64,000 nt of DNA from Ruminiclostridium papyrosolvens DSM 2782. GTDB lineage: Bacteria; Bacillota; Clostridia; Acetivibrionales; DSM-1351. This document shows positions 1-64,000 of the stretch, one piece after another. Location: contig NZ_CP119677.1 of the NCBI RefSeq assembly GCF_029318685.1, positions 310,001 through 374,000 of the forward strand, in the 5' to 3' direction. How positions within the stretch are numbered: position 1 is the stretch's first letter; every line of letters starts with the position of its first letter. The notes beneath the pieces are model-generated. The model had not been told where the DNA came from and did no database searches. It saw only the letters and a program-made list of their open reading frames with translations. The translations under genes and the position numbers were made by a program.

Positions 1-2
1 AA

Positions 3-761
3 ACAGTAGATGGACTGAATTCACTAATCGGGGAGTATGTTAAGAATGATGCAACGGCATTTTTTTCATATGACAAGTATACCGCCGGTACAGCTATGCT
101 GAAAGAATTTGGCAAGCTAAGAGCAGAAAGTATTCAGGGACAACTTGACGGAAGTATTCCATCGACTACCCAAGCACAGTCAAAGGCCTCTGACAAGTTA
201 ATAGATGCATCTGCAATAAACCTTTCGGTTATGGGGACGCAAGGTGGCGGTGGCAGAATGGGTAAAGACGGTGAAAATCAACCGCAGCAAGAACAGCAAC
301 AAGGTAATAATCAAAGGCCCCGGGAAGGTGTGGATTCAGCACAGGGAAACCAGCAGCAAGGCAAGGAACAAATGCCGCAGGGAGGCATGGAACCGCCTCA
401 AGACAACCAACAACAGGGGGGCGGTCAGGGCTTCGGGGATATGCCTGACAGGGATGTGATGATGCAGGCCATGAAGATAATACAATCTGCCAACGGAAAA
501 GATTTGACTGAGCAACAGCTACAGCAGTTAAAAGCACTTGGAATGACTGACGAACAGATAAAATTTGTCCAGAATATGCCCTTTGGAAACGGAGAAATGA
601 GGGAAGGAAGATTTCCGGAACAAAAAAGCAAAAATGATATAAAAATGCAGTCAGTGACACAAATATCGGTAGAGGATGCTGTAATACTGGGAGTGTGCAT
701 GGTATTTATGTCAGTAGGAATGCTGTTTGTCGCAAAATTCAGACGTAGAAAAAGCAGTTGA
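3..761 (+). CDS. CotH-like kinase family protein, C-terminal part (5' truncated)
   Basis: The reading frame is open from base 3, so the gene begins outside the window; the ATG at 96 is probably internal. The visible start (YDKYTAGTAML, then LRAESIQGQLDG) matches what I recall of the C-terminal end of CotH-family proteins, which are atypical protein kinases first described as spore coat proteins. It is followed by a low-complexity Gln/Gly/Pro stretch, a short helical segment rich in Gln and Leu, and one C-terminal membrane helix (VEDAVILGVCMVFMSVG) ending in a basic RRRKSS tail. The tail anchor suggests display at a membrane rather than a soluble coat protein. The catalytic residues lie upstream and cannot be checked. 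The family call rests on partial sequence. Confidence 0.7.
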   Translation, partial: TVDGLNSLIGEYVKNDATAFFSYDKYTAGTAMLKEFGKLRAESIQGQLDGSIPSTTQAQSKASDKLIDASAINLSVMGTQGGGGRMGKDGENQPQQEQQQGNNQRPREGVDSAQGNQQQGKEQMPQGGMEPPQDNQQQGGGQGFGDMPDRDVMMQAMKIIQSANGKDLTEQQLQQLKALGMTDEQIKFVQNMPFGNGEMREGRFPEQKSKNDIKMQSVTQISVEDAVILGVCMVFMSVGMLFVAKFRRRKSS

Positions 762-824
762 TAAATATATCTGACTAAAATGAGAAAGCTATATAAAACA
801 AGGTTTTTAGACTGTTTCCAAGAG

Positions 825-853
825 TTGACACTAAATATGCTTTTTAGTATATT
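825..853 (+). promoter_or_regulatory. Sigma-A type promoter for the CBS-domain transporter
   Basis: TTGACA at 825-830, a 17-nt spacer and TATATT at 848-853, about 60 bp upstream of the proposed TTG start at 915. The -35 is perfect and the -10 has one mismatch. Confidence 0.7.
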
Positions 854-914
854 AGCTTTATACGAGACGGTTGCGTAAATAAACTTTGCATATATGGCGT
901 GGAGGTTGGATTAC

Positions 915-2219
915 TTGTTAACTAAAGTTTTACTGCTTGTGGTTCTTGTACTGTTAAATGCATTTTTTTCGGGATCTGAGATTGCCCTCATATCTTTGAA
1001 TGACAAAATAATTAAGAAGCAGGCAGAAGAGGGAGATAAAAAAGCAAAACAGCTCTATAGCTTTCTTAGTGAGCCCAGCAGATTTTTGGCAACCATTCAG
1101 ATAGGTATAACATTGGCTGGTTTTCTTGCAAGTGCATTTGCGACGGAAAGTTTTGTGGATGACTTAACAGGATTATTAGTAAAGACCGGGTTGCCGGTTG
1201 CTGAATCAGTTATCAGGAGTGTTTCACTTGTAGTGATTACCATAATTCTTTCCTATTTTACATTAGTTTTCGGTGAATTGATACCTAAGAGATTAGCGAT
1301 GCAAAAGGCTGAGTTTTTGGCCAACATAGCTGTAGGTCCATTGATGTTTTTATCACGTGTTACAAATCCTTTTGTAAGATTTCTGACGGTTTCAACAAAC
1401 TTCTTTATTAAGCTTTTTGGTGGAAATCCCGCAGGCGGGGACGATGAAAAAGTAACCGAGGAAGAAATCAGGATGATGATGGAAGTCGGTGAAGAAAGAG
1501 GAGTTATTCAGGATTCTGAGAAGGAAATGATAGACAACATATTCGAGTTTGATAATAAACATGTTTCTGAGATAATGACCCATCGTACCGATATAGACGG
1601 TATTCCTGTGGATTCAGACCTTGAATATGTTTTATACGTCATGAACCGTGACAAATATACCAGAGTTCCTGTTTATAGTGAAAACTTGGATAATATAGTG
1701 GGCATACTGCATGTAAAGGACTTATTGGAGTACACCCAAAATAACGCGAAGGATTTTAGTCTGGAGAAAATTACAAGAAGTGCCTACTTTGTTCCTGAAT
1801 CAAAGAGAACTGACGAGTTATTCAAAGAAATGCAGAAGAACAAGGTTCATTTGGCGGTTGTAATAGATGAGTACGGCGGTACAGCAGGGATTGTTACAAT
1901 AGAAGATTTACTTGAAGAAATAGTTGGAAATATTTTTGACGAATACGATATAGAACAAAAAGATATTGAATATCTTGAGAATGATACTTATGTTTTCGAT
2001 GGTGCCATAAGTCTTGACAGGGTTGAGGAAGTATTGGACGAAGAGCTTCCCGTGGACGATTTTGATACCTTGGGAGGTTTTATTCTAAAACTTCTGGGCC
2101 GAATACCAAAGGTTGACGAGAAACCTGTTGTTCAATATGAAAATATAGTTTTCAGAGTAACCGAAATGGAAGGTATGAGAATAGCAAAGGTACAGGCAAG
2201 TAAAAAGGAAAATGTATAA
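915..2219 (+). CDS. CNNM/CorC-type membrane protein with DUF21 and CBS domains (hemolysin-family transporter)
   Basis: Integral membrane protein of the family that includes CorC, TlyC and the CNNM magnesium transporters; members are linked to Mg2+ or other divalent-cation efflux. The N-terminal DUF21 core (about residues 1-180) has several hydrophobic helices and the usual FSGSEIALIS motif near the N terminus. A CBS pair follows (roughly residues 210-330, with MTHRTDID and GTAGIVTIEDLLEEI), then a C-terminal CorC_HlyC domain. A longer start exists at ATG 894, but GGAGG at 901-905 sits 9 nt before the in-frame TTG at 915, which I prefer; it gives 434 aa. A sigma-A promoter precedes it and a terminator follows. 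The exact substrate cannot be read from sequence. Confidence 0.88.
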   Translation: MLTKVLLLVVLVLLNAFFSGSEIALISLNDKIIKKQAEEGDKKAKQLYSFLSEPSRFLATIQIGITLAGFLASAFATESFVDDLTGLLVKTGLPVAESVIRSVSLVVITIILSYFTLVFGELIPKRLAMQKAEFLANIAVGPLMFLSRVTNPFVRFLTVSTNFFIKLFGGNPAGGDDEKVTEEEIRMMMEVGEERGVIQDSEKEMIDNIFEFDNKHVSEIMTHRTDIDGIPVDSDLEYVLYVMNRDKYTRVPVYSENLDNIVGILHVKDLLEYTQNNAKDFSLEKITRSAYFVPESKRTDELFKEMQKNKVHLAVVIDEYGGTAGIVTIEDLLEEIVGNIFDEYDIEQKDIEYLENDTYVFDGAISLDRVEEVLDEELPVDDFDTLGGFILKLLGRIPKVDEKPVVQYENIVFRVTEMEGMRIAKVQASKKENV

Positions 2220-2233
2220 AAAAGAGTTACCAG

Positions 2234-2276
2234 ACTGTCTCACAATGACAATTAACCTTGTTGAGGCAGTTTTTTT
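2234..2276 (+). terminator. Rho-independent terminator
   Basis: ACTGTCTCA pairs imperfectly with TTGAGGCAGT around an AT-rich loop and is followed by seven T's. It closes the transporter gene. Confidence 0.7.
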
Positions 2277-2349
2277 ATGCCTTTATTAAATAATTTAATA
2301 TACATATCAAAAATATTAATAAATAAATTAAAAAAATTAAAAAATAATA

Positions 2350-2378
2350 TTGACATTATATGAGAATGAGCATAATAT
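2350..2378 (+). promoter_or_regulatory. Sigma-A type promoter for the DUF2089/DUF4097 pair
   Basis: TTGACA at 2350-2355, a 17-nt spacer and TAATAT at 2373-2378, inside a very AT-rich 200-bp stretch with repeated ATTAAT words on both sides of the -10. The repeated words could be operator half-sites, but nothing proves this. Confidence 0.65.
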
Positions 2379-2499
2379 ATTAATATAAGATTAATAATAT
2401 TAATTGACGGATTAAAAAAATTAATTAATTGTCTGGGAAAATTAACTTTGGCAAATATAAGCAAGATTTATAACTTTATTAAATTCAAGAGGTGATTTT

Positions 2500-2868
2500 A
2501 TGGCAAGAGAAGCTATCGGCAAATGCCCGGTCTGCGGAAATGAGACTGAAGTAACAAGGATAACATGTAACAGCTGTGATACTGTTATAGAAGGGCATTT
2601 TAAACTATGCAAGTTCTGCAAACTCACAAATGATCAAAGAACATTTTTAGACGTATTCATAAAGTGCAGAGGAAATATAAAGGAAGTTGAAAAAGAGCTG
2701 GGCGTTTCATATCCCACAGTAAAGAATAAGCTGGAAGATGTAGCGGCCGCACTTGGACATAAAGGTGAACCGCAACCTGAAGTTCCGGGTAGAAAGAAGG
2801 AAATACTTGATAAGCTTAACAGCGGAGAAATTAGTGTTGAAGAAGCAATTGAACTGATGAAGGAATAA
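2500..2868 (+). CDS. DUF2089 family protein (zinc ribbon plus helix-turn-helix)
   Basis: A 122-aa protein. Residues 9-43 hold four CxxC pairs (CPVC, CNSC, CKFC and nearby Cys), which look like a metal-binding ribbon. They are followed by a helix-turn-helix-like segment (NIKEVEKELGVSYPTVKNKL) typical of DUF2089. The C-terminal 25 residues (LNSGEISVEEAIELMK) form a short amphipathic SHOCT-like motif that also occurs at the N terminus of the next gene. DUF2089 proteins are presumed DNA-binding regulators; here it may control the DUF4097 neighbour 36 bp downstream, in the same transcript. An SD (AGAGGTGA) precedes the ATG. The family call is firm; the regulatory role is inferred. Confidence 0.85.
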   Translation: MAREAIGKCPVCGNETEVTRITCNSCDTVIEGHFKLCKFCKLTNDQRTFLDVFIKCRGNIKEVEKELGVSYPTVKNKLEDVAAALGHKGEPQPEVPGRKKEILDKLNSGEISVEEAIELMKE

Positions 2869-2904
2869 CATTTTTCTATCTGAATTTTAGGAGGGATTTA
2901 AATA

Positions 2905-4107
2905 ATGTCTATAAGTGAAGAAAAATTATTAATACTAACGATGCTTGAAGAAAAGAAAATCACAAGCGAAGAGGCTGCAAAATTGTTGGCAGCACTTGAT
3001 GCAAAGGCAGAACAAGAATCTGCTAATGGATTTAAAGGTAATCAAAAGGCAAACGGCTTTACAGAAGAGGCTGCAAAAGTAAGAGATAAGGTTAATGAGT
3101 GGAAAAAAGGCTTTAAGAACAATTATAATCAGGCTGATTTTGATAATATGATTGATGATTTTGCAAATAAGGCTGAAAAAATCGGTAAAAACGTTGCTTC
3201 AACAACATTTGGAATTGTAGACAAGGTAATAGATTATGTTGGAAGTTTTGTAGATACAAATTCCTTTAATGTTTTCGGAAGCTGTCAAACGGTTCAAAAG
3301 AACTTTGAGGTATACCCTTCCGAAGATGCAACCTTTGACATATCGGGAGTAAATGGGGCAATTACAATAAAGAAGCATCTGGATTCAAAGATTGTTATTA
3401 TATCAAGAATTAAAAGCTCAGCACCGGACGGAGAAGGAGTTGTTACATTTTCTGATGATCCTTCCAATATTTCAATAAAGGTTAACAGTACCGCTTTCAA
3501 TGTTAGTGTATCCCATGAAATATTTATTCCTGACATTAAGTTCAAAAAAATAGCTATTCAGAATTCAAATGGTAAAATCTATATTGAAGATTCAATTTCT
3601 GAAGAAATTACAGCTGTTACAAAAAATGCACATATTGAGCTAATGGGAGTCAATAGTGACAATATTTCCGTAAACACAAAAAATGGCAGGATTCAGTTGA
3701 ATTACATTATCGGAGAAACCATTGATATAAATACCTCAAATGCTGTTATAGATATAAAACACATAAAAGCAAAATCTGTTAATGCAGTTACAAAGAACGG
3801 CAGAATTAGTATAGAAAACGCCCAGAATGTTGATGGGGAAACTGATATGGATATGTACCTCAAAACCTCAAATGGAGGCATAAAGGTGAATATGAATGAT
3901 ATGGACAGCAGGGTTTACAAAGTTAAGGCCCATGCAACCAATGGAACTATCAACTTGTTGGTTCCGGAAATTCTATATCATAATGTTAATCGTCAGGGCA
4001 CAGGCGGAAGCTTTATTGAAGCGGAAAGCAAAAATTATGAGTCCGGGCTATGCAAGGTTAATATAATCGCAGAAACCATGAACGGACAGGTAGAAATAGT
4101 AAAGTAG
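2905..4107 (+). CDS. DUF4097 beta-strand repeat protein with N-terminal SHOCT-like motif
   Basis: A 400-aa protein without signal peptide or obvious membrane helix. Residues 5-30 (LLILTMLEEKKITSEEAAKL) carry the same short helical motif as the C terminus of the preceding DUF2089 protein. After a charged linker and an amphipathic region, residues about 130-400 consist of repeated beta strands with T(K/S)NG and NTKNGR turns (VTKNAHI, NTKNGRI, NTSNAVI, VTKNGRI, KTSNGGI, HATNGTI). This is the DUF4097 pattern, a parallel beta-helix/adhesin-like fold often found beside envelope-stress regulators such as LiaFSR or PspC genes. The SD is GGAGGG. Function is unknown; envelope-stress sensing together with the neighbour is a guess from context. 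Confidence 0.85.
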   Translation: MSISEEKLLILTMLEEKKITSEEAAKLLAALDAKAEQESANGFKGNQKANGFTEEAAKVRDKVNEWKKGFKNNYNQADFDNMIDDFANKAEKIGKNVASTTFGIVDKVIDYVGSFVDTNSFNVFGSCQTVQKNFEVYPSEDATFDISGVNGAITIKKHLDSKIVIISRIKSSAPDGEGVVTFSDDPSNISIKVNSTAFNVSVSHEIFIPDIKFKKIAIQNSNGKIYIEDSISEEITAVTKNAHIELMGVNSDNISVNTKNGRIQLNYIIGETIDINTSNAVIDIKHIKAKSVNAVTKNGRISIENAQNVDGETDMDMYLKTSNGGIKVNMNDMDSRVYKVKAHATNGTINLLVPEILYHNVNRQGTGGSFIEAESKNYESGLCKVNIIAETMNGQVEIVK

Positions 4108-4163
4108 TATAAACCACCACCATAAACATACCTACACTTTAAAATAGATATCTTCCACCAAGA

Positions 4164-4204
4164 TAAACAGTCTGAAAGTAAGCTTTTCAGACTGTTTATT
4201 TTTT
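4164..4204 (+). terminator. Rho-independent terminator
   Basis: TAAACAGTCTGAAA (4164-4177) pairs with TTTTCAGACTGTTTA (4184-4198) and is followed by T's. Confidence 0.85.
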
Positions 4205-4268
4205 GTAGATTAAATTAATTGTTCATGATATAATATTGAATTGCGTATGGAATTTTACTGTGTATTCA

Positions 4269-4296
4269 GCTAATATGCATATTAATGTATATTAGC
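4269..4296 (+). repeat. 28-bp imperfect palindrome in the prfA leader
   Basis: A 12-bp arm (4269-4280) and its complement (4285-4296) with one G-T mismatch surround the 4-nt loop ATTA. It lies about 70 bp before prfA and has no T-run, so it is more like an operator or leader hairpin than a terminator. Confidence 0.55.
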
Positions 4297-4362
4297 CAAT
4301 TTATATATAAAACTATTACTTGAAAGCCAAAAAATAGAAACTGTTGTTTTACGGAGGAATTT

Positions 4363-5442
4363 ATGTTTGACAAACTTCAGGCTGCAGAAGACAGATACGA
4401 GGAGATAAGCCACAAGCTTAGTGACCCCGATGTCATTAACAACCAGGATGAGTATAAAAAATATATGAAAGAGTATTCCGATTTAGAAGAAATCGTTCAG
4501 AAGTACAGGGAATACACAAAAGTATCAAAAGAAATTGAAGAGGCAAGAGAGCTTCTTGACCAGACTTTGGATAAGGACTTTAGGGAAATGGTTCAGCAGG
4601 AGTTTCAGGAAGCTCAGGAAAAACTTGAGGTAATAAAGAGACAGTTGAAAATATTAATTGTCCCCAAAGACCCCAATGATGATAAAAACGTTATTGTTGA
4701 AATTCGTGGTGGTGCAGGCGGTGAAGAAGCAGCACTCTTTGCAGGAGTACTTTTCAGAGCCATGACAAAGTATGCCGAAAAAAAACGTTGGAAGTATGAA
4801 ATTATGGACTCCAATCCTACCGAACTTGGAGGGTTCAAGGAAGTTGTGTTTTCTATAGAAGGAAAAGGTGCGTACAGCAGGCTTAAATTTGAAAGCGGTG
4901 TACACAGGGTTCAGAGAGTACCTTCTACAGAATCAAGCGGACGTATTCATACATCAACAATAACTGTTGCCGTTTTGCCGGAGGTTGAAGAAGTTGATGT
5001 GGATATCAATCCAAATGATTTAAGGATAGACACCTACAGGGCCAGCGGTGCAGGAGGACAGCATATTAACAAGACTGATTCTGCAATAAGAATAACCCAT
5101 ATGCCTTCAGGAATAGTCGTAAGCTGTCAGGATGAACGCTCACAGCACAAAAACAAAGATAGGGCAATGAAGATACTTCGTTCAAAACTTTACGAAATAG
5201 CTCAGGAACAGCAAATAAACGAAGTTGCTCAGGATAGAAAGAGTCAGGTCGGAACAGGTGACAGAAGTGAAAGAATCAGAACCTACAACTATCCTCAGGG
5301 TCGAGTAACCGACCATCGTATCAATCTTACACTGTACAAGCTGGAGCAGGTACTTGACGGAGATCTTGACGAACTGATAGATGCTCTCATAACTACAGAC
5401 CAATCCGAGAAGCTCGGAAGCGGTGCTGATGATGAGGATTAA
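4363..5442 (+). CDS. prfA: Peptide chain release factor 1 (RF1)
   Basis: RF1 recognises UAA and UAG stop codons in the A site and triggers peptidyl-tRNA hydrolysis. The 359-aa length is normal. The GGQ loop is present as [13 protein letters not shown] at about residues 226-238, and the stop-codon recognition tripeptide of RF1 (PxT) is PST in [13 protein letters not shown]. The N-terminal coiled-coil domain and the C-terminal [16 protein letters not shown] block are intact. The SD ACGGAGG fits the ATG. In many Firmicutes prfA is followed by prmC, which methylates the GGQ glutamine; here the next gene is a ZIP transporter, so prmC must lie elsewhere. Confidence 0.97.
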
Positions 5443-5472
5443 GAATTTCAAACAAAAAAGCAGGACAATTTA

Positions 5473-5525
5473 ATACTATTCCACACCTAGAAGGAATAGT
5501 ATGTTTAGTAGACATACTATTTTTG
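5473..5525 (+). promoter_or_regulatory. Mutually exclusive hairpins (attenuator-like) before the ZIP gene
   Basis: Three arms overlap. ATACTATTCC (5473-5482) pairs perfectly with GGAATAGTAT (5493-5502). Part of that second arm, ATAGTATGT (5496-5504), also pairs perfectly with ACATACTAT (5512-5520), which is followed directly by TTTTT. The second hairpin looks like a terminator and the first like an anti-terminator. The proposed GTG start lies 15 nt after the T-run. Confidence 0.5.
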
Positions 5526-5539
5526 AAAGAGGAATTAAT

Positions 5540-6283
5540 GTGGAACATATTTTGAAGATAACATTTATAGGCTTGATATCAGGCATTACCGGAACGGGTA
5601 TTGGCGGGTTGATAGCCTTTTTTGTGGATAAAAGGATAAGTAACAGGCTGCTTAGCTCTATTTTAGAATTTTCAGCAGGACTGATGACTGCTGTAGTATG
5701 TTTTGAGCTTGTGCCGGAAGCCTTTGAAATTGCCGGCCTGAATTTGACCATAATAGGAATAGGTCTGGGAATACTGATTGTAATGATTCTTGATGATATG
5801 GTAAAAAGAATTGATAGTGTAAAAAATACAAAAGGCAACTCCGGTTTGCTTCGAGCAGGAATACTGGTATCGGTGGGTCTTGCACTCCATAACCTGCCCG
5901 AAGGTTTTGCCGTTGGTTCGGGCTTTGAAGCTTCTGTAGAACTGGGGCTTACTCTTACTGTTATAATTGCAATTCATGATGTACCCGAAGGTATTGCAAT
6001 GGCACTTCCTATGAAACTAGGAGGGTTTTCAGCCAAAAAGGCTTTTTTGCTGACTGTACTTTCAGGGGTGCCAATGGGCTTGGGAGCATTTATCGGAGCG
6101 GTTCTGGGTCATGTCTCTCAGCAATTTATTGCTCTGTGCCTTGGATTTGCGGGTGGAGCAATGCTGTATGTGGTCTTTGGTGAACTTATCCCTGAATCAA
6201 AGAGGATTTACCTGGGGAGAATGTCATCGGTAGGCAATATATTGGGAATAGTATGTGGTATAATAGTAACGATGCTCAATTAG
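5540..6283 (+). CDS. ZIP family divalent metal transporter
   Basis: Membrane protein of about 8 helices that would import Zn2+ or another divalent metal. The two signature metal-site motifs of ZIP transporters are present: HNLPEGFAVG in the fourth helix and HDVPEGIAM in the fifth. The ORF is open from ATG 5501, but that codon sits inside a hairpin arm; GTG 5540 has SD AGAGGA at 5527-5532 with 7-nt spacing and begins the protein at the first membrane segment, giving 247 aa. It occupies the place where B. subtilis has the manganese exporter mntP (ywlD), so a metal-homeostasis gene is kept at this spot in a different family. Expression may be attenuated by the hairpins just upstream. Confidence 0.9.
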   Translation: MEHILKITFIGLISGITGTGIGGLIAFFVDKRISNRLLSSILEFSAGLMTAVVCFELVPEAFEIAGLNLTIIGIGLGILIVMILDDMVKRIDSVKNTKGNSGLLRAGILVSVGLALHNLPEGFAVGSGFEASVELGLTLTVIIAIHDVPEGIAMALPMKLGGFSAKKAFLLTVLSGVPMGLGAFIGAVLGHVSQQFIALCLGFAGGAMLYVVFGELIPESKRIYLGRMSSVGNILGIVCGIIVTMLN

Positions 6284-6311
6284 CACCAAAACCATATTAG
6301 AGGTGAAATGT

Positions 6312-7376
6312 TTGAAAACAAAGGTTATTAAAATAGATGCAGAAAATATAGACAAAATTGCATTAGAACCGGCTGCAGAAGCGTTAAAAGAGGGCATGAC
6401 CGTGGCTTTCCCAACAGAGACTGTGTATGGGTTGGGAGCCAATGCCCTTGACGGAGCAGCTGTGAGCAAAATATTCAAGGCTAAGGGAAGGCCTTCCGAT
6501 AATCCTCTTATAGTACATATAGCAGACAGGGAGAAAGTTTCGGAGCTGACTTCCTTTATCCCTGCCAAAGCAGTTGCATTAATGGACAAGCTTTGGCCCG
6601 GGCCTCTTACCCTTGTAATGAAAAAAAGCTCTGCTATTCCAAGAGAGATAACAGCAGGACTGGATACGGTTGCCATAAGAATGCCGGGACACCCTGTTGC
6701 CCTTGAACTAATAAGGCTGGCAGGAATTCCTGTTGCCGCCCCGAGTGCAAATGTTTCAGGTAAGCCGAGTCCCACTACTGCACGGCATGTGCTGGATGAT
6801 CTGGAAGGGAAAATAGAAATAATAGTGGATGCAGGCAGTTCCAGTGTAGGACTTGAATCCACAGTGCTTGATGTTTCAGTAGACCCTCCTGTTCTTTTAA
6901 GGCCGGGAGGAATAACCCCACGCCAAATAGAAGAAATTATAGGACAGATAGACATTGATAAGACCATTATGGGGAAAGTTACTGCGGATAATGTGCCAAA
7001 GTCACCTGGGATGAAGTACAAGCACTATTCACCCAAGGCCCATGTTATTATAGTTGAAAGCAATGATATGGACAAGCAGACTGAAGTAGTGTGTCGTTTA
7101 GCTGAAAAGTATATAAAGGAAGACAAAAAAGTAGGAGTATGCTCTACGGACCAGACCTTTGACAGGTATAAACTCTTTGAGACCATATCCATGGGGGACA
7201 GAAATCACCCTGAAACTATTGCATCCAGCCTGTTTTCAATTTTAAGAGAGTTTGATGACAGAGAGGTGGATATTATTCTGGCAGAAGCTGTTGATCAAAA
7301 TGGTGTAGGATTGGCAATAATGAATAGGATGGTAAAAGCAGCCGGATATGATATTGTCAAGGCAGACCTTGTCTAG
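6312..7376 (+). CDS. ywlC: L-threonylcarbamoyladenylate synthase (Sua5/YwlC)
   Basis: Makes threonylcarbamoyl-AMP from Thr, bicarbonate and ATP for the tRNA t6A37 modification. The N-terminal YrdC domain (about residues 10-200) shows FPTETVYGLGANA, KGRPSDNPLIVHI and SANVSGKPSPTTA. The C-terminal extension of about 140 aa is the Sua5 domain, so this is the long form rather than TsaC. The frame is open from GTG 6303, but SD AGAGGTGA (6299-6306) better serves TTG 6312 (354 aa). The gene is 28 bp downstream of the ZIP gene and 20 bp before ywlE, in the same order as the B. subtilis ywl region. Confidence 0.94.
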   Translation: MKTKVIKIDAENIDKIALEPAAEALKEGMTVAFPTETVYGLGANALDGAAVSKIFKAKGRPSDNPLIVHIADREKVSELTSFIPAKAVALMDKLWPGPLTLVMKKSSAIPREITAGLDTVAIRMPGHPVALELIRLAGIPVAAPSANVSGKPSPTTARHVLDDLEGKIEIIVDAGSSSVGLESTVLDVSVDPPVLLRPGGITPRQIEEIIGQIDIDKTIMGKVTADNVPKSPGMKYKHYSPKAHVIIVESNDMDKQTEVVCRLAEKYIKEDKKVGVCSTDQTFDRYKLFETISMGDRNHPETIASSLFSILREFDDREVDIILAEAVDQNGVGLAIMNRMVKAAGYDIVKADLV

Positions 7377-7396
7377 TTTTATTTTGGAGGTTGACA

Positions 7397-7903
7397 ATGA
7401 AGGAAAGTAACTCATTAACGGATTCTCTGAAGATAATATTCGTTTGTACCGGTAATACATGCCGAAGTTGTATGGCAGAAGGATTAATGAAAGAAGCTTT
7501 AAAGGATTTGAAGGATTCCCAGAGAATAATAACAGCCTCAAGGGGAATAAGTGCATTTGACGGTGAGCCCGCCTCAGGACACTCCATAAAGGCACTGAAA
7601 ACCCTGTGGGATATTGATATATCATCTCATCAGGCAAAAATGCTCAGCGACACGGATGCTGAACAGGCGGATTTGATTCTGACAATGACACGACAGCACA
7701 GGGATATCATTAAAAGATTATGCCCCCGGAAAAAAGCTCAGATTTTTACATTAAAAGAGTATGTTTATCCTGATTTAAACCCGGACAGCAGTGCGGCTGA
7801 TATTAGTGATCCATACGGAATGCCATATGGCGTATACGAGGCTTGTGCCAAGGAATTACAGGAATGTATAAAACTACTTTTAAACAAATTGAGTTTTTTT
7901 TGA
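7397..7903 (+). CDS. ywlE: Low molecular weight phosphatase, probable protein arginine phosphatase (YwlE-like)
   Basis: The P-loop near the N terminus reads VCTGNTCRSCMAEG, the CX4-5R signature of LMW phosphatases. A Thr in the second loop position (CTGNTCRS) is the residue that favours phospho-Arg over phospho-Tyr in B. subtilis YwlE, so reversal of McsB arginine phosphorylation is the likely role. The general-acid Asp is in DPYGMPYGVYE near the C terminus. The SD GGAGG is at 7386-7390 and the ATG 6 nt later is preferred over TTG 7391, which abuts it; this gives 168 aa. It lies between ywlC and rpiB, as in B. subtilis. The specificity assignment is inference from one residue and synteny. Confidence 0.88.
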   Translation: MKESNSLTDSLKIIFVCTGNTCRSCMAEGLMKEALKDLKDSQRIITASRGISAFDGEPASGHSIKALKTLWDIDISSHQAKMLSDTDAEQADLILTMTRQHRDIIKRLCPRKKAQIFTLKEYVYPDLNPDSSAADISDPYGMPYGVYEACAKELQECIKLLLNKLSFF

Positions 7904-7982
7904 CATGTAATAATTTATACTATAAAATAATTAAAGATGTGATTATAGTTATAGAATGATTTTGTCAATTTATGGAGGAATT

Positions 7983-8432
7983 ATGATTGCAATTGGAAGT
8001 GACCATGCGGGATATCTGTTAAAAGCAGATATTATAAAGTTTTTGGAGAGCAAGGGACTTGAGGTAAAGGACTTTGGTACAAACTCACCGGATTCAGTTG
8101 ATTATCCTGATTATGGACGAGCTGTGGCAGAGGCTGTAGCCGGTAAAGAATGTGAAAAAGGTATTTTAATATGCGGTACCGGGATTGGCATTTCAATAGC
8201 TGCCAATAAGGTTCCGGGTGCAAGAGCTGCATTGTGTACCGACAGCTATATGGCAAAAATGTGCAAGCAGCACAATGATGCCAATATAATCGCTATAGGC
8301 GAAAGAGTTGTAGGACCGGGACTAGCTCTCGATATAATTGAAACATGGCTGGAAACAGAATTTCTTGGTGGAAGACACCAGAACAGGCTTGAAAAAATTT
8401 CAGACATTGAAAAAAAATATTTGACAAAGTGA
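7983..8432 (+). CDS. rpiB: Ribose 5-phosphate isomerase B
   Basis: Interconverts ribose 5-phosphate and ribulose 5-phosphate. The protein starts [13 protein letters not shown], with [16 protein letters not shown] holding the catalytic Cys and KQHNDANI holding a catalytic His, so it is a complete RpiB/LacAB-family enzyme of 149 aa. An upstream in-frame ATG at 7956 exists, but SD GGAGG (7974-7978) sets the start at 7983. It is followed 10 bp later by upp, so ribose 5-phosphate metabolism and nucleotide salvage appear to be co-transcribed. Confidence 0.95.
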
Positions 8433-8442
8433 GGAATTTATA

Positions 8443-9072
8443 ATGGAGAATGTATTTGTTTTTGACCACCCGCTAATACAACATAAGATATCACTGCTTA
8501 GAGATAAGAACACAAATACAAAGGAATTCAGAGAATTAGTATCAGAGATAGCAATGCTTATGGGTTATGAAGTTACAAGAAATATGCCATTGAAAGAAGT
8601 GGAAATTGAGACTCCTATAGGAATGGCTAAAACCAATGTGATCTCAGGTAAGAAACTTGGAATAATTCCAATATTGAGAGCCGGATTGGGAATGGTTGAC
8701 GGTATGCTGAGACTTATCCCGATGGCTAAAGTAGGACATATCGGGTTATATAGAGATCCTGAATCACTACAGCCTGTTGAATACTACTGCAAACTTCCTG
8801 TTGATGTTGAGGAGAGAGAGATTGTTGTTCTTGACCCAATGCTCGCTACAGGCGGTTCGGCATCGGCTGCAATTCAGTTTATTAAAAACAGAGGCGTAAA
8901 GAATATAAAGCTTATGTGCCTTATTGCTGCAAAAGCCGGAATTGAGAGAATGCAGAAGGATCATCCGGATGTTGAAATCTACTGTGCAGCAGTTGACGAA
9001 ATTCTTAATGACCATGCTTATATTGTACCCGGACTTGGAGATGCAGGCGACAGATTATTCGGAACAAAATAA
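8443..9072 (+). CDS. upp: Uracil phosphoribosyltransferase
   Basis: Salvage enzyme converting uracil and PRPP to UMP. The 209-aa length is normal. The PRPP loop reads [14 protein letters not shown] at about residues 128-141, and the uracil-binding C-terminal block is present ([15 protein letters not shown]). The SD GAGGA has 7-nt spacing. It lies 10 bp after rpiB and 60 bp before the dCMP deaminase gene. Confidence 0.97.
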
Positions 9073-9132
9073 TTAGACAGTTAATTTTGCGGATTGTAGC
9101 TTCAGCAAAAGTTTAACTTTAGGGGGTGCTTT

Positions 9133-9570
9133 ATGAGACCGTCTTGGGATGAGTATTTCATGCAGATTGTGGAGCTGATTAAGACCAGGTCTACCTGTAT
9201 AAGGAGACAAGTAGGCGCCGTTATCGTAAAGGATAAGAGAATACTTGCTACAGGATATAACGGTGCTCCGGTGGGCTGTAAGCACTGCTCTGAAGTTGGA
9301 TGCATGCGAGAAAAGCTGAATATCCCGTCGGGGCAGCGACATGAATTATGCAGAGCAATTCACGCAGAGCAGAACGCAATTGTTCAGGCTGCATATAGCG
9401 GCACCAGCGTAAGCGGAGCTACGTTATATGTTACAAATCAGCCTTGCGTTCTGTGTGCCAAACTGGCCATTAATGCGGGCATTGTCAGAATTGTATTTAA
9501 TGGTGAATATCCTGATGAACTGGCGATGACGCTGCTTAGTGAAGCCGGTATAGAGGTTGTTAGATTATAG
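9133..9570 (+). CDS. comEB: dCMP deaminase (ComEB-like)
   Basis: Zinc-dependent deaminase expected to convert dCMP to dUMP for dTTP synthesis. The catalytic motif [11 protein letters not shown] holds the Zn-binding His and the catalytic Glu, and QPCVLCAK holds the two Zn-binding Cys. A Cys-rich insertion ([12 protein letters not shown]) before the active site is typical of dCMP deaminases and may bind a second zinc. At 145 aa it is complete, with SD AGGGGG before the ATG. It sits with upp in a pyrimidine salvage group. Confidence 0.93.
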
Positions 9571-9611
9571 AACTATGACCTTGGGCAGACACTTAAAACA
9601 AGATAATAAAC

Positions 9612-9640
9612 AGAGGGGGACTGCCTCCCTCTATTTTGAT
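9612..9640 (+). terminator. Probable terminator after the upp/dCMP deaminase group
   Basis: AGAGGG(GG) pairs with CCTCCCTCT around a short loop; the following T-run is weak (ATTTTG). Confidence 0.5.
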
Positions 9641-9700
9641 GTTTGGATGGTATGTTTTTATGTGGCTTTGCCTAGGGTTGTAATACAAGAAGGTGTTTAA

Positions 9701-11989
9701 ATGTCGAGTGTATATGAGTATTTTATTTCTTTCACCCTTGCGTTTATAGTTGCTTTTTCAGCTACTCCTGCAGTAAAAAGCCTTGCTTTTAAATTAGGGG
9801 TTGTTGATGTTCCTAAGGACAGTCGAAGGATGCATAAGAGGCCAACTGCATTGTTGGGCGGTTTGGCTATAATTGCAGGATTTTTTGTTTCAATACTATT
9901 TAGTATAGTCAGCTCCAAACTATTAAAGGTAGAAACTGCGTTGGTTTTTGACAAGCGTTTTCTAGGCTTAATAGCAGGTAGCTTAATTATTGCAGTATTG
10001 GGTTTTATAGATGATAAATATGCATTAAGCGCACAACTCAAATTTCCTATCCAGATAGCGGCAGCTCTTATAGTTGCATTTACCGGTACTAGAATTGAAT
10101 TTGTAACTAATCCTTTTTCAGTCATTGGAATATCGACCTTTGGGCCATGGATTTCTTACCCGTTGACTGTGATATGGATAGTTGGTATTACAAACGCTAT
10201 TAATTTTATTGATGGATTGGACGGATTGGCGGCAGGAGTATCGTCAATTGCTTCCATGTCACTATTCTTTGTTTCTGTAATGAGGGGTGATCCCGATATT
10301 CGTACAGCAGTACTGGCTGCAATTCTTGCAGGGTCTGTTCTGGGTTTCTTGCCTTATAATTTTAATCCTGCAAAGATTTTTATGGGAGATACGGGAGCAA
10401 CATTTTTAGGATTTGTACTGGGAACCATATCTATTCAAGGTACATACAAGTCTTATACGGCCATAGCCATAGCCGTACCGTTGCTGGTTCTGGCACTGCC
10501 CTTGTTTGATACGCTTTTTGCCATTCTCAGAAGAGTTGCAAGCGGTAAATCACCAATGGCAGCGGACAGAGGGCATTTGCACCACAGGCTTGTTGATATG
10601 GGGCTTACCCAGAAACAATCAGTTTTGGTTATATATGTTGCAAGTGCGGCACTGGGGTTATGTGCGGTAGTACTTGACTATAAAGGGCCCGTTAGTGCCA
10701 TTATATTGGTAATAGCGGTAGCTATATTCATAGTAGGCGGATCAATGTATATGAGTGAAGTGAACAGTGCAAGTAGGGCAAAAGAGGTTCACTACCTGTA
10801 CAACCCGTCAAGAATGTCTATAATAGGAGGTAGAAAGTTGGACAGACTAAAGGTAATGACAATATTCGGTACAAGACCCGATGCCGTTAAAATGGCACCT
10901 CTTGTAAAGGAACTGGAAAGGTGCGATAAGATTGATTCCATTGTGTGCGTAACAGCTCAGCATAGAGAAATGCTTGATCAGGTATTGAAAATGTTTGAGA
11001 TTACGCCTCAGCACGATTTGAATATAATGCAGAGCAGACAAACCTTAACAGGCATTACGACAAGGGCTCTTGAAGGCCTTGAAAAGGTTATGGAGCAGGA
11101 AAACCCTGATATAGTACTTGTTCACGGTGATACTACGACATGCTTTGTAGGAAGCCTTGCAGCTTTTTACAAGCAGATAGCTGTGGGACATGTAGAAGCA
11201 GGATTAAGAACTTTTGATAAGTATTCTCCATATCCGGAAGAAATGAATAGAAAACTTACCGGATCAATGGCAGATATTCACCTTGCACCAACTCAAACCA
11301 ACAGGGAAAATCTTTTAAGAGAAGGTGTAAGTCAGGATGCAATATATGTTACAGGTAATACTGTAAATGATGCATTAAAAACAACTGTAAAAGAAGATTA
11401 TACCTTCCAGTGTGAAGAACTCAGAGGGATAGACTTTAAAAATAAAAGAATCATTGCTGTTACTGCCCATAGAAGAGAAAATCTTGGGGAACCACTTCAC
11501 AATATCTGTCGTGCACTTTCTTCAATTGTTGATAAATATGACGATGTTGAACTGGTTTATACAGTGCACTTAAACCCTGTTGTGCAGGAAACGGCCAAGG
11601 AGATTCTTGGAGGAAAAGAAAGAGTTCACTTGATTCCTCCACTGGATGTTCAGGATATGCATAATCTTATGGCCAGATCATACATGATAATGACAGATTC
11701 CGGCGGAATACAGGAAGAGGCGCCGACATTGGGCAAGCCGGTTCTTGTATTGAGAAAAGAAACTGAAAGGCCCGAAGCTGTTAAAGCAGGTACAGTAAGA
11801 CTTGCCGGAACAGTTGAAAGCGAGATAATAGAACATGCAACAAAGCTTCTTGAAGACAAGGAAGATTATGACACAATGGCAAAGGCTGTAAACCCATACG
11901 GTGACGGACATGCTTCCGAGAGAATTGTCAAAGTACTTCTGTATCACTTCGGGTTAACAGATGAAATACCTCAGGAGTTTAGTGTTTGA
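9701..11989 (+). CDS. tagO-mnaA: Fused TagO/WecA-type GlcNAc-1-P transferase and UDP-GlcNAc 2-epimerase
   Basis: One uninterrupted 762-aa frame joins two enzymes. Residues 1 to about 370 form a polytopic membrane transferase that loads GlcNAc-1-P onto undecaprenyl phosphate. They show RRMHKRPTALLGGLA, DDKYALSAQLKF, NAINFIDGLDGLAAG, FMGDTGATFLGF and the final GHLHHRL His motif. Residues about 380-762 are a non-hydrolysing UDP-GlcNAc 2-epimerase making UDP-ManNAc. They show MTIFGTRPDAVKMAPL, AGLRTFDKYSPYPEEM, TAHRRENLGEPL and SGGIQEEAPTLGKPV. Both reactions begin wall polymer (teichoic-acid-like) synthesis. At the junction lies GGAGG (10826-10830) and, 7 nt on, an in-frame TTG (10838), so a free epimerase may also be made. 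The position just before the atp cluster matches mnaA in B. subtilis. Confidence 0.93.
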   Translation: MSSVYEYFISFTLAFIVAFSATPAVKSLAFKLGVVDVPKDSRRMHKRPTALLGGLAIIAGFFVSILFSIVSSKLLKVETALVFDKRFLGLIAGSLIIAVLGFIDDKYALSAQLKFPIQIAAALIVAFTGTRIEFVTNPFSVIGISTFGPWISYPLTVIWIVGITNAINFIDGLDGLAAGVSSIASMSLFFVSVMRGDPDIRTAVLAAILAGSVLGFLPYNFNPAKIFMGDTGATFLGFVLGTISIQGTYKSYTAIAIAVPLLVLALPLFDTLFAILRRVASGKSPMAADRGHLHHRLVDMGLTQKQSVLVIYVASAALGLCAVVLDYKGPVSAIILVIAVAIFIVGGSMYMSEVNSASRAKEVHYLYNPSRMSIIGGRKLDRLKVMTIFGTRPDAVKMAPLVKELERCDKIDSIVCVTAQHREMLDQVLKMFEITPQHDLNIMQSRQTLTGITTRALEGLEKVMEQENPDIVLVHGDTTTCFVGSLAAFYKQIAVGHVEAGLRTFDKYSPYPEEMNRKLTGSMADIHLAPTQTNRENLLREGVSQDAIYVTGNTVNDALKTTVKEDYTFQCEELRGIDFKNKRIIAVTAHRRENLGEPLHNICRALSSIVDKYDDVELVYTVHLNPVVQETAKEILGGKERVHLIPPLDVQDMHNLMARSYMIMTDSGGIQEEAPTLGKPVLVLRKETERPEAVKAGTVRLAGTVESEIIEHATKLLEDKEDYDTMAKAVNPYGDGHASERIVKVLLYHFGLTDEIPQEFSV
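10826..10840 (+). promoter_or_regulatory. Internal ribosome binding site and TTG start at the fusion junction
   Basis: AGGAGG, 7 nt, TTG, in frame with the fusion gene. The TTG would start a protein MDRLKVMTIFGTRPD, exactly the usual N terminus of a stand-alone epimerase. Confidence 0.6.
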
Positions 11990-12020
11990 ATCTGAAAAAT
12001 TAGGTAAATAAGTTTATTTT

Positions 12021-12052
12021 AAAGGGGATGTTATGGACAACATCCCCTTTTT
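12021..12052. terminator. Bidirectional terminator between tagO-mnaA and motB
   Basis: AAAGGGGATGTT (12021-12032) pairs perfectly with AACATCCCCTTT (12039-12050). The 6-nt loop and A/T flanks make it work on both strands between convergent genes. Confidence 0.88.
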
Positions 12053-12070
12053 ACGTTTATTATTATTCTG

Positions 12071-12847
12071 CTATTTGGCTGTTGAGCCTTCTTTATCTGT
12101 GTCGGCTTCACCCTTACTGGATGAATCCCTAAGTATTACAATATCAACTCTTCTGTTCTTTGCTCTGTTAATATCCGTAGTATTCGGAACTAATGGTGAA
12201 TATTCACCGTATGGTACAGGAGCAATCATCTTTGGATTAATACCGCCCTTATCAACCAGAAGCTTCAAAACATTTATTGCTCTTGCTGCAGACAATTCCC
12301 AGTTTGACGGATATAAGGCACTTTTCATTGGGATATTATCAGTATGTCCTTCCACACGTATGTGTTTGTTTGGAATCTTACTCAGAATATCCTTTCCTAT
12401 TTTTATTACCGTATCTTGATCATTTGGTTCTATTATAGCACTTCCGCTTTTAAACAGTATTTTCTCATTTATAGTAACAACTATACCACGCTCCTGCATG
12501 GTTACTGATACGTTCCCTTTTAATCCTTCAGAATCCACAAGACCGCTTATTTCCTCTTGCAATGCCTCCATCTGTTGATCCTCAATCTTTGAAGGTATTA
12601 CGGGAGACGGCATGGTAGCCGGAAAATCAATTAAAGAATTTCCCGAACTTCCACCTTGAACTACAGACGGCCGTTCTCCATTACCAAAGGCAGAGCTCAG
12701 TGATTGTGAGAGTTGCTGGAACTTTTCTGTGTTAACCTGACTCATGGAATACAATATTATAAAGAGTATTAGCAACAAGTTCATCAGGTCGGCATATGTT
12801 AAAAGCCAACGCTCAGCATTATCCTTGATAATTTTTTCCTTTGCCAT
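12071..12847 (-). CDS. motB: Flagellar motor stator protein MotB
   Basis: Stator subunit that anchors the motor to peptidoglycan and lines the ion channel. A single N-terminal membrane helix begins after a short cytoplasmic tail and contains the essential ion-carrying Asp (about residue 20) in YADLMNLLLILFIILYSMS. The C-terminal OmpA-like peptidoglycan-binding domain shows VEGHTDNIPM and NRAKNRRVDIVI. The 258-aa length is normal. It starts 2 bp after the motA stop, so the two are translationally close. The ion type (H+ or Na+) cannot be decided here. Flagellar genes are otherwise absent from the window. Confidence 0.94.
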   Translation of the reverse strand: MAKEKIIKDNAERWLLTYADLMNLLLILFIILYSMSQVNTEKFQQLSQSLSSAFGNGERPSVVQGGSSGNSLIDFPATMPSPVIPSKIEDQQMEALQEEISGLVDSEGLKGNVSVTMQERGIVVTINEKILFKSGSAIIEPNDQDTVIKIGKDILSKIPNKHIRVEGHTDNIPMKSALYPSNWELSAARAINVLKLLVDKGGINPKMIAPVPYGEYSPLVPNTTDINRAKNRRVDIVILRDSSSKGEADTDKEGSTAK

Positions 12848-12849
12848 GC

Positions 12850-13650
12850 TTACGCTTCAGCTCCTTCTTCCGCAGTAGCTACTGATTTATTTTTAGCACC
12901 GTTTAACTTCTCCATAAGGTTAAGGTTGAGTTTTTCCTTGATAATACGTGGATTTTCTCCTGCCTGTATGGATAAGAGACCTTCTATTATAATTTCGTTA
13001 ATCATTGTTTCACGTGCCGCTTTAGCCTTTATTTTTGTACCGAAGGGCAGCCATACAAGGTTAGCGAAGGCAACACCGTACATGGTTGCAATAAAGGCAC
13101 TGGATATCTTAGGCCCAAGTGCATTGGAATCCGACAAATCCTTAAGTATACTAATCATACCCATAACCGTTCCGCAAACTCCCATGGCCGGCCAGGTTCC
13201 ACCCATGGCTTCAAACATCTTTGCACCTGACTCATATATCTCTTCCTGCAGTTCGGTTTCTCTTGCAAGTATGTCCTTTATTACTTCTGTTTCTATACCG
13301 TCAACAACCAGAGCCAGGCCTTTTCTTATAAGGTCATTCTTATTTGTTTGGGCATCCTGCTCAAGACTGAGAAGTCCATCTTTTCTGGCCTTCTCAGATA
13401 AATCTGCCAACTCATTAATTATATCTATTTCGTTATATTTCTTTTGAATAAATAACATGCTCAGTGTAGAAAGCATTTTCTTAACTTCTGATAAAGGAAA
13501 TGCAACCAGTGTCGCACCAAAACCTCCGATAAAAACAATCAGAAACGGAGCTACCTTGAAAAGAGCGCCCAATTGGCCTCCTTCTTCCAAATAACCTGCT
13601 AAAACCCCGCCAAGACCCAGTACCAAACCTACAATGGTTGTAATATCCAT
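12850..13650 (-). CDS. motA: Flagellar motor stator protein MotA
   Basis: Four-helix stator subunit that couples ion flow through MotA/MotB to torque on FliG. It has the N-terminal hydrophobic pair (ITTIVGLVLGLGGVLAGY, then FIGGFGATLVAFP), a cytoplasmic loop, and the conserved GTVMGMISILKDL with the channel Pro/Gly region and the last helix. The frame is open to 13725, but ATG at 13648-13650 with AGGAG 10 nt upstream gives MDITTIVGLV, the usual start (266 aa). It is transcribed away from the atp cluster, from a 250-bp divergent intergenic region. Confidence 0.94.
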   Translation of the reverse strand: MDITTIVGLVLGLGGVLAGYLEEGGQLGALFKVAPFLIVFIGGFGATLVAFPLSEVKKMLSTLSMLFIQKKYNEIDIINELADLSEKARKDGLLSLEQDAQTNKNDLIRKGLALVVDGIETEVIKDILARETELQEEIYESGAKMFEAMGGTWPAMGVCGTVMGMISILKDLSDSNALGPKISSAFIATMYGVAFANLVWLPFGTKIKAKAARETMINEIIIEGLLSIQAGENPRIIKEKLNLNLMEKLNGAKNKSVATAEEGAEA

Positions 13651-13715
13651 AGAATGACCACTCCTGAATTTTTTGAATTTCTTTTGTGCATCTTTACTAA
13701 ATTCACTAACTCTAT

Positions 13716-13742
13716 AATGGTACATTTCGTCAAAGTACCATT
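13716..13742. repeat. Inverted repeat in the motA leader
   Basis: AATGGTAC (13716-13723) and GTACCATT (13735-13742) form perfect 8-bp arms around 11 nt, 66-92 bp upstream of motA. It could be an operator or an mRNA leader hairpin. Confidence 0.45.
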
Positions 13743-13831
13743 GATTTACCTTTTTTACTGTGCTATTATTTAACTAATTTCTTGCCAACCATCGATTATT
13801 ATCATTGTACGCAGATAAGTAACCTAAATAG

Positions 13832-13858
13832 ATATCGTAAATTTTGGCGGAAAACTTA
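13832..13858 (-). promoter_or_regulatory. Candidate sigma-D promoter for motAB
   Basis: On the minus strand TAAG, a 15-nt spacer and TACGATAT resemble the sigma-D consensus (TAAA, N15, GCCGATAT) with three mismatches. It lies about 180 bp upstream of motA. Flagellar stators are usual sigma-D targets. Confidence 0.4.
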
Positions 13859-13898
13859 ACAACTTTTTATGGAGATTGGCACAATAAAATAATAACAT

Positions 13899-14297
13899 AT
13901 GAGTAATAGTATAAAGTTTTTTATTAAAAGGGTTCTTATTGTATATATGGTGTCGCTTATTGCATGTTTTTTTGTAAAACATCATAGACTACCAATGATA
14001 ATCATACTCACTGTCAGTGTGCTATTTTCATTGTTGAGGTTAGCTGTGCTTGAAGCTGTGCTGAAGCAATTAGGCAACGGTATCAATAAAACAGTTGCAG
14101 TTGTACTGAATTTAGTGCTATATCTATTTAACTTAGGCGTTATTAGTGTTACAATTGTCTTTGCACTGCGTATGGGAGTACATACTTTTCTGGCTGCATT
14201 GACAGGCACTTTATCGGTAATGATAGTTATAGTGCTGAATGTTGTTACGGAAACTTTGGGTATTACAAAAAATCAATTTGGACAGAAGGTGAACTAA
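13899..14297 (+). CDS. atpI: AtpI-like small membrane protein of the ATP synthase operon
   Basis: A 132-aa protein with four hydrophobic segments, placed directly before atpB with no gap between them. Size, helix number and position match the AtpI (ATP synthase protein I) family, which helps assemble the c-ring and may carry Mg2+. Sequence identity in this family is low, so the call leans on position. A long internal basic/polar loop between helices 2 and 3 (KQLGNGINKT) is the usual arrangement. Confidence 0.75.
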   Translation: MSNSIKFFIKRVLIVYMVSLIACFFVKHHRLPMIIILTVSVLFSLLRLAVLEAVLKQLGNGINKTVAVVLNLVLYLFNLGVISVTIVFALRMGVHTFLAALTGTLSVMIVIVLNVVTETLGITKNQFGQKVN

Positions 14298-15008
14298 GTG
14301 GATTTAGGCGAAAGACTTATTGAGGCGATGGAACCGCAGGAAGTATTCACTTTTAGCCTGTTCGGCAACAAAATACCTGTTACTGATGTTGTGGTTACTA
14401 TGTGGATAATTATGGCAGTGATGATTACTCTTGCAATTATATTCACCCGCAAATTTACTACAGTACCCGGCAAAAAGCAGAACGTGGCTGAAATTATTGT
14501 TGAGTTTATCAACAACATAGTTAAGGATGCTATAGGCGAGCATCATTGGAAGGCATTTGCACCTTATCTGGGAACAGTAATGTTGTTTCTGATTTTTGCA
14601 AATACTGTCTCAATTTTTAATGTTATTCCTGGAGAAGGTTTTAAGCTAAGACCTCCAACCAGAAATATAAATGTAACTGCGTGTTTGGCGGTAATGTCAA
14701 TCGCAGTAGTTATTTATGCCGGAATAAGGTATAAAAAAGTCAGCGGATGGTTAAAGAGTTTTGTTGAACCAATACCTTTGATTCTCCCGTTTAAGATACT
14801 TGATTACGGTATTAAGCCACTATCTTTGGCATTGCGTCTTTTTGGTAACATTCTGGGAGCATTTATAGTAATGGAACTAATCTACGCAGCAATGCCACCG
14901 ATAGTACCTGCAGCGTTAAGTCTGTATTTTGACTTGTTTGATGGTATATTGCAAGCCTATGTATTTATGTTTTTGACGTCTCTGTATATTGCAGAGGTAC
15001 TAGAATAA
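14298..15008 (+). CDS. atpB: F0 ATP synthase subunit a
   Basis: Membrane stator subunit providing the half channels for ion flow past the c-ring. The essential Arg lies in SLALRLFGNILGAF in the fifth helix. The 236-aa length is normal. It starts with GTG immediately after the atpI stop codon, which implies coupled translation. Confidence 0.95.
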   Translation: MDLGERLIEAMEPQEVFTFSLFGNKIPVTDVVVTMWIIMAVMITLAIIFTRKFTTVPGKKQNVAEIIVEFINNIVKDAIGEHHWKAFAPYLGTVMLFLIFANTVSIFNVIPGEGFKLRPPTRNINVTACLAVMSIAVVIYAGIRYKKVSGWLKSFVEPIPLILPFKILDYGIKPLSLALRLFGNILGAFIVMELIYAAMPPIVPAALSLYFDLFDGILQAYVFMFLTSLYIAEVLE

Positions 15009-15016
15009 GGGGGTGA

Positions 15017-15247
<231 letters not shown>

Positions 15248-15259
15248 AAGGAATATGAG

Positions 15260-15296
15260 TATCTGTGGAAGGTATGTTGTGTACCTTCCACAGATA
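15260..15296 (+). repeat. Perfect 15-bp hairpin between atpE and atpF
   Basis: Arms 15260-15274 and 15282-15296 are exact complements around a 7-nt loop (TGTTGTG). No T-run follows, so it looks like an mRNA stability or processing element inside the operon rather than a terminator. Confidence 0.75.
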
Positions 15297-15394
15297 TAGT
15301 AGTAACAAAGAAGAATATAAAGCCCGGTGTTAAATAGACGGTGCTATTATATAAATGTGCTATAAAAATACAGGTAATAAGGAGACGCGAGTTT

Positions 15395-15880
15395 ATGCTA
15401 ACACCTGAAAAGTATACATTTCTTTTTGTTGCATTAAACCTGTTAATTTTATATTTCTTTATGAAACGAATTCTGTTCAAACCGGTAACTCAGTTTATGG
15501 AGAACAGAAAGAACTCAATAGAAACAGCGTTGAACGATGCTGAACAGGCAAAATTAGAAGCAGCTGAGTCACGCAAAAGCTACGACCAACAAATAAGAAA
15601 TATCAAAGTGGATTCCGACAGGTTGGTAAACGAGGCTAAACAAAAGGCTTCACGGGAATATGAAGAGATAGTTGCTGCTGCTAAAAAAGAAGCAGAGCTT
15701 ATTCTGCAAAAAGGCCGTGAGGAAGTAGAACGTGAAAGAGCCGAAATGCTCAAGCAGGTAAAACAGCAGATAGCTGTTCTTGCTATTACAGCGGCTACAA
15801 AAGTTGTTCAGCAGAATATGGATTCCGAAACAAATAAAAGTCTGGTGGAAAAATTTATTGATGAGGCAGGTGCTGCTTAA
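15395..15880 (+). CDS. atpF: F0 ATP synthase subunit b
   Basis: Peripheral stalk subunit: one N-terminal membrane helix (YTFLFVALNLLILYFFMK) followed by a long charged helical coiled coil rich in Glu, Lys, Ala and Arg. The open frame begins at 15341, but AAGGAG at 15379-15384 places the start at ATG 15395, giving 161 aa, a normal length. The stop codon overlaps the atpH start (TAATG). Confidence 0.93.
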   Translation: MLTPEKYTFLFVALNLLILYFFMKRILFKPVTQFMENRKNSIETALNDAEQAKLEAAESRKSYDQQIRNIKVDSDRLVNEAKQKASREYEEIVAAAKKEAELILQKGREEVERERAEMLKQVKQQIAVLAITAATKVVQQNMDSETNKSLVEKFIDEAGAA

Positions 15881-16407
15881 TGCCACTTGTAGAAAAAAGG
15901 TATGCACAGGCACTGCTGCAATTGTCAGGGTCGGATGTTAATTCGGTAAAAGAGGAATTTGGAGACTTTACCAACCTTTACAATTCTGATAAGGACTTCA
16001 GAGACTTTTTGAATAACCCTGTTATTAAAACGGATAAGAAGCAAGCTCTCATAAGAAGCGTATTTACAGGACGCTTAAGCAAAAATATGCTCAATACGAT
16101 ACTGCTTCTCATTTCAAAACAGAGGACAGCTGAAATACCCGGAATATTCAGCCAATTTATGCAAATGTCAAATGAAATGGCAAATGTTCTGGATATGAAG
16201 ATAATAATGGCTGAACAACTAACTGAAGTCCAATTGGAAACTATAAGAGAAAAGTTCAGAAAGAAATATAATGCAGTAGCTGTAAATTCCACTGAAATCG
16301 TAGATGCATCACTTATTGGCGGTATTAAGGTAATTATAGGTGACCAGGTTTACGACGGAAGTGTAAAAGGCAGGATAGAATCATTAACTGAGATAGTCAG
16401 TGTTTAG
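15880..16407 (+). CDS. atpH: F1 ATP synthase subunit delta
   Basis: Links the peripheral stalk to the top of F1. A 175-aa protein starting [12 protein letters not shown], with the C-terminal [25 protein letters not shown] typical of the OSCP/delta family. Its ATG overlaps the atpF stop by one base. Confidence 0.93.
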
Positions 16408-16439
16408 CTGATGGTATCGGAACATATGGGGTGAGAAAC

Positions 16440-17948
16440 ATGAGTCTTAGACCAGAAGAAATAAGCTCGATTATAAAGCAGCAGATTGAAAATTATGATA
16501 CTGCTGTTAAGACTGATGATGTTGGATACGTTCTTCAGTCAGGAGATAATATTGCGAGAATATACGGACTTAAATCATGTATGTCCGGCGAGCTTTTACA
16601 ATTTGAAAATAATGTATTTGGTATGGCTCTCAATCTCGAAGAAGATAACGTAGGATGTGTTGTCCTGGGAGATGACAGAGGAATAAAGGAAGGCTCAACT
16701 GTTAAAAGAACAGGAAAAACTGTTCAGGTACCGGTTGGACAAAGCCTTGTAGGGAGAGTTGTCAGTCCGCTTGGAAAACCGGTGGATGGTAAAGGTGATA
16801 TTGTAGCAGAGGAATATCGCTCTGTTGATTTTACGGCTCCCGGCGTTATTGACAGAAAGAGCGTTAACAAGCCGCTTCAAACAGGTATTATGGCACTTGA
16901 TGCCTTAATTCCAATTGGAAGAGGGCAAAGAGAGCTTATAATTGGAGACAGACAGACTGGTAAAACAGCTATAGCTGTAGATACCATTATCAATCAAAAA
17001 GGTAAAGATGTCATTTGTGTTTATGTAGCAATAGGTCAAAAGGCATCTACCATTACGGGTATTGTAAATACTCTGGAGAAATTCGGAGCCATGGAATACT
17101 CTATTGTTGTATCGTCAACGGCGAGCGATCCTTCATCGGTTCAGTACCTTGCACCTTATGCAGGGTGTGCTATGGCAGAGGATTTTATGTACAGATATCA
17201 TAAGGATGTTTTAATCATTTATGATGATTTGTCCAAGCATGCGGTAGCCTACAGAGCAATGTCACTTCTGCTGAAAAGGCCACCGGGAAGAGAAGCTTAT
17301 CCGGGAGATGTTTTCTATTTACACTCAAGACTACTTGAAAGAGCAGCTAAACTAAGCGATGAAATGGGTGGAGGTTCAATTACCGCACTGCCTATCATTG
17401 AAACACTGGCAGGAGACGTTTCAGCATATATCCCAACTAATGTTATTTCAATAACTGACGGTCAGATATATCTGGAGTCAGAATTGTTCTATTCCGGACA
17501 AAGACCTGCTGTTAACGTTGGATTATCAGTTTCCAGAGTTGGTGGTTCTGCTCAGATAAAAGCTATGAGAAAAATTGCAGGTCCTTTGAGAATAAATCTT
17601 GCACAGTTCAGGGAACTTGAAGCGTTTGCGCAGTTCGGCTCTGACCTTGATAAATCCACAAGGGATAAGCTCACTCAGGGCGAGCGTCTTGTAGAGACAC
17701 TGAAGCAACCTCTGTACGCAACATTGCCGGTTGAGGAACAGGTTCTGATACTATATGGAGCTACAAATAACTATCTGATGGACTTACCTGTAAATAAGGT
17801 TAGAAAGTTCAATGAGGAATTTGTGGCATATATAAAGGAAAAGTACCCTAAGATTCTAACCAGTATTGCTGAAACAGGAGATATAAGCGATGAAATATCA
17901 AAGCTTATGAAGACTGCGGCAGATGAGTTTAAGGCTCAGTTTATTTAA
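16440..17948 (+). CDS. atpA: F1 ATP synthase subunit alpha
   Basis: Non-catalytic nucleotide-binding subunit. The P-loop reads [15 protein letters not shown] and the signature [17 protein letters not shown] is present. ATG 16440 follows SD GGGGTGA with good spacing; an in-frame GTG at 16431 overlaps the SD and is less likely. The protein is 502 aa. A small 8-bp hairpin (17961-17993) lies between this gene and atpG. Confidence 0.97.
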
Positions 17949-18043
17949 AATTAATAAAAGCTTATCTAACAACAATAACACAGCAGATAAGCGTTATGAT
18001 TATATTTTTGTCGTGCTGTGGGACAGAAACGGCGGTTTATCAT

Positions 18044-18928
18044 ATGGCAAACAATATGCGTGAAATTAAATCACGTATCAAAAGTATAAATCAGATGAGA
18101 CAGATTACTAAGGCCATGAAGTTGATATCGGCGTCAAAACTTAAAAAAGCCAGAACACAGTTGGAAGAGACACTTCCTTACTTTAACAAGGTCAGAGAAA
18201 CCATAGCCGATATTCTGGCACATAGTGCTGAGGTTGAAAGCAAGTTTTTTGACATAAGAGAAGAAAAGGAAGGCAAGAAGAAAGCATATATTGTTATGAC
18301 CGGTGACAAGGGTCTGGCCGGCGGTTACAATAGTAATATTTTAAAGCTGACAGAACGTGAAATCGGTGATAACAAAGAAAATGCCTTGCTTCTGGTGGCA
18401 GGTACCACAGGAAGGTCTTACTTTACCAGAAAGGAATACCATGTCCACACTGAATTTGATTATGCAGTTCAGAATCCTACGGTGTTCAGGGCAAGGGAAA
18501 TTACAGAGACTATACTTGATTTGTACAATAAACAGGAAGTTGATGAAGTTTATATAGTATATACTCAAATGATATCTGCTATATCTTTGGAGCCAAAGGT
18601 TTTAAAGCTTCTGCCAATTGAAATCGGTGCACTCCGCGAGGATGTAAAGGCCAATGAGATTGTGCTGGACCAGAAGTTTAAATATGAACCGTCAGAACAA
18701 GAAGTTCTTGATGTCCTTATTCCCAAGTATATAAAAGGTATTATGTACGGCACCTTTGTTGAAGCTTTTACAAGTGAACAGAATGCCCGTATGACTGCTA
18801 TGGATAATGCAACTAAAAACGCAGATGAAATGCTGCAAAAGTTAAATCTGTATTACAACAGAGCAAGACAGGCGGCTATAACCCAGGAGATTTCTGAAAT
18901 TGTTGGTGGCGCCTCGGCTTTAAAATAG
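18044..18928 (+). CDS. atpG: F1 ATP synthase subunit gamma
   Basis: Central rotor shaft. The N terminus MANNMREIKSRIKSI and the C-terminal NATKNADEMLQKL and ITQEISEIVGGA helices are diagnostic. The frame is open from 17996, but that 16-residue leader lacks family similarity; ATG 18044 is chosen although only a weak SD (GGCGG) precedes it. The protein is 294 aa. Confidence 0.95.
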   Translation: MANNMREIKSRIKSINQMRQITKAMKLISASKLKKARTQLEETLPYFNKVRETIADILAHSAEVESKFFDIREEKEGKKKAYIVMTGDKGLAGGYNSNILKLTEREIGDNKENALLLVAGTTGRSYFTRKEYHVHTEFDYAVQNPTVFRAREITETILDLYNKQEVDEVYIVYTQMISAISLEPKVLKLLPIEIGALREDVKANEIVLDQKFKYEPSEQEVLDVLIPKYIKGIMYGTFVEAFTSEQNARMTAMDNATKNADEMLQKLNLYYNRARQAAITQEISEIVGGASALK

Positions 18929-18934
18929 AAATAG

Positions 18935-20383
<1,449 letters not shown>

Positions 20384-20442
20384 TAATCCCCTGAGTTAAT
20401 GCATTTTAAGCCGGTATATGGCTTATGGAGGTTAAAGAAGAC

Positions 20443-20847
20443 ATGGCCACATTTTTTTTAGAGGTATTAACACCTGAGAGAAAGTTTTTTTCAGGAGAGG
20501 CAGAGTGTGTAATATTTAAATCCAGTGATGGTGAGATGGGCGTTTTGGCAAAGCATGCACCCACAGTTTCAGCTGTAAGCGTCGGACCTCTTAGAATCAA
20601 TGCACAGGGTAAATGGATTGAGGCAGTTGTTACTGAAGGGTTTGCAAAGATTATGCCCGACAAGGTTGTTATACTTACCGATACAGCCGAATACCCGGAG
20701 GAAATAGATATTAACAGAGCCAAGGCTGCAAAACAGCGTGCCGAGGAACGACTTCAGAAGAAACTCAGTCAATTGGAATATATGAGGTCAAAAACTGCAC
20801 TTGCAAGGGCGATGGCACGTTTGAGTGCAACAAATAAAAGAAGTTAA
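20443..20847 (+). CDS. atpC: F1 ATP synthase subunit epsilon
   Basis: A 134-aa protein with an N-terminal beta-sandwich (TFFLEVLTPERKFFSGEAE, then GEMGVLAKHAPTVSAV) and a C-terminal helical hairpin that can inhibit ATP hydrolysis. ATG 20443 is preferred: GGAGG at 20427-20431 lies 11 nt upstream, inside a slightly longer possible frame. It is the last gene of the operon. Confidence 0.93.
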   Translation: MATFFLEVLTPERKFFSGEAECVIFKSSDGEMGVLAKHAPTVSAVSVGPLRINAQGKWIEAVVTEGFAKIMPDKVVILTDTAEYPEEIDINRAKAAKQRAEERLQKKLSQLEYMRSKTALARAMARLSATNKRS

Positions 20848-20864
20848 ATAGCAGAGTTCTTTTT

Positions 20865-20910
20865 GAGTCTATACAGGATTTTATTTTAAATCTTGTATAG
20901 ACTCTTTAAT
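20865..20910 (+). terminator. Terminator of the atp operon
   Basis: GAGTCTATACAGGATT pairs with AATCTTGTATAGACTC (one G-T) and is followed by a modest T-rich tail. Confidence 0.8.
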
Positions 20911-21007
20911 TTTCAATAAAATGTCATAGCATTTACATAAAAATATAGTGTTTTTATGCTAAAAAAATATTTTTTGGAAAAATTGCTGTATTTAAACGAA
21001 ATTTGTA

Positions 21008-21035
21008 TAAAGGGAATGGGCAATTTGGGCGATAT
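21008..21035 (+). promoter_or_regulatory. Sigma-D-like promoter for the repeat protein
   Basis: TAAA (21008-21011), a 16-nt spacer and GGCGATAT (21028-21035), one mismatch from the sigma-D -10 GCCGATAT. It lies about 50 bp before the gene. Confidence 0.6.
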
Positions 21036-21088
21036 ACTAAGGGAGTATTACAATAATGTAACAACAGAATAACAAGGAGGTTAAAAGT

Positions 21089-24000
21089 ATGAAATCTAAG
21101 TTCAGAGTTCAAAGTATTTTAGTTGCAGCAGCTTTATTTTTTTCGACTACAAATGTAGCATTAGCAGATGGGATATCACCAAAGCCTGATGTGGCAAATA
21201 TCACAGTTACAAATAATGCTGGCATGGCAGATACTGTTAAAGTAACTTCATTAGCAGTAGGTGATGTAGTAAGGGTTTACAGCCCCACGACTCAGATAGG
21301 TACTGCAACTGTAATGACAGGGAAGTCAGAAGCTATTGTAAGTATTCCTCAGATAGGTACAGATTCAGGTGTTATATATGTATCTGTAACTAATATCAGT
21401 AGTTTAGAGAGTGATAAGGTAGAAAAAGCATACATAGCGGAAGCAACAAGTACTGATCCTGTAGCAGATAATATTACGGTAACAAATAACGTAACAGGAA
21501 AATCAGATACAGCAAAGGTAACCGGACTTGAGGCAGGAGATGTAATAAAGGTATACGAGGATGATACAGTAACTACAACATTGGGAACAGCAACAGTTGC
21601 AGCAACAGCAACAGAAGCTACCGTTACAATCAGACAGCTGGGAGTAGAAGAAGGAAAAGTATATGTAACAGTGACATCACCGGGTAAGAAAGAAAGTACA
21701 AGAGTAGAAAAGGCATACGATGCAGAAGAAGTAACAGAGGCATTAAAAGCTGATGCGATAACAGTAACAAATAACGCAGGAAAAGCAGATACAGTAGCTG
21801 TAACCGGACTTACAGCAGGAGACATAGTAAAGGTATACAAAGACGGAACAGCTACTACAGCAGCGGGAACAGCAACAGTAGGAACAGGAAAAACAGAAGC
21901 TTTAGTTAGCATAACCCAATTAGGTACAGAAGCTGGAAAGGTATATGTAACTTTGACAAGTGCAGGTAAACTGGAAAGCACAAGAACAGAAGTAGCATAT
22001 ACAGAAGAAGCAACAAGTACTGCACCTGTAGCGGATAATATTACTGTAACAAACAACGTAACAGGAAAATCAGATACAGTAAAGGTAACCGGACTTGAGG
22101 CAGGAGATGTAGTAAAGGTATACAAGGACGATACAGTAACTGCAACATTGGGAACAGCAACAGTTGCAGCAACAGCAACAGAAGCTACCGTTACAATCAG
22201 ACAGCTGGGCGTAGAAGAAGGAAAAGTATATGTAACAGTGACATCACCGGGTAAGAAAGAAAGTACAAGAGTAGAAAAGGCATACGATGCAGAAGAAGTA
22301 ACAGAGGCATTAAAAGCTGATGCGGTAACAGTAACAAATAACGCAGGAAAAGCAGATACAGTAGCTGTAACCGGACTTACAGCAGGAGACATAGTAAAGG
22401 TATACAAGGACGGAACAGCTACTACAGCAGCGGGAACAGCAACAGTAGGAACAGGAAAAACAGAAGCTTTAGTTAGTATAACCCAATTAGGCACAGAAGC
22501 TGGAAAGGTATATGTAACTTTGACAAGTGCAGGTAAACTGGAAAGCACAAGAACAGAAGTAGCATATACAGAAGAAGCAACAAGTACTGCACCTGTAGCG
22601 GATAATATTACTGCAACAAACAACGTAACAGGAAAATCAGATACAGTAAAGGTAACCGGACTTGAGGCAGGAGATGTAGTAAAGGTATACAAGGACGATA
22701 CAGTAACTGCAACATTGGGAACAGCAACAGTTGCAGCAACAGCAACAGAAGCTACCGTTATAATCAGACAGCTGGGAGTGGAAGAAGGAAAAGTATATGT
22801 AACAGTGACATCACCGGGTAAGAAAGAAAGTACAAGAGTAGAAAAGGCATACGATGCAGAAGAAGTAACAGAGGCATTAAAAGCTGATGCGATAACAGTA
22901 ACAAATAACGCAGGAAAAGCAGATACAGTAGCTGTAACCGGACTTACAACAGGAGACATAGTAAAGGTATACAAGGACGGAACAGCTACTACAGCAGCGG
23001 GAACAGCAACAGTAGGAACAGGAAAAACAGAAGCTTTAGTTAGTATAACCCAATTAGGCACAGAAGCTGGAAAGGTATATGTAACTTTGACAAGTGCAGG
23101 TAAACTGGAAAGCACAAGAACAGAAGTAGCATATACAGAAGAAGCAACAAGTACTGCACCTGTAGCGGATAATATTACTGCAACAAACAACGTAACAGGA
23201 AAATCAGATACAGTAAAGGTAACCGGACTTGAGGCAGGAGATGTAGTAAAGGTATACAAGGACGATACAGTAACTGCAACATTGGGAACAGCAACAGTTG
23301 CAGCAACAGCAACAGAAGCTACCGTTACAATCAGACAGCTGGGAGTGGAAGAAGGAAAAGTATATGTAACAGTGACATCACCGGGTAAGAAAGAAAGTAC
23401 AAGAGTAGAAAAGGCATACGATGCAGAAGAAGTAACAGAGGCATTAAAAGCTGATGCGGTAACAGTAACAAATAACGCAGGAAAAGCAGATACAGTAGCT
23501 GTAACCGGACTTACAGCAGGAGACATAGTAAAGGTATACAAAGACGGAACAGCTACTACAGCAGCGGGAACAGCAACAGTAGGAACAGGAAAAACAGAAG
23601 CTTTAGTTAGCATAACTCAATTAGGTACAGAAGCCGGAAAGGTATATGTAACTGTAACAAGTGCAGGTAAACTGGAAAGCACAAGAACAGAAGTAGCATA
23701 TACAGAAGAAGCAACAAGTACTGCACCTGTAGCGGATAATATTACTGTAACAAACAACGTAACAGGAAAATCAGATACAGTAAAGGTAACCGGACTTGAG
23801 GCAGGAGATGTAGTAAAGGTATACAAGGACGATACAGTAACTGCAACATTGGGAACAGCAACAGTTGCAGCAACAGCAACAGAAGCTACCGTTACAATCA
23901 GACAGCTGGGCGTAGAAGAAGGAAAAGTATATGTAACAGTGACATCACCGGGTAAGAAAGAAAGTACAAGAGTAGAAAAGGCATACGATGCAGAAGAAGT

Positions 24001-25126
24001 AACAGAGGCATTAAAAGCTGATGCGGTAACAGTAACAAATAACGCAGGAAAAGCAGATACAGTAGCTGTAACCGGACTTACAGCAGGAGACATAGTAAAG
24101 GTATACAAAGACGGAACAGCTACTACAGCAGCGGGAACAGCAACAGTAGGAACAGGAAAAACAGAAGCTTTAGTTAGCATAACTCAATTAGGTACAGAAG
24201 CCGGAAAGGTATATGTAACTGTAACAAGTGCAGGTAAACTGGAAAGCACAAGAACAGAAGTAGCATATACAGAAGAAGCAACAAGTACTGCACCTGTAGC
24301 GGATAATATTACTGCAACAAACAACGTAACAGGAAAATCAGATACAGTAAAGGTAACCGGACTTGAGGCAGGAGATGTAGTAAAGGTATACAAGGACGAT
24401 ACAGTAACTGCAACATTGGGAACAGCAACAGTTGCAGCAACAGCAACAGAAGCTACCGTTACAATCAGACAGCTGGGAGTGGAAGAAGGAAAAGTATATG
24501 TAACAGTAACATCCTCAGGTAAGAAAGAAAGTACAAGAGTAGAAAAGGCATACGATGCAGAAGAAGTAACAGAGGCATTAAAAGCTGATGCGATAACAGT
24601 AACAAATAACGCAGGAAAATCAGATACAGTAGCTGTAACCGGACTTACAGCAGGAGACATAGTAAAGGTATACAAGGACGAAACAGCTACTACAGCAGCG
24701 GGAACAGCAACAGTAGCAACAGGAAAGACAGAAGCTTTAGTTAGCATAACTCAATTAGGTACAGAAGCAGGAAAGGTATATGTAACTGTAACAAGTGCGG
24801 GCAAGCTGGAAAGCACAAGAACAGAAGTAGCATATGCAGCTGAAGAGGTAACTGCTGATCCTAATGCGGATAAAGTTTTGGCCATTAATAATACCGGAAA
24901 TGATTTGGTTCTTGTATATGGTTTAACAGCAGGAGATGTAGTAACTATCTATGATGCAGCAGAAGCCGGAAAAGCAATTGGTACTTCAACAGTAGCAGCT
25001 GCACAGTCACAGGTTGTAATTACAATTTCTCAACTTGGACAGGCAGGCGGAACTTTCTACTTTACAGTTACTAACTCTGGTAAGCGTGAAAGTAAAAGAA
25101 TAGCAGTTACATTTACTGCTGAGTAA
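21089..25126 (+). CDS. Large secreted surface protein of tandem beta-sandwich modules
   Basis: A 1345-aa protein with a clear signal peptide (KSKFRVQSILVAAALFF, cleavage near ALA-DG). The rest is 14 modules of about 94 residues. Each reads (V/I)TVTNN..GK.DTV.VTGL.AGD.VKVYKD and ends VYVTVTS.GK.EST; I take them as Ig-like beta sandwiches of unnamed family. Twelve modules alternate between two kinds (A with NNVTGKSDT, B with NNAGKADT), forming six near-identical AB pairs; the first and last modules are diverged. There is no SLH domain, sortase signal or C-terminal anchor, so it may associate with partners or be released. SD AAGGAGG precedes the ATG. It is preceded by a sigma-D-like promoter and followed by a strong terminator, so it is probably monocistronic. 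A structural or adhesive filament is a guess. Confidence 0.85.
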   Translation: MKSKFRVQSILVAAALFFSTTNVALADGISPKPDVANITVTNNAGMADTVKVTSLAVGDVVRVYSPTTQIGTATVMTGKSEAIVSIPQIGTDSGVIYVSVTNISSLESDKVEKAYIAEATSTDPVADNITVTNNVTGKSDTAKVTGLEAGDVIKVYEDDTVTTTLGTATVAATATEATVTIRQLGVEEGKVYVTVTSPGKKESTRVEKAYDAEEVTEALKADAITVTNNAGKADTVAVTGLTAGDIVKVYKDGTATTAAGTATVGTGKTEALVSITQLGTEAGKVYVTLTSAGKLESTRTEVAYTEEATSTAPVADNITVTNNVTGKSDTVKVTGLEAGDVVKVYKDDTVTATLGTATVAATATEATVTIRQLGVEEGKVYVTVTSPGKKESTRVEKAYDAEEVTEALKADAVTVTNNAGKADTVAVTGLTAGDIVKVYKDGTATTAAGTATVGTGKTEALVSITQLGTEAGKVYVTLTSAGKLESTRTEVAYTEEATSTAPVADNITATNNVTGKSDTVKVTGLEAGDVVKVYKDDTVTATLGTATVAATATEATVIIRQLGVEEGKVYVTVTSPGKKESTRVEKAYDAEEVTEALKADAITVTNNAGKADTVAVTGLTTGDIVKVYKDGTATTAAGTATVGTGKTEALVSITQLGTEAGKVYVTLTSAGKLESTRTEVAYTEEATSTAPVADNITATNNVTGKSDTVKVTGLEAGDVVKVYKDDTVTATLGTATVAATATEATVTIRQLGVEEGKVYVTVTSPGKKESTRVEKAYDAEEVTEALKADAVTVTNNAGKADTVAVTGLTAGDIVKVYKDGTATTAAGTATVGTGKTEALVSITQLGTEAGKVYVTVTSAGKLESTRTEVAYTEEATSTAPVADNITVTNNVTGKSDTVKVTGLEAGDVVKVYKDDTVTATLGTATVAATATEATVTIRQLGVEEGKVYVTVTSPGKKESTRVEKAYDAEEVTEALKADAVTVTNNAGKADTVAVTGLTAGDIVKVYKDGTATTAAGTATVGTGKTEALVSITQLGTEAGKVYVTVTSAGKLESTRTEVAYTEEATSTAPVADNITATNNVTGKSDTVKVTGLEAGDVVKVYKDDTVTATLGTATVAATATEATVTIRQLGVEEGKVYVTVTSSGKKESTRVEKAYDAEEVTEALKADAITVTNNAGKSDTVAVTGLTAGDIVKVYKDETATTAAGTATVATGKTEALVSITQLGTEAGKVYVTVTSAGKLESTRTEVAYAAEEVTADPNADKVLAINNTGNDLVLVYGLTAGDVVTIYDAAEAGKAIGTSTVAAAQSQVVITISQLGQAGGTFYFTVTNSGKRESKRIAVTFTAE
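21461..24862 (+). repeat. Six tandem 567-bp repeat units
   Basis: The same boundary word recurs at 21461, 22028, 22595, 23162, 23729 and 24296, each exactly 567 bp apart (189 codons, one A plus one B module). A diverged seventh register point is at 24863. Units differ by only a few bases by eye. Confidence 0.95.
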
Positions 25127-25143
25127 AGTATAGCAGTTAAAAG

Positions 25144-25181
25144 AAAGCTGTACACTAAGAAATTGGTGTACAGCTTTTTTT
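25144..25181 (+). terminator. Rho-independent terminator
   Basis: AAAGCTGTACAC (25144-25155) pairs with GTGTACAGCTTT (25166-25177) and is followed by T's. Confidence 0.9.
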
Positions 25182-25222
25182 GTATTTAATGTGACATTAA
25201 CATTACAAAATGTACAACCTTA

Positions 25223-25250
25223 TAAAATCTATTCTAAAAATTGCCGATAA
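25223..25250 (+). promoter_or_regulatory. Sigma-D-like promoter for the FN3/SLH protein
   Basis: TAAA (25223-25226), a 16-nt spacer and GCCGATAA (25243-25250). The predicted start point is about 28 bp before the TTG start codon. Confidence 0.75.
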
Positions 25251-25284
25251 GGTATAATAAAAGAAATTTTTGGGGGTATATGCT

Positions 25285-27633
25285 TTGATTTCTAACAGGG
25301 GAAAAAAATATCATAAATTTAAACACATTTCTAAGTTAGCAATAATGCTTGCAGCAGCTATTTTGATGCAAAGCCTAGTTGTACTTAATACAGCAGCCGC
25401 TACTGTAAAATCAAATATCACTGCTTTAGTACATAATGTAAATGTGGTTACCCTCAATTGGAATGACTATTTAACTAATGAGATAAATTATTATTTGGAG
25501 CGAAGTGTTGACGGAGGGATATTTTCAACGGTCTCTTACGCTGCTGCAAATCTTACAACTTTCACAGACAGCACCGTTCAACCCGGGCATATTTATACTT
25601 ACAGGGTAAAAGTTATGGATTCCACTTATACAACATATGTGTATGCTGATGAAATTTCAATTCGCACAGATGAAGTTGCAAGACCGGATTCTTTGACGCC
25701 TACAACGGTTTCATCTAATCAGATAGATTTAAAATGGACTTATCCTGCGGGTAAGATAAGCAATACTATAATAGAGCGAAGAACGGAAGGCTCTACCTCC
25801 TGGACGGAAGTATCCAGAGTTCCGGCAGGTCAGAATGCATACAGTGACAAGGCAATAGCGGCGGGTATAAAGTATTATTATAAAGTCAGGTCGTATTCAA
25901 CGGAGTATATAAAATCCTCTGCTTATCCTGATGAATATGACGGAATCAGTGCGGTTTCAATGTTGCCCAGACCGTCAAACCTGTCGGGATTTGCTCTTTC
26001 AGGGTATAAAATACAGCTAAAATGGCAGGATGTATCATTTGAAACGGCATATATTATTGAAAGAAGAGCATCCAACGAAGGTGCTTTCACTGAAGTTGCA
26101 GTATTGCCACAGAATACCACCAGCTATATTGATAACGTTGCACATGAAAATTCCATATACAGCTACAGGATTAAGGCATTAACAGGTGTTACCAGTTCCG
26201 AGTATTCAGATGTTCTGAATGTGGCCAGTACATATTTAAAGCCTCCTTCATGGCTCACGGCTGTCAGTGTAGATGGTAAAAAAATCAGTTTGTCATGGCA
26301 GGATTTGACTACCAATGAAACAGGCTTTGAGATATGGAGAAAAGCTCCTGCTGAAACAGAGTATACATTGTATGATACAATGGGTAGAAATGCAAACAGT
26401 TATATTGATTTGAATGTATCTCCACAAAAAAACTATTCCTATAAGGTAAGGGCAAAAATTAATGATAATGAAGTATATTCTGATTTCTCCAATGAATCCG
26501 GTGCTTTAACAACGCCTCTGAGTCCTCCTGCAAACTTGTCATTTAACATTATAAGTAAAACAGAGGTTGAGCTTACTTGGGATGATACCAGCAGTATGGA
26601 GGCAGGCTTTATAGTAGAGAAAAAGATTGGTTTGCTGTCACAGTGGTATCAGATCTCACAGCTTGAGCCTAATGTAACAAAATATAATGATAAATGGATA
26701 AGCAGTACGGAACCTACTTTTTACAGAATTAAGGCCTTTGACAGGTCAACGGCTGTCAGCTACAGCAATGAGGTACAGTTGTCATTAGATGCTCCTGAAG
26801 TCCCCAGCAATTTGCAAACTTCCGTTCTATCAACTAATGACGTGAAGCTATCATGGAAGGACAATTCTTCTACCGAAGAAGGATTTATAATTGAGGCAAA
26901 GCAGTTGTATCTTTTCAGAGAAATAGGCAGAGTTGATTCAAATGTGACAACTTTTATATATCACGATGCTATACCCGGAAGAACAATGACATACAGAATC
27001 AGAGCTGTAAAGGGTTTGGTTCAGAGCAATCCTTCAAATGAGGTTGCCACAGTTACTTTGGTAAATAATACATACAGTGATTTGGGGTCTGTAAGCTGGG
27101 CGGCAGAGGCAATCAATAACCTTGCAAGCAGAAATGTATTCGAAGACAAAAGTAATAAATTTAACCCAAAACAGTCTATTAGCAGAGGGGAATACTGTGC
27201 CATGCTCGTTAGAAGCCTTGGCATGGAAAAAGCAGTGGCAGGAAGATTTGCCGATGTTACCGTAAAACATAAATATTATAAGGAAATTATGTTATCAGAG
27301 TACTTTGGTATAATAAGCAAGGATAAAAATAACAAGATTTACCCGGATAAGCTTATAACAAGAGAACAGGCCACGGTAATGCTTGCTTTGGCTCTGAAAA
27401 TAAAGGGAACTCCATTACCTCAAAAGGACAGCAGTACTTTGAAGGAGTTTGCAGATTTTAAGTTGATTTCATATTCATCTTCCAGAAATATAGCCGCTGC
27501 ATGCGGAGTAGGTATTATTTCTGGAAGAATAATTAAAGGGCGGGTTTACTTGCAGCCCTCAAATAATGTAACAAGGGCAGAAGCTGCATTAATGGTATAT
27601 AAGGGATTAATTTATAATCAAGGTAATCAATAA
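25285..27633 (+). CDS. Fibronectin type III repeat protein with C-terminal SLH domains
   Basis: Secreted cell-wall-bound protein of 782 aa. A hydrophobic signal segment (LAIMLAAAILMQSLVVLNTAAA) follows a basic start. Six FN3-like domains of about 90 aa follow, recognisable by IxLxW...GF.IERK....Y.D....Y.YRVRA (for example KISLSWQDLTTNETGFEI). The last 190 residues hold three SLH repeats (YSDLGSVSWAAEAINNL, FADVTVKHKYYKEIM, then NNVTRAEAALMVYKGL) expected to bind pyruvylated wall polymer. The frame extends to TTG 25270, but GGGGG at 25272-25276 fits TTG 25285. It is followed after 20 bp by another SLH-bearing gene, so the two are probably co-transcribed from the sigma-D-like promoter. Confidence 0.88.
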   Translation: MISNRGKKYHKFKHISKLAIMLAAAILMQSLVVLNTAAATVKSNITALVHNVNVVTLNWNDYLTNEINYYLERSVDGGIFSTVSYAAANLTTFTDSTVQPGHIYTYRVKVMDSTYTTYVYADEISIRTDEVARPDSLTPTTVSSNQIDLKWTYPAGKISNTIIERRTEGSTSWTEVSRVPAGQNAYSDKAIAAGIKYYYKVRSYSTEYIKSSAYPDEYDGISAVSMLPRPSNLSGFALSGYKIQLKWQDVSFETAYIIERRASNEGAFTEVAVLPQNTTSYIDNVAHENSIYSYRIKALTGVTSSEYSDVLNVASTYLKPPSWLTAVSVDGKKISLSWQDLTTNETGFEIWRKAPAETEYTLYDTMGRNANSYIDLNVSPQKNYSYKVRAKINDNEVYSDFSNESGALTTPLSPPANLSFNIISKTEVELTWDDTSSMEAGFIVEKKIGLLSQWYQISQLEPNVTKYNDKWISSTEPTFYRIKAFDRSTAVSYSNEVQLSLDAPEVPSNLQTSVLSTNDVKLSWKDNSSTEEGFIIEAKQLYLFREIGRVDSNVTTFIYHDAIPGRTMTYRIRAVKGLVQSNPSNEVATVTLVNNTYSDLGSVSWAAEAINNLASRNVFEDKSNKFNPKQSISRGEYCAMLVRSLGMEKAVAGRFADVTVKHKYYKEIMLSEYFGIISKDKNNKIYPDKLITREQATVMLALALKIKGTPLPQKDSSTLKEFADFKLISYSSSRNIAAACGVGIISGRIIKGRVYLQPSNNVTRAEAALMVYKGLIYNQGNQ

Positions 27634-27653
27634 AGAAGAGAAGGAGCAAGTTA

Positions 27654-30143
27654 ATGAAACGATATGCAAACAAACTATCTCTGATGCTTGCAGTAATATA
27701 TTTTATGGTTATTCCCCTGTCTGCATTTGCAACAACGGGAACATCATATTCCAACTACACAGGTTCATTGCTGAGCAAATGGAAAAACAACGGTGTATTG
27801 GATAAAAGTTACTCAAGTCTGGACTTAAACAAGCCTGTTGAGAAGATTGATTTTATTAAAATGCTCAACGCAATTTTGAAGACGTCAAAAAAGGCTGATA
27901 TTAATTTTAGCGACGTACCAAAGAACTCATGGTATGGACAGGAGCTTGCAAAGGCTGCTGCATCCGGATTTGTTTCAGCTGAAAATAATACAAAATTCAA
28001 CCCATTTGCTTATATGACCAGAGTAGAGGCGGCAGAGATGTCGGCATATGTTTTTGGACTTGAACTTAAAGATGATAAAGTACTCAGTAAAATAACTGAT
28101 GGTAAGGCTCTTGAACAGAAGCAGCTGAATAATTTGGCTGCGGTGATAGAAAAAGGCGGACTTACAGAGGTTGCTGCCGGAAGATATGCACCATTGGGAG
28201 TACTTAAGCTAAAGGATGCTTTAGTTATGCTGGATAAATGCGTGGGGCAGATTGCTCTTAAATCGGGAGCCATAACTGCTAATGCATCAGGTAATATGTT
28301 TATCAGTGTGGGAGCCGTTACTCTAAAAGGTATTTCCATTGCCGGAGATTTGATTATCGGTGAGGGTGTGGGCGACGGAGTTGTTACTCTGGAGAGTGTG
28401 AAACTGTCAGGAAGGCTTATAATAAGAGGAGGAGGGCCTAACGGGGTAATTATAAAAAATTCTCAGATAGGCGGGAACCTGACCGTTGAAAAGAGTGAAG
28501 GCAATGTATATATAAGAGTGGTTGGAAATACAACTATTAAGCAGGCATATTTAAAATCGGGTTGTACCATTGAAGAAGGTTACCTGACAAGCGGAGAGGG
28601 CTTTGTAAATGTCACTGCCATGCATGGGGCTTTTGATGGACAGAATGTAACTTTAACAGGTGACTTTAAAAGTATAGTTGCGGAAAACAGTAATTTAAAT
28701 ATTAAATTGAGCGGCAATGCAGAAAATGTTGACCTGAATAAAGACGGTCTTGGAACTTTTTCTCTTTTATCGGGAACTGTTAAGACGATATCTGTGGGAG
28801 TATCAAAAAAACAGCTTGAATTTTTGGGCGGAAAGATTACCACCCTTAATGTTCTAAAGGATGCCAAGGGAAATAAAATAACTATAGATGGAACTACTGA
28901 AATCAACACAGCAAATATAGAAAGTACTACTGAATTTACCTTTAAAAAGGGTACAGTTACTTCTCTGATATTGAACGACACCTCTCAGAACTCATATATT
29001 AACATGATGAGCGGTTCATATATCGGAAGTCTTGTTATTATGGCAGATGCTGAAATAAAGGGCTACGGTAAAATTACTAGTGCATATTCCTATGCAAACA
29101 ATGTTAAAATGGGGGTTACCCCTTCCTTTTATTCATATAAATATGTACCGGGAACAGATGACTCTTATCTGCCAATTGTTAATATTGGTGCTTCCGGTGT
29201 AGTTAATGACAGTATAACTCTTCAAGAAGGGAAGTCTGTTGATTTGTATAAAGACTTAGGCTTGTCGGTCTCACCTGATAAGAGCACAGTTGGATTCGTA
29301 TCTTTGAACGGCAGTGTTGCCACTGTAACTGATAAAGGTGTAATAACAGCTATAGCAGCCGGAACGGTAAAGATATATATAACGGGTCAGTACACGGGTT
29401 TTGCCAGTGGCATAAAACGTATTGACGTAAATGTTACACCGGGTAATATAACACTTCCGGGGATTTTGGAAATAAGTCCTGTAACAGGTGAAGCGGCAAC
29501 AGTAAAGGACTTTGAAATAACCTATACTTCAAGGGACGATTTTTCAAATGGTACAGTTACTTTCTGGCTGCCGGAAGGCTTCCCTGCATTTGAAACTGAC
29601 CTGGTGAAGATAGGAAACGGTGCGGAAGTAACATTGAATCCGTCCCAGAGGCTTAACGTCAGAACCTTGTCCTTTACAAACCTTAATTTGAGCAAGGGAC
29701 AGAAGATTGTTGTAAAGCTGAGAAATAAAACCGTACCTCAAGGAGGAGAATACATATTTAATGTTGTTGCAGATGCCGATGGCTTCGGAGCGAAACTGCC
29801 TACATCAGGTCAGGATGAACGGACTGTATTTACTTCAGATAAGCTGAAAACTCTCTTGGAGACTACAAATTACATATTATCTGCCTATGACTCTCAAGCC
29901 GGAGCTATAAGCTTCACAAAACTGTCTTTTGCAGGTTTTACGGGAGCTACAAAATGGATTATAGCCGTTCAGGACGGCAAATTTACTCAACCGGGCTATG
30001 ATGATAAAGTTCCGGGAACAGAATACACTTTGGGAAGTGCTATAACCATTGCCCCAAACCAACATCTGATGCTGGCGGCAGTTGATGGAGACAGTACAGC
30101 AGGATACAAGGTTAAGGCTTTTGTTGATATTACTGTTCACTAA
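27654..30143 (+). CDS. SLH-domain surface protein with beta-helix-like core and Big2 domain
   Basis: An 829-aa protein with a signal peptide (SLMLAVIYFMVIPLSAFA). Residues about 30-185 hold three SLH-like repeats; the clearest is WYGQELAKAAASGFVS ending in MTRVEAAEMSAYVFG. Residues about 200-500 are a run of short beta-strand repeats (ISIAGDLIIGEG, VKLSGRLIIRGG, SQIGGNLTVEKS) suggesting a beta-helix like that of other clostridial surface proteins. Residues about 515-600 look like a bacterial Ig-like group 2 domain (GSVATVTDKGVITAIAAGTVKI). The C terminus is a further beta-rich domain without known family. It lies 20 bp after the FN3/SLH gene, with SD GAAGGAG. Confidence 0.82.
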   Translation: MKRYANKLSLMLAVIYFMVIPLSAFATTGTSYSNYTGSLLSKWKNNGVLDKSYSSLDLNKPVEKIDFIKMLNAILKTSKKADINFSDVPKNSWYGQELAKAAASGFVSAENNTKFNPFAYMTRVEAAEMSAYVFGLELKDDKVLSKITDGKALEQKQLNNLAAVIEKGGLTEVAAGRYAPLGVLKLKDALVMLDKCVGQIALKSGAITANASGNMFISVGAVTLKGISIAGDLIIGEGVGDGVVTLESVKLSGRLIIRGGGPNGVIIKNSQIGGNLTVEKSEGNVYIRVVGNTTIKQAYLKSGCTIEEGYLTSGEGFVNVTAMHGAFDGQNVTLTGDFKSIVAENSNLNIKLSGNAENVDLNKDGLGTFSLLSGTVKTISVGVSKKQLEFLGGKITTLNVLKDAKGNKITIDGTTEINTANIESTTEFTFKKGTVTSLILNDTSQNSYINMMSGSYIGSLVIMADAEIKGYGKITSAYSYANNVKMGVTPSFYSYKYVPGTDDSYLPIVNIGASGVVNDSITLQEGKSVDLYKDLGLSVSPDKSTVGFVSLNGSVATVTDKGVITAIAAGTVKIYITGQYTGFASGIKRIDVNVTPGNITLPGILEISPVTGEAATVKDFEITYTSRDDFSNGTVTFWLPEGFPAFETDLVKIGNGAEVTLNPSQRLNVRTLSFTNLNLSKGQKIVVKLRNKTVPQGGEYIFNVVADADGFGAKLPTSGQDERTVFTSDKLKTLLETTNYILSAYDSQAGAISFTKLSFAGFTGATKWIIAVQDGKFTQPGYDDKVPGTEYTLGSAITIAPNQHLMLAAVDGDSTAGYKVKAFVDITVH

Positions 30144-30179
30144 AGATTTTAGAGTAATAAATTGTATAGTCATATTTTT

Positions 30180-30216
30180 GACCAATTCAGACAGAGATGT
30201 TTGGGTTGGTCTTTTT
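30180..30216 (+). terminator. Rho-independent terminator
   Basis: GACCAA pairs with TTGGTC around an imperfect stem and is followed by TTTTT. Confidence 0.65.
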
Positions 30217-30250
30217 AATCTGACAAAACTAGAGTAATATTATACAAATA

Positions 30251-30300
30251 TTTACATATAATACATTTTGTGCTATTATAATATCTGACATATGTTAGAT
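30251..30300 (+). promoter_or_regulatory. Promoter with overlapping palindrome before the SGNH hydrolase
   Basis: TATAAT at 30277-30282 with a weak TTTACA at 30251-30256 (spacer 20, longer than usual). Directly after the -10 lies an 18-bp palindrome (30283-30300, ATCTGACATATGTTAGAT, one mismatched pair), where a repressor would block initiation. Confidence 0.45.
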
Positions 30301-30350
30301 TAATGTTTAATGTATAAATATATAGTATTTGGAGAAGGGGGGACTGGAAG

Positions 30351-31598
30351 TTGATAAGGAAACTAAGTAAATTGATTTATTCGGTATTAGTTTTTTGTTT
30401 GATTTTATGCTCTTGTATTTCCTACGGAAGCACAAAAGAAGTAAATCACTGGATTAGTGCGTGGAATGTAAGTACAACTAATTTTACTCGGCTTAAATCT
30501 TTTGGATTATTTAATTATAATAATCGAACTATTAGAACAATAGTAACATCAAGTTTTAGCGGTACTAAAGAAAGAATCAAGTTTTCTAATGAGTATGGAA
30601 CCGAACCGCTTAGTATTGGAGCTGTATCAGTTTCACTTGTAAATTCTGATGGAACTCTCAAGAATCAAACAAATAAATCTCTTACTTTCAATGGGAAAAA
30701 AGCAGTTAATGTAAAAAAAGGAGCTTTCGTTTGGAGTGATCCGGTTGAAATAAATATTAAGGTACTGGATAAGATAGCAGTAAGTACGTACTTTCCAAAA
30801 GGAATTAAGGAAGTAACCGGAGGTTGTGGGGGAGTGGAGACTTATTTTTCGCAAAAAGGAAATCATATTAACTCTAGCAACACAAAAAAAGATTATAAAC
30901 TTGAAGTTATGAGTGGATTTCCGAATATTTGCCCGTTTTTATCGTCAATAGAAGTGAGTACTTCTGAGAGTAATGGCTCTATCTTAGCTTTTGGCGATTC
31001 AATAACTACTCTTTCTTGGCCTGAGTATTTTATCAAAGAGTTAAAGGATAATAACATAAATAATCTTTCAGTATTCAGAGAGGCTATCGCGGGAAACAGA
31101 ATTTTGCATGATACGGTTAGCGACATGATGGGAATATTTGGAGTTGCAGGAATATCAAGATTTGAAAAAGCTATTACTAATCATGAAGGTGTTGGGTATG
31201 TAATTGTTTTAGAGGGAATAAATGATATAATGTCCACAGGCCCCGGTGGAACATCTCCAGCTTCTGAATTTGCAAGTGCAGATCAAATAACAGCAGGATT
31301 GCAACGATATATTGATATAGCTCATAAACATAGACTAAAAATATATGGAGCAACAATAATGCCGTTTAAAGGATATACTACATATACCGATGAAGAAGAA
31401 ACCAGACGCCAAGAAGTAAATAACTGGATTAGAAACAGTGGAAAGTTTGATGCAGTAATAGACTTTGACAAAACAACTTTAGATTTTAAGAATCCTGCAA
31501 AACTAAAACTAAAATATGATTCAGGAGATCATATTCATCCAAATGATGCAGGTGGAGAAGCTATGGCGAAATCCATTGATTTAAAACTATTTAAATAG
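30351..31598 (+). CDS. Secreted SGNH/GDSL hydrolase (XynE-like esterase family)
   Basis: A 415-aa protein with an N-terminal export signal (LIYSVLVFCLILCSC), possibly a lipobox (L-C-S-C). The N-terminal domain (NRTIRTIVTSSFSG, RIKFSNEYGTEPLSIG) resembles the beta domain of XynE-like SGNH hydrolases. The SGNH core shows AFGDSIT (nucleophile Ser), EGINDI (block III) and DHIHPNDAGG (catalytic Asp/His). The family deacylates polysaccharides or other esters; the substrate here is unknown. The start is TTG with a purine-rich SD (GAAGGGGGG). It closes the first surface-protein block and is followed by a 16-bp perfect terminator stem. Confidence 0.85.
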   Translation: MIRKLSKLIYSVLVFCLILCSCISYGSTKEVNHWISAWNVSTTNFTRLKSFGLFNYNNRTIRTIVTSSFSGTKERIKFSNEYGTEPLSIGAVSVSLVNSDGTLKNQTNKSLTFNGKKAVNVKKGAFVWSDPVEINIKVLDKIAVSTYFPKGIKEVTGGCGGVETYFSQKGNHINSSNTKKDYKLEVMSGFPNICPFLSSIEVSTSESNGSILAFGDSITTLSWPEYFIKELKDNNINNLSVFREAIAGNRILHDTVSDMMGIFGVAGISRFEKAITNHEGVGYVIVLEGINDIMSTGPGGTSPASEFASADQITAGLQRYIDIAHKHRLKIYGATIMPFKGYTTYTDEEETRRQEVNNWIRNSGKFDAVIDFDKTTLDFKNPAKLKLKYDSGDHIHPNDAGGEAMAKSIDLKLFK

Positions 31599-31602
31599 AT
31601 GA

Positions 31603-31643
31603 GACAAAAAGTTACAAGTGCAATAGCCTTGTAACTTTTTGTC
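31603..31643. terminator. Strong terminator after the SGNH hydrolase
   Basis: A perfect 16-bp stem, 31603-31618 with 31628-31643, around a 9-nt loop. The A-run in one arm and T-run in the other allow function in both directions. Confidence 0.85.
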
Positions 31644-31919
31644 GATTAATGTACATATTTTTATAAATTTTCACTATAGTTTATTTGTTTTTTACAATTT
31701 ATATAATTTATTGCACTAAATAAAGATTAATAATGATATATATTTAAATAGTATGTCTAAATATGTAATTATAAAAAAAATAATAAGGGATGACATTGAA
31801 TGTATTTGGAGTATAATAATTACTAAATAGTAAAATATTTACAACAAAATGAAAGTAAGCTACTATCAGTATAAAATAAACTACTGCATTTGCAAAAGTT
31901 TTTAAGGGGGTCTACATAT
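31644..31919 (+). other. AT-rich gene-free stretch before the biosynthetic cluster
   Basis: Together with the terminator this makes a 321-bp gap without a credible coding region. It is extremely AT-rich and holds the candidate cluster promoter at 31790-31817; I see no other structure in it. Confidence 0.6.
31790..31833 (+). promoter_or_regulatory. Candidate promoter of the biosynthetic cluster with a start-site dyad
   Basis: ATGACA (31790-31795), a 16-nt spacer and TATAAT (31812-31817). TTACTA and TAGTAA (31820-31833) form a small dyad at the predicted start point, a possible operator. The leader before the first gene would be about 95 nt. Confidence 0.5.
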
Positions 31920-33278
31920 TTGAAAGTTCTATTAGTTCAACCGCCTGTATTTGGGTTAACAGTTAAAAGTAGAATAATTGAACCGCTTGCATTGGAGATA
32001 TTGGCGGCTACAATTAAGGACGAGCATACCGTAAAAATATTGGACTTAAGAATTGAAGATAAATTTGATGACGATATATCTGATTTTAATCCTGACGTTA
32101 TTGGATTTACTTGCTATATATGTCAAGTTAACTTTGTTAAAAAGTATATCAAGGCAGCAAAGAAAATTAAGCCTGATGTTAAAGTAATTGTAGGTGGAGA
32201 ACAACCAACACATGCCCCAGAGGATTTCAACTGGCCTGAAGTCGACTATATTTCAATGGGAGATGGGGATTGCAGTTTTCCAAGCCTTATACAATGTATT
32301 GCTAAACAAGACAGAGATATACTTTCAATACCAGGTGTAGTTACTGTAAATAATGGTAAACTAATCTTTGGTGCAAAAAAGGAAATTATTCATGATTTAA
32401 GTGTAAGTCCAATTCCTGCTAGAGAATTGACGCAAAAATACCGTTCATTTTACAAATTTGCAGGATGGGATGATTTAGCATCGATTTCTACTTCAAGAGG
32501 ATGTATGTGTCGTTGTAATTTTTGTACTATATGGAAAATAAGGGATGGTATAACAGCCCACTTCCCTATAGAGCGTGTTATTACAGAGCTTAAAATGATA
32601 AATGAAAAAAACATATATCTATGTGAGGCACATTCATTTCAAGATATAAATTACATGGAGAGGCTATATGATGAAATAGTAAAAAACAATATTCATAAAA
32701 ATTATATGGCGTATGTAAGGGTAAACACAGCGGTAAAATTTATTGACCTTTTGAGGAAGTGGACAGGAATAGGGTTGAAGAGAGTTTTTATTGGCATTGA
32801 AACAGTAACAAACGATAGATTAAATGGCTTCAATAAAGCTTCAAGCAGTTCTTTAAATGAAACGGCTGTAAATCTTCTTCATGATGCAGGTATAGAGATT
32901 ATGTCAAGCTTTATTGTGGATTTAGATTTCGACGAAAATGATTTTAAGGTATTGGGGGAATGGGTTAAAAAGATGAATTTAACAATGCCTGTTTATAATA
33001 TTATAACTCCGCTTCCCGGGAACGACTTGTATGAAAACAATAGGGAGCTGTTAAAGGATGTTCCATATGAATACTTTGATTTTAATCATGCGTTACTGGA
33101 AACAAAACTACCTAAAGAAGAATTCTATAAGCATCTAGCACAGTTATATAGAGATACATATAGTAATGAACTATCTGATTATGTTAAAAATAAGCTTGAA
33201 TACACTGAAGAAAAGATGAAAAAACGAAAGATGACAGGGGAGCTACTGGCAAGAAACATAGAAATGAATAATATATAG
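31920..33278 (+). CDS. B12-binding-domain radical SAM protein
   Basis: A 452-aa enzyme. Residues 1 to about 140 form the cobalamin-binding Rossmann domain seen in class B radical SAM enzymes (KVLLVQPPVFG, PDVIGFTCYICQ, KVIVGGEQPTHAPED). The 4Fe-4S cluster motif CxxxCxxC is CMCRCNFC (Cys 195, 199, 202), followed by a radical SAM barrel with EAHSFQD and GIETVTNDRLNGFNK. Such enzymes mostly methylate unactivated carbons or phosphorus, but some close rings or do other radical chemistry. The start is TTG 31920 with SD AAGGGGG. It is the first gene of a co-directional 15-gene run, 31 bp before the AMP ligase. Its substrate is unknown; the product of the type II PKS-like genes downstream is the natural guess. 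Confidence 0.88.
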   Translation: MKVLLVQPPVFGLTVKSRIIEPLALEILAATIKDEHTVKILDLRIEDKFDDDISDFNPDVIGFTCYICQVNFVKKYIKAAKKIKPDVKVIVGGEQPTHAPEDFNWPEVDYISMGDGDCSFPSLIQCIAKQDRDILSIPGVVTVNNGKLIFGAKKEIIHDLSVSPIPARELTQKYRSFYKFAGWDDLASISTSRGCMCRCNFCTIWKIRDGITAHFPIERVITELKMINEKNIYLCEAHSFQDINYMERLYDEIVKNNIHKNYMAYVRVNTAVKFIDLLRKWTGIGLKRVFIGIETVTNDRLNGFNKASSSSLNETAVNLLHDAGIEIMSSFIVDLDFDENDFKVLGEWVKKMNLTMPVYNIITPLPGNDLYENNRELLKDVPYEYFDFNHALLETKLPKEEFYKHLAQLYRDTYSNELSDYVKNKLEYTEEKMKKRKMTGELLARNIEMNNI

Positions 33279-33309
33279 TTTTTTACAGACTGCAAAGGAG
33301 TCTTGAACA

Positions 33310-34800
33310 ATGAATTCTGATATTTTAAATTTTTGGAAGGGACATGACCCCGGCAGGATAGCCTTTGAACATGATGGATACAAAATAACCTATAATAATT
33401 TAGCTGGAAATATTGCAAAAAGAGTAACTTACTTTCAGCAAATTGGAATTCGAGAATTTGATCATGTTGCCTTATCAATAAGCGATCAAATGGATTACAT
33501 TGAAATGTTTTTAGCTTTATGGTGTATTAATGCGACTATTATACCTATTGATTTTCAAATAAGTCCATCAAATTTTTGGAAAATCATAAAGGAGTCAGAT
33601 ACACACTATCTCATTACAAATAATATTAAATATTTCAATGAGATAAAAAGATATGATTTTCAAAATCATAATTTAAAAAAAGTTGTTTTGATAGGAGAAA
33701 ATAAAATTGAAGTCACCGATGTGAATTTTGATGAAAATAAAATTTCGTGGCTGGCAGAGCAAAAAAATACTGAAAACTCCGGGTTTTTTATTCTATTTAC
33801 TTCAGGTACGAGCGGTGACAGTAAGGGTGTTGTTTTAAAGAAGGAGTCATTTATAAATAATGTACATAAGGTCATTTCATACACTGAACTTCAAGATACA
33901 GATATTTTGCTTATGACATTACCTTTATCATATTCTTTTGCACTATCTCAAGTTTGTGCCCATTTAATTGTTGGCGGAAAAATTATTTTAAGCGTAAACA
34001 ATGTTTATAATTCTCTTACTCTATTTGATATAAAAGAGAAAAAAGTTACTAATTATTCCGCAACTCCATATTTTTATGAAACTTTAGTGAAAGAATTAGA
34101 GGCAAAAAAGGAAGCAATGGATGTAGGCAATTTGAGATTTTTTATGAATGCCGGTGGATACATAAACCCCACTATAATAGAAGAGATTGTAAAAAGGTTC
34201 TCTTCCGTTACTTTTTATAATAATTACGGTCAGACTGAAGCATGTCCCAGAATAAGTTACAACAGATTTGATATAAATACTACAGATTTTAAGGGAGTTG
34301 GGAAACCTTTAGCTGGTGTTGAAGTGAAGATATTAGGTGACGATGGAATGGAAGTTGAAAATAATACTATTGGAGAAATTGTCTATAAATCTGAGGATTT
34401 AATGCTCGGTTATTACAAAAAAAATGTTTTGGACTCAGATCAATATTTTTTATCGGGTGATTTAGGTTATATTTCTAATAGTAATCTTGTTATTGTTGGA
34501 AGAAAAGATTCAATCCTAAAAATTAATGGAAGAAAAGTATATAAAAATTATATTGAAAATTCAATTTTTGAATTGCCCTATGTTAGTAATGTAAAACTAA
34601 AAAAAGAACGGCATAGTATTTATGGTGAATATTTCTGTGCATATGTAGTACCCAAGGATTCTGATGATAATCATACAATTATAGATAAGATATATGAATT
34701 TTGCAAAAAGAATTTCAATTCATATGAAAGACCAAAGAAAATCGTGATATGTAAAGAGATTGGCTTATCAAGTAATAAAAAAGTACAGCTAAGGCTGTAG
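33310..34800 (+). CDS. AMP-dependent acyl/aryl-CoA or ACP ligase
   Basis: A 496-aa stand-alone adenylate-forming enzyme. The ATP loop is FTSGTSGDSKGVVL, the second core motif is NNYGQTE, the ribose-binding Asp is in SGDLGYI, and the hinge GRKDSILKINGRKVY precedes a C-terminal domain that keeps the catalytic Lys region (SSNKKVQLRL). It probably activates a starter carboxylic acid and loads it on the ACP two genes downstream, as AMP ligases do in aryl polyene and similar clusters. The substrate cannot be predicted by eye. The SD is AAAGGAG. Its stop overlaps the first base of the thioesterase start. Confidence 0.9.
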   Translation: MNSDILNFWKGHDPGRIAFEHDGYKITYNNLAGNIAKRVTYFQQIGIREFDHVALSISDQMDYIEMFLALWCINATIIPIDFQISPSNFWKIIKESDTHYLITNNIKYFNEIKRYDFQNHNLKKVVLIGENKIEVTDVNFDENKISWLAEQKNTENSGFFILFTSGTSGDSKGVVLKKESFINNVHKVISYTELQDTDILLMTLPLSYSFALSQVCAHLIVGGKIILSVNNVYNSLTLFDIKEKKVTNYSATPYFYETLVKELEAKKEAMDVGNLRFFMNAGGYINPTIIEEIVKRFSSVTFYNNYGQTEACPRISYNRFDINTTDFKGVGKPLAGVEVKILGDDGMEVENNTIGEIVYKSEDLMLGYYKKNVLDSDQYFLSGDLGYISNSNLVIVGRKDSILKINGRKVYKNYIENSIFELPYVSNVKLKKERHSIYGEYFCAYVVPKDSDDNHTIIDKIYEFCKKNFNSYERPKKIVICKEIGLSSNKKVQLRL

Positions 34801-35267
34801 TGATACTAAAAAAGGAAGTGAATACACAGTTTATGAAAGTTGATAGTATAAAAAAGGAAAAAAATGCTTTAGTAAATGAAATAGTAAAACGTATTTATTA
34901 TGCGGAAACCGATGCGGGAGGAATAGTATACTATGGAAACCTGTGCTCTTATATTGAAATGGGCTGTTCTGAATGGTTTAGAAAATTTGCAAAGCCTCTT
35001 AAAGAAATAACTTCTAAATATAAATTATTTTTTGTTATGAAGGAAGTTAACTTAATTTATTTAAAACCTATAACCTATGACAACCTGATTACCATACGAA
35101 CCTGTATTAAAGATATAAAATATTATTCCATAAAGTTTTATACTGAGATTTCTGTAAATGGTGAGGTTTACTATTCAGGAGAGAATAAAATGGTACCGGT
35201 GGATATCAATACAAAAAGTCCTGTTAGAATACCAGAGGATATACTATCGCTGTTTGACAATATATAG
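34800..35267 (+). CDS. 4HBT-type hotdog thioesterase
   Basis: A 155-aa single-hotdog thioesterase of the 4-hydroxybenzoyl-CoA thioesterase/YbgC group. The motif YYAETDAGGIVYYGNL holds the catalytic Asp, and YLKPITYDNLITIR follows in the expected place. It probably releases the finished chain, or clears mis-loaded chains, from the ACP. The start could be GTG 34800 (overlapping the preceding stop, with AAGG 6 nt upstream) or ATG 34833 (no good SD); the former implies translational coupling. Confidence 0.87.
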   Translation: MILKKEVNTQFMKVDSIKKEKNALVNEIVKRIYYAETDAGGIVYYGNLCSYIEMGCSEWFRKFAKPLKEITSKYKLFFVMKEVNLIYLKPITYDNLITIRTCIKDIKYYSIKFYTEISVNGEVYYSGENKMVPVDINTKSPVRIPEDILSLFDNI

Positions 35268-35329
35268 ACTTATAATATAAAAGCTTTATGCTTTTAAAAT
35301 AAGATAAACAAGAAAAGGAGTATGATTAT

Positions 35330-35728
35330 ATGACTACTAAAAGTTACGAAAAAGAAGAATTGACACAGAAGGTTATGGATTTGTTGGTAAAGGCTTCTGA
35401 CTTTGAAAAGGACGAAATGAGTCCTGAGAGTTTATTGTTCAAGGAACTAGCTATAGAATCAGCTGAAACTTTGGAAATAACCTTCAGAATAGAACAGGAA
35501 TTTGGAATATCCATTGGCGAAGGTGAGTTTTGGAACATTGCAAATTTAATAGCTAACCAAGGTATGATTGTGGATGGTAAATTTTCTGAGGATGCAATTA
35601 AACTAATCAAGGATAATGTGTCAATTACGGATGAACAAATTGAAAAAATAAAAAGTCCCTTTGAAATTTATGACTATATTAAAATACAAGATTTAATTAA
35701 CTATCTTGCAAAGAAAATCAAATTTTAA
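35330..35728 (+). CDS. Acyl carrier protein, enlarged variant
   Basis: A 132-aa acidic helical protein. Residues about 37-60 align with the ACP phosphopantetheine site; Ser44 in LAIESAETLEITFRIEQEFGI takes the place of the usual DSL serine, with Glu before and Ala after it. The end (YDYIKIQDLINYLAKKI) matches the last ACP helix. About 40 extra residues lie between helices 2 and 3, making it much longer than the normal 75-85 aa. SD AAAAGGAG precedes the ATG. As the only ACP in the cluster it should carry the growing chain. Confidence 0.85.
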   Translation: MTTKSYEKEELTQKVMDLLVKASDFEKDEMSPESLLFKELAIESAETLEITFRIEQEFGISIGEGEFWNIANLIANQGMIVDGKFSEDAIKLIKDNVSITDEQIEKIKSPFEIYDYIKIQDLINYLAKKIKF

Positions 35729-35739
35729 GTAAATACATA

Positions 35740-35781
35740 ATTTATAAGATTTCCTCCTTAAAAAGGGGAAATCTTATAAAT
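35740..35781 (+). repeat. 15-bp hairpin inside the cluster after the ACP gene
   Basis: The perfect arms are 35740-35754 and 35767-35781. The short following T-run suggests a processing, stability or partial termination site rather than a full stop. Confidence 0.7.
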
Positions 35782-35802
35782 ATTTGGGGGAAGTTGCTAA
35801 AT

Positions 35803-36276
35803 ATGAATTATATGAACATGGTTAAGTTTACGAATGTATCGTTAGAGGAATCTACAGCAGTTATATATTTTCAAGAGCGGGAAGAGATATTCAAGGCTGA
35901 AAACGATTGTTTAAACATAGTTCCTTATTTCGTTCTAATAGAAGCAATTTTTCAAACTGCCGGTCGTGTTGCCAGAGAATATTCCAATAATCTTTACGGG
36001 GGAATCATAGCAAGCTTTAGCGATTTTTGTTTTAGCAGGCCTATATTTACTGATGAGATGTTAACTATTAAGGCGAAGATTTTGTCTTATAATGAAAAAG
36101 CAAAGGTTTTTTATTTTCAGGTTTCACTTTATGGTGAGGATGATGTTGTTTTGCCCAATGGAATTATATTGATAAAACAAGAAAAAAGTATTTCTTCTGA
36201 ATACTTGAATAGCAGTATAAACAAATCTGTTGAATTAAATATAAAAGAGTTGGGATATATAAGTACAATTAAATAA
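35803..36276 (+). CDS. Hotdog-fold dehydratase-like protein
   Basis: A 157-aa protein with the hotdog helix NIVPYFVLIEAIFQTAGRVA, as in FabZ/FabA-like dehydratases, where the Glu in the helix is catalytic. The catalytic His of FabZ (normally in HFPG.P) is not visible at the expected place, so it may be a divergent dehydratase, a partner subunit for the FabZ-like protein two genes downstream, or non-catalytic. ATG 35803 is chosen from GGGGGA about 11 nt upstream; TTG 35794 is too close to the SD. Aryl polyene clusters also carry two such dehydratases. Confidence 0.7.
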   Translation: MNYMNMVKFTNVSLEESTAVIYFQEREEIFKAENDCLNIVPYFVLIEAIFQTAGRVAREYSNNLYGGIIASFSDFCFSRPIFTDEMLTIKAKILSYNEKAKVFYFQVSLYGEDDVVLPNGIILIKQEKSISSEYLNSSINKSVELNIKELGYISTIK

Positions 36277-36334
36277 CAAAATTACAGTATCACATAATTT
36301 ATATCAATATAAAACAACAGAGAGGTGATTTACA

Positions 36335-37129
36335 ATAGGAATAAAGGAATTGGACTTTAATGTAATTGAATTAGGTATTGGAATACCCTTTACTAAAGAT
36401 AGTCCTACAGAAAAAATTAACTTTAAAACATCATACCTGTTTACACATAATGATGAGAGATGGAATAGCAAGCCAGATAGACAAAGCTTTTTTAAAGAAA
36501 AAATTGAAATGGATTTACATTGTATATCCCATGTGGATGCAATAAATCACAGAGCACAAAATAAGATTGGTTTTAAAGGCTCAAAATATGAAAGTGAACC
36601 ATCTACTTATCAAAATGGTGCTGATACTATTCCAATAATTAGAGGAAAGGCCTTGATGCTTGACTTTCCAAAGTTTCTGAAAGTAGATATTTTAAAAGAA
36701 GAAAATGAAATTACTGTAAATTTAATTGAAAAATGCCTGAATTTTCAGGGGACTGGCATAGATGACTACAAAATAATATTAATACGGACAGGCCATATAG
36801 TGCACTGGAAAAACGGAGAATATGATAAGTATTTTGAAAAAGAAGTTGGCTTGAATGTTGAAGCAATAACATGGTTGGCAGAAAAAAATATTATTGCTGT
36901 TGGTGCAGATAATTTTGCAGTTGAAAACATACCTACTAAAGAAAACAGTTATTCAAATTTTTATCCCGGACATAAGAAGTTCCTAGGAGAGAAGGGCATT
37001 TATATAATTGAAAATTTAGATCTCGATGATTTGTCGGCAAGGAAAATAAATAGATTTTATTTTATTGCCGCCCCGATTCGATTTAAAAATGCTTCTGCGG
37101 CACTGATAAATCCTATTGCTCTTTTGTAA
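36335..37129 (+). CDS. Cyclase-family (kynurenine formamidase-like) metal hydrolase
   Basis: A protein of about 264 aa of the Cyclase family (Pfam PF04199), which includes formamidases and proteins annotated as polyketide cyclases. The metal-binding motif is DLHCISHVDAINH, close to the usual HxGTHxDxPxH. The best canonical start is TTG 36350, but its only SD-like word is 1 nt away. A good SD (AGAGGTGA, 36321-36328) lies 6 nt before an in-frame ATA at 36335, so I place the start there tentatively; a stop codon at 36326 excludes anything further upstream. In this setting it could cyclise, lactonise or hydrolyse the released chain. Confidence 0.8.
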   Translation: MGIKELDFNVIELGIGIPFTKDSPTEKINFKTSYLFTHNDERWNSKPDRQSFFKEKIEMDLHCISHVDAINHRAQNKIGFKGSKYESEPSTYQNGADTIPIIRGKALMLDFPKFLKVDILKEENEITVNLIEKCLNFQGTGIDDYKIILIRTGHIVHWKNGEYDKYFEKEVGLNVEAITWLAEKNIIAVGADNFAVENIPTKENSYSNFYPGHKKFLGEKGIYIIENLDLDDLSARKINRFYFIAAPIRFKNASAALINPIALL

Positions 37130-37188
37130 CAGTCACAAAGATAAAGAGAAGAAGTGCTGCTTATAGAATTAAGCGAGGTGTAAAATAG

Positions 37189-37668
37189 GTGAGATATATT
37201 TTTATAGATAAAATTAAGAACATAGATAAGGCATCTATTGAAGGAAGTAAGTTTTTATGTCTGAATGAGGATATATTTAAAGACCACTTTCCAAATTACC
37301 CAATGCTGCCGGCTGCCTTAATGGTAGAGGCTTCTATCCAGTTGGGAAGGATATTTATTTGGAAGGAATCAGATTTCAGATACACGTTACTGCCGGTTTC
37401 TTTTGAAAAATTTAAATTTTATAATGTAATTACGCCAGGTAATATTCTCGACATATCATTGAGTATAAACAATCAGGAGAAAATTGAATACAGCATTAAT
37501 AATATTATAAGTTTAAAAACAACAGGATATTACAATGAAAAAAAGTGTTTTCAAGGTGTGATTGCATTTAATATTATGTCTTTTGAAAAATTACATAACG
37601 AAAAAAAGTGCAGAGAATACCTTGACTTTCTCATATCAAATTACCAAAATGACAAGAATGTAATTTAA
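37189..37668 (+). CDS. FabZ-like 3-hydroxyacyl-ACP dehydratase
   Basis: A 159-aa hotdog protein with the full dehydratase motif: KDHFPNYPMLPAALMVEA contains the catalytic His (HFP) and Glu (VEA), and IQLGR follows. The core is a normal FabZ with a slightly long C terminus. It should dehydrate 3-hydroxyacyl-ACP after FabG reduction, giving a 2-enoyl chain; no enoyl reductase is seen, so double bonds would be retained. GTG start with SD GCGAGGTG. Confidence 0.88.
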   Translation: MRYIFIDKIKNIDKASIEGSKFLCLNEDIFKDHFPNYPMLPAALMVEASIQLGRIFIWKESDFRYTLLPVSFEKFKFYNVITPGNILDISLSINNQEKIEYSINNIISLKTTGYYNEKKCFQGVIAFNIMSFEKLHNEKKCREYLDFLISNYQNDKNVI

Positions 37669-37685
37669 GAAAAGAGGTGAGTTTA

Positions 37686-37739
37686 GTGGGGGAATGTCGC
37701 TTATTTATATTTCCCTGCTACGCATATTATGGAAATTAG
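37686..37739 (+). CDS. Possible 17-residue leader peptide overlapping the fabG start
   Basis: GTG 37686 follows a good SD (AGAGGTGA, 37673-37680, 5-nt spacer) and opens a 17-codon frame encoding MGECRLFIFPCYAYYGN. Its TAG stop (37737-37739) lies just inside fabG, whose own ATG (37729) has no SD. It may couple fabG translation to upstream ribosomes. Too short to trust from sequence alone. Confidence 0.35.
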   Translation: MGECRLFIFPCYAYYGN

Positions 37740-38484
37740 TTTCTCTGATAAGGTTGTTATTATAACAGGAGGCAGTAGGGGAATAGGTAAGGATTTGGTG
37801 AGAGCATTTGCGCAAGCCAATGCAAAGGTGTATTTTACATACCTGACTAATGGGGAAAAGGCTCAGAACGTGGTAGATGAATTTAGCAGAAGATATGCTG
37901 CGACAATTAAGGCAAACGCAGTAGACGGGAGGTCAAAGGAAGACGTTCACAATTTTATTGAAACAGTTATTACTGAAAACAAGAAGATTGATGTCTTAAT
38001 CAATAGTGCAGGATATATACCAAGAGGTTTGTTTCTTAACACTTCAGAGGATGTATGGAAAAATGCAATAGAGTCTAACGTAAGCAGTATTTATAATTAT
38101 TGTACCAATGTGTTGAAATATATGCTACTGGAGAAAGGCGGATGCATTATTAATATATCATCAGTTTCTGCACATTTTCCGGCAAAAGGGCAGGCAGCAT
38201 ATAGTGCTTCAAAAGGTGCAATTGAGTCATTAACAAAAGCTCTTGCACTAGAGTATGGGAAATATAATATAAGAGTAAATACTATTGCTCCCGGTCTTGT
38301 TGAAACGGAAGTTGTAAAAACAATCTCAAATCAGGTAAAACAGGAAATTCTGAAACGAACTCCGCTTGGAAGATTCGGAAGGGCAGAAGATGTTAGTAAT
38401 ACTGCTCTCTTTCTGGCAAGTGAAAATGCATCGTATATAACAGGCACGCAGCTTTTGGTTACAGGTGGAAGGCATCTGGATTAG
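37729..38484 (+). CDS. FabG-like 3-oxoacyl-ACP reductase (SDR)
   Basis: A 251-aa short-chain dehydrogenase: NADPH-binding TGGSRGIG at residues 12-19, NSAG, catalytic Ser in NISSVSA, YSASK with catalytic Tyr and Lys, and VNTIAPGLVETE. It would reduce the beta-keto group after each condensation. No start codon other than ATG 37729 exists in this frame after the stop at 37684, and no SD precedes it, so translation is probably coupled to the short upstream frame. Confidence 0.93.
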   Translation: MEISFSDKVVIITGGSRGIGKDLVRAFAQANAKVYFTYLTNGEKAQNVVDEFSRRYAATIKANAVDGRSKEDVHNFIETVITENKKIDVLINSAGYIPRGLFLNTSEDVWKNAIESNVSSIYNYCTNVLKYMLLEKGGCIINISSVSAHFPAKGQAAYSASKGAIESLTKALALEYGKYNIRVNTIAPGLVETEVVKTISNQVKQEILKRTPLGRFGRAEDVSNTALFLASENASYITGTQLLVTGGRHLD

Positions 38485-38524
38485 TTTTTGAGAGATCTTA
38501 TCGAGCAAGATAGGGGGAGTTTTT

Positions 38525-39808
38525 GTGAAAAGAAAAGTGGTAATATCCGGCGTGGAGTGCATTACGTCCTTGGGAAAAGATGTCGAGACTACATGGAGGG
38601 CTTTAACGGATGGCGTTTCAGGCATAAGTAAAATTGACAGAATTGATAATGTAGAAAAATATCAATGCCAATTTGGCGGTGAGATAAAAAAATTCAATGC
38701 TAAGAAGTCAGGATTAACTGGAACAAATACAATGTTAAGGTATAATCAATATGAATTATTTACAATATTTAAAGCTGTAACAGACTATGGTTGGCTGAGT
38801 GATTTAAAGGAAGATACCATTAACTGTCCAGTTTTCTTTGGAAATCAGTGTATAAATCTTGATGAAGAATTATTTGATACCCTAATAGCTATATCCGGCG
38901 AAAATGCCCACAGCTTGGATTTTTCAAAAATTGGAAGTAATTTGCAACGGTTTCCACCTTTAAACGGAGTTAAGCTTTTGCCAACGTTGCCTACTCATTT
39001 TACAGCAAAAAAGTATAACCTGCATGGAAGTGCAAATGTTTCTTATGCAGGGGAAAGCTCTTCCATTGAAGCTCTTTTGAGAGCAGCTGTAAATATTGAA
39101 ATGGGGTATTATGAAAAAGCTATAGTTGCTTCCACTTTTAGTCCTTTTTCAGCGCATGAATTTCTTTGGCTAAGCGATTCGAATATAGCTAAGAAAACAT
39201 CAATGGGCAATAGTCCTAATAAATTGATATATCCTTTTGACAGAAGGCATGATGGCATTATATTTGGAGAAGGTTCCGGGGTGATTTTAATTGAAAGTGA
39301 AGAGAACGCCCGAAAGAATGGACGAACTATACTTGCCAATATAAAGGGAGGTTCAACGAACATTTTCCCAGGAGATGACTTTTATGAACTAACAAAACAT
39401 GGATTTATTAAAAATATTGAAGCAACATTAAGTGATTGCTCAATCAGAAATACAGACATTGATATTATTTATTGCAGTGCTCCATCATATCCTCAATGGG
39501 ATAATGCCGAAATAGAAGCAATTGATGAAATGTGGGGAAGAGACTCAGTGCAGGTGACATCATCAAAAGCAAATATTGGGTTTCTGAGTTGTGCAGCAGG
39601 ATTAATAGATTGTATATTTGCAGTACAATCAATAAATGAAAATAAATTTGCTAAAACTTTGAACTTTGAACAGTTGGATAACGATTTACATATTGACTGC
39701 AATAAGTATTTTAATGCCAAAGTAGATAACATCCAGAGATGTTTAATTAACAGTGCAGGGTCAGGAGCCCATTATAGTTCTATAATTTTAGAAAAAGGGT
39801 GTGTGTAG
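38525..39808 (+). CDS. Ketosynthase-fold protein lacking the catalytic triad (chain-length-factor-like)
   Basis: A 427-aa thiolase-fold protein that starts like a KAS (VVISGVECITSLGKDVE) and keeps structural motifs such as PFDRRHDGIIFGEGSGV. All three catalytic residues appear lost. The nucleophile Cys region reads VSYAGESSS (Gly176 in the Cys place), the first His motif (NAHGT) reads YCSAPSYP, and the second (KSNIGH) reads KANIGFLSCAAG. This is the expected pattern for KS-beta/CLF proteins, which pair with an active KS to set chain length. It is followed at once by an intact ketosynthase, supporting a KS-CLF dimer. GTG start with SD AGGGGGAG. Confidence 0.88.
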   Translation: MKRKVVISGVECITSLGKDVETTWRALTDGVSGISKIDRIDNVEKYQCQFGGEIKKFNAKKSGLTGTNTMLRYNQYELFTIFKAVTDYGWLSDLKEDTINCPVFFGNQCINLDEELFDTLIAISGENAHSLDFSKIGSNLQRFPPLNGVKLLPTLPTHFTAKKYNLHGSANVSYAGESSSIEALLRAAVNIEMGYYEKAIVASTFSPFSAHEFLWLSDSNIAKKTSMGNSPNKLIYPFDRRHDGIIFGEGSGVILIESEENARKNGRTILANIKGGSTNIFPGDDFYELTKHGFIKNIEATLSDCSIRNTDIDIIYCSAPSYPQWDNAEIEAIDEMWGRDSVQVTSSKANIGFLSCAAGLIDCIFAVQSINENKFAKTLNFEQLDNDLHIDCNKYFNAKVDNIQRCLINSAGSGAHYSSIILEKGCV

Positions 39809-39810
39809 AA

Positions 39811-41061
39811 TTGACAGATAAAATAGTTATAACAGGAATAAGTGCAGTTACTCCTCTTGGAAATAGCTTAGAAGAAATCACAAAAAACCTGATAAACGGG
39901 AAATCTGGAATGGGATATGTTACCCGCTATGAATTAAATGGCTTTCCTGTAAGGCATGGGGGAGTTGTTGATATTAAGGATTTAGAGACTATTGAATATC
40001 CATACAATGAAAATATACAATTTAAACTGTTTTACTATTGTTTAAAAAAGTTGAATGAAGAGTTTAAAGACAGTTACGAAGCTAACAGAATGGGTTGCAT
40101 AATAGGTACAAATCCTAATATTGCAACTATTAATGATGTTCAGTTTTTAGGCGACAAATATATGAAAAAGAAACTGTCGGAATCCGAAGAAGATACTCAG
40201 GATAAAGCATATGTAAATAAAATGATTAATATAAATCCCTCTCTGCTTTTGTACTATGCAGCCAAGGATTTTAATATCAACGGGCCATGCCTTTGCAATT
40301 TTGGTACATGCTCTGCATCTACCCAAGCTATAGGGGATTCATACCGCCTTTTAAAAAGAGGAAAGATAGATCTTGCAGTATGTGGTGGAATATCCATGAA
40401 TTTAGACCCTATCGCAATAGCAAGATTATGCAGGTTGAATGCATTGGAATTGACGAAGGATGATGTTACTGAAAATTGTACACCTTTTGACAAACGGAGG
40501 TCAGGGTTTACTATTGGAGAGGGAGCAATTTTATTTACTTTAGAGAGGGAAAAAGACGCAATTAAAAGAAATGCAGAAATTTTTGCAGAATTAAAGGGAT
40601 ACGGTGCAGCCATGGACGGGTTTTCATTGACAGACCCGCATGAGGAGGCACTTGGAATGAGTCTTTCCATGATAAGAGCTTTGGAAGATGCAAAATTGAA
40701 TATTCAAGATATTGACTATTTAAATGCCCATGGAACAGCTACAAAGAAGAATGATAAATATGAAACAATTGCCATTAAAAAGGTTTTCAAAGAGTATGCA
40801 AATCAATTGAATATAAGCTCAACAAAATCCATGCATGGACATTTGTTAACTGCGGGTGGGGCTATGGAGTTACTCGTATGTATAATGGGAATTAAGAATG
40901 AATTTATTCCGCCAACTATAAACTATAAACTTGAAGATCCCGAATGTGATTTATCATATACTCCAAATGCATTAATAAATAAAAAATTATTGAATGTTTT
41001 GACCAATTCTTTTGGGCTTGGGGGAATAAATGCTTCGTTAGTTGTATCAAAGTATATATGA
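39811..41061 (+). CDS. Beta-ketoacyl synthase, catalytic (KS-alpha)
   Basis: A 416-aa condensing enzyme with a complete triad: Cys167 in FGTCSAST, His307 in NAHGTAT and His344 in SMHGHLLTAGG. It should form the heterodimer with the preceding CLF-like protein and extend the ACP-bound chain with malonyl units. No malonyl transferase is in the cluster, so FabD of fatty acid synthesis may supply malonyl-ACP. TTG 39811 is preferred (MTDKIVITGISAVTPLG, AAAGGG 11 nt upstream) over GTG 39799, which overlaps the preceding gene. Confidence 0.93.
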   Translation: MTDKIVITGISAVTPLGNSLEEITKNLINGKSGMGYVTRYELNGFPVRHGGVVDIKDLETIEYPYNENIQFKLFYYCLKKLNEEFKDSYEANRMGCIIGTNPNIATINDVQFLGDKYMKKKLSESEEDTQDKAYVNKMININPSLLLYYAAKDFNINGPCLCNFGTCSASTQAIGDSYRLLKRGKIDLAVCGGISMNLDPIAIARLCRLNALELTKDDVTENCTPFDKRRSGFTIGEGAILFTLEREKDAIKRNAEIFAELKGYGAAMDGFSLTDPHEEALGMSLSMIRALEDAKLNIQDIDYLNAHGTATKKNDKYETIAIKKVFKEYANQLNISSTKSMHGHLLTAGGAMELLVCIMGIKNEFIPPTINYKLEDPECDLSYTPNALINKKLLNVLTNSFGLGGINASLVVSKYI

Positions 41062-41101
41062 TACGAAAGACTTAAAAAATGATTATAAGGAGACCAAATT
41101 A

Positions 41102-41743
41102 ATGTTAGAAAAGCACATTCCAAATCCGGATATTATATATCCAAGACAAAATGATAAAAGTACATGTTACCTTAAAAATGTAGTGAAAAAGTCCAATGTT
41201 AATATAGGCGACTTTACATTTTACAATGATTTTTACAACTCTCCGGAGGAGTTTGAGAAAAATAATATTCTATATCACTACCCCATTAATGGAGACAAAC
41301 TTATAATAGGTAAGTTTTGTTCCATAGCATGTGGTGCAAAGTTTATATTTAACAGTGCAAATCATACTTTGAGTTCATGTACAACGTTTCCTTTTCCTAT
41401 TTTTTATGAAGAATGGGACAAAACGATTAAGGTAACAGAAGCTTGGGACAATAAGGGAGATATCGTTGTTGGAAATGATGTATGGATAGGTTTTGATGCA
41501 ATTATTATGGCCGGAGTACATATAGGAGATGGGGCTATTATAGGTACAAGAGCTGTTGTAACAAAAGATGTACCACCGTATACAATAGTGGGAGGTGTTC
41601 CTGCAAAAAAAATCAGGCAAAGATTTGATGATACGATTGTAAAAGACCTGCTGGAAATTAAATGGTGGGATTGGAGTATAGAAAAAATACAGTCCAATTT
41701 AACTGCAATCAGAAAGATGGATATAGAGAAGCTTAAAAGTTAG
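41102..41743 (+). CDS. Vat/CatB-like hexapeptide acetyltransferase
   Basis: A 213-aa left-handed beta-helix acetyltransferase of the xenobiotic group, closest in my memory to streptogramin A acetyltransferases (Vat). Matching blocks include ILYHYPINGDKLIIGKFCSI, FNSANH (the catalytic His of Vat lies in the like motif), VGNDVWIGFDAIIMAGV, IGDGAIIGTRAVVTKDV and KWWDWSIEKIQ. Vat O-acetylates the hydroxyl of group A streptogramins. In this cluster it may acetylate the product as tailoring or as self-protection. ATG 41102 is chosen from AAGGAG 10 nt upstream; the frame is open from 41042, overlapping the KS end. Confidence 0.88.
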   Translation: MLEKHIPNPDIIYPRQNDKSTCYLKNVVKKSNVNIGDFTFYNDFYNSPEEFEKNNILYHYPINGDKLIIGKFCSIACGAKFIFNSANHTLSSCTTFPFPIFYEEWDKTIKVTEAWDNKGDIVVGNDVWIGFDAIIMAGVHIGDGAIIGTRAVVTKDVPPYTIVGGVPAKKIRQRFDDTIVKDLLEIKWWDWSIEKIQSNLTAIRKMDIEKLKS

Positions 41744-41762
41744 GAAGTTAGGAGCTGGTGCA

Positions 41763-42299
41763 ATGATAGCTACCCTTGTTTATGATGGTGATATTAAAAC
41801 TCAGAATAGTGAAATAATACACAATTTATTATTAGACCTATTTTTACAAAAAAATATTGAAGTCAAACTCTTTGAAGTAAATAGAAATAACATAAGAAAC
41901 TGTATGGGGTGTAATGGATGCTGGATAGTAACTCCAGGGGAATGTGTAATTGAGGATTCGTTAAACAACATAAATAAATCATATGTAAAATCTGACTTGG
42001 TTGTTTACCTTACGCCTGTCGTTTTTGGGCAATACAGTTCTGCAATAAAAAATGTGATGGACAGGTTTATTCCAAATGTTCTGCCTTTTTTTGAAGAAAA
42101 GAATGGTGCCACTGTTCATCCTAGCAGATATGAAAAATATCCTAGACAAATATTGATAGGCTATGGTGATGACATAACTGAGGAAGAGAGGGATACATTT
42201 TTCACTTTAACAAGCGGAAAATATAACAAAAACTTTGACAAAGTTTTATTAACAGCTTTAGAAAAGGATAATCAAGAAATTATAAGTCACATTTTATAG
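41763..42299 (+). CDS. NAD(P)H-dependent FMN oxidoreductase (flavodoxin fold) with Cys motif
   Basis: A 178-aa flavodoxin-like reductase. The Cys motif NCMGCNGCW at about residues 47-55 is typical of the iron-sulfur-flavoprotein-like/FMN-reductase group, and YLTPVVFGQYSSAIKNVMDR matches the flavin-binding region after it. It could deliver electrons to the radical SAM enzymes or reduce the product. Placed 19 bp after the acetyltransferase and 18 bp before a second flavodoxin-like gene. Confidence 0.82.
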   Translation: MIATLVYDGDIKTQNSEIIHNLLLDLFLQKNIEVKLFEVNRNNIRNCMGCNGCWIVTPGECVIEDSLNNINKSYVKSDLVVYLTPVVFGQYSSAIKNVMDRFIPNVLPFFEEKNGATVHPSRYEKYPRQILIGYGDDITEEERDTFFTLTSGKYNKNFDKVLLTALEKDNQEIISHIL

Positions 42300-42317
42300 A
42301 TACTGGAGGAAGTTTAT

Positions 42318-42986
42318 TTGAGAAATATTTGTTTTATTAATGGAAGTCCAAAAGGTGAAAAGGCAAATTCCTATTTCTTTATAAAAAAGCTTCAAAACGC
42401 TATGAATGATACAAATTATAATAAATATTTTATTCATGCTGCTTCAAGTATTTATTCCGGTAAATGGGAAGGGGATTTTAATACAATGGATACAGCAGAT
42501 GTTTTAATTTTTTCTTTTCCGCTTTATATTTATTGTGTACCGGGCTTATTAATGAGATTTCTTGAAGATTATTATATTCATATTAAGGGGCAGAGCAATT
42601 TTTATAAGGATATACGGGTGTATGCGGTTTTAAATTGTGCTTTTCCAGAACCGATGATAACTAATGAAGCTATTAGAGTAATAAAGAATTTCTGTTTGAG
42701 GTCAGGTCTTAAGTGGAGATTTTCTATTTCAATAGGGGCAGGAGGTTTGGTTGGAGCATCTGAAAAAATAAAGTTTATGGACAGCTTATGCACAAAGGTG
42801 TATGATTCACTGTACGAAATTAATAGGGACATTGAGACAGAGGCTACTGTAGCTGTTGAAAATAAATATGCTGCACCCAGTTCCTCAATATTATTATACG
42901 GAAGGATGGGTAAAACCAACTGGATAAAAGCCGCAATGAAAAATGGACTATCTGAAGAAGATTTGTATAAAAAACCATACTGGTAA
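42318..42986 (+). CDS. Second NAD(P)H-dependent flavodoxin-fold oxidoreductase
   Basis: A 222-aa protein starting ICFINGSPKGEKANSY (phosphate-binding loop of flavodoxin-like reductases), with DVLIFSFPLYIYCVPGLLMRF in the next loop. It lacks the CxxCxxC motif of its neighbour. TTG start with SD GGAGGAAG. The two flavoproteins may act together or supply reduced flavin to the B12/radical SAM enzymes; this is inference from context. Confidence 0.8.
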   Translation: MRNICFINGSPKGEKANSYFFIKKLQNAMNDTNYNKYFIHAASSIYSGKWEGDFNTMDTADVLIFSFPLYIYCVPGLLMRFLEDYYIHIKGQSNFYKDIRVYAVLNCAFPEPMITNEAIRVIKNFCLRSGLKWRFSISIGAGGLVGASEKIKFMDSLCTKVYDSLYEINRDIETEATVAVENKYAAPSSSILLYGRMGKTNWIKAAMKNGLSEEDLYKKPYW

Positions 42987-43060
42987 AATAACTTGGGAAT
43001 AAAAGTTCGAGAGCTTTGGTATAAATGGTAGCATCAACGGTGCAGCCTAAGAGTTATTTT
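42985..43060 (+). promoter_or_regulatory. Possible leader stem before the ABC-F gene
   Basis: AAAATAACT (42985-42993) is an exact complement of AGTTATTTT (43052-43060), enclosing 58 nt. ABC-F resistance genes often have attenuating leaders, but there is no clear leader peptide here. Confidence 0.3.
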
Positions 43061-43103
43061 CCTACAGTAAATTGACACGTTCATAGTGGGGAAAGGAATG
43101 ATT

Positions 43104-44654
43104 ATGAGTATTCTATCAGTAACTGAAATGACACAAGGGTTTGGAGATAATATTATATTTGACAATGTTTCATTTCAGTTGTCTAAGGGAGAGCATATAG
43201 GATTGATTGGGGCAAACGGAAAAGGAAAAACGACGTTTATGAGGTTGATTACCAATGAAATACTACCTGATTCGGGAACTATTTCATGGAGTCGTAAGGC
43301 AAATGTCGGATATATGGACCAAAATGTCGAGCTTAATACATTCTTAACTGTGAAAGAAGTACTGCAAAGTTCTTTTAAAAAATTATTTGTATTGGATGAA
43401 GAGCTAAAGGTACTTTATGAAAAAATGACTTATCTAAAGGGAAAGGAATTAGAACAGGTTTTAAAAAAAACCTCTTATATCCAGAGTGAACTGGATATGA
43501 GTGACTTTTACGGTATAAATTCAAAGATTGAGGCAATATCTGCAGGAATGGGAGTAAGAGATTTATTAGATAAAAATCCACGTGAATTAAGCGGAGGGCA
43601 GAGGACAAAAATACTACTTGCAAAACTCCTACTGGAAAAGCCTGATATCTTACTGCTCGATGAACCAACAAACCATTTGGATGAAAAAAATATAGTTTGG
43701 TTAAAGGGATTTCTTACAAATTATGAAAATGCTTTTATACTTATTTCCCATGATACTGAGTTTTTAAATTCGGTGGTTAATTGTATTTATCATCTGGAAA
43801 ATAAAAAGCTGACCAAGTTTCCCGGAAATTATGATAAGTTCTTAATGCTATATGACCAGAAAAAAAAGAATATGATGACTCAATATTATAAACAACAGGA
43901 GGAAATACAAAAGCTTGAGGCATATATCAGAAAAAATCAAGTTCGTACTGCCACAGCAGCACAGGCTAAATCAAGAGGAAGAAAGTTGGAGAAGATTGTA
44001 AGAATAAAGTTAGATGAAAGTATACCTAATCCACATTTCCACTTTAAGTTTTCATCTAATCCCACAGATCTGATATTTGAGACTAAGAATTTGATTATCG
44101 GGTACGATAGACCTCTTACAAAACCAATGAATCTGATAATGAGAAGGAATGATAAAATTGCATTAGTTGGAGCAAATGGTATAGGTAAAACTACCCTTCT
44201 GAAAAGTCTGATGGCTATTATAACTCCAATTGCGGGAAAAATACAATTAGGTGAATTCCTGGATATCGGCTATTACAGACAGGAAATAGAATCAGAGTCT
44301 GAAATTGAAGAAATTGTCTTGAACAATGTATGGAAGGAATTTTCTGATTTTAGTATACAGGAAGTCAGAAAAATAATTTCTCAATGTGGTTTAAGTGCTA
44401 AGCATACTGAAATGAAGCTTCAGTCAATAAGCGGGGGTGAACAGGCTAAAGTAAGGCTGTGCAAGATTATAAATAAAAAAAGTAATGTATTGTTTTTGGA
44501 TGAACCGACCAATCATTTGGACACAATGGCTAAGGACGAACTTAAGAGAGCTTTAATTGAATATGAAGGCAGTATAGTTTTAGTTAGCCATGAGCAGGAA
44601 TTTTATAAGGATATTGTAACGAAGGTCTGGAATTGTGAGAATTTTAAAGTATAA
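43104..44654 (+). CDS. ABC-F family ATPase
   Basis: A soluble 516-aa protein with two ABC domains and no membrane segment. Domain 1: Walker A GANGKGKTT, signature LSGGQRTK, Walker B LLLDEPTNHLD. Domain 2: GANGIGKTT, ISGGEQAKVRL, FLDEPTNHLD. Between them is a charged helical linker (about residues 240-320, with RTATAAQAKSRGRK) that in ABC-F proteins reaches the peptidyl-transferase region. ABC-F members either help translation or protect ribosomes from antibiotics. The N terminus (SILSVTEMTQGFGDNIIFDNV) resembles the YfmM-like subgroup, so resistance is not certain, but its place in a biosynthetic operon beside a Vat-like gene favours self-protection. ATG 43104 is chosen from AAAGGA, 6 nt upstream. 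Confidence 0.9.
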   Translation: MSILSVTEMTQGFGDNIIFDNVSFQLSKGEHIGLIGANGKGKTTFMRLITNEILPDSGTISWSRKANVGYMDQNVELNTFLTVKEVLQSSFKKLFVLDEELKVLYEKMTYLKGKELEQVLKKTSYIQSELDMSDFYGINSKIEAISAGMGVRDLLDKNPRELSGGQRTKILLAKLLLEKPDILLLDEPTNHLDEKNIVWLKGFLTNYENAFILISHDTEFLNSVVNCIYHLENKKLTKFPGNYDKFLMLYDQKKKNMMTQYYKQQEEIQKLEAYIRKNQVRTATAAQAKSRGRKLEKIVRIKLDESIPNPHFHFKFSSNPTDLIFETKNLIIGYDRPLTKPMNLIMRRNDKIALVGANGIGKTTLLKSLMAIITPIAGKIQLGEFLDIGYYRQEIESESEIEEIVLNNVWKEFSDFSIQEVRKIISQCGLSAKHTEMKLQSISGGEQAKVRLCKIINKKSNVLFLDEPTNHLDTMAKDELKRALIEYEGSIVLVSHEQEFYKDIVTKVWNCENFKV

Positions 44655-44723
44655 TAACCGAAAGACTTAGTACATTTTTAACAAAGGCATTATAAGGCAA
44701 TAAACGGGAAGGGAAAATATAAA

Positions 44724-47111
44724 ATGAAAATGTCACCACTAAACTTGTCATTTATGGAATTTGAGCTTTTAGATTTAAATAACAATAGTAAAAAGCCTGC
44801 AAGTAATAATCTAGTTACCCAGATACTTGAAGAACGGGCATCTAAGACTCCGGAAAGAATTGCTGCCAAGATGTGCTATGATTTTAGTGAACAAATAGAA
44901 AGCTTAAAGTTAAAGAAAATAGCTTCAAATACATATGATGAATTAAAGAATTGCTGTTTTAAGGTAAACCCGTACGTATGTAAGCTTGATGATGAACTTC
45001 TTAAATACTCATTATTAGCTGATGGAAGAAATGATATAGATGAGCTTAAACTTTTAAAGACCCATTGCTTTAATTACGTGATTATAAATAAAAATACACT
45101 TGATTTATTGCGGTGCTTTAATGGTAGAAACAGTATTTTAGGTATATATGAAAAATATAAGAACAGTAATTTGCTTTTTTTTATTTTAAATGGTGATATG
45201 GCAAAGCATTCTTGGAAGGTAACTTCTGAAAAAGAGGAATTGACCTTGAAAAATACAAATGACTTTTTGTTGCTTATAAGATTAATGTATATATCAAAAT
45301 TAATTGATTTAAATTCTGTTAATTATGGAGATACGGAATTGAAACTAAATCAAGTTGAACTATTTAGAGAAGAAAAAAATACTGCTCCGAAGAGGGAAAT
45401 ATTTACAAACAGGGATAAACCAAAACAACAAGATAAATCAATATTGTTATTAGGCTCAACTCCGGGGTCCGCAACAATTGGAATTCTTTATATTGCGTCG
45501 TATTTGAAGCGAAATGGTATTAGTGTATATTGTAAATATAACAATTTAGACGTTGACTATAAATCTTTAAAAGCGGATCTTAAAAAATTAATAAGTGAAA
45601 TAAAACCTGAGATAGTTGGGGTCAGTATAAAATGGTTTCCACATATATCTAGAGGGCTGGAAATTTGCAAAATAATAAAAGAGATTTCTTGTAATATTGA
45701 AGTAGTTGTTGGAGGGAATACATCAACCATCTATAACAAAGAATTTATTGAAAATGATTACGTTGATTATGTTGTTTGCGGGGATGGGGAAGTTCCATTG
45801 TTGAAAATCTGTAAAGGAGAAGACAGTATACCTAACTGTATATACAAAAAAAACGGCAAGATAATAAAGAATTCTATTACCTATGTTCAGAACGATAAAA
45901 ATTCTAATGATATATATTTGTCTCACTTGGAAGATATTCTAATATCTAAGGATTTATTGTATAGCGTACCTTATTATTATATATATACTGGTAAAGGATG
46001 TTTAATGAATTGCTGCTACTGTGGAGGATGTCTTGAGGCACAAAAAAATCAGTTCAATAGACAAAAACCTTTTCTAAGGAATATAAGTGAAGTTAGAAAG
46101 GACTTAATTGAAGTTAAGAAGTATGCATCAACATTTTTATTTATAGATTCAATTGAAATGGATACATTAAACTATCATAGAGAATTGTGGAAGGGAATTG
46201 ATTTATCTAACCATTTTTGTCATTTCTACTTTTATAAGATACCCCCTGAAGAATTTATTAGTATTTTAGCTGAAACATTTAAATATATTTATATTAATGT
46301 TGATTTATGTAGTTTTTCGGAAAGGCATAGGGGTTATTTGCATTCTTTGAATCTTGTTAAACCAATGCCTACAGATAAAGAGTTAATTGAGTTTGTGGGA
46401 AACTGTAATAACTATAAAAATATGGAGATAAGTGTTAGTTTAATATCCGGATTGCCGTATTATACCAATGATGATATGAAACAGAGTGAAGCTTTTCTTA
46501 AAAGATTAATGAGTTACCCGGTATTTAAAGGTGCTGAATGGGGGAGGTTGCATGCTCAACCGGGCGCACCAATTGTTAATAGCTGCAAAGAATATGGTAT
46601 GTATTCTCAGGCGGTAGAATTTGATGATTTTTTGAAATACAGTAAATTAAATATGAGTGAAGAGATTTATCCTGATGTCTATTCTTTTAAGTTTCCATAC
46701 ATCAATTTTAACGAAGAGGTAGTTAATGATGAAGTGAATAAACACTATAGAGAAATGTATGCTCTTATAAAAAACAAATGTCAGCAAGTTGATGATACTG
46801 TTGTCTATCAAGCTATTACATATGAAGAGATTAACATAGAAGCACATAAAATTGCCGATATTTTAAAGGAGAATGGTGTCGGAGAAGACGATGTAGTATG
46901 TATCATTGACGAACAGTCAATTAGCCTAGTAATTGCCGTACTTGGAGTTTTAAAAGTCAGAGGTGCTTATTTGCTGGTTAATCCGGATTACTCTGAAACA
47001 GAAATACGGGATATAGCTAAAGCCAGTAACTCAAAGTTGATTTTAATTGGTACAGGCGTTCGGAAACGAAATGGATTAGGGAAGATAAATACTATTGTAT
47101 ATAAAATATAG
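44724..47111 (+). CDS. Chimeric B12-binding radical SAM protein inside a truncated NRPS-type adenylation domain
   Basis: A 795-aa protein. Residues about 10-50 read like an NRPS C-A linker and A-domain start (LVTQILEERASKTPERIAAK). Residues about 80-205 include a PqqD-like winged-helix pattern (VIINKNTLDLLRCFNGRNSI, then LLLIRLMYISKLIDL). About 240-375 is a B12-binding domain (KSILLLGSTPGS, PEIVGVSIKWFP, VVVGGNTSTI, VVCGDGEVPLL). The cluster motif CLMNCCYC (Cys 426, 430, 433) opens a radical SAM barrel. From about 695 the A domain resumes (ITYEEINIEAHKIADIL, LGVLKVRGAYLLVNPDYSE) and stops at 795, before the ATP-binding A3 motif. The adenylation part therefore cannot be active alone. A terminator follows at once, so no further frame continues it. 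It is the last gene of the cluster. Confidence 0.8.
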   Translation: MKMSPLNLSFMEFELLDLNNNSKKPASNNLVTQILEERASKTPERIAAKMCYDFSEQIESLKLKKIASNTYDELKNCCFKVNPYVCKLDDELLKYSLLADGRNDIDELKLLKTHCFNYVIINKNTLDLLRCFNGRNSILGIYEKYKNSNLLFFILNGDMAKHSWKVTSEKEELTLKNTNDFLLLIRLMYISKLIDLNSVNYGDTELKLNQVELFREEKNTAPKREIFTNRDKPKQQDKSILLLGSTPGSATIGILYIASYLKRNGISVYCKYNNLDVDYKSLKADLKKLISEIKPEIVGVSIKWFPHISRGLEICKIIKEISCNIEVVVGGNTSTIYNKEFIENDYVDYVVCGDGEVPLLKICKGEDSIPNCIYKKNGKIIKNSITYVQNDKNSNDIYLSHLEDILISKDLLYSVPYYYIYTGKGCLMNCCYCGGCLEAQKNQFNRQKPFLRNISEVRKDLIEVKKYASTFLFIDSIEMDTLNYHRELWKGIDLSNHFCHFYFYKIPPEEFISILAETFKYIYINVDLCSFSERHRGYLHSLNLVKPMPTDKELIEFVGNCNNYKNMEISVSLISGLPYYTNDDMKQSEAFLKRLMSYPVFKGAEWGRLHAQPGAPIVNSCKEYGMYSQAVEFDDFLKYSKLNMSEEIYPDVYSFKFPYINFNEEVVNDEVNKHYREMYALIKNKCQQVDDTVVYQAITYEEINIEAHKIADILKENGVGEDDVVCIIDEQSISLVIAVLGVLKVRGAYLLVNPDYSETEIRDIAKASNSKLILIGTGVRKRNGLGKINTIVYKI

Positions 47112-47138
47112 GGAGCACAGCGCGTGCTTCTTTTTTTA
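47112..47138 (+). terminator. Terminator of the biosynthetic cluster
   Basis: A 7-bp stem, 47112-47118 with 47124-47130 (one G-T), around loop AGCGC, followed by seven T's. Confidence 0.8.
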
Positions 47139-47166
47139 CGTTTTCATTACAACTTTGCCCGATACA

Positions 47167-47194
47167 TAAGTAAATAGTGCCAAAATGCCGATAA
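47167..47194 (+). promoter_or_regulatory. Sigma-D-like promoter for the second surface-protein block
   Basis: TAAG (47167-47170), a 16-nt spacer and GCCGATAA (47187-47194), 45 bp before the gene. One -35 mismatch. Confidence 0.65.
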
Positions 47195-47238
47195 ATAGGT
47201 TGTAAAACTAGTATTTAACTTGCGGGGGTAATTTTACA

Positions 47239-50200
47239 ATGAAGACTAAATTAAGGTTTGTTTCAGCTATACTTGTATTAAGCCTGATATTATCGAATTT
47301 TGTAGGGCTAATACAACCGGTTTATGCAGCACCGGATGTTCTTAACTTTTCCATAGATCAGAGCACTTTCAATGAAAATGCCGGAACGGTCAAAGCAAGC
47401 TGGAACGGACAGCTAAATGTGACGGGAACAATAACATATGAGGCACCCGCTGCCTCGGGACACAAGACAGTAAGCATAAATGTAAGTGCAGGAACGGGTA
47501 CGGTACTGCTTACAGATATTAAAAAGGATTATATATATGACATAAAGGTTTCCTTAACAAATCCGTCAACTGCCTATTCAGCAGAAAAGTTTTATCTGGC
47601 AGGCGTATCTGTATATGCGGAGCAGATGAGGCAGCAATATGTGGATCACCCCGGAGGGGGAAGGGAAACAGGAGTATATCCTGCCATAAAACTATCCTGG
47701 AAGCTTCCTCTTATATATGATGGGACAAGCTCATTTGTCCCGGCCAAAGGCACAATACTTAGCAATATAGCTCCTGCTATAGACAGAATAAATTATAAAT
47801 TCCATATGGAAACAAGTAAGACAAAACCAAACCTCGCAGATGTAGTAGTAAATATGAAAAATGACGGCAGCGGATACACTGCTATGGTTTCAGGGGACAC
47901 AACAAGGGTTTCCGATGTAAAATGGGATAATGCACAGGGTGAATACTCCTTGTATCTGTTTGGTGTAAAAGACGGTGAAACACAGATTCCTACAATACAG
48001 CAGATAAAGGACGGAACCGCAACAATTCCTAAGGGAATCCCTGCTTCCGATATAAATTACGTACTTCCCCATCAGGAGATACGCCCTGGCTGTATTTATG
48101 TTGTCACAATGGATACACTTGTATGCGACCTGAATGGACAATATGTTTCAAAGGCATTGTCAGGTGCTACTACAAGTCCATTGACGGGAATTGTAAATTA
48201 TACCTATACACCTGTAAGGTTCCAATTAACCAAGGATTCCATGGACAATATATTAATCAGAATAAACACAGTTAACCTTGGAGATGTTTCAATGCCTGAA
48301 CTCAGTTACTTTGTTCAGACAAGTAATGTAGATTCGGATGATGACAGTGACTGGAAGAATATAAAGGAAATCACAAATATTTCAGGAGAATATACCATAA
48401 CAAATCTTCAGGGAATCAACCCCAGAAATACAGTATATTACAGGATTGTGGTAAGGTCTGCATCGGTAGATGACAGAATTATGTCCTTGGCTATGCCATA
48501 CAGGATGTTGGATGATACCTCCAAGACACCTGTACCAAAGAATGTATCGGTAATAGGAGTAAATTTATCAGACACAATACCAAGTGATACGGAAAGAACC
48601 TCAGATATTAAAATAATTTGGGATAAGCCTGCTAACTGGGACGACACGAAAAATGAAGATGTGTATTACCATTTTATGTTAAGTACAGGACAGAAGGATC
48701 TTGACCCTGCCGTGAAATACCCGCTTACAGCAAACGGCAAAGACTATGGAACAAGCAGCTATGCGGTTAAATACAGATTGGTACAGTATGTAAGTACAAA
48801 GTCAGGGTTGATAAAAGAAAATGCAAATGACAATACAAAACTTGAATATACAATAAAGGGTTTGGATCTCTTTAAGGGCTTTGAGGGGGACGGTACGGTT
48901 TCACCCATAGCTAACCCGGATGCATATCCTGATTTTCTGCTGCCTAACAAAACCTATTATTTGCAGGTTTATACAACACTTCCGGTGGACAAGGGTAATA
49001 CAACCGATAGTTCTAAGATGTCAGAAAAGTCGTTGACTACAAGTTTTACAACACTTTCACTGACTAGCAGGGATGTACCTACTCCGAACAATTTTCAACT
49101 GGTTAATACAAAGGTTACCCCTGCAACATCAACAACACCTGCAAATGCTGCTATAACATTAAGATTTGAAGATCTTAAAATTGACTGGAGTAAATATACA
49201 AGCAACCACAGCACTACAAAGGACGTTGTAATATATGACCTTTACATGAGCAAGCAGCCTGACCTGAGCACATTCAAGCTTATAGGGTCAAGTAATCAAG
49301 CAGGAAGTGATGTTGAATTTAAACCTGTTATATCCGGCAATACAACATGGATAAATACGATTATAAATAAATTCAGTGATACAGGTAATATCAACTCCTT
49401 TGGATATTCATTGTCACCAAATACAATATATTACTTTATGATAAAGGTAAGGTTGAATCTTGAAAATGAGAATCCAAAGGAAAGAGAATCCGTACAGACC
49501 AATCTGCTTTCCGTAACAACTCCAAGAGGTGAACCTACAAAGCCGAATGACGATGCAAAGAAACCTGTGGCTCCCTCTGATTTTGCAATAGCCTTGGATA
49601 AAGACGGGAATCCGATGGTTTCGGGACATTCAGTGACCTTTGAGTGGACTGTAAAGGAAAATGAAGCAGCTTACAACCTTATATCCACTGCAAAAAAGGT
49701 TGCACTGGATACCCCCGATACAGATTCATCTATATTGGAAGATGCTACGTATATCAGTTATATAGCTGCATTTGGTGATAAGGACAGAAATATAGACGGA
49801 AATTCCAAAAAGCTTACTCTTGACCCAAAAGCTTCACCACTTCCGTCTAATCTGGTATATGACAGTAAGACCAAGAAATGCAGATATACCATAAATACAT
49901 GGTTATATCCAAACAGGGTTTACTATTTTAGTTTAAGGTCTGAGGTAATGGAGGCAAATAAAGCAAAGTCAAGTGTATGGATATCCATACCCGTAACTAC
50001 GGCATTAATCGAAAGCCCATCTATGCTGCAGACCATAAACGACTGTGAACTGAGCTTTTATTGGTTTGACACAAACCCTCAAACAACAGCAGACAGCTAT
50101 ACCCTAAAGATAAAAGCTGCTGCAGATAAGAACTATACTCAGCTTACAAAGGCACAGTACAACATAGTAAAAGACGGTAGCGTGTACTATGGACGACTTT

Positions 50201-52131
50201 ACAAACTCAAGGCCAATACGCAGTATAATATACAGGTAATCAGAACGATTGATAATGCAGTATTAAGCAATACAACCCTGTCAACGAGAAATGACTATTA
50301 TCAGATAGAAGTAAAATGGCAAGGAATTGCAGTAGATGATTATTCAGGGTATGAACTTGCAATTAAAACTGAGGATGATACGGATTACAAAGTTCTTAGC
50401 AACTCTGATTTGGAGCAGTATGTAGATATAACAAGGCATACATACCCGTATTATATTGAAAAAACCTTCAATAACCTTGGCACTGAATACTACACCTATA
50501 CTGCCAGAATAAAATATGCGGAGATAACCTTACCAAGCGGAGCAAAGGAACACAAGCCTTTGAAGCCAAATACAAAATACTATATAAAGGTAAGAGCTTA
50601 CAAAAAAGACCCTTCAAATTTAGAGGCAATTACACGTTCCAAATATATCGGGCCTGTAAATACAAGAACAGAGTTCCATCAAGGTGATTATGACGACGAC
50701 GACAATAAAACAAATACAACGGCAAAATTCCTTGATATGCTGGAAAAACTGGAACAGGGATTATACTGGGATGTAAACAAGGGCAGCAGCAGTTCCATGG
50801 AAAAGGTATATGTAAAGGATGACAAGGTGGTAAACCTTCTCGAAGGCCCCGGATATTACTCATGTACAATAGATATATCCCAGTCACCTGCATATATCAA
50901 TACTGATGAAGTATATATGGCTAAAAATATATTAAATGCCATGAAAACCTATAACAAGAGTGTAATCATTAAGACAAAGGATATTGAATACACTATAAGG
51001 CCTGATACCTTTGATATTAATAACATGGAGGAGTTCAAGAAGGCTAAGGCGGCAGCAGGGGCAAAGGATGTTTACCTTAAACTCGATAATATACAGACTT
51101 CGGAAATACAACCAAAGGCACCTGCAAACACTACTACAGCGTCAAAAATAAATTTAATTACAGCACAGGCCGTTGCAAGCAGAGAGACCAGTGAAAACAT
51201 TAAGAACCTGATAAAAGACAAGCTTTACAATGAAGACACTGGTATAATAAAGAAAAAGCTTGATGTAATAAAAAATCCTAACAACCCTAACACAAAAGGC
51301 AGCGATGCCAGCGTTGACAAGTATTTAAACCAATTGATTGAGGAGATAAAGAGTGAATTGTCATATTTCATCAACGATACTCTTAATGGTGCCAACTATT
51401 CAACAGGGTTCTTTGCAGAGAAATATGACATAACAGGATATAATTCTCCAATGTCCATAAAAATGTCATATAAGGGAAACACCATTGCAAACCCGTATGT
51501 ACTTTACGGCAATGCAGGTAACTGGCAGAAGCTGACACAGAACTTAAAGTATGATTCAGGATATGTTACCTTCTTTGCAGCAAGTCCCGGTAAATATACA
51601 GTGTTTGCCGGAAAGGATGTAACCTCTACCATAGGTGATGATAGTCCTGCTAAAGAGTATATAGCAAAGCTTGCAGGAAAATATGACCTGACACTGGTAT
51701 TCTCAGGTGCGGGAGAGTCATATAATCCGGAATTGAGCGTATCAGTAAGAGAGGCTGTAACACTGTATGAGCTTGTATCCGATTCACAGGTGGACAGCAC
51801 CACTGATGTAAAGGTAAAAGCAAAGAACTATAGGCTTGATAAAATAATAAATGTAAACAACCTGAACAGAAATATAACAAGACAGGAAACAGCGGCAATA
51901 ATAATAAAGCTTTACTGTCAGAGAACCGGAGCAGATTACGACAGATTGAGGGCATCTTATAATAAAATAATAAAAGACGATTCAGCTATTGGAGCAAAAT
52001 ATGCAACACCTGTATATGCGTGTCTCAATATGAACGTCATGAGCCTTGATTCAAGTTCCAAGTTCAACCCGGCGCTGTCAATAAACAGAAAAGACATTGC
52101 GGTTGCATTTGAAAAGATGCTTGAAGCATAG
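47239..52131 (+). CDS. Giant secreted FN3-repeat surface protein with degenerate C-terminal SLH repeats
   Basis: A 1630-aa protein with a signal peptide (FVSAILVLSLILSNFVGL, cleavage near VYA-AP). Most of the length is FN3-like and other beta-sandwich modules with typical NTKYYIKVRAYKKDP and NTVYYRIVVRSAS strands and W-containing first sheets. About residues 1395-1455 is a compact module ending KYTVFAGKD. The last 130 residues hold weak SLH repeats (NITRQETAAIIIKLYCQ, YATPVYACLNMNVMS, SINRKDIAVAFEKML). The next gene starts 55 bp later and ends in a similar module plus degenerate SLH, so the two are diverged paralogues. The SD is GGGGG. A wall-bound adhesive or scaffold role is likely; nothing catalytic was recognised. 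Confidence 0.83.
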   Translation: MKTKLRFVSAILVLSLILSNFVGLIQPVYAAPDVLNFSIDQSTFNENAGTVKASWNGQLNVTGTITYEAPAASGHKTVSINVSAGTGTVLLTDIKKDYIYDIKVSLTNPSTAYSAEKFYLAGVSVYAEQMRQQYVDHPGGGRETGVYPAIKLSWKLPLIYDGTSSFVPAKGTILSNIAPAIDRINYKFHMETSKTKPNLADVVVNMKNDGSGYTAMVSGDTTRVSDVKWDNAQGEYSLYLFGVKDGETQIPTIQQIKDGTATIPKGIPASDINYVLPHQEIRPGCIYVVTMDTLVCDLNGQYVSKALSGATTSPLTGIVNYTYTPVRFQLTKDSMDNILIRINTVNLGDVSMPELSYFVQTSNVDSDDDSDWKNIKEITNISGEYTITNLQGINPRNTVYYRIVVRSASVDDRIMSLAMPYRMLDDTSKTPVPKNVSVIGVNLSDTIPSDTERTSDIKIIWDKPANWDDTKNEDVYYHFMLSTGQKDLDPAVKYPLTANGKDYGTSSYAVKYRLVQYVSTKSGLIKENANDNTKLEYTIKGLDLFKGFEGDGTVSPIANPDAYPDFLLPNKTYYLQVYTTLPVDKGNTTDSSKMSEKSLTTSFTTLSLTSRDVPTPNNFQLVNTKVTPATSTTPANAAITLRFEDLKIDWSKYTSNHSTTKDVVIYDLYMSKQPDLSTFKLIGSSNQAGSDVEFKPVISGNTTWINTIINKFSDTGNINSFGYSLSPNTIYYFMIKVRLNLENENPKERESVQTNLLSVTTPRGEPTKPNDDAKKPVAPSDFAIALDKDGNPMVSGHSVTFEWTVKENEAAYNLISTAKKVALDTPDTDSSILEDATYISYIAAFGDKDRNIDGNSKKLTLDPKASPLPSNLVYDSKTKKCRYTINTWLYPNRVYYFSLRSEVMEANKAKSSVWISIPVTTALIESPSMLQTINDCELSFYWFDTNPQTTADSYTLKIKAAADKNYTQLTKAQYNIVKDGSVYYGRLYKLKANTQYNIQVIRTIDNAVLSNTTLSTRNDYYQIEVKWQGIAVDDYSGYELAIKTEDDTDYKVLSNSDLEQYVDITRHTYPYYIEKTFNNLGTEYYTYTARIKYAEITLPSGAKEHKPLKPNTKYYIKVRAYKKDPSNLEAITRSKYIGPVNTRTEFHQGDYDDDDNKTNTTAKFLDMLEKLEQGLYWDVNKGSSSSMEKVYVKDDKVVNLLEGPGYYSCTIDISQSPAYINTDEVYMAKNILNAMKTYNKSVIIKTKDIEYTIRPDTFDINNMEEFKKAKAAAGAKDVYLKLDNIQTSEIQPKAPANTTTASKINLITAQAVASRETSENIKNLIKDKLYNEDTGIIKKKLDVIKNPNNPNTKGSDASVDKYLNQLIEEIKSELSYFINDTLNGANYSTGFFAEKYDITGYNSPMSIKMSYKGNTIANPYVLYGNAGNWQKLTQNLKYDSGYVTFFAASPGKYTVFAGKDVTSTIGDDSPAKEYIAKLAGKYDLTLVFSGAGESYNPELSVSVREAVTLYELVSDSQVDSTTDVKVKAKNYRLDKIINVNNLNRNITRQETAAIIIKLYCQRTGADYDRLRASYNKIIKDDSAIGAKYATPVYACLNMNVMSLDSSSKFNPALSINRKDIAVAFEKMLEA

Positions 52132-52132
52132 A

Positions 52133-52159
52133 TAAACTTGTATGTATACCCGCCGATAA
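52133..52159 (+). promoter_or_regulatory. Consensus sigma-D promoter between the two giant surface genes
   Basis: TAAA (52133-52136), exactly 15 nt, GCCGATAA (52152-52159). It fills the 54-bp gap between the genes, so the second gene may be expressed on its own. Confidence 0.75.
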
Positions 52160-52185
52160 TAAATAACGGCATGTGGAGGACAAAG

Positions 52186-55100
52186 ATGAGGACAAAAAGG
52201 ATATTTGCAGCTTTAGTATTAATGATATTTTTCATAACGACATATGGTACAGTGTACGCAGCACCCATTGATGTGCCCGTACCGGCTGCACCCACACAGC
52301 TGACAATTCCCAAAAACAGTCAAGGCACAGAGCCCAGCATAGGCTATGATTCGGCAGATGGAGGAAAATCTGGCTATTATGCAGATTTTCAATGGCAGGT
52401 GCCAAACCCGGCGGGTAAGTATGTAAATATATACTTGCAGGAATCCCCAAAAGGCTACAGAGCTGCAAAACCTGCATATTTAAAGGAAAAAGATCTTCCT
52501 GCAATAACAACACCAATCAGAATGAGAGATCTTACCTCGGGAACAATATATACTGCAAGTTCAAAGGCCTATGCCACAGATGTTGACCCTATAACGGGAC
52601 AAGTATACAAATCAGGGGAGTCTGACAGCTCAAACCTTGTAAAATTTATGACTGATATAAACATGCATTGTATAACGTCAGGAACCAATAAAATAAAGAT
52701 AATTTGGGATGATGTCTGGAATGATGGCAAAAGAATAAATTATCAGCTTTATGTTTCAGAAAACAGGGATTTTGCCAATACTCTTCCTATTACTGTTACA
52801 CAGGAGCAGATAAGTGCAACCGGGCCGGTATACGTAAATCAGACTGACGGAACACTGGAGTATGAGCATACGGTTAAAGACCCCGGAAGAGTGTATTATG
52901 TCAAGATTGTTCCTGTTGTATCAGACCAGTCAATAATTAAAACATCACAAACTAAAACAATATTGGTAAGTACATATATATTAGTAAAAACATCCAGAGT
53001 GTCAACAACAGATGACGGAACAATCTGGAGACTTGATTGGAGTCCTGTTATAACAGGTCTTTCATCCTCTAACATAACCGTTCAGTACCAGATAAACAGG
53101 TTTGAAGCGGACAATATGCCAAAGATTATTATGGTGGAAACAGGCACAACCACCTTTATTACAGTGCCCGAAGGAAAGGAAAACAGCTACATGATAAGGG
53201 CAATCGTAAAGAAGGATGGATTGCCCTATTACCCCAGCAATATTGATATAGTTTCAGATAAGGTGACATTGAAGGAGAGTGATGTTCCTGCAACGCCTTC
53301 AACACCGGAACTGGTACCTCAGTTCAAGGATTCAACAGATTCCGTTATAATTGCGTATGAAGATGTTAAGGACACAAACGGAGTAGTAACTAAAAAAGGT
53401 GAACTTGGAAAGGACACTGCAACTATCTTATGGCGGCTGCCAAAAAAGGCTGATGGTACAATAGATTCAGATGTTCTGTATGATTTATGGCTGTTGGAAG
53501 ATTCAGGTGCAATAGATGCTCCTCCCGTAGAAACAAAAATACAGTCAAATTTTAAGCCCGGCAGTGCAAACCAAGTAAAGGACGAGTCCAATAATGGAAG
53601 GATTGTAGGATATAAATACAAAATTGAAAATTTGCAGCCTAACCATACCTATTATTTCAGAATAGTAGCAAAGAAAACCTTTGCAGAGGAAAAAGAGGGA
53701 ATTATCCAAAACGTTGAGCATATTTCAACCCCGGCACTAAAGGTAATTGTTACACTTCCGGGAGGAATAATAGATACTCCGTTGATACCGTCAAATCCGC
53801 CTCTTCAGATAAGAAAGCAGGAAGACGGAGTCAAAGACATGATTACCGATACCGGTATAACAGTTCAATTAAAGAACAGGTGGTTTGAGCAATTTGATGC
53901 TGCTACCGGAAGATGGTCTTATATACAGGCTGACAAAACAACTATGGCAGATACACCGCCATATAATCCGCAAACAACACCGCCGGATAATAAGAACTAC
54001 AGAAAAGTTGAGTATGATACGGGAGTAACTCTGTACGTTGGTTGTACCGAGTATACGCCGAGTATAGATATATCTGCAATAAATAAATATAAACTGGAAA
54101 AAGTGTCTACAACTCCAAATGACGATTTGGAGGATATGTACCTGAATGTACCTGAAAATGTACCTGTTCCGGCTTCGGGCACTCCTGTTTATGCAAAACA
54201 CAACGTAGTTGTGCCTGTAAAGGATTTAAAACCTAATACCACCTACATACTGTGGGTAAGAGCATCCAGAGACGGCAATCCTCCGTTATTCTCTGATGTT
54301 TCAAACCCTATAATTTTCACTACACTGCCTACACCGGGGGATACTATAGAAAAGCCTGTAGTTCCTGACCTGAGATGTACAAATATTTCTGATACATTTG
54401 CTGATTTGGCATGGAATTACAAAGAGCAGAATACCTATTATCTGAAATATGGAAACGTAGACGACGTAACAAAGGCACAAGGCTCTTTAACAATAACGGG
54501 TGAACAGATAAAAAAATCCGGCACAGACTATGTGAGGGTGACAGGGCTGACACCGGATACCCAGTACTATTTTTGGATTCAGGCGGAAGCCTTTAATTCC
54601 GACTTGTCTGCCGGAGAAAAGTCCGAGTGGAGTGATTCGCTGCCATTAAGGACATTAAAGCTGATGCCTCCCTCAACACCAAGAGGCTTCGGAGTTAAAA
54701 ATACCGCAAATGCGGTAACTAAGAACAGTGTAACCTTTGAATGGATTCAGGAACCGGGACTTACTTATATACTTGAAATTGCCGGGAAAATTGACTATTC
54801 CGATGCAAAAGTATACGAGTGCGGAAGTGCCAGTGAATTCAAGGTTGAAGGACTTACCTCAAACTTCAGGTACTTTGCAAGGCTGTACGCATATGACCCG
54901 GCTAAAAAACTTCGCTCACTGCCTACACAAAGTATCAGTGTAAGAACTTTAAGAAGTAGTGACGACTACGACTCTGATAAGGATGTTGACCATCCGATTT
55001 CAGGTGATGTCATAGAAAAAGCACCAAACATTGTAAACGGCACATGGGTAGTTAAGATAACCGGAGTAAATGCTGACAGACTTGTACAGATAATAATGAC

Positions 55101-56142
55101 TGACAATATACTTGACTACACTGTTGACTTATCCAAGCCACCTGCACCTGCAACAAATATATCTCTTATGATATCAAAAAAGGTGTTTGACAAGTTGGAG
55201 CAGCTAAAAGAGAATATTGCCTTTAAGACGGCAGTTGTTTCATATAATCTGAAAGCAGGAATACTTTCAAATGTGACTACTGCAGATACTATGAAGGAAC
55301 AGATATATACCTTTGATATTGTACTGACACCACAGAAACCTTATGCCCGCGCAAATGAACTCATACTGAGGCAACCACTGGCACAGATTGGGGTGACGCT
55401 TGACACAGGTGCAAGCATAATGACAATATCAAAATTTGCAGTACCCCTTATAATCAGTTATCCCTATACAAACTCAAAGGATTATGTTGAGGGACAGACC
55501 CTGGGGTATCAATACAACGGGACAACAAGCAGCTGGGAGCAAAAAGCTACGTCAAACAGATTTGACATAGACAACAGTAAAGGCTTTATAAGCTTCGAAT
55601 CAACGGTTCCCGGGCTTTATGCACTTGCTGACAGAACGAATAATTTGTTTGATGATATATACGGACATACGTATGAAGACTCTATACTGAATGTTGCTAT
55701 GGCTCATAAGCTTAAAAGCATAACAAGCCGCATGTTCAATCCTGACAAGACAGCAACAGTAGGAGAGGCGGTAAAGCTGGCATTTGACAGTCTTGAGTAT
55801 AACTATGGCAGCGAGTTTATGGATTTGGCGATAAAGACGGGATTAGTAAAGAGCGGAAAATCACCTTCCGCAACTCTTACAAGGCAGGATGCTGCATGTT
55901 TGGCCGCAGTATTATATGAAATGAAAACAAATACCAGAGTTAACGGAAACAAGGACATAATCTCCATATATAAAGACTATGGCAAAATAGATAAGACAAT
56001 ATATAATAAAGTTGCTTTTGCCGCTGAAAACGGATTTTTGCCATATCAGTCATCTACATTATTTAACCCTACCCAGAGTGTTACGAGGGGCGAACTGATG
56101 TACATGCTGGAAAAGGCGCTGGTACTTGCAGGAGATATATAA
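52186..56142 (+). CDS. Giant secreted FN3-repeat surface protein, paralogue, with degenerate SLH
   Basis: A 1318-aa protein with a signal peptide (IFAALVLMIFFITTYGTVYA). FN3-like modules dominate (for example LQPNHTYYFRIVAKK, LTPDTQYYFWIQAEA, TFADLAWNYKEQN). A DDYDSDKDVDHP acidic linker precedes a C-terminal module resembling that of the upstream gene (SFESTVPGLYALAD). Three weak SLH repeats end the protein (LFDDIYGHTYEDSILNVA, TLTRQDAACLAAVLYEM, SVTRGELMYMLEKAL). The frame is open from 52138, but GGAGGA at 52175-52180 fits ATG 52186. Followed after 19 bp by a small SLH gene. Confidence 0.83.
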   Translation: MRTKRIFAALVLMIFFITTYGTVYAAPIDVPVPAAPTQLTIPKNSQGTEPSIGYDSADGGKSGYYADFQWQVPNPAGKYVNIYLQESPKGYRAAKPAYLKEKDLPAITTPIRMRDLTSGTIYTASSKAYATDVDPITGQVYKSGESDSSNLVKFMTDINMHCITSGTNKIKIIWDDVWNDGKRINYQLYVSENRDFANTLPITVTQEQISATGPVYVNQTDGTLEYEHTVKDPGRVYYVKIVPVVSDQSIIKTSQTKTILVSTYILVKTSRVSTTDDGTIWRLDWSPVITGLSSSNITVQYQINRFEADNMPKIIMVETGTTTFITVPEGKENSYMIRAIVKKDGLPYYPSNIDIVSDKVTLKESDVPATPSTPELVPQFKDSTDSVIIAYEDVKDTNGVVTKKGELGKDTATILWRLPKKADGTIDSDVLYDLWLLEDSGAIDAPPVETKIQSNFKPGSANQVKDESNNGRIVGYKYKIENLQPNHTYYFRIVAKKTFAEEKEGIIQNVEHISTPALKVIVTLPGGIIDTPLIPSNPPLQIRKQEDGVKDMITDTGITVQLKNRWFEQFDAATGRWSYIQADKTTMADTPPYNPQTTPPDNKNYRKVEYDTGVTLYVGCTEYTPSIDISAINKYKLEKVSTTPNDDLEDMYLNVPENVPVPASGTPVYAKHNVVVPVKDLKPNTTYILWVRASRDGNPPLFSDVSNPIIFTTLPTPGDTIEKPVVPDLRCTNISDTFADLAWNYKEQNTYYLKYGNVDDVTKAQGSLTITGEQIKKSGTDYVRVTGLTPDTQYYFWIQAEAFNSDLSAGEKSEWSDSLPLRTLKLMPPSTPRGFGVKNTANAVTKNSVTFEWIQEPGLTYILEIAGKIDYSDAKVYECGSASEFKVEGLTSNFRYFARLYAYDPAKKLRSLPTQSISVRTLRSSDDYDSDKDVDHPISGDVIEKAPNIVNGTWVVKITGVNADRLVQIIMTDNILDYTVDLSKPPAPATNISLMISKKVFDKLEQLKENIAFKTAVVSYNLKAGILSNVTTADTMKEQIYTFDIVLTPQKPYARANELILRQPLAQIGVTLDTGASIMTISKFAVPLIISYPYTNSKDYVEGQTLGYQYNGTTSSWEQKATSNRFDIDNSKGFISFESTVPGLYALADRTNNLFDDIYGHTYEDSILNVAMAHKLKSITSRMFNPDKTATVGEAVKLAFDSLEYNYGSEFMDLAIKTGLVKSGKSPSATLTRQDAACLAAVLYEMKTNTRVNGNKDIISIYKDYGKIDKTIYNKVAFAAENGFLPYQSSTLFNPTQSVTRGELMYMLEKALVLAGDI

Positions 56143-56161
56143 ACAAAGGACGGAGAGCTAA

Positions 56162-57010
56162 ATGAAAAAACCCATTACCAGATACATTGCCATATTATTA
56201 GCTGCGGTAGTATTGTTTACCACGGGAGTACAGGAGGTTCAGGCACATGGTGTAAAAGTGACTACACAGAAGATTGATGGCAAATATAAGATTACTCTTT
56301 CTTCTCAGGAATCCGGGCTTGGTGTGAACATACTGGCATTCAGTATTTCAAAAGGTAAAACAATTAATATTGCCTACACATTAAAGAAGGGTGCAGCCAC
56401 TTCTGCTTCAACAGAGATTGATGAGTCAATAATTCTTGCACCATTTAGAGTGATAACAACAAATTCTGATAATATAGACGGAAGACCCTTTTCTGATATT
56501 GCTAATACTGAGTTTGATGAATACATACGGAATTTACACGATGTGGGTATAACTTCAGGGTTCTCGGACGGAACCTTTCGCCCGGGAAATACACTCTCAC
56601 GTGCAGAGGCAGCTGCAATGCTGTCAGTAGCTTTAAACTTAAAGCCCTATGATTCTCAAAATACCAAGCTAAAGGATGTAAACGGACATTGGGGCAGAAA
56701 GTACATAAACGCCGTTGTGAACAAGGGGATAATGGCAGGTTACTCGGACAAGACCTTCAGACCAAACAATAAAATAACTGTTGCAGAGGTTTGTACAATA
56801 ATAAGCAAATCCTTCAGTTTTAAAACAAAAGCTCAGGGTACATTTGGAAAACTAAAGAAAAATCAATGGTATTCAGCTTATGTACAAAATATATTTAATT
56901 TAAAAATTTTAACTATTGAGGATAGTATATACAAAAACTTCTCCGAAAATGGAAATATTTCCAGAGGCAACTTCGCAATGATGCTCAGCAGAGCGCTTTC
57001 CACGTATTAA
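56162..57010 (+). CDS. Small SLH-domain protein
   Basis: A 282-aa protein: signal peptide (YIAILLAAVVLFTTGVQEVQA), a short beta domain of about 70 aa, then three canonical SLH repeats, e.g. GFSDGTFRPGNTLSRAEAAA and GYSDKTFRPNNKITVAEV. These are far better conserved than the SLH repeats of the two giant upstream proteins. SD GGACGGAG precedes the ATG. It might anchor the upstream proteins or be a minor S-layer component; this is inference from co-transcription. Confidence 0.88.
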   Translation: MKKPITRYIAILLAAVVLFTTGVQEVQAHGVKVTTQKIDGKYKITLSSQESGLGVNILAFSISKGKTINIAYTLKKGAATSASTEIDESIILAPFRVITTNSDNIDGRPFSDIANTEFDEYIRNLHDVGITSGFSDGTFRPGNTLSRAEAAAMLSVALNLKPYDSQNTKLKDVNGHWGRKYINAVVNKGIMAGYSDKTFRPNNKITVAEVCTIISKSFSFKTKAQGTFGKLKKNQWYSAYVQNIFNLKILTIEDSIYKNFSENGNISRGNFAMMLSRALSTY

Positions 57011-57080
57011 AAGAAACAAATTATAAGAAAACTTATCATGTATACGACTTTTTCAAAAAGGTAATAATTCTATTATCGAA

Positions 57081-57110
57081 CTGATTTTGATTAAATTCAG
57101 TCAAAATCGG
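57081..57110 (+). repeat. Hairpin between the surface-protein block and ywmB
   Basis: GATTTTGA and TCAAAATC (plus one G-T and one C-G pair) form a 10-bp stem around a 10-nt loop; no T-run follows. Confidence 0.5.
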
Positions 57111-57144
57111 CTAGGAAATTCAATTATTATGAGGTGGAGTATAT

Positions 57145-57897
57145 ATGAGAAAGTTTTCTTTTGTTTTAGCGGCTATTTTAGTAGTCGGGACTATTATTGG
57201 ATTTGCATATTACATAACAGGAAAAAGCAGCAATGGTGAAGGACAAATTTCAATTAAAGATGCATTCAATTATTCCGGTGCCAAAATGGTAGTCAATGAT
57301 GTGTATTTTTTTGCCAGAGCTTCGGACAAATATAAGACTGTAAGTGAGTTATCAAAAGTTTGCGAGGATGTATTCAAGACACTTGAAGTTTCAGTGTATT
57401 CAAAAAATACAAACAGCTCTGATAATTTGGCAAAAACAGACATGCGGGGCACCACAAGGGAAGGTGTAAAAATATCTGGAATGGCAAGTATTGTTGGGAA
57501 TAAGTCAGGTAATAGAGACAAATATATAACTATAGATGCAATTGAAGCCGGAGAAGGAAAAGCATTATTGCTGAGAAAGAAAATTGAAGATGTATTTAAA
57601 AAGCATAAGCTTAAAGCTGAAATAAACTCATGTATTACAGGAACATATGAAGGAAATCTCAAGGACAACCAATTAGAGAACATTTGCAAAAAAATACTTA
57701 ACGAAAGTTCAGCTAAGAAAATAGATAGCTTCAAGCAGCAAAATGAAATCAGTGTATCAGCTTTTTCTCCCTTAATAGGAGATAAGTTAAGAGTTGGCGG
57801 TAAAAATGTAAACCTTGGAATAGCGTTCAGGTACAACAAACTAGAAAACAGGACATATTTATGGGTGGCAACACCTGTAGTCAATGCAGAGTATTGA
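57145..57897 (+). CDS. ywmB: YwmB-like protein
   Basis: A 250-aa protein with an N-terminal membrane/signal helix (FSFVLAAILVVGTIIGFAYYI) and an extracytoplasmic domain. Low-complexity aside, it has length, topology and position of YwmB (a TATA-box-binding-like fold of unknown role), which precedes murAA in B. subtilis. Sequence similarity in this family is weak, so position carries much of the call. SD GAGGTGG precedes the ATG. It lies 40 bp before murA. Confidence 0.7.
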   Translation: MRKFSFVLAAILVVGTIIGFAYYITGKSSNGEGQISIKDAFNYSGAKMVVNDVYFFARASDKYKTVSELSKVCEDVFKTLEVSVYSKNTNSSDNLAKTDMRGTTREGVKISGMASIVGNKSGNRDKYITIDAIEAGEGKALLLRKKIEDVFKKHKLKAEINSCITGTYEGNLKDNQLENICKKILNESSAKKIDSFKQQNEISVSAFSPLIGDKLRVGGKNVNLGIAFRYNKLENRTYLWVATPVVNAEY

Positions 57898-57937
57898 ACA
57901 AAAGAAAAAATACTAAAAAACGAAAGGAAGAGCTCAA

Positions 57938-59200
57938 TTGGCTAAATATGTAATCCGTGAAGGTGTGCCTTTGAGAGGCAGAGTAAAAGTAGATGGTGCA
58001 AAAAATGCAGTTCTTCCAATAATAGCAGCGTCCCTGCTAAGCGATTCAAAAAGTGTAATAGAAGAAGTTCCCGACTTAAATGATGTCAGGATAATGTGTG
58101 ATTTATTAAGGTGCTTGGGAGCAGATATTCAAAAGCAATCCGATTCCACAACCATATCCTTTGAGACCAGAGAGATTACGAACTCAACTGCACCCTATGA
58201 ACTGGTAAATAAGCTTAGAGCGTCATTTCTTGTAATGGGCCCTATGCTTGCCAGAACGGGCTATGTAAGGGTTGCTTTGCCGGGAGGATGTCCCATAGGC
58301 TCAAGACCGGTTGACTTACATCTCAAAGGCTTCGCAGCCTTAGGTGCTGAGATAACTCAAGGACACGGTTATATTGAAGCCAGAAAAAATAAAAAGCTGG
58401 TGGGAAGCAAGATATATCTGGATTTTCCCAGTGTTGGTGCAACTGAAAACATTATGATGGCAGCCGTAATGGCGGAAGGTCAGACAACAATAGAGAATGC
58501 TGCAAATGAACCGGAAATAGTGGATTTGGCGAGCTATTTGAACGAAATGGGAGCAAATGTAGTAGGAGCAGGCACTGACACCATAAGGATTGAGGGTGTC
58601 ACAAGCATGAAGGGTTGTACACATACGGTAATTCCAGACCGCATTGAGGCAGGTACGTTTATGATAGCTGCTGCAATTACAAATGGTGAAATAAGGATTG
58701 AAAATGTGGTACCTGATCATCTGAAACCTGTAGTTGCAAAGCTCAAAGAAACCGGACTTGAAATATCGGAGGAATTGACGGCAATTACAGTAAAAAGTAC
58801 GGGAGAGCTAAAACCAATAGATGTGAAAACATTGCCATATCCGGGATTTCCCACTGATATGCAGGCTCAAATGACTTCAATGCTTTCATGTATACCGGGT
58901 ACAAGCATGGTAATAGAAACTATTTTTGAGAACAGATTTATGCATATAAGTGAATTAAAGAGAATGGGTGCCAATATAAAAATAGACGGAAGAACGGCAG
59001 TAATAGAGGGCAAGTCGTGTCTTACGGGTGCATGTGTTAAAGCAACAGACCTGAGAGCAGGAGCTGCTCTGGTACTGGCGGGACTTGCGGCAGAGGGAGC
59101 AACTGAAATAGGCGAGATTCAGCACATTGACAGGGGATATTCAGGATTTGCAGAAAAGCTGAAATCTCTTGGAGCGAAAATAGAGCGGGTTGAGGAATAG
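57938..59200 (+). CDS. murA: UDP-N-acetylglucosamine 1-carboxyvinyltransferase
   Basis: First committed step of peptidoglycan synthesis (enolpyruvyl transfer to UDP-GlcNAc). The 420-aa length is normal. It has the substrate-binding DGAKNAVLP near the N terminus, and the catalytic Cys in [16 protein letters not shown], so the fosfomycin-reactive Cys is retained. TTG start with SD AAAGGAAG. It is followed by a strong terminator. Confidence 0.97.
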
Positions 59201-59230
59201 AGGGTAATATTATTATATTCAATATATACT

Positions 59231-59266
59231 AAAAAACGGGCATGATATGGTAAGCCCGTTTTTTGC
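59231..59266 (+). terminator. Terminator after murA
   Basis: AAAAAACGGGC (59231-59241) pairs with GCCCGTTTTTT (59254-59264); symmetric flanks make it potentially bidirectional. Confidence 0.92.
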
Positions 59267-59381
59267 ATGTTAATATATAATTGTGCCAATTCATAAAAAA
59301 TCCTTTTGTGAATATATATAATCAATGGCACTGTAAAGTGTCTGCACATTTATTAGGCACATTGGGACATGGGTGGTTAAA

Positions 59382-60419
59382 ATGAAAAAAGTTATTAGCT
59401 ACATATTATTGATGGCTATTATTGTTGTGCTTGTACCATATTCAATTATCCAGATGAACGGTAAAGACGAAGGTCCGGTACAGGTTCCCGACAAAGTAAA
59501 GCCAAATAAGCAAGATACAAGTACTGTAAAACCGGATACTGCAATCACCATAAATGTTTATATACACACTCAAAAAAAAACCGTGAAAATGTATTTGGAG
59601 GACTATATAAAGGGAGTTATAGCAGCTGAAATGCCTGTTGAGTTTAACATGGAGGCCTTAAAGGCACAGGCTGTTGCTGCCAGAACGTATGCACTCGGAA
59701 GAGCTACCAGGCTCTATAGATCCTATGGTGTACATGATGACGCAGACGTATGCACAGACCATACACATTGTCAGGCATGGATAAGTAAGGAGCAAGCAAT
59801 GAAAAACTGGGGACTGATGTCTTCATTTAAATACTGGAATAAAATAACCAAGGCAGTTAATGACACTCAGGGTCAGGTTATAGAGTATAACAAAGTCCTT
59901 ATAAATCCATTATTCCATTCTAACAGCGGTGGACACACTGAGAATGTGGAAGATGTCTGGGGAGGAAAAAGCGAGCCATACTTAAAGGGAGTAAAAAGCA
60001 TGGGTGAGGACACGTTCAGAGAGTATGAAAGCACTGTGGAGCTGTCCGAAGATGAAATGCTAAAGACCTTGAAAAAGAATAATCCCAAGATTAAGATAAA
60101 TAGCGGAAGTTTGTTTGAAAATATGAAAATAAACGGATATTCCTCAGGAAACAGAGTATTAAGTATGAATATTGGCAATGTAAAAATAAAAGGAATTGAT
60201 TTTCGTAAATATTTTAATCTTAAATCTACAAACTTGAAATTAAAAAAACTTGCCGGAGGTAAAATATCTATTACAACCTATGGTTATGGTCACGGAGTGG
60301 GCATGAGCCAGTGCGGTGCAAATTATATGGCTCAAAAAGGAAGCAATTACAAGGAGATTTTAAAGCACTATTATCAAGGCGTTGAAATAACAAAACTGGA
60401 TTTATCCAAGAAAAATTAA
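59382..60419 (+). CDS. spoIID: Stage II sporulation protein D
   Basis: Lytic transglycosylase of the engulfment machine (with SpoIIM and SpoIIP), acting from the mother cell. An N-terminal membrane anchor (YILLMAIIVVLVPYSII) is followed by the SpoIID core with EMPVEFNMEALKAQAVAARTYAL (catalytic Glu at its start) and the C-terminal GYGHGVGMSQCGANYMA. ATG 59382 with GGGTGG 5 nt upstream is preferred over GTG 59373. The protein is 345 aa. Probably expressed from its own mother-cell promoter; I could not assign one. Confidence 0.95.
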   Translation: MKKVISYILLMAIIVVLVPYSIIQMNGKDEGPVQVPDKVKPNKQDTSTVKPDTAITINVYIHTQKKTVKMYLEDYIKGVIAAEMPVEFNMEALKAQAVAARTYALGRATRLYRSYGVHDDADVCTDHTHCQAWISKEQAMKNWGLMSSFKYWNKITKAVNDTQGQVIEYNKVLINPLFHSNSGGHTENVEDVWGGKSEPYLKGVKSMGEDTFREYESTVELSEDEMLKTLKKNNPKIKINSGSLFENMKINGYSSGNRVLSMNIGNVKIKGIDFRKYFNLKSTNLKLKKLAGGKISITTYGYGHGVGMSQCGANYMAQKGSNYKEILKHYYQGVEITKLDLSKKN

Positions 60420-60488
60420 TTCCATTTACCTTCATGTATATTGTTGCCAATATAGGAAACAATAATTAATGGAGGTGGAATATAAAAT

Positions 60489-61307
60489 ATGAAGAAACTT
60501 ATTCCAGACGAAAATAATTGGAAAAACAAGCTGTCTAGGTTTTTTAGCAGTAAGGGACTTTATGTAGTTTTGGCAGTTTGTATAATAGTTGTGGCTGCAA
60601 CTGCAATAATATTAACAACTCAAAACATGCACTCTGATGTCGGCATGGACACCAGTAAAATAATACCTGGTGAAGTAGCTAATTCCAGCCAGAACGATGC
60701 ATCAAAAGCAGTATCAGGCAAATTGGACAAGACTGGAGCAGCAAATCAGGCTGCGGGTGCAAAAAATGCACAAGGGGCAGCAAATGAGACTGCAAAGTCG
60801 ACAACAACACCACCTAAAACAGGTGCCGCTAAAAGTGCCTCTGCAAATGCGAATGCTGTAGTTAAATTCAGCTGCAGGCCGGTAGATGGCCCTGTTATGA
60901 AAGACTTTACCCGTGACATCAATACTTTCTCAGAGTCAAAAACACTGGGAGACATAAGAGCACATGACGGTATTGACTTCAAGGTGGAGAAGCTTACACA
61001 AGTAAGGGCGGTTGCATCCGGCACAATTTCAAAGGTAGAGGATAATGCCAGTGGCATAACTGTCGAGATAACCCATTCAAACAACTTGAAAACCAGATAT
61101 GCAGGATTATCCAAGCAGAATTTGGAGGATATCAGTTGTGGGCTAAAGGTAAAGGCCAATGATATAATTGGCCGTGTAGGTGACCCTATTCAGATAGAAT
61201 GTGAAGATGGACCACACCTTCATTTTCAAGTTTTGAAAAACGGTAAATCAGTTGACCCGTCGCCATATTTAAGTGTACCGTCAACTGCCAAGGGACAGGG
61301 TAAATAA
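60489..61307 (+). CDS. spoIIQ: SpoIIQ-like M23 (LytM) peptidase-domain protein
   Basis: A 272-aa protein with one N-terminal membrane helix (GLYVVLAVCIIVVAATAIIL), a Ser/Ala/Gly-rich linker and a C-terminal LytM domain. The zinc ligands seem complete: HDGIDF (His and Asp) and GPHLHF (HxH). B. subtilis SpoIIQ lost a ligand, while clostridial SpoIIQ usually keeps them, so this may be an active endopeptidase. Placement 69 bp after spoIID supports the forespore engulfment-channel role (partner SpoIIIAH). It could alternatively be another M23 cell-wall enzyme. Confidence 0.85.
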   Translation: MKKLIPDENNWKNKLSRFFSSKGLYVVLAVCIIVVAATAIILTTQNMHSDVGMDTSKIIPGEVANSSQNDASKAVSGKLDKTGAANQAAGAKNAQGAANETAKSTTTPPKTGAAKSASANANAVVKFSCRPVDGPVMKDFTRDINTFSESKTLGDIRAHDGIDFKVEKLTQVRAVASGTISKVEDNASGITVEITHSNNLKTRYAGLSKQNLEDISCGLKVKANDIIGRVGDPIQIECEDGPHLHFQVLKNGKSVDPSPYLSVPSTAKGQGK

Positions 61308-61336
61308 GAAAATAAACACTCATAATACATTACGGA

Positions 61337-61384
61337 AGAAGTACCGCACATCTGATATGTTGGCAGATTGTGGTACTTTTCTTT
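61337..61384 (+). terminator. Terminator after spoIIQ
   Basis: AAGTACCGCACATCTG pairs with CAGATTGTGGTACTT with a G-T pair and a mismatch, followed by TTCTTT. Confidence 0.75.
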
Positions 61385-61500
61385 ATTATATATAGTTCAT
61401 GGAAATGGCTTTCCCGGGCGATTATTGTATTATTGGTACTTAAATAGTAAAATAATAAATATAATTTAATTAACTAATTAGAGTATTTGGGGGTAACCGG

Positions 61501-62631
61501 ATGTCAAAGAAACGAGTAGCTATTATTTTTGGCGGGCAGTCATCTGAGCATGAAGTGTCAAGAGTATCAGCCCAGTCAGTAATAGAAAATATAGACAAGG
61601 AAAAATACGAAGTTGAGATTATAGGAATTACAAAGAAGGGACAGTGGCTTAAATACAACGGGCCTGTGGAAAAAATAGGAAGCGGAGAATGGGAAGCCGT
61701 TGCTCATAATAAGCTATTGGAAGGAAAGTCCTCTGAAAATGAGACAGCATCAGAAATAACCAATGTAAACTCTGCAAGACAGGTTATAGCCGGCAATACA
61801 AAAAAGCCCATTGATGTTGTATTCCCTGTACTGCATGGCTGTAACGGAGAAGATGGTACGATTCAGGGGCTTTTTGAGCTTGCAGGAATTCCTTACGTAG
61901 GCTGTGGCGTATTGGGTGCTGCTGTGGGAATGGATAAGGCATATTCAAAGATAATATTTGAAAAGGAAGGACTGCCGCAAGGTGACTATCTTGTTTTTAA
62001 CAGAAAGCAGGTAAATAACCGGTTGGAGGAGGCTGTTGCTCAAGTAGAGTCAACACTTACATATCCTTGCTTTGTGAAACCGGCAAATGCCGGTTCGTCT
62101 GTTGGTGTGAACAAAGCTTCTGATAGAGAAAGTCTTGAAAAGGCTCTGATTATTGCAGCTAAAAATGACAGAAGAATTCTTGTAGAAGAATTTATTGATG
62201 GCAGGGAAATCGAGTGTGCCGTACTGGGTAATGACGAGCCTGTTGCTTCAACTGTGGGAGAGGTAGTACCTTGTAATGAATTCTATGATTATGAGGCAAA
62301 ATATCAGGTAGGAGACAGCTCTAAAGTAGTGATTCCTGCGGAAAATCTGTCAACGGAAACAGTAGAGAAAATCAGAGAGTATGCCGTAAGAGCCTTCAAA
62401 TGCCTTGATTGTGCCGGATTATCCAGAGTGGACTTCTTTGTTCATAAGGACACGGGAGCAATTTACATAAACGAAATTAATACCCTACCGGGTTTTACCA
62501 GTATAAGCATGTACCCCAAGCTTTGGGCTGCAAGCGGTATTCCTTATTCACAGCTCATTGACAAACTGATTGAGCTGGCATTAGAGAGATTTGAGGATAC
62601 AAGAAGAGAGTATACAAATACACTGGACTAA
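61501..62631 (+). CDS. ddl: D-alanine--D-alanine ligase
   Basis: ATP-grasp enzyme making the D-Ala-D-Ala end of peptidoglycan precursors. It has FGGQSSEHEVS at the N terminus, HGCNGEDGTIQG, EEFIDGREIECAV and EINTLPGFTSISMYPKL. The omega loop keeps the Lys-Tyr pair (YEAKYQ) typical of D-Ala-D-Ala rather than D-Ala-D-Lac ligases. At 376 aa it is somewhat longer than E. coli Ddl, with an acidic/Asn insertion at about residues 75-95. The SD is TTGGGGG. Confidence 0.96.
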   Translation: MSKKRVAIIFGGQSSEHEVSRVSAQSVIENIDKEKYEVEIIGITKKGQWLKYNGPVEKIGSGEWEAVAHNKLLEGKSSENETASEITNVNSARQVIAGNTKKPIDVVFPVLHGCNGEDGTIQGLFELAGIPYVGCGVLGAAVGMDKAYSKIIFEKEGLPQGDYLVFNRKQVNNRLEEAVAQVESTLTYPCFVKPANAGSSVGVNKASDRESLEKALIIAAKNDRRILVEEFIDGREIECAVLGNDEPVASTVGEVVPCNEFYDYEAKYQVGDSSKVVIPAENLSTETVEKIREYAVRAFKCLDCAGLSRVDFFVHKDTGAIYINEINTLPGFTSISMYPKLWAASGIPYSQLIDKLIELALERFEDTRREYTNTLD

Positions 62632-62701
62632 AAAAATGTTGAAAAATTTACCGCAAATGTATATTATATTGAAAGTACAAAGGTTTCGAGGAGGAGACTT
62701 A

Positions 62702-63169
62702 ATGAGTAAAGATGTGATAATAAATGTAAAGGGTATTCAGACAGGCGACGATAATGACCCAAACACCCTTGAACTTATCACAGAAGGTAAGTACTATCAG
62801 AAGGGCGGTAATTATTACATTACCTACAAGGAAAGTGAAGTAACCGGTATGGAAGGGACTACCACCACCTTGAAGGTGGGTGAGGGTATTGTTACCCTGA
62901 TGAGGTTTGGAAAGGTTAATTCACAGTTTGTTTTTCAGAAAGGCCAGAAGCATGTTTCAAGCTATAATACGGAGTACGGGAGTTTTACAATAGGGGTTTA
63001 CGCAAATAATGTAGATATAAACATAAATGAAACAGGCGGAGAAATAAGAATAGGTTATCAGATTGAAATAGACAACCAAGGTTCAGGAAGAAATGATTTT
63101 TATATGTTAATCAGGGAGGCAGGAACTGCAAATGAAAAATATAAACTCGGAAATACGCCAGCAAATTAA
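62702..63169 (+). CDS. ywiB: DUF1934 (YwiB-like) beta-barrel protein
   Basis: A 155-aa protein of the DUF1934 family, small lipocalin-like beta barrels of unknown function. It shows LITEGKYYQKGGNYYITYKE and GSFTIGVYANNVDI. SD GAGGAGGAG sets ATG 62702; the frame is open upstream to 62591 but overlaps ddl. As in B. subtilis, it directly precedes argS, here with a 38-bp overlap that implies translational coupling. Confidence 0.9.
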   Translation: MSKDVIINVKGIQTGDDNDPNTLELITEGKYYQKGGNYYITYKESEVTGMEGTTTTLKVGEGIVTLMRFGKVNSQFVFQKGQKHVSSYNTEYGSFTIGVYANNVDININETGGEIRIGYQIEIDNQGSGRNDFYMLIREAGTANEKYKLGNTPAN

Positions 63170-64000
63170 GGATGCGGTCATCAATTCAATAAACAAATCA
63201 GTTGAGACAGGCGAACTTCCTTCACTGGAAATAACTGATATAACAATTGAAATACCAAGAGAAAAGGGCCACGGCGATTTTTCTACAAATGTGGCAATGC
63301 AAATAACCAAAACAGCTAAAAAGGCACCAAGGCAAATAGCTGATACAATAATAAAAAATATAATTACCGATGGCACATATATAAAGAAAGTTGACTGTGC
63401 AGGCCCTGGCTTTATCAACTTTACACTGGACAACAGTTACCTTTATGAAACCATCAGTATAATAGAGCAGGAAAAGGAAAATTACGGCCGTATTGATATA
63501 GGAAACGGTAAAAAAGTCATGGTTGAGTTTGTAAGTGCAAACCCAACAGGGCCACTCCATATGGGAAATGCCAGAGGAGGAGCACTTGGAGACTGTATAG
63601 CAAGCGTTTTAGACGCTGCAGGTTATAATGTTACAAGAGAATTTTTAATAAATGACGCCGGAAACCAGATAGAAAAATTCGGTACTTCCCTTGAAGCAAG
63701 GTATATTCAGCTAATAAAAGGTGAGGATGCCATAGAGTTTCCGGAGGACGGATATCATGGTGAAGACATCGCAGAACATATGAGGGATTTTATCGCAATA
63801 CATGGTGACAAATACATTAATACCGATTCCGAAGAGAGAAAGAAAATATTCGTAGACTTTGCGCTCCCAAGAAATATAGCAAGGATAAAGGAAGGCTTGG
63901 AAAGCTACGGAATACACTTTGATGTGTGGTTTTCAGAACAGACACTTCACAAAAGCGGTGAGGTAGCAGAAACAATACAGCTCCTAAAGGACAGGGATTG
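63132..64000 (+). CDS. argS: Arginyl-tRNA synthetase, N-terminal part (3' truncated by window end)
   Basis: Class I aminoacyl-tRNA synthetase. The visible 289 residues contain the N-terminal tRNA-binding domain (HGDFSTNVAMQITK, DCAGPGFINFTL) and the catalytic start VEFVSANPTGPLHMGNARGG with the HIGH-equivalent HMGN. The KMSK region lies beyond the window. Its ATG is 38 bp inside the end of ywiB, in another frame. Confidence 0.94.
   Translation, partial: MKNINSEIRQQIKDAVINSINKSVETGELPSLEITDITIEIPREKGHGDFSTNVAMQITKTAKKAPRQIADTIIKNIITDGTYIKKVDCAGPGFINFTLDNSYLYETISIIEQEKENYGRIDIGNGKKVMVEFVSANPTGPLHMGNARGGALGDCIASVLDAAGYNVTREFLINDAGNQIEKFGTSLEARYIQLIKGEDAIEFPEDGYHGEDIAEHMRDFIAIHGDKYINTDSEERKKIFVDFALPRNIARIKEGLESYGIHFDVWFSEQTLHKSGEVAETIQLLKDRD

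What the first reader, a model, noticed from the sequence alone, without database searches (positions are those of the whole stretch)
9701..11989. TagO-MnaA fusion with a built-in second translation start
Two consecutive enzymes of wall-polymer priming are fused, yet an SD and TTG sit exactly at the junction, in frame. The cell could make both a membrane-tethered fusion and free epimerase from one gene. It may also be an evolutionary relic of two adjacent genes that lost a stop codon.
Basis: partly seen in the sequence, partly recalled or inferred. Interest (0 to 1): 0.55.

Follow-up and report, generated by a model that had tools for sequence, protein, structure and literature searches.

The report
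Fused wall-sugar gene with inner start
In a group of cellulose-digesting clostridia, two neighbouring cell-wall sugar enzymes have become one long gene, yet a ribosome-binding site and start codon for the second enzyme are preserved inside it, so the gene probably makes both a membrane-bound double enzyme and a free copy of its second half.

Summary
Confirmed. Window 9701-11989 is one 762-codon frame: a TagO/WecA-like phosphosugar transferase joined to a UDP-GlcNAc 2-epimerase (MnaA/WecB). AGGAGG (10825-10830) lies 7 nt before an in-frame TTG (10838-10840) at the domain junction.

The window is Ruminiclostridium. All 11 held genomes of the genus and one relative (G032) are fused, and all 12 keep GGAGG plus TTG or GTG at the site where 33 of 34 unfused relatives in the order have their best-scoring mnaA start. 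Synonymous sites are otherwise almost randomised between the deep branches. Of ten SD+start sites inside 15 reference genes, only this one is kept in all 11 genus genomes. Two more fused relatives (G051, G052) keep ATG there with a weaker SD. Two other fused groups (13 genomes of one family, four MAG loci) have no start codon there, so fusion itself does not require the signal.

Best reading: ribosomes start at both sites, giving a membrane-tethered TagO-MnaA (762 aa) and free epimerase (383 aa). Loss of a stop between two genes is the likely origin; "mere relic" is disfavoured. No protein data were available, so two products remain inferred. In-frame internal starts are a known kind; this looks like a new member.

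The parts
9701..11989 (+). fused tagO-mnaA reading frame, 762 codons plus stop
9690..9695 (+). AAGGTG, probable ribosome-binding site of the full-length frame (5 nt before ATG 9701)
   Evidence: read; not tested further
9701..10837 (+). TagO/WecA-like phosphosugar transferase half plus linker (codons 1-379)
   Evidence: PF00953 at aa 88-247; predicted helices to about residue 360
10766..10819 (+). predicted disordered linker, residues 356-373
   Evidence: pLDDT below 50 for residues 356-373
10825..10830 (+). internal Shine-Dalgarno AGGAGG
   Evidence: GGAGG kept in 12 of 12 clade A genomes
10838..10840 (+). internal in-frame start codon TTG (codon 380)
   Evidence: TTG in 11 of 11 genus genomes, GTG in G032
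10838..11989 (+). internal frame for a free MnaA/WecB epimerase, 383 aa
   Evidence: TIGR00236 at aa 4-370 of this product, 520.6 bits; aligns to the solved epimerase 3beo_A from residue 2
12021..12050 (+). terminator-like hairpin after the gene
   Evidence: consensus match only

Best explanation
The gene is a derived fusion of tagO and mnaA in which the old start of mnaA still works. Ribosomes that start at ATG 9701 read through and make a 762-aa membrane protein with the epimerase hung from the last TagO helix by a flexible linker. Other ribosomes bind AGGAGG at 10825 and start at TTG 10838, making a free 383-aa epimerase (about 43 kDa). The tethered form can hold UDP-ManNAc production beside the GlcNAc-lipid step, and the free form supplies soluble enzyme in extra amount. 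Shown here: the fusion, the signal, its position at the ancestral start, and its conservation. Inferred: that ribosomes use it, the ratio of the two products, and the benefit.
For: GGAGG + NTG at codon 380 in 12 of 12 clade A genomes. Only 1 of 10 SD+NTG sites in 15 reference genes is kept in all 11 genus genomes, and it is this one; the runner-up, 7 of 11, is rpiB codon 10, which looks like rpiB's true start and so acts as a positive control. In background columns where all 11 genomes keep the amino acid, all-GGA is 5 of 137 Gly columns, all-TTG 1 of 136 Leu columns, all-AGR 45 of 73 Arg columns. Four-fold sites are 34-39% identical between the window and the six distant genus genomes, 32% for G032; the window's TTG leucines are kept as TTG in only 2-7 of 14-15 places. 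The G032 linker shares 1 of 15 residues before GGRK, but GGRK itself is shared and the start codon is GTG instead of TTG, so the residue changes and start ability stays. SD pairing in clade A (median -10.7) is stronger than in the 34 split relatives (median -7.4; 6 of 34 reach -9.3). 33 of 34 split genes have their best start at the same site. TTG yields a complete epimerase whose first strand is predicted at 383-389.
Against: No direct evidence of a second protein. TTG is a weak start codon. Given the amino acids IGGRKL, the SD and NTG arise by chance in about 5-11% of codon draws per genome (8 genomes drawn), so a protein-level constraint on GGRKL would explain part of the pattern. The 12 genomes are related, and the Mann-Whitney test ignores that. 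RNA accessibility of the site is inconclusive: percentile 48-98 within the gene for clade A, 51-97 for the fused groups without the signal. Family f63 manages with a fusion that has no start at that site and, in 12 of 13 genomes, no other epimerase above the Pfam cut-off, so free epimerase is not a general necessity.
Confidence: 0.72

Rival explanations
1. Relic: a stop codon was lost between tagO and mnaA, only the fusion is made, and the old SD and start simply have not yet decayed.
For: 34 of 37 adjacent pairs examined in the order outside the genus are split, with short spacers or a 4-nt overlap in 7. In G049 one in-frame TAA, 15 nt before the mnaA start, is all that separates the two frames.
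Against: Synonymous sites are close to randomised (32-39% identity at four-fold sites), yet GGA and NTG are kept in 12 of 12. SD strength is higher, not lower, than in split relatives. Two other fused groups show no start at this position (0 of 13 and 0 of 4).
Confidence: 0.09
2. Protein-level constraint: the linker motif IGGRKL is needed in the fusion (turn, basic patch at the membrane, or protease site), and the SD-like codons follow from it.
For: GGRKL is invariant in 10 of 11 genus genomes (G009 has GGRRL). Given the residues, SD + NTG appears in 5-11% of synonymous draws. Family f63 also has Gly-rich linker ends in several members.
Against: Residues alone do not fix GGA in 12 of 12 or TTG in 11 of 11 (background 5 of 137 and 1 of 136). 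G032 has GTG (Val), a different residue that is also a start codon. Fused groups B, C and D lack GGRK followed by a start.
Confidence: 0.09
3. The SD-like run slows ribosomes so that TagO inserts in the membrane before the epimerase is made; no internal initiation.
For: It lies directly between a membrane domain and a soluble domain.
Against: Pausing would not need a start codon at correct spacing, yet NTG is kept with a change of residue. The fused groups C and D have no conserved SD at the junction.
Confidence: 0.04
4. A promoter inside the gene makes a short mRNA for the epimerase alone.
For: TGTACA-16-TATAAT at 10797-10824.
Against: 5 promoter-like sites found against 7.1 expected. TATAAT itself is present only in the 5 close genomes G000, G002, G005, G006, G007 (sequences). 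It ends where the SD begins, so a transcript from it would probably lack the SD (inference).
Confidence: 0.03

Closest known systems
In-frame internal translation of cas11 within cas8/cas10d of type I CRISPR systems
   Same: A second start inside a longer frame yields a separate C-terminal protein; PMC11899642 (passages seen) shows it for Haloferax cas8b by tagging and start-codon mutation, and cites the bacterial type I-D, I-B and I-C cases.
   Different: Different genes and function. Here a perfect SD and TTG sit at the join of two whole enzymes that are separate genes in most relatives; here nothing is shown experimentally.
N-terminal proteoform pairs mapped by Ribo-RET in Salmonella
   Same: Annotated and internal in-frame starts used in one gene (PMC11005335, abstract and outline seen).
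   Different: A general census in another organism; I did not see whether any entry is a fusion junction.
Separate tagO and mnaA genes of the same order (for example G023, whose contig matches Acetivibrio straminisolvens in length)
   Same: Same order of genes, same enzyme families, mnaA start at the homologous site with an SD.
   Different: Split by a stop; mnaA is probably translated by its own start or by coupling.
Other fused tagO-mnaA genes: G051/G052, family f63, MAG loci L024, L026, L028, L088
   Same: The same two domains in one frame.
   Different: G051/G052 keep ATG at the site but a weaker SD; f63 and the four MAG loci have no start codon at the site.
CheA long/short forms in enteric bacteria (recalled, no call)
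   Same: One gene, two in-frame starts, full-length and shortened enzyme.
   Different: Not a fusion junction.

Membership tests
Non-hydrolysing UDP-GlcNAc 2-epimerase (MnaA/WecB) | TIGR00236 equivalog score above cut-off | tested here: met
   517.8 bits, cut-off 210.15
Non-hydrolysing UDP-GlcNAc 2-epimerase (MnaA/WecB) | full-length match to solved epimerases from the internal start | tested here: met
   P0003 residues 2-372 align to 3beo_A 7-374; residues 2-382 to 1o6c_A 2-378
Non-hydrolysing UDP-GlcNAc 2-epimerase (MnaA/WecB) | epimerase activity | not testable with these tools
   needs an assay
TagO/WecA-type polyprenyl-phosphate HexNAc-1-phosphate transferase | PF00953 above cut-off | tested here: met
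   150.3 bits, cut-off 27
TagO/WecA-type polyprenyl-phosphate HexNAc-1-phosphate transferase | conserved Asp-Asp and His motifs of the superfamily (roles recalled) | tested here: met
   D104, D105, H292, H294, H295 invariant in 21 fused proteins
TagO/WecA-type polyprenyl-phosphate HexNAc-1-phosphate transferase | enterobacterial WecA model (TIGR02380) above cut-off | tested here: not met
   152.8 bits, cut-off 326.05; so it is filed as TagO-like, not as WecA
Genes with in-frame internal initiation (two products) | SD and start codon at suitable spacing inside a longer frame | tested here: met
   AGGAGG, 7 nt, TTG
Genes with in-frame internal initiation (two products) | signal conserved beyond what the protein needs | tested here: met
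   protein-level contribution not excluded
Genes with in-frame internal initiation (two products) | both proteins observed | not testable with these tools
   no proteomics or Ribo-seq held
Genes with in-frame internal initiation (two products) | change of the internal start removes the short product only | not testable with these tools
   bench experiment

The most novel reading that the evidence does not exclude
Selection has kept an internal start for tens of thousands of generations or more after a gene fusion because the cell needs two localisations of one enzyme in a set ratio: epimerase held at TagO, and free epimerase. Fused lineages that no longer need the free form (f63 and the L024 group) lost the start, so gene fusion with a retained internal start is a stable evolutionary state in its own right and can be recognised by NTG kept while its residue changes (M, L, V).
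Probability: 0.35. Interest if true: 0.65.

Novelty: new member of a known kind. Interest (0 to 1): 0.5.

Why it matters
If true, one gene gives a membrane-tethered and a free form of an early wall-polymer enzyme, and annotation pipelines that record one 762-aa protein miss the second product. The set of relatives is a natural experiment: unfused genes, fused genes that keep the start (clade A, and with a weaker SD G051/G052), and fused genes without it (f63 and four MAG loci). It offers a general test for hidden internal starts at gene-fusion junctions: a start codon that survives while its residue and the surrounding linker change.

Tried and rejected
Internal promoter: fewer promoter-like sites than in shuffles; TATAAT not kept outside the five closest genomes. 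RNA accessibility: inconclusive, no weight given. Counting fusion events: the quick tree of 68 rows needs 4 changes, at least 3 forced by starred branches, but the AU test does not reject one clade for the Ruminiclostridium + G032 and G051 + G052 groups (p 0.652, held tree 13.4 log units better) or for f63 + the four MAG loci (p 0.382). So I say two to four events, not four.

SD-like NTG sites in the groups without the ancestral start: 1 of 13 f63 genomes (L190, conserved Met at codon 6, -9.3) and 2 of 4 MAG loci (L026 at -10 and -43, L088 at -12 codons) reach -8.5. They are at different places, so I read them as chance, but an internal start elsewhere in those four loci is not excluded.

Limits of the conservation scan: G008's stretch ends early, so its genes downstream of the fusion are absent; columns needed all 11 genomes; the atpD-side gene g18971 was matched to a paralogue (25-26% identity) in G001, G009 and G010. 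Insertions relative to the reference were dropped.

Rows dropped: of 47 order genomes outside the genus, 38 stretches were fetched, 37 had an adjacent pair. Left out: G014, G015, G016, G018, G021, G022 (not adjacent), G017 and G020 (TagO half only), G041 (no match), and G057 was fetched but has no TagO on the stretch. The tree used 68 chosen rows, 20 of them picked from outside the order set.

Papers: 10 searches. None of those naming TagO with MnaA or the epimerase, Ruminiclostridium cellulolyticum with the epimerase, or guessed locus tags Ccel_0256-0261 returned a paper; the library lacks most subscription journals.

Full report
What is there. The window holds one frame of 762 codons at 9701-11989. 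Its first half is a TagO/WecA-like transferase (PF00953, aa 88-247) and its second half a non-hydrolysing UDP-GlcNAc 2-epimerase (PF02350, aa 403-746; TIGR00236 wecB, aa 383-749, well above cut-off). AGGAGG at 10825-10830 is followed after 7 nt by TTG at 10838-10840, which is codon 380 in the same frame. A protein begun there is 383 aa long, aligns to solved epimerases from its second residue, and is recognised as complete wecB. A structure prediction (mean pLDDT 82.1, pTM 0.53, lower confidence at 55-67 over most of residues 251-350) puts a poorly ordered linker at 356-373 and the first strand of the epimerase at 383-389, so the TTG lies between the two domains.

Where it comes from. The best named match is Ruminiclostridium papyrosolvens C7 (98%, L015). 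The window's genome is one contig of 5,027,861 bases with this as its only Epimerase_2 gene. Among 11 genus genomes, 6 have just this one above the Pfam cut-off and 5 have one or two more. All 11 have one WecG/TagA-type gene (PF03808), which fits use of ManNAc in a linkage unit; that use is inferred.

How common the fusion is. 11 of 11 genus genomes are fused. In the order (58 genomes), outside the genus, 37 adjacent pairs were examined: 3 are fused (G032, G051, G052) and 34 split. In an even draw of the class, 391 genomes, 12 have one unbroken frame over both halves at E <= 1e-190: 8 of the genus, G051 and three of family f63. In the phylum draw, 398 genomes, only the window's own. All 13 genomes of f63 are fused. 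Four more fused loci came from the scan of genome contigs (L024, L026, L028, L088). On a tree of 68 rows the fused genes fall in four groups, but tests allow as few as two.

The signal. In the genus plus G032, 12 of 12 have GGAGG and an NTG codon at the same place: TTG in 11, GTG in G032. In 33 of 34 split relatives of the order the best-scoring start of mnaA is at the homologous codon (8 TTG, 8 GTG, 17 ATG). So the internal site is the old start of mnaA. G051 and G052 have ATG there with weaker pairing, -7.4 and -6.6, near the split median of -7.4. In f63 0 of 13, and in the four MAG loci 0 of 4, have a start codon at that place.

Is the conservation more than the protein needs? Between the window and the six distant genus genomes, 34-39% of four-fold sites are identical, 32% with G032. 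The window's leucine TTG codons stay TTG in 2 to 7 of 14-15 places in those genomes. In columns where all 11 genomes keep Gly, 5 of 137 are all GGA; where all keep Leu, 1 of 136 is all TTG; where all keep Arg, 45 of 73 are all AGA/AGG (junction codons left out). Treated as independent these multiply to about 2 in 10,000, a rough figure. In a scan of 4,694 columns in 15 genes, 10 reference sites have an in-frame NTG with strong SD pairing. Only the junction is kept in 11 of 11; rpiB codon 10, which is probably rpiB's true start (GGAGG before ATG 7983), is kept in 7 of 11; one site is kept in 5 of 10, all close relatives; the rest in 4 or fewer. Against this, given the residues IGGRKL the pattern arises in 5-11% of synonymous draws per genome, so selection on the residues could explain part. 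G032 speaks against that: its linker shares 1 of 15 residues before GGRK and has Val for Leu, yet the SD and a start codon remain. SD pairing is stronger in the 12 fused genes (median -10.7) than in the 34 split genes (median -7.4) (p 4e-6 without correction for kinship), opposite to decay. A start inside a translated frame may need a stronger SD than one coupled to a stop just upstream; that is inference.

Mechanism. Shown: fusion, signal, position, conservation. Inferred: two-site initiation, giving tethered and free epimerase. Probability about 0.72. The tethered form may feed UDP-ManNAc at the membrane, the free form may set the total epimerase activity. Family f63 shows that a fusion can do without a start at that site and, in 12 of 13 genomes, without another epimerase above cut-off, so the free form is a lineage-specific need if it is one.

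Known or new. In-frame internal starts are known; the closest in logic is Cas11 made from inside cas8 or cas10d (PMC11899642, passages) and N-terminal proteoform pairs in Salmonella (PMC11005335, abstract and outline). Searches pairing TagO with MnaA or the epimerase found no paper in the held library. I file it as a new member of a known kind.

Noticed in passing
window 21089-25126 (+): A 1345-aa frame built on about 11.4 copies of a 282-base tandem repeat (21479-24718). Long minus-strand frames (754, 187, 187 aa) mirror the repeat and are probably by-products. Pfam hits in it are scattered and look spurious; an SLH + fn3 protein follows at 25270-27633.
   Followed up: partly
window 7956-8432 (+): The mechanical rpiB-like frame begins too early; ATG 7983 with GGAGG before it looks like the true start and served as a positive control.
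   Followed up: yes
L144 (G049): tagO and mnaA are in one frame, separated by a single TAA 15 nt before the mnaA start: one change from fusion.
   Followed up: no
L130-L136 (G034-G040, seven genomes of family f7 order members): tagO stop and mnaA ATG overlap by 4 nt, a layout typical of translational coupling.
   Followed up: no
L009 (G008), also L060: The fused frame differs after residue 756 and runs to 790 aa; possibly a frameshift in this MAG near the contig end.
   Followed up: no
G014, G015, G016, G018, G021, G022: In these six order genomes the tagO and mnaA matches lie at different places or on different contigs, so the adjacent pair is broken up.
   Followed up: no
window 12071-13725 (-): Two minus-strand genes lie between the fused gene and the atp operon; by their sequence they look like MotB/MotA (recognised by eye, not searched).
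   Followed up: no
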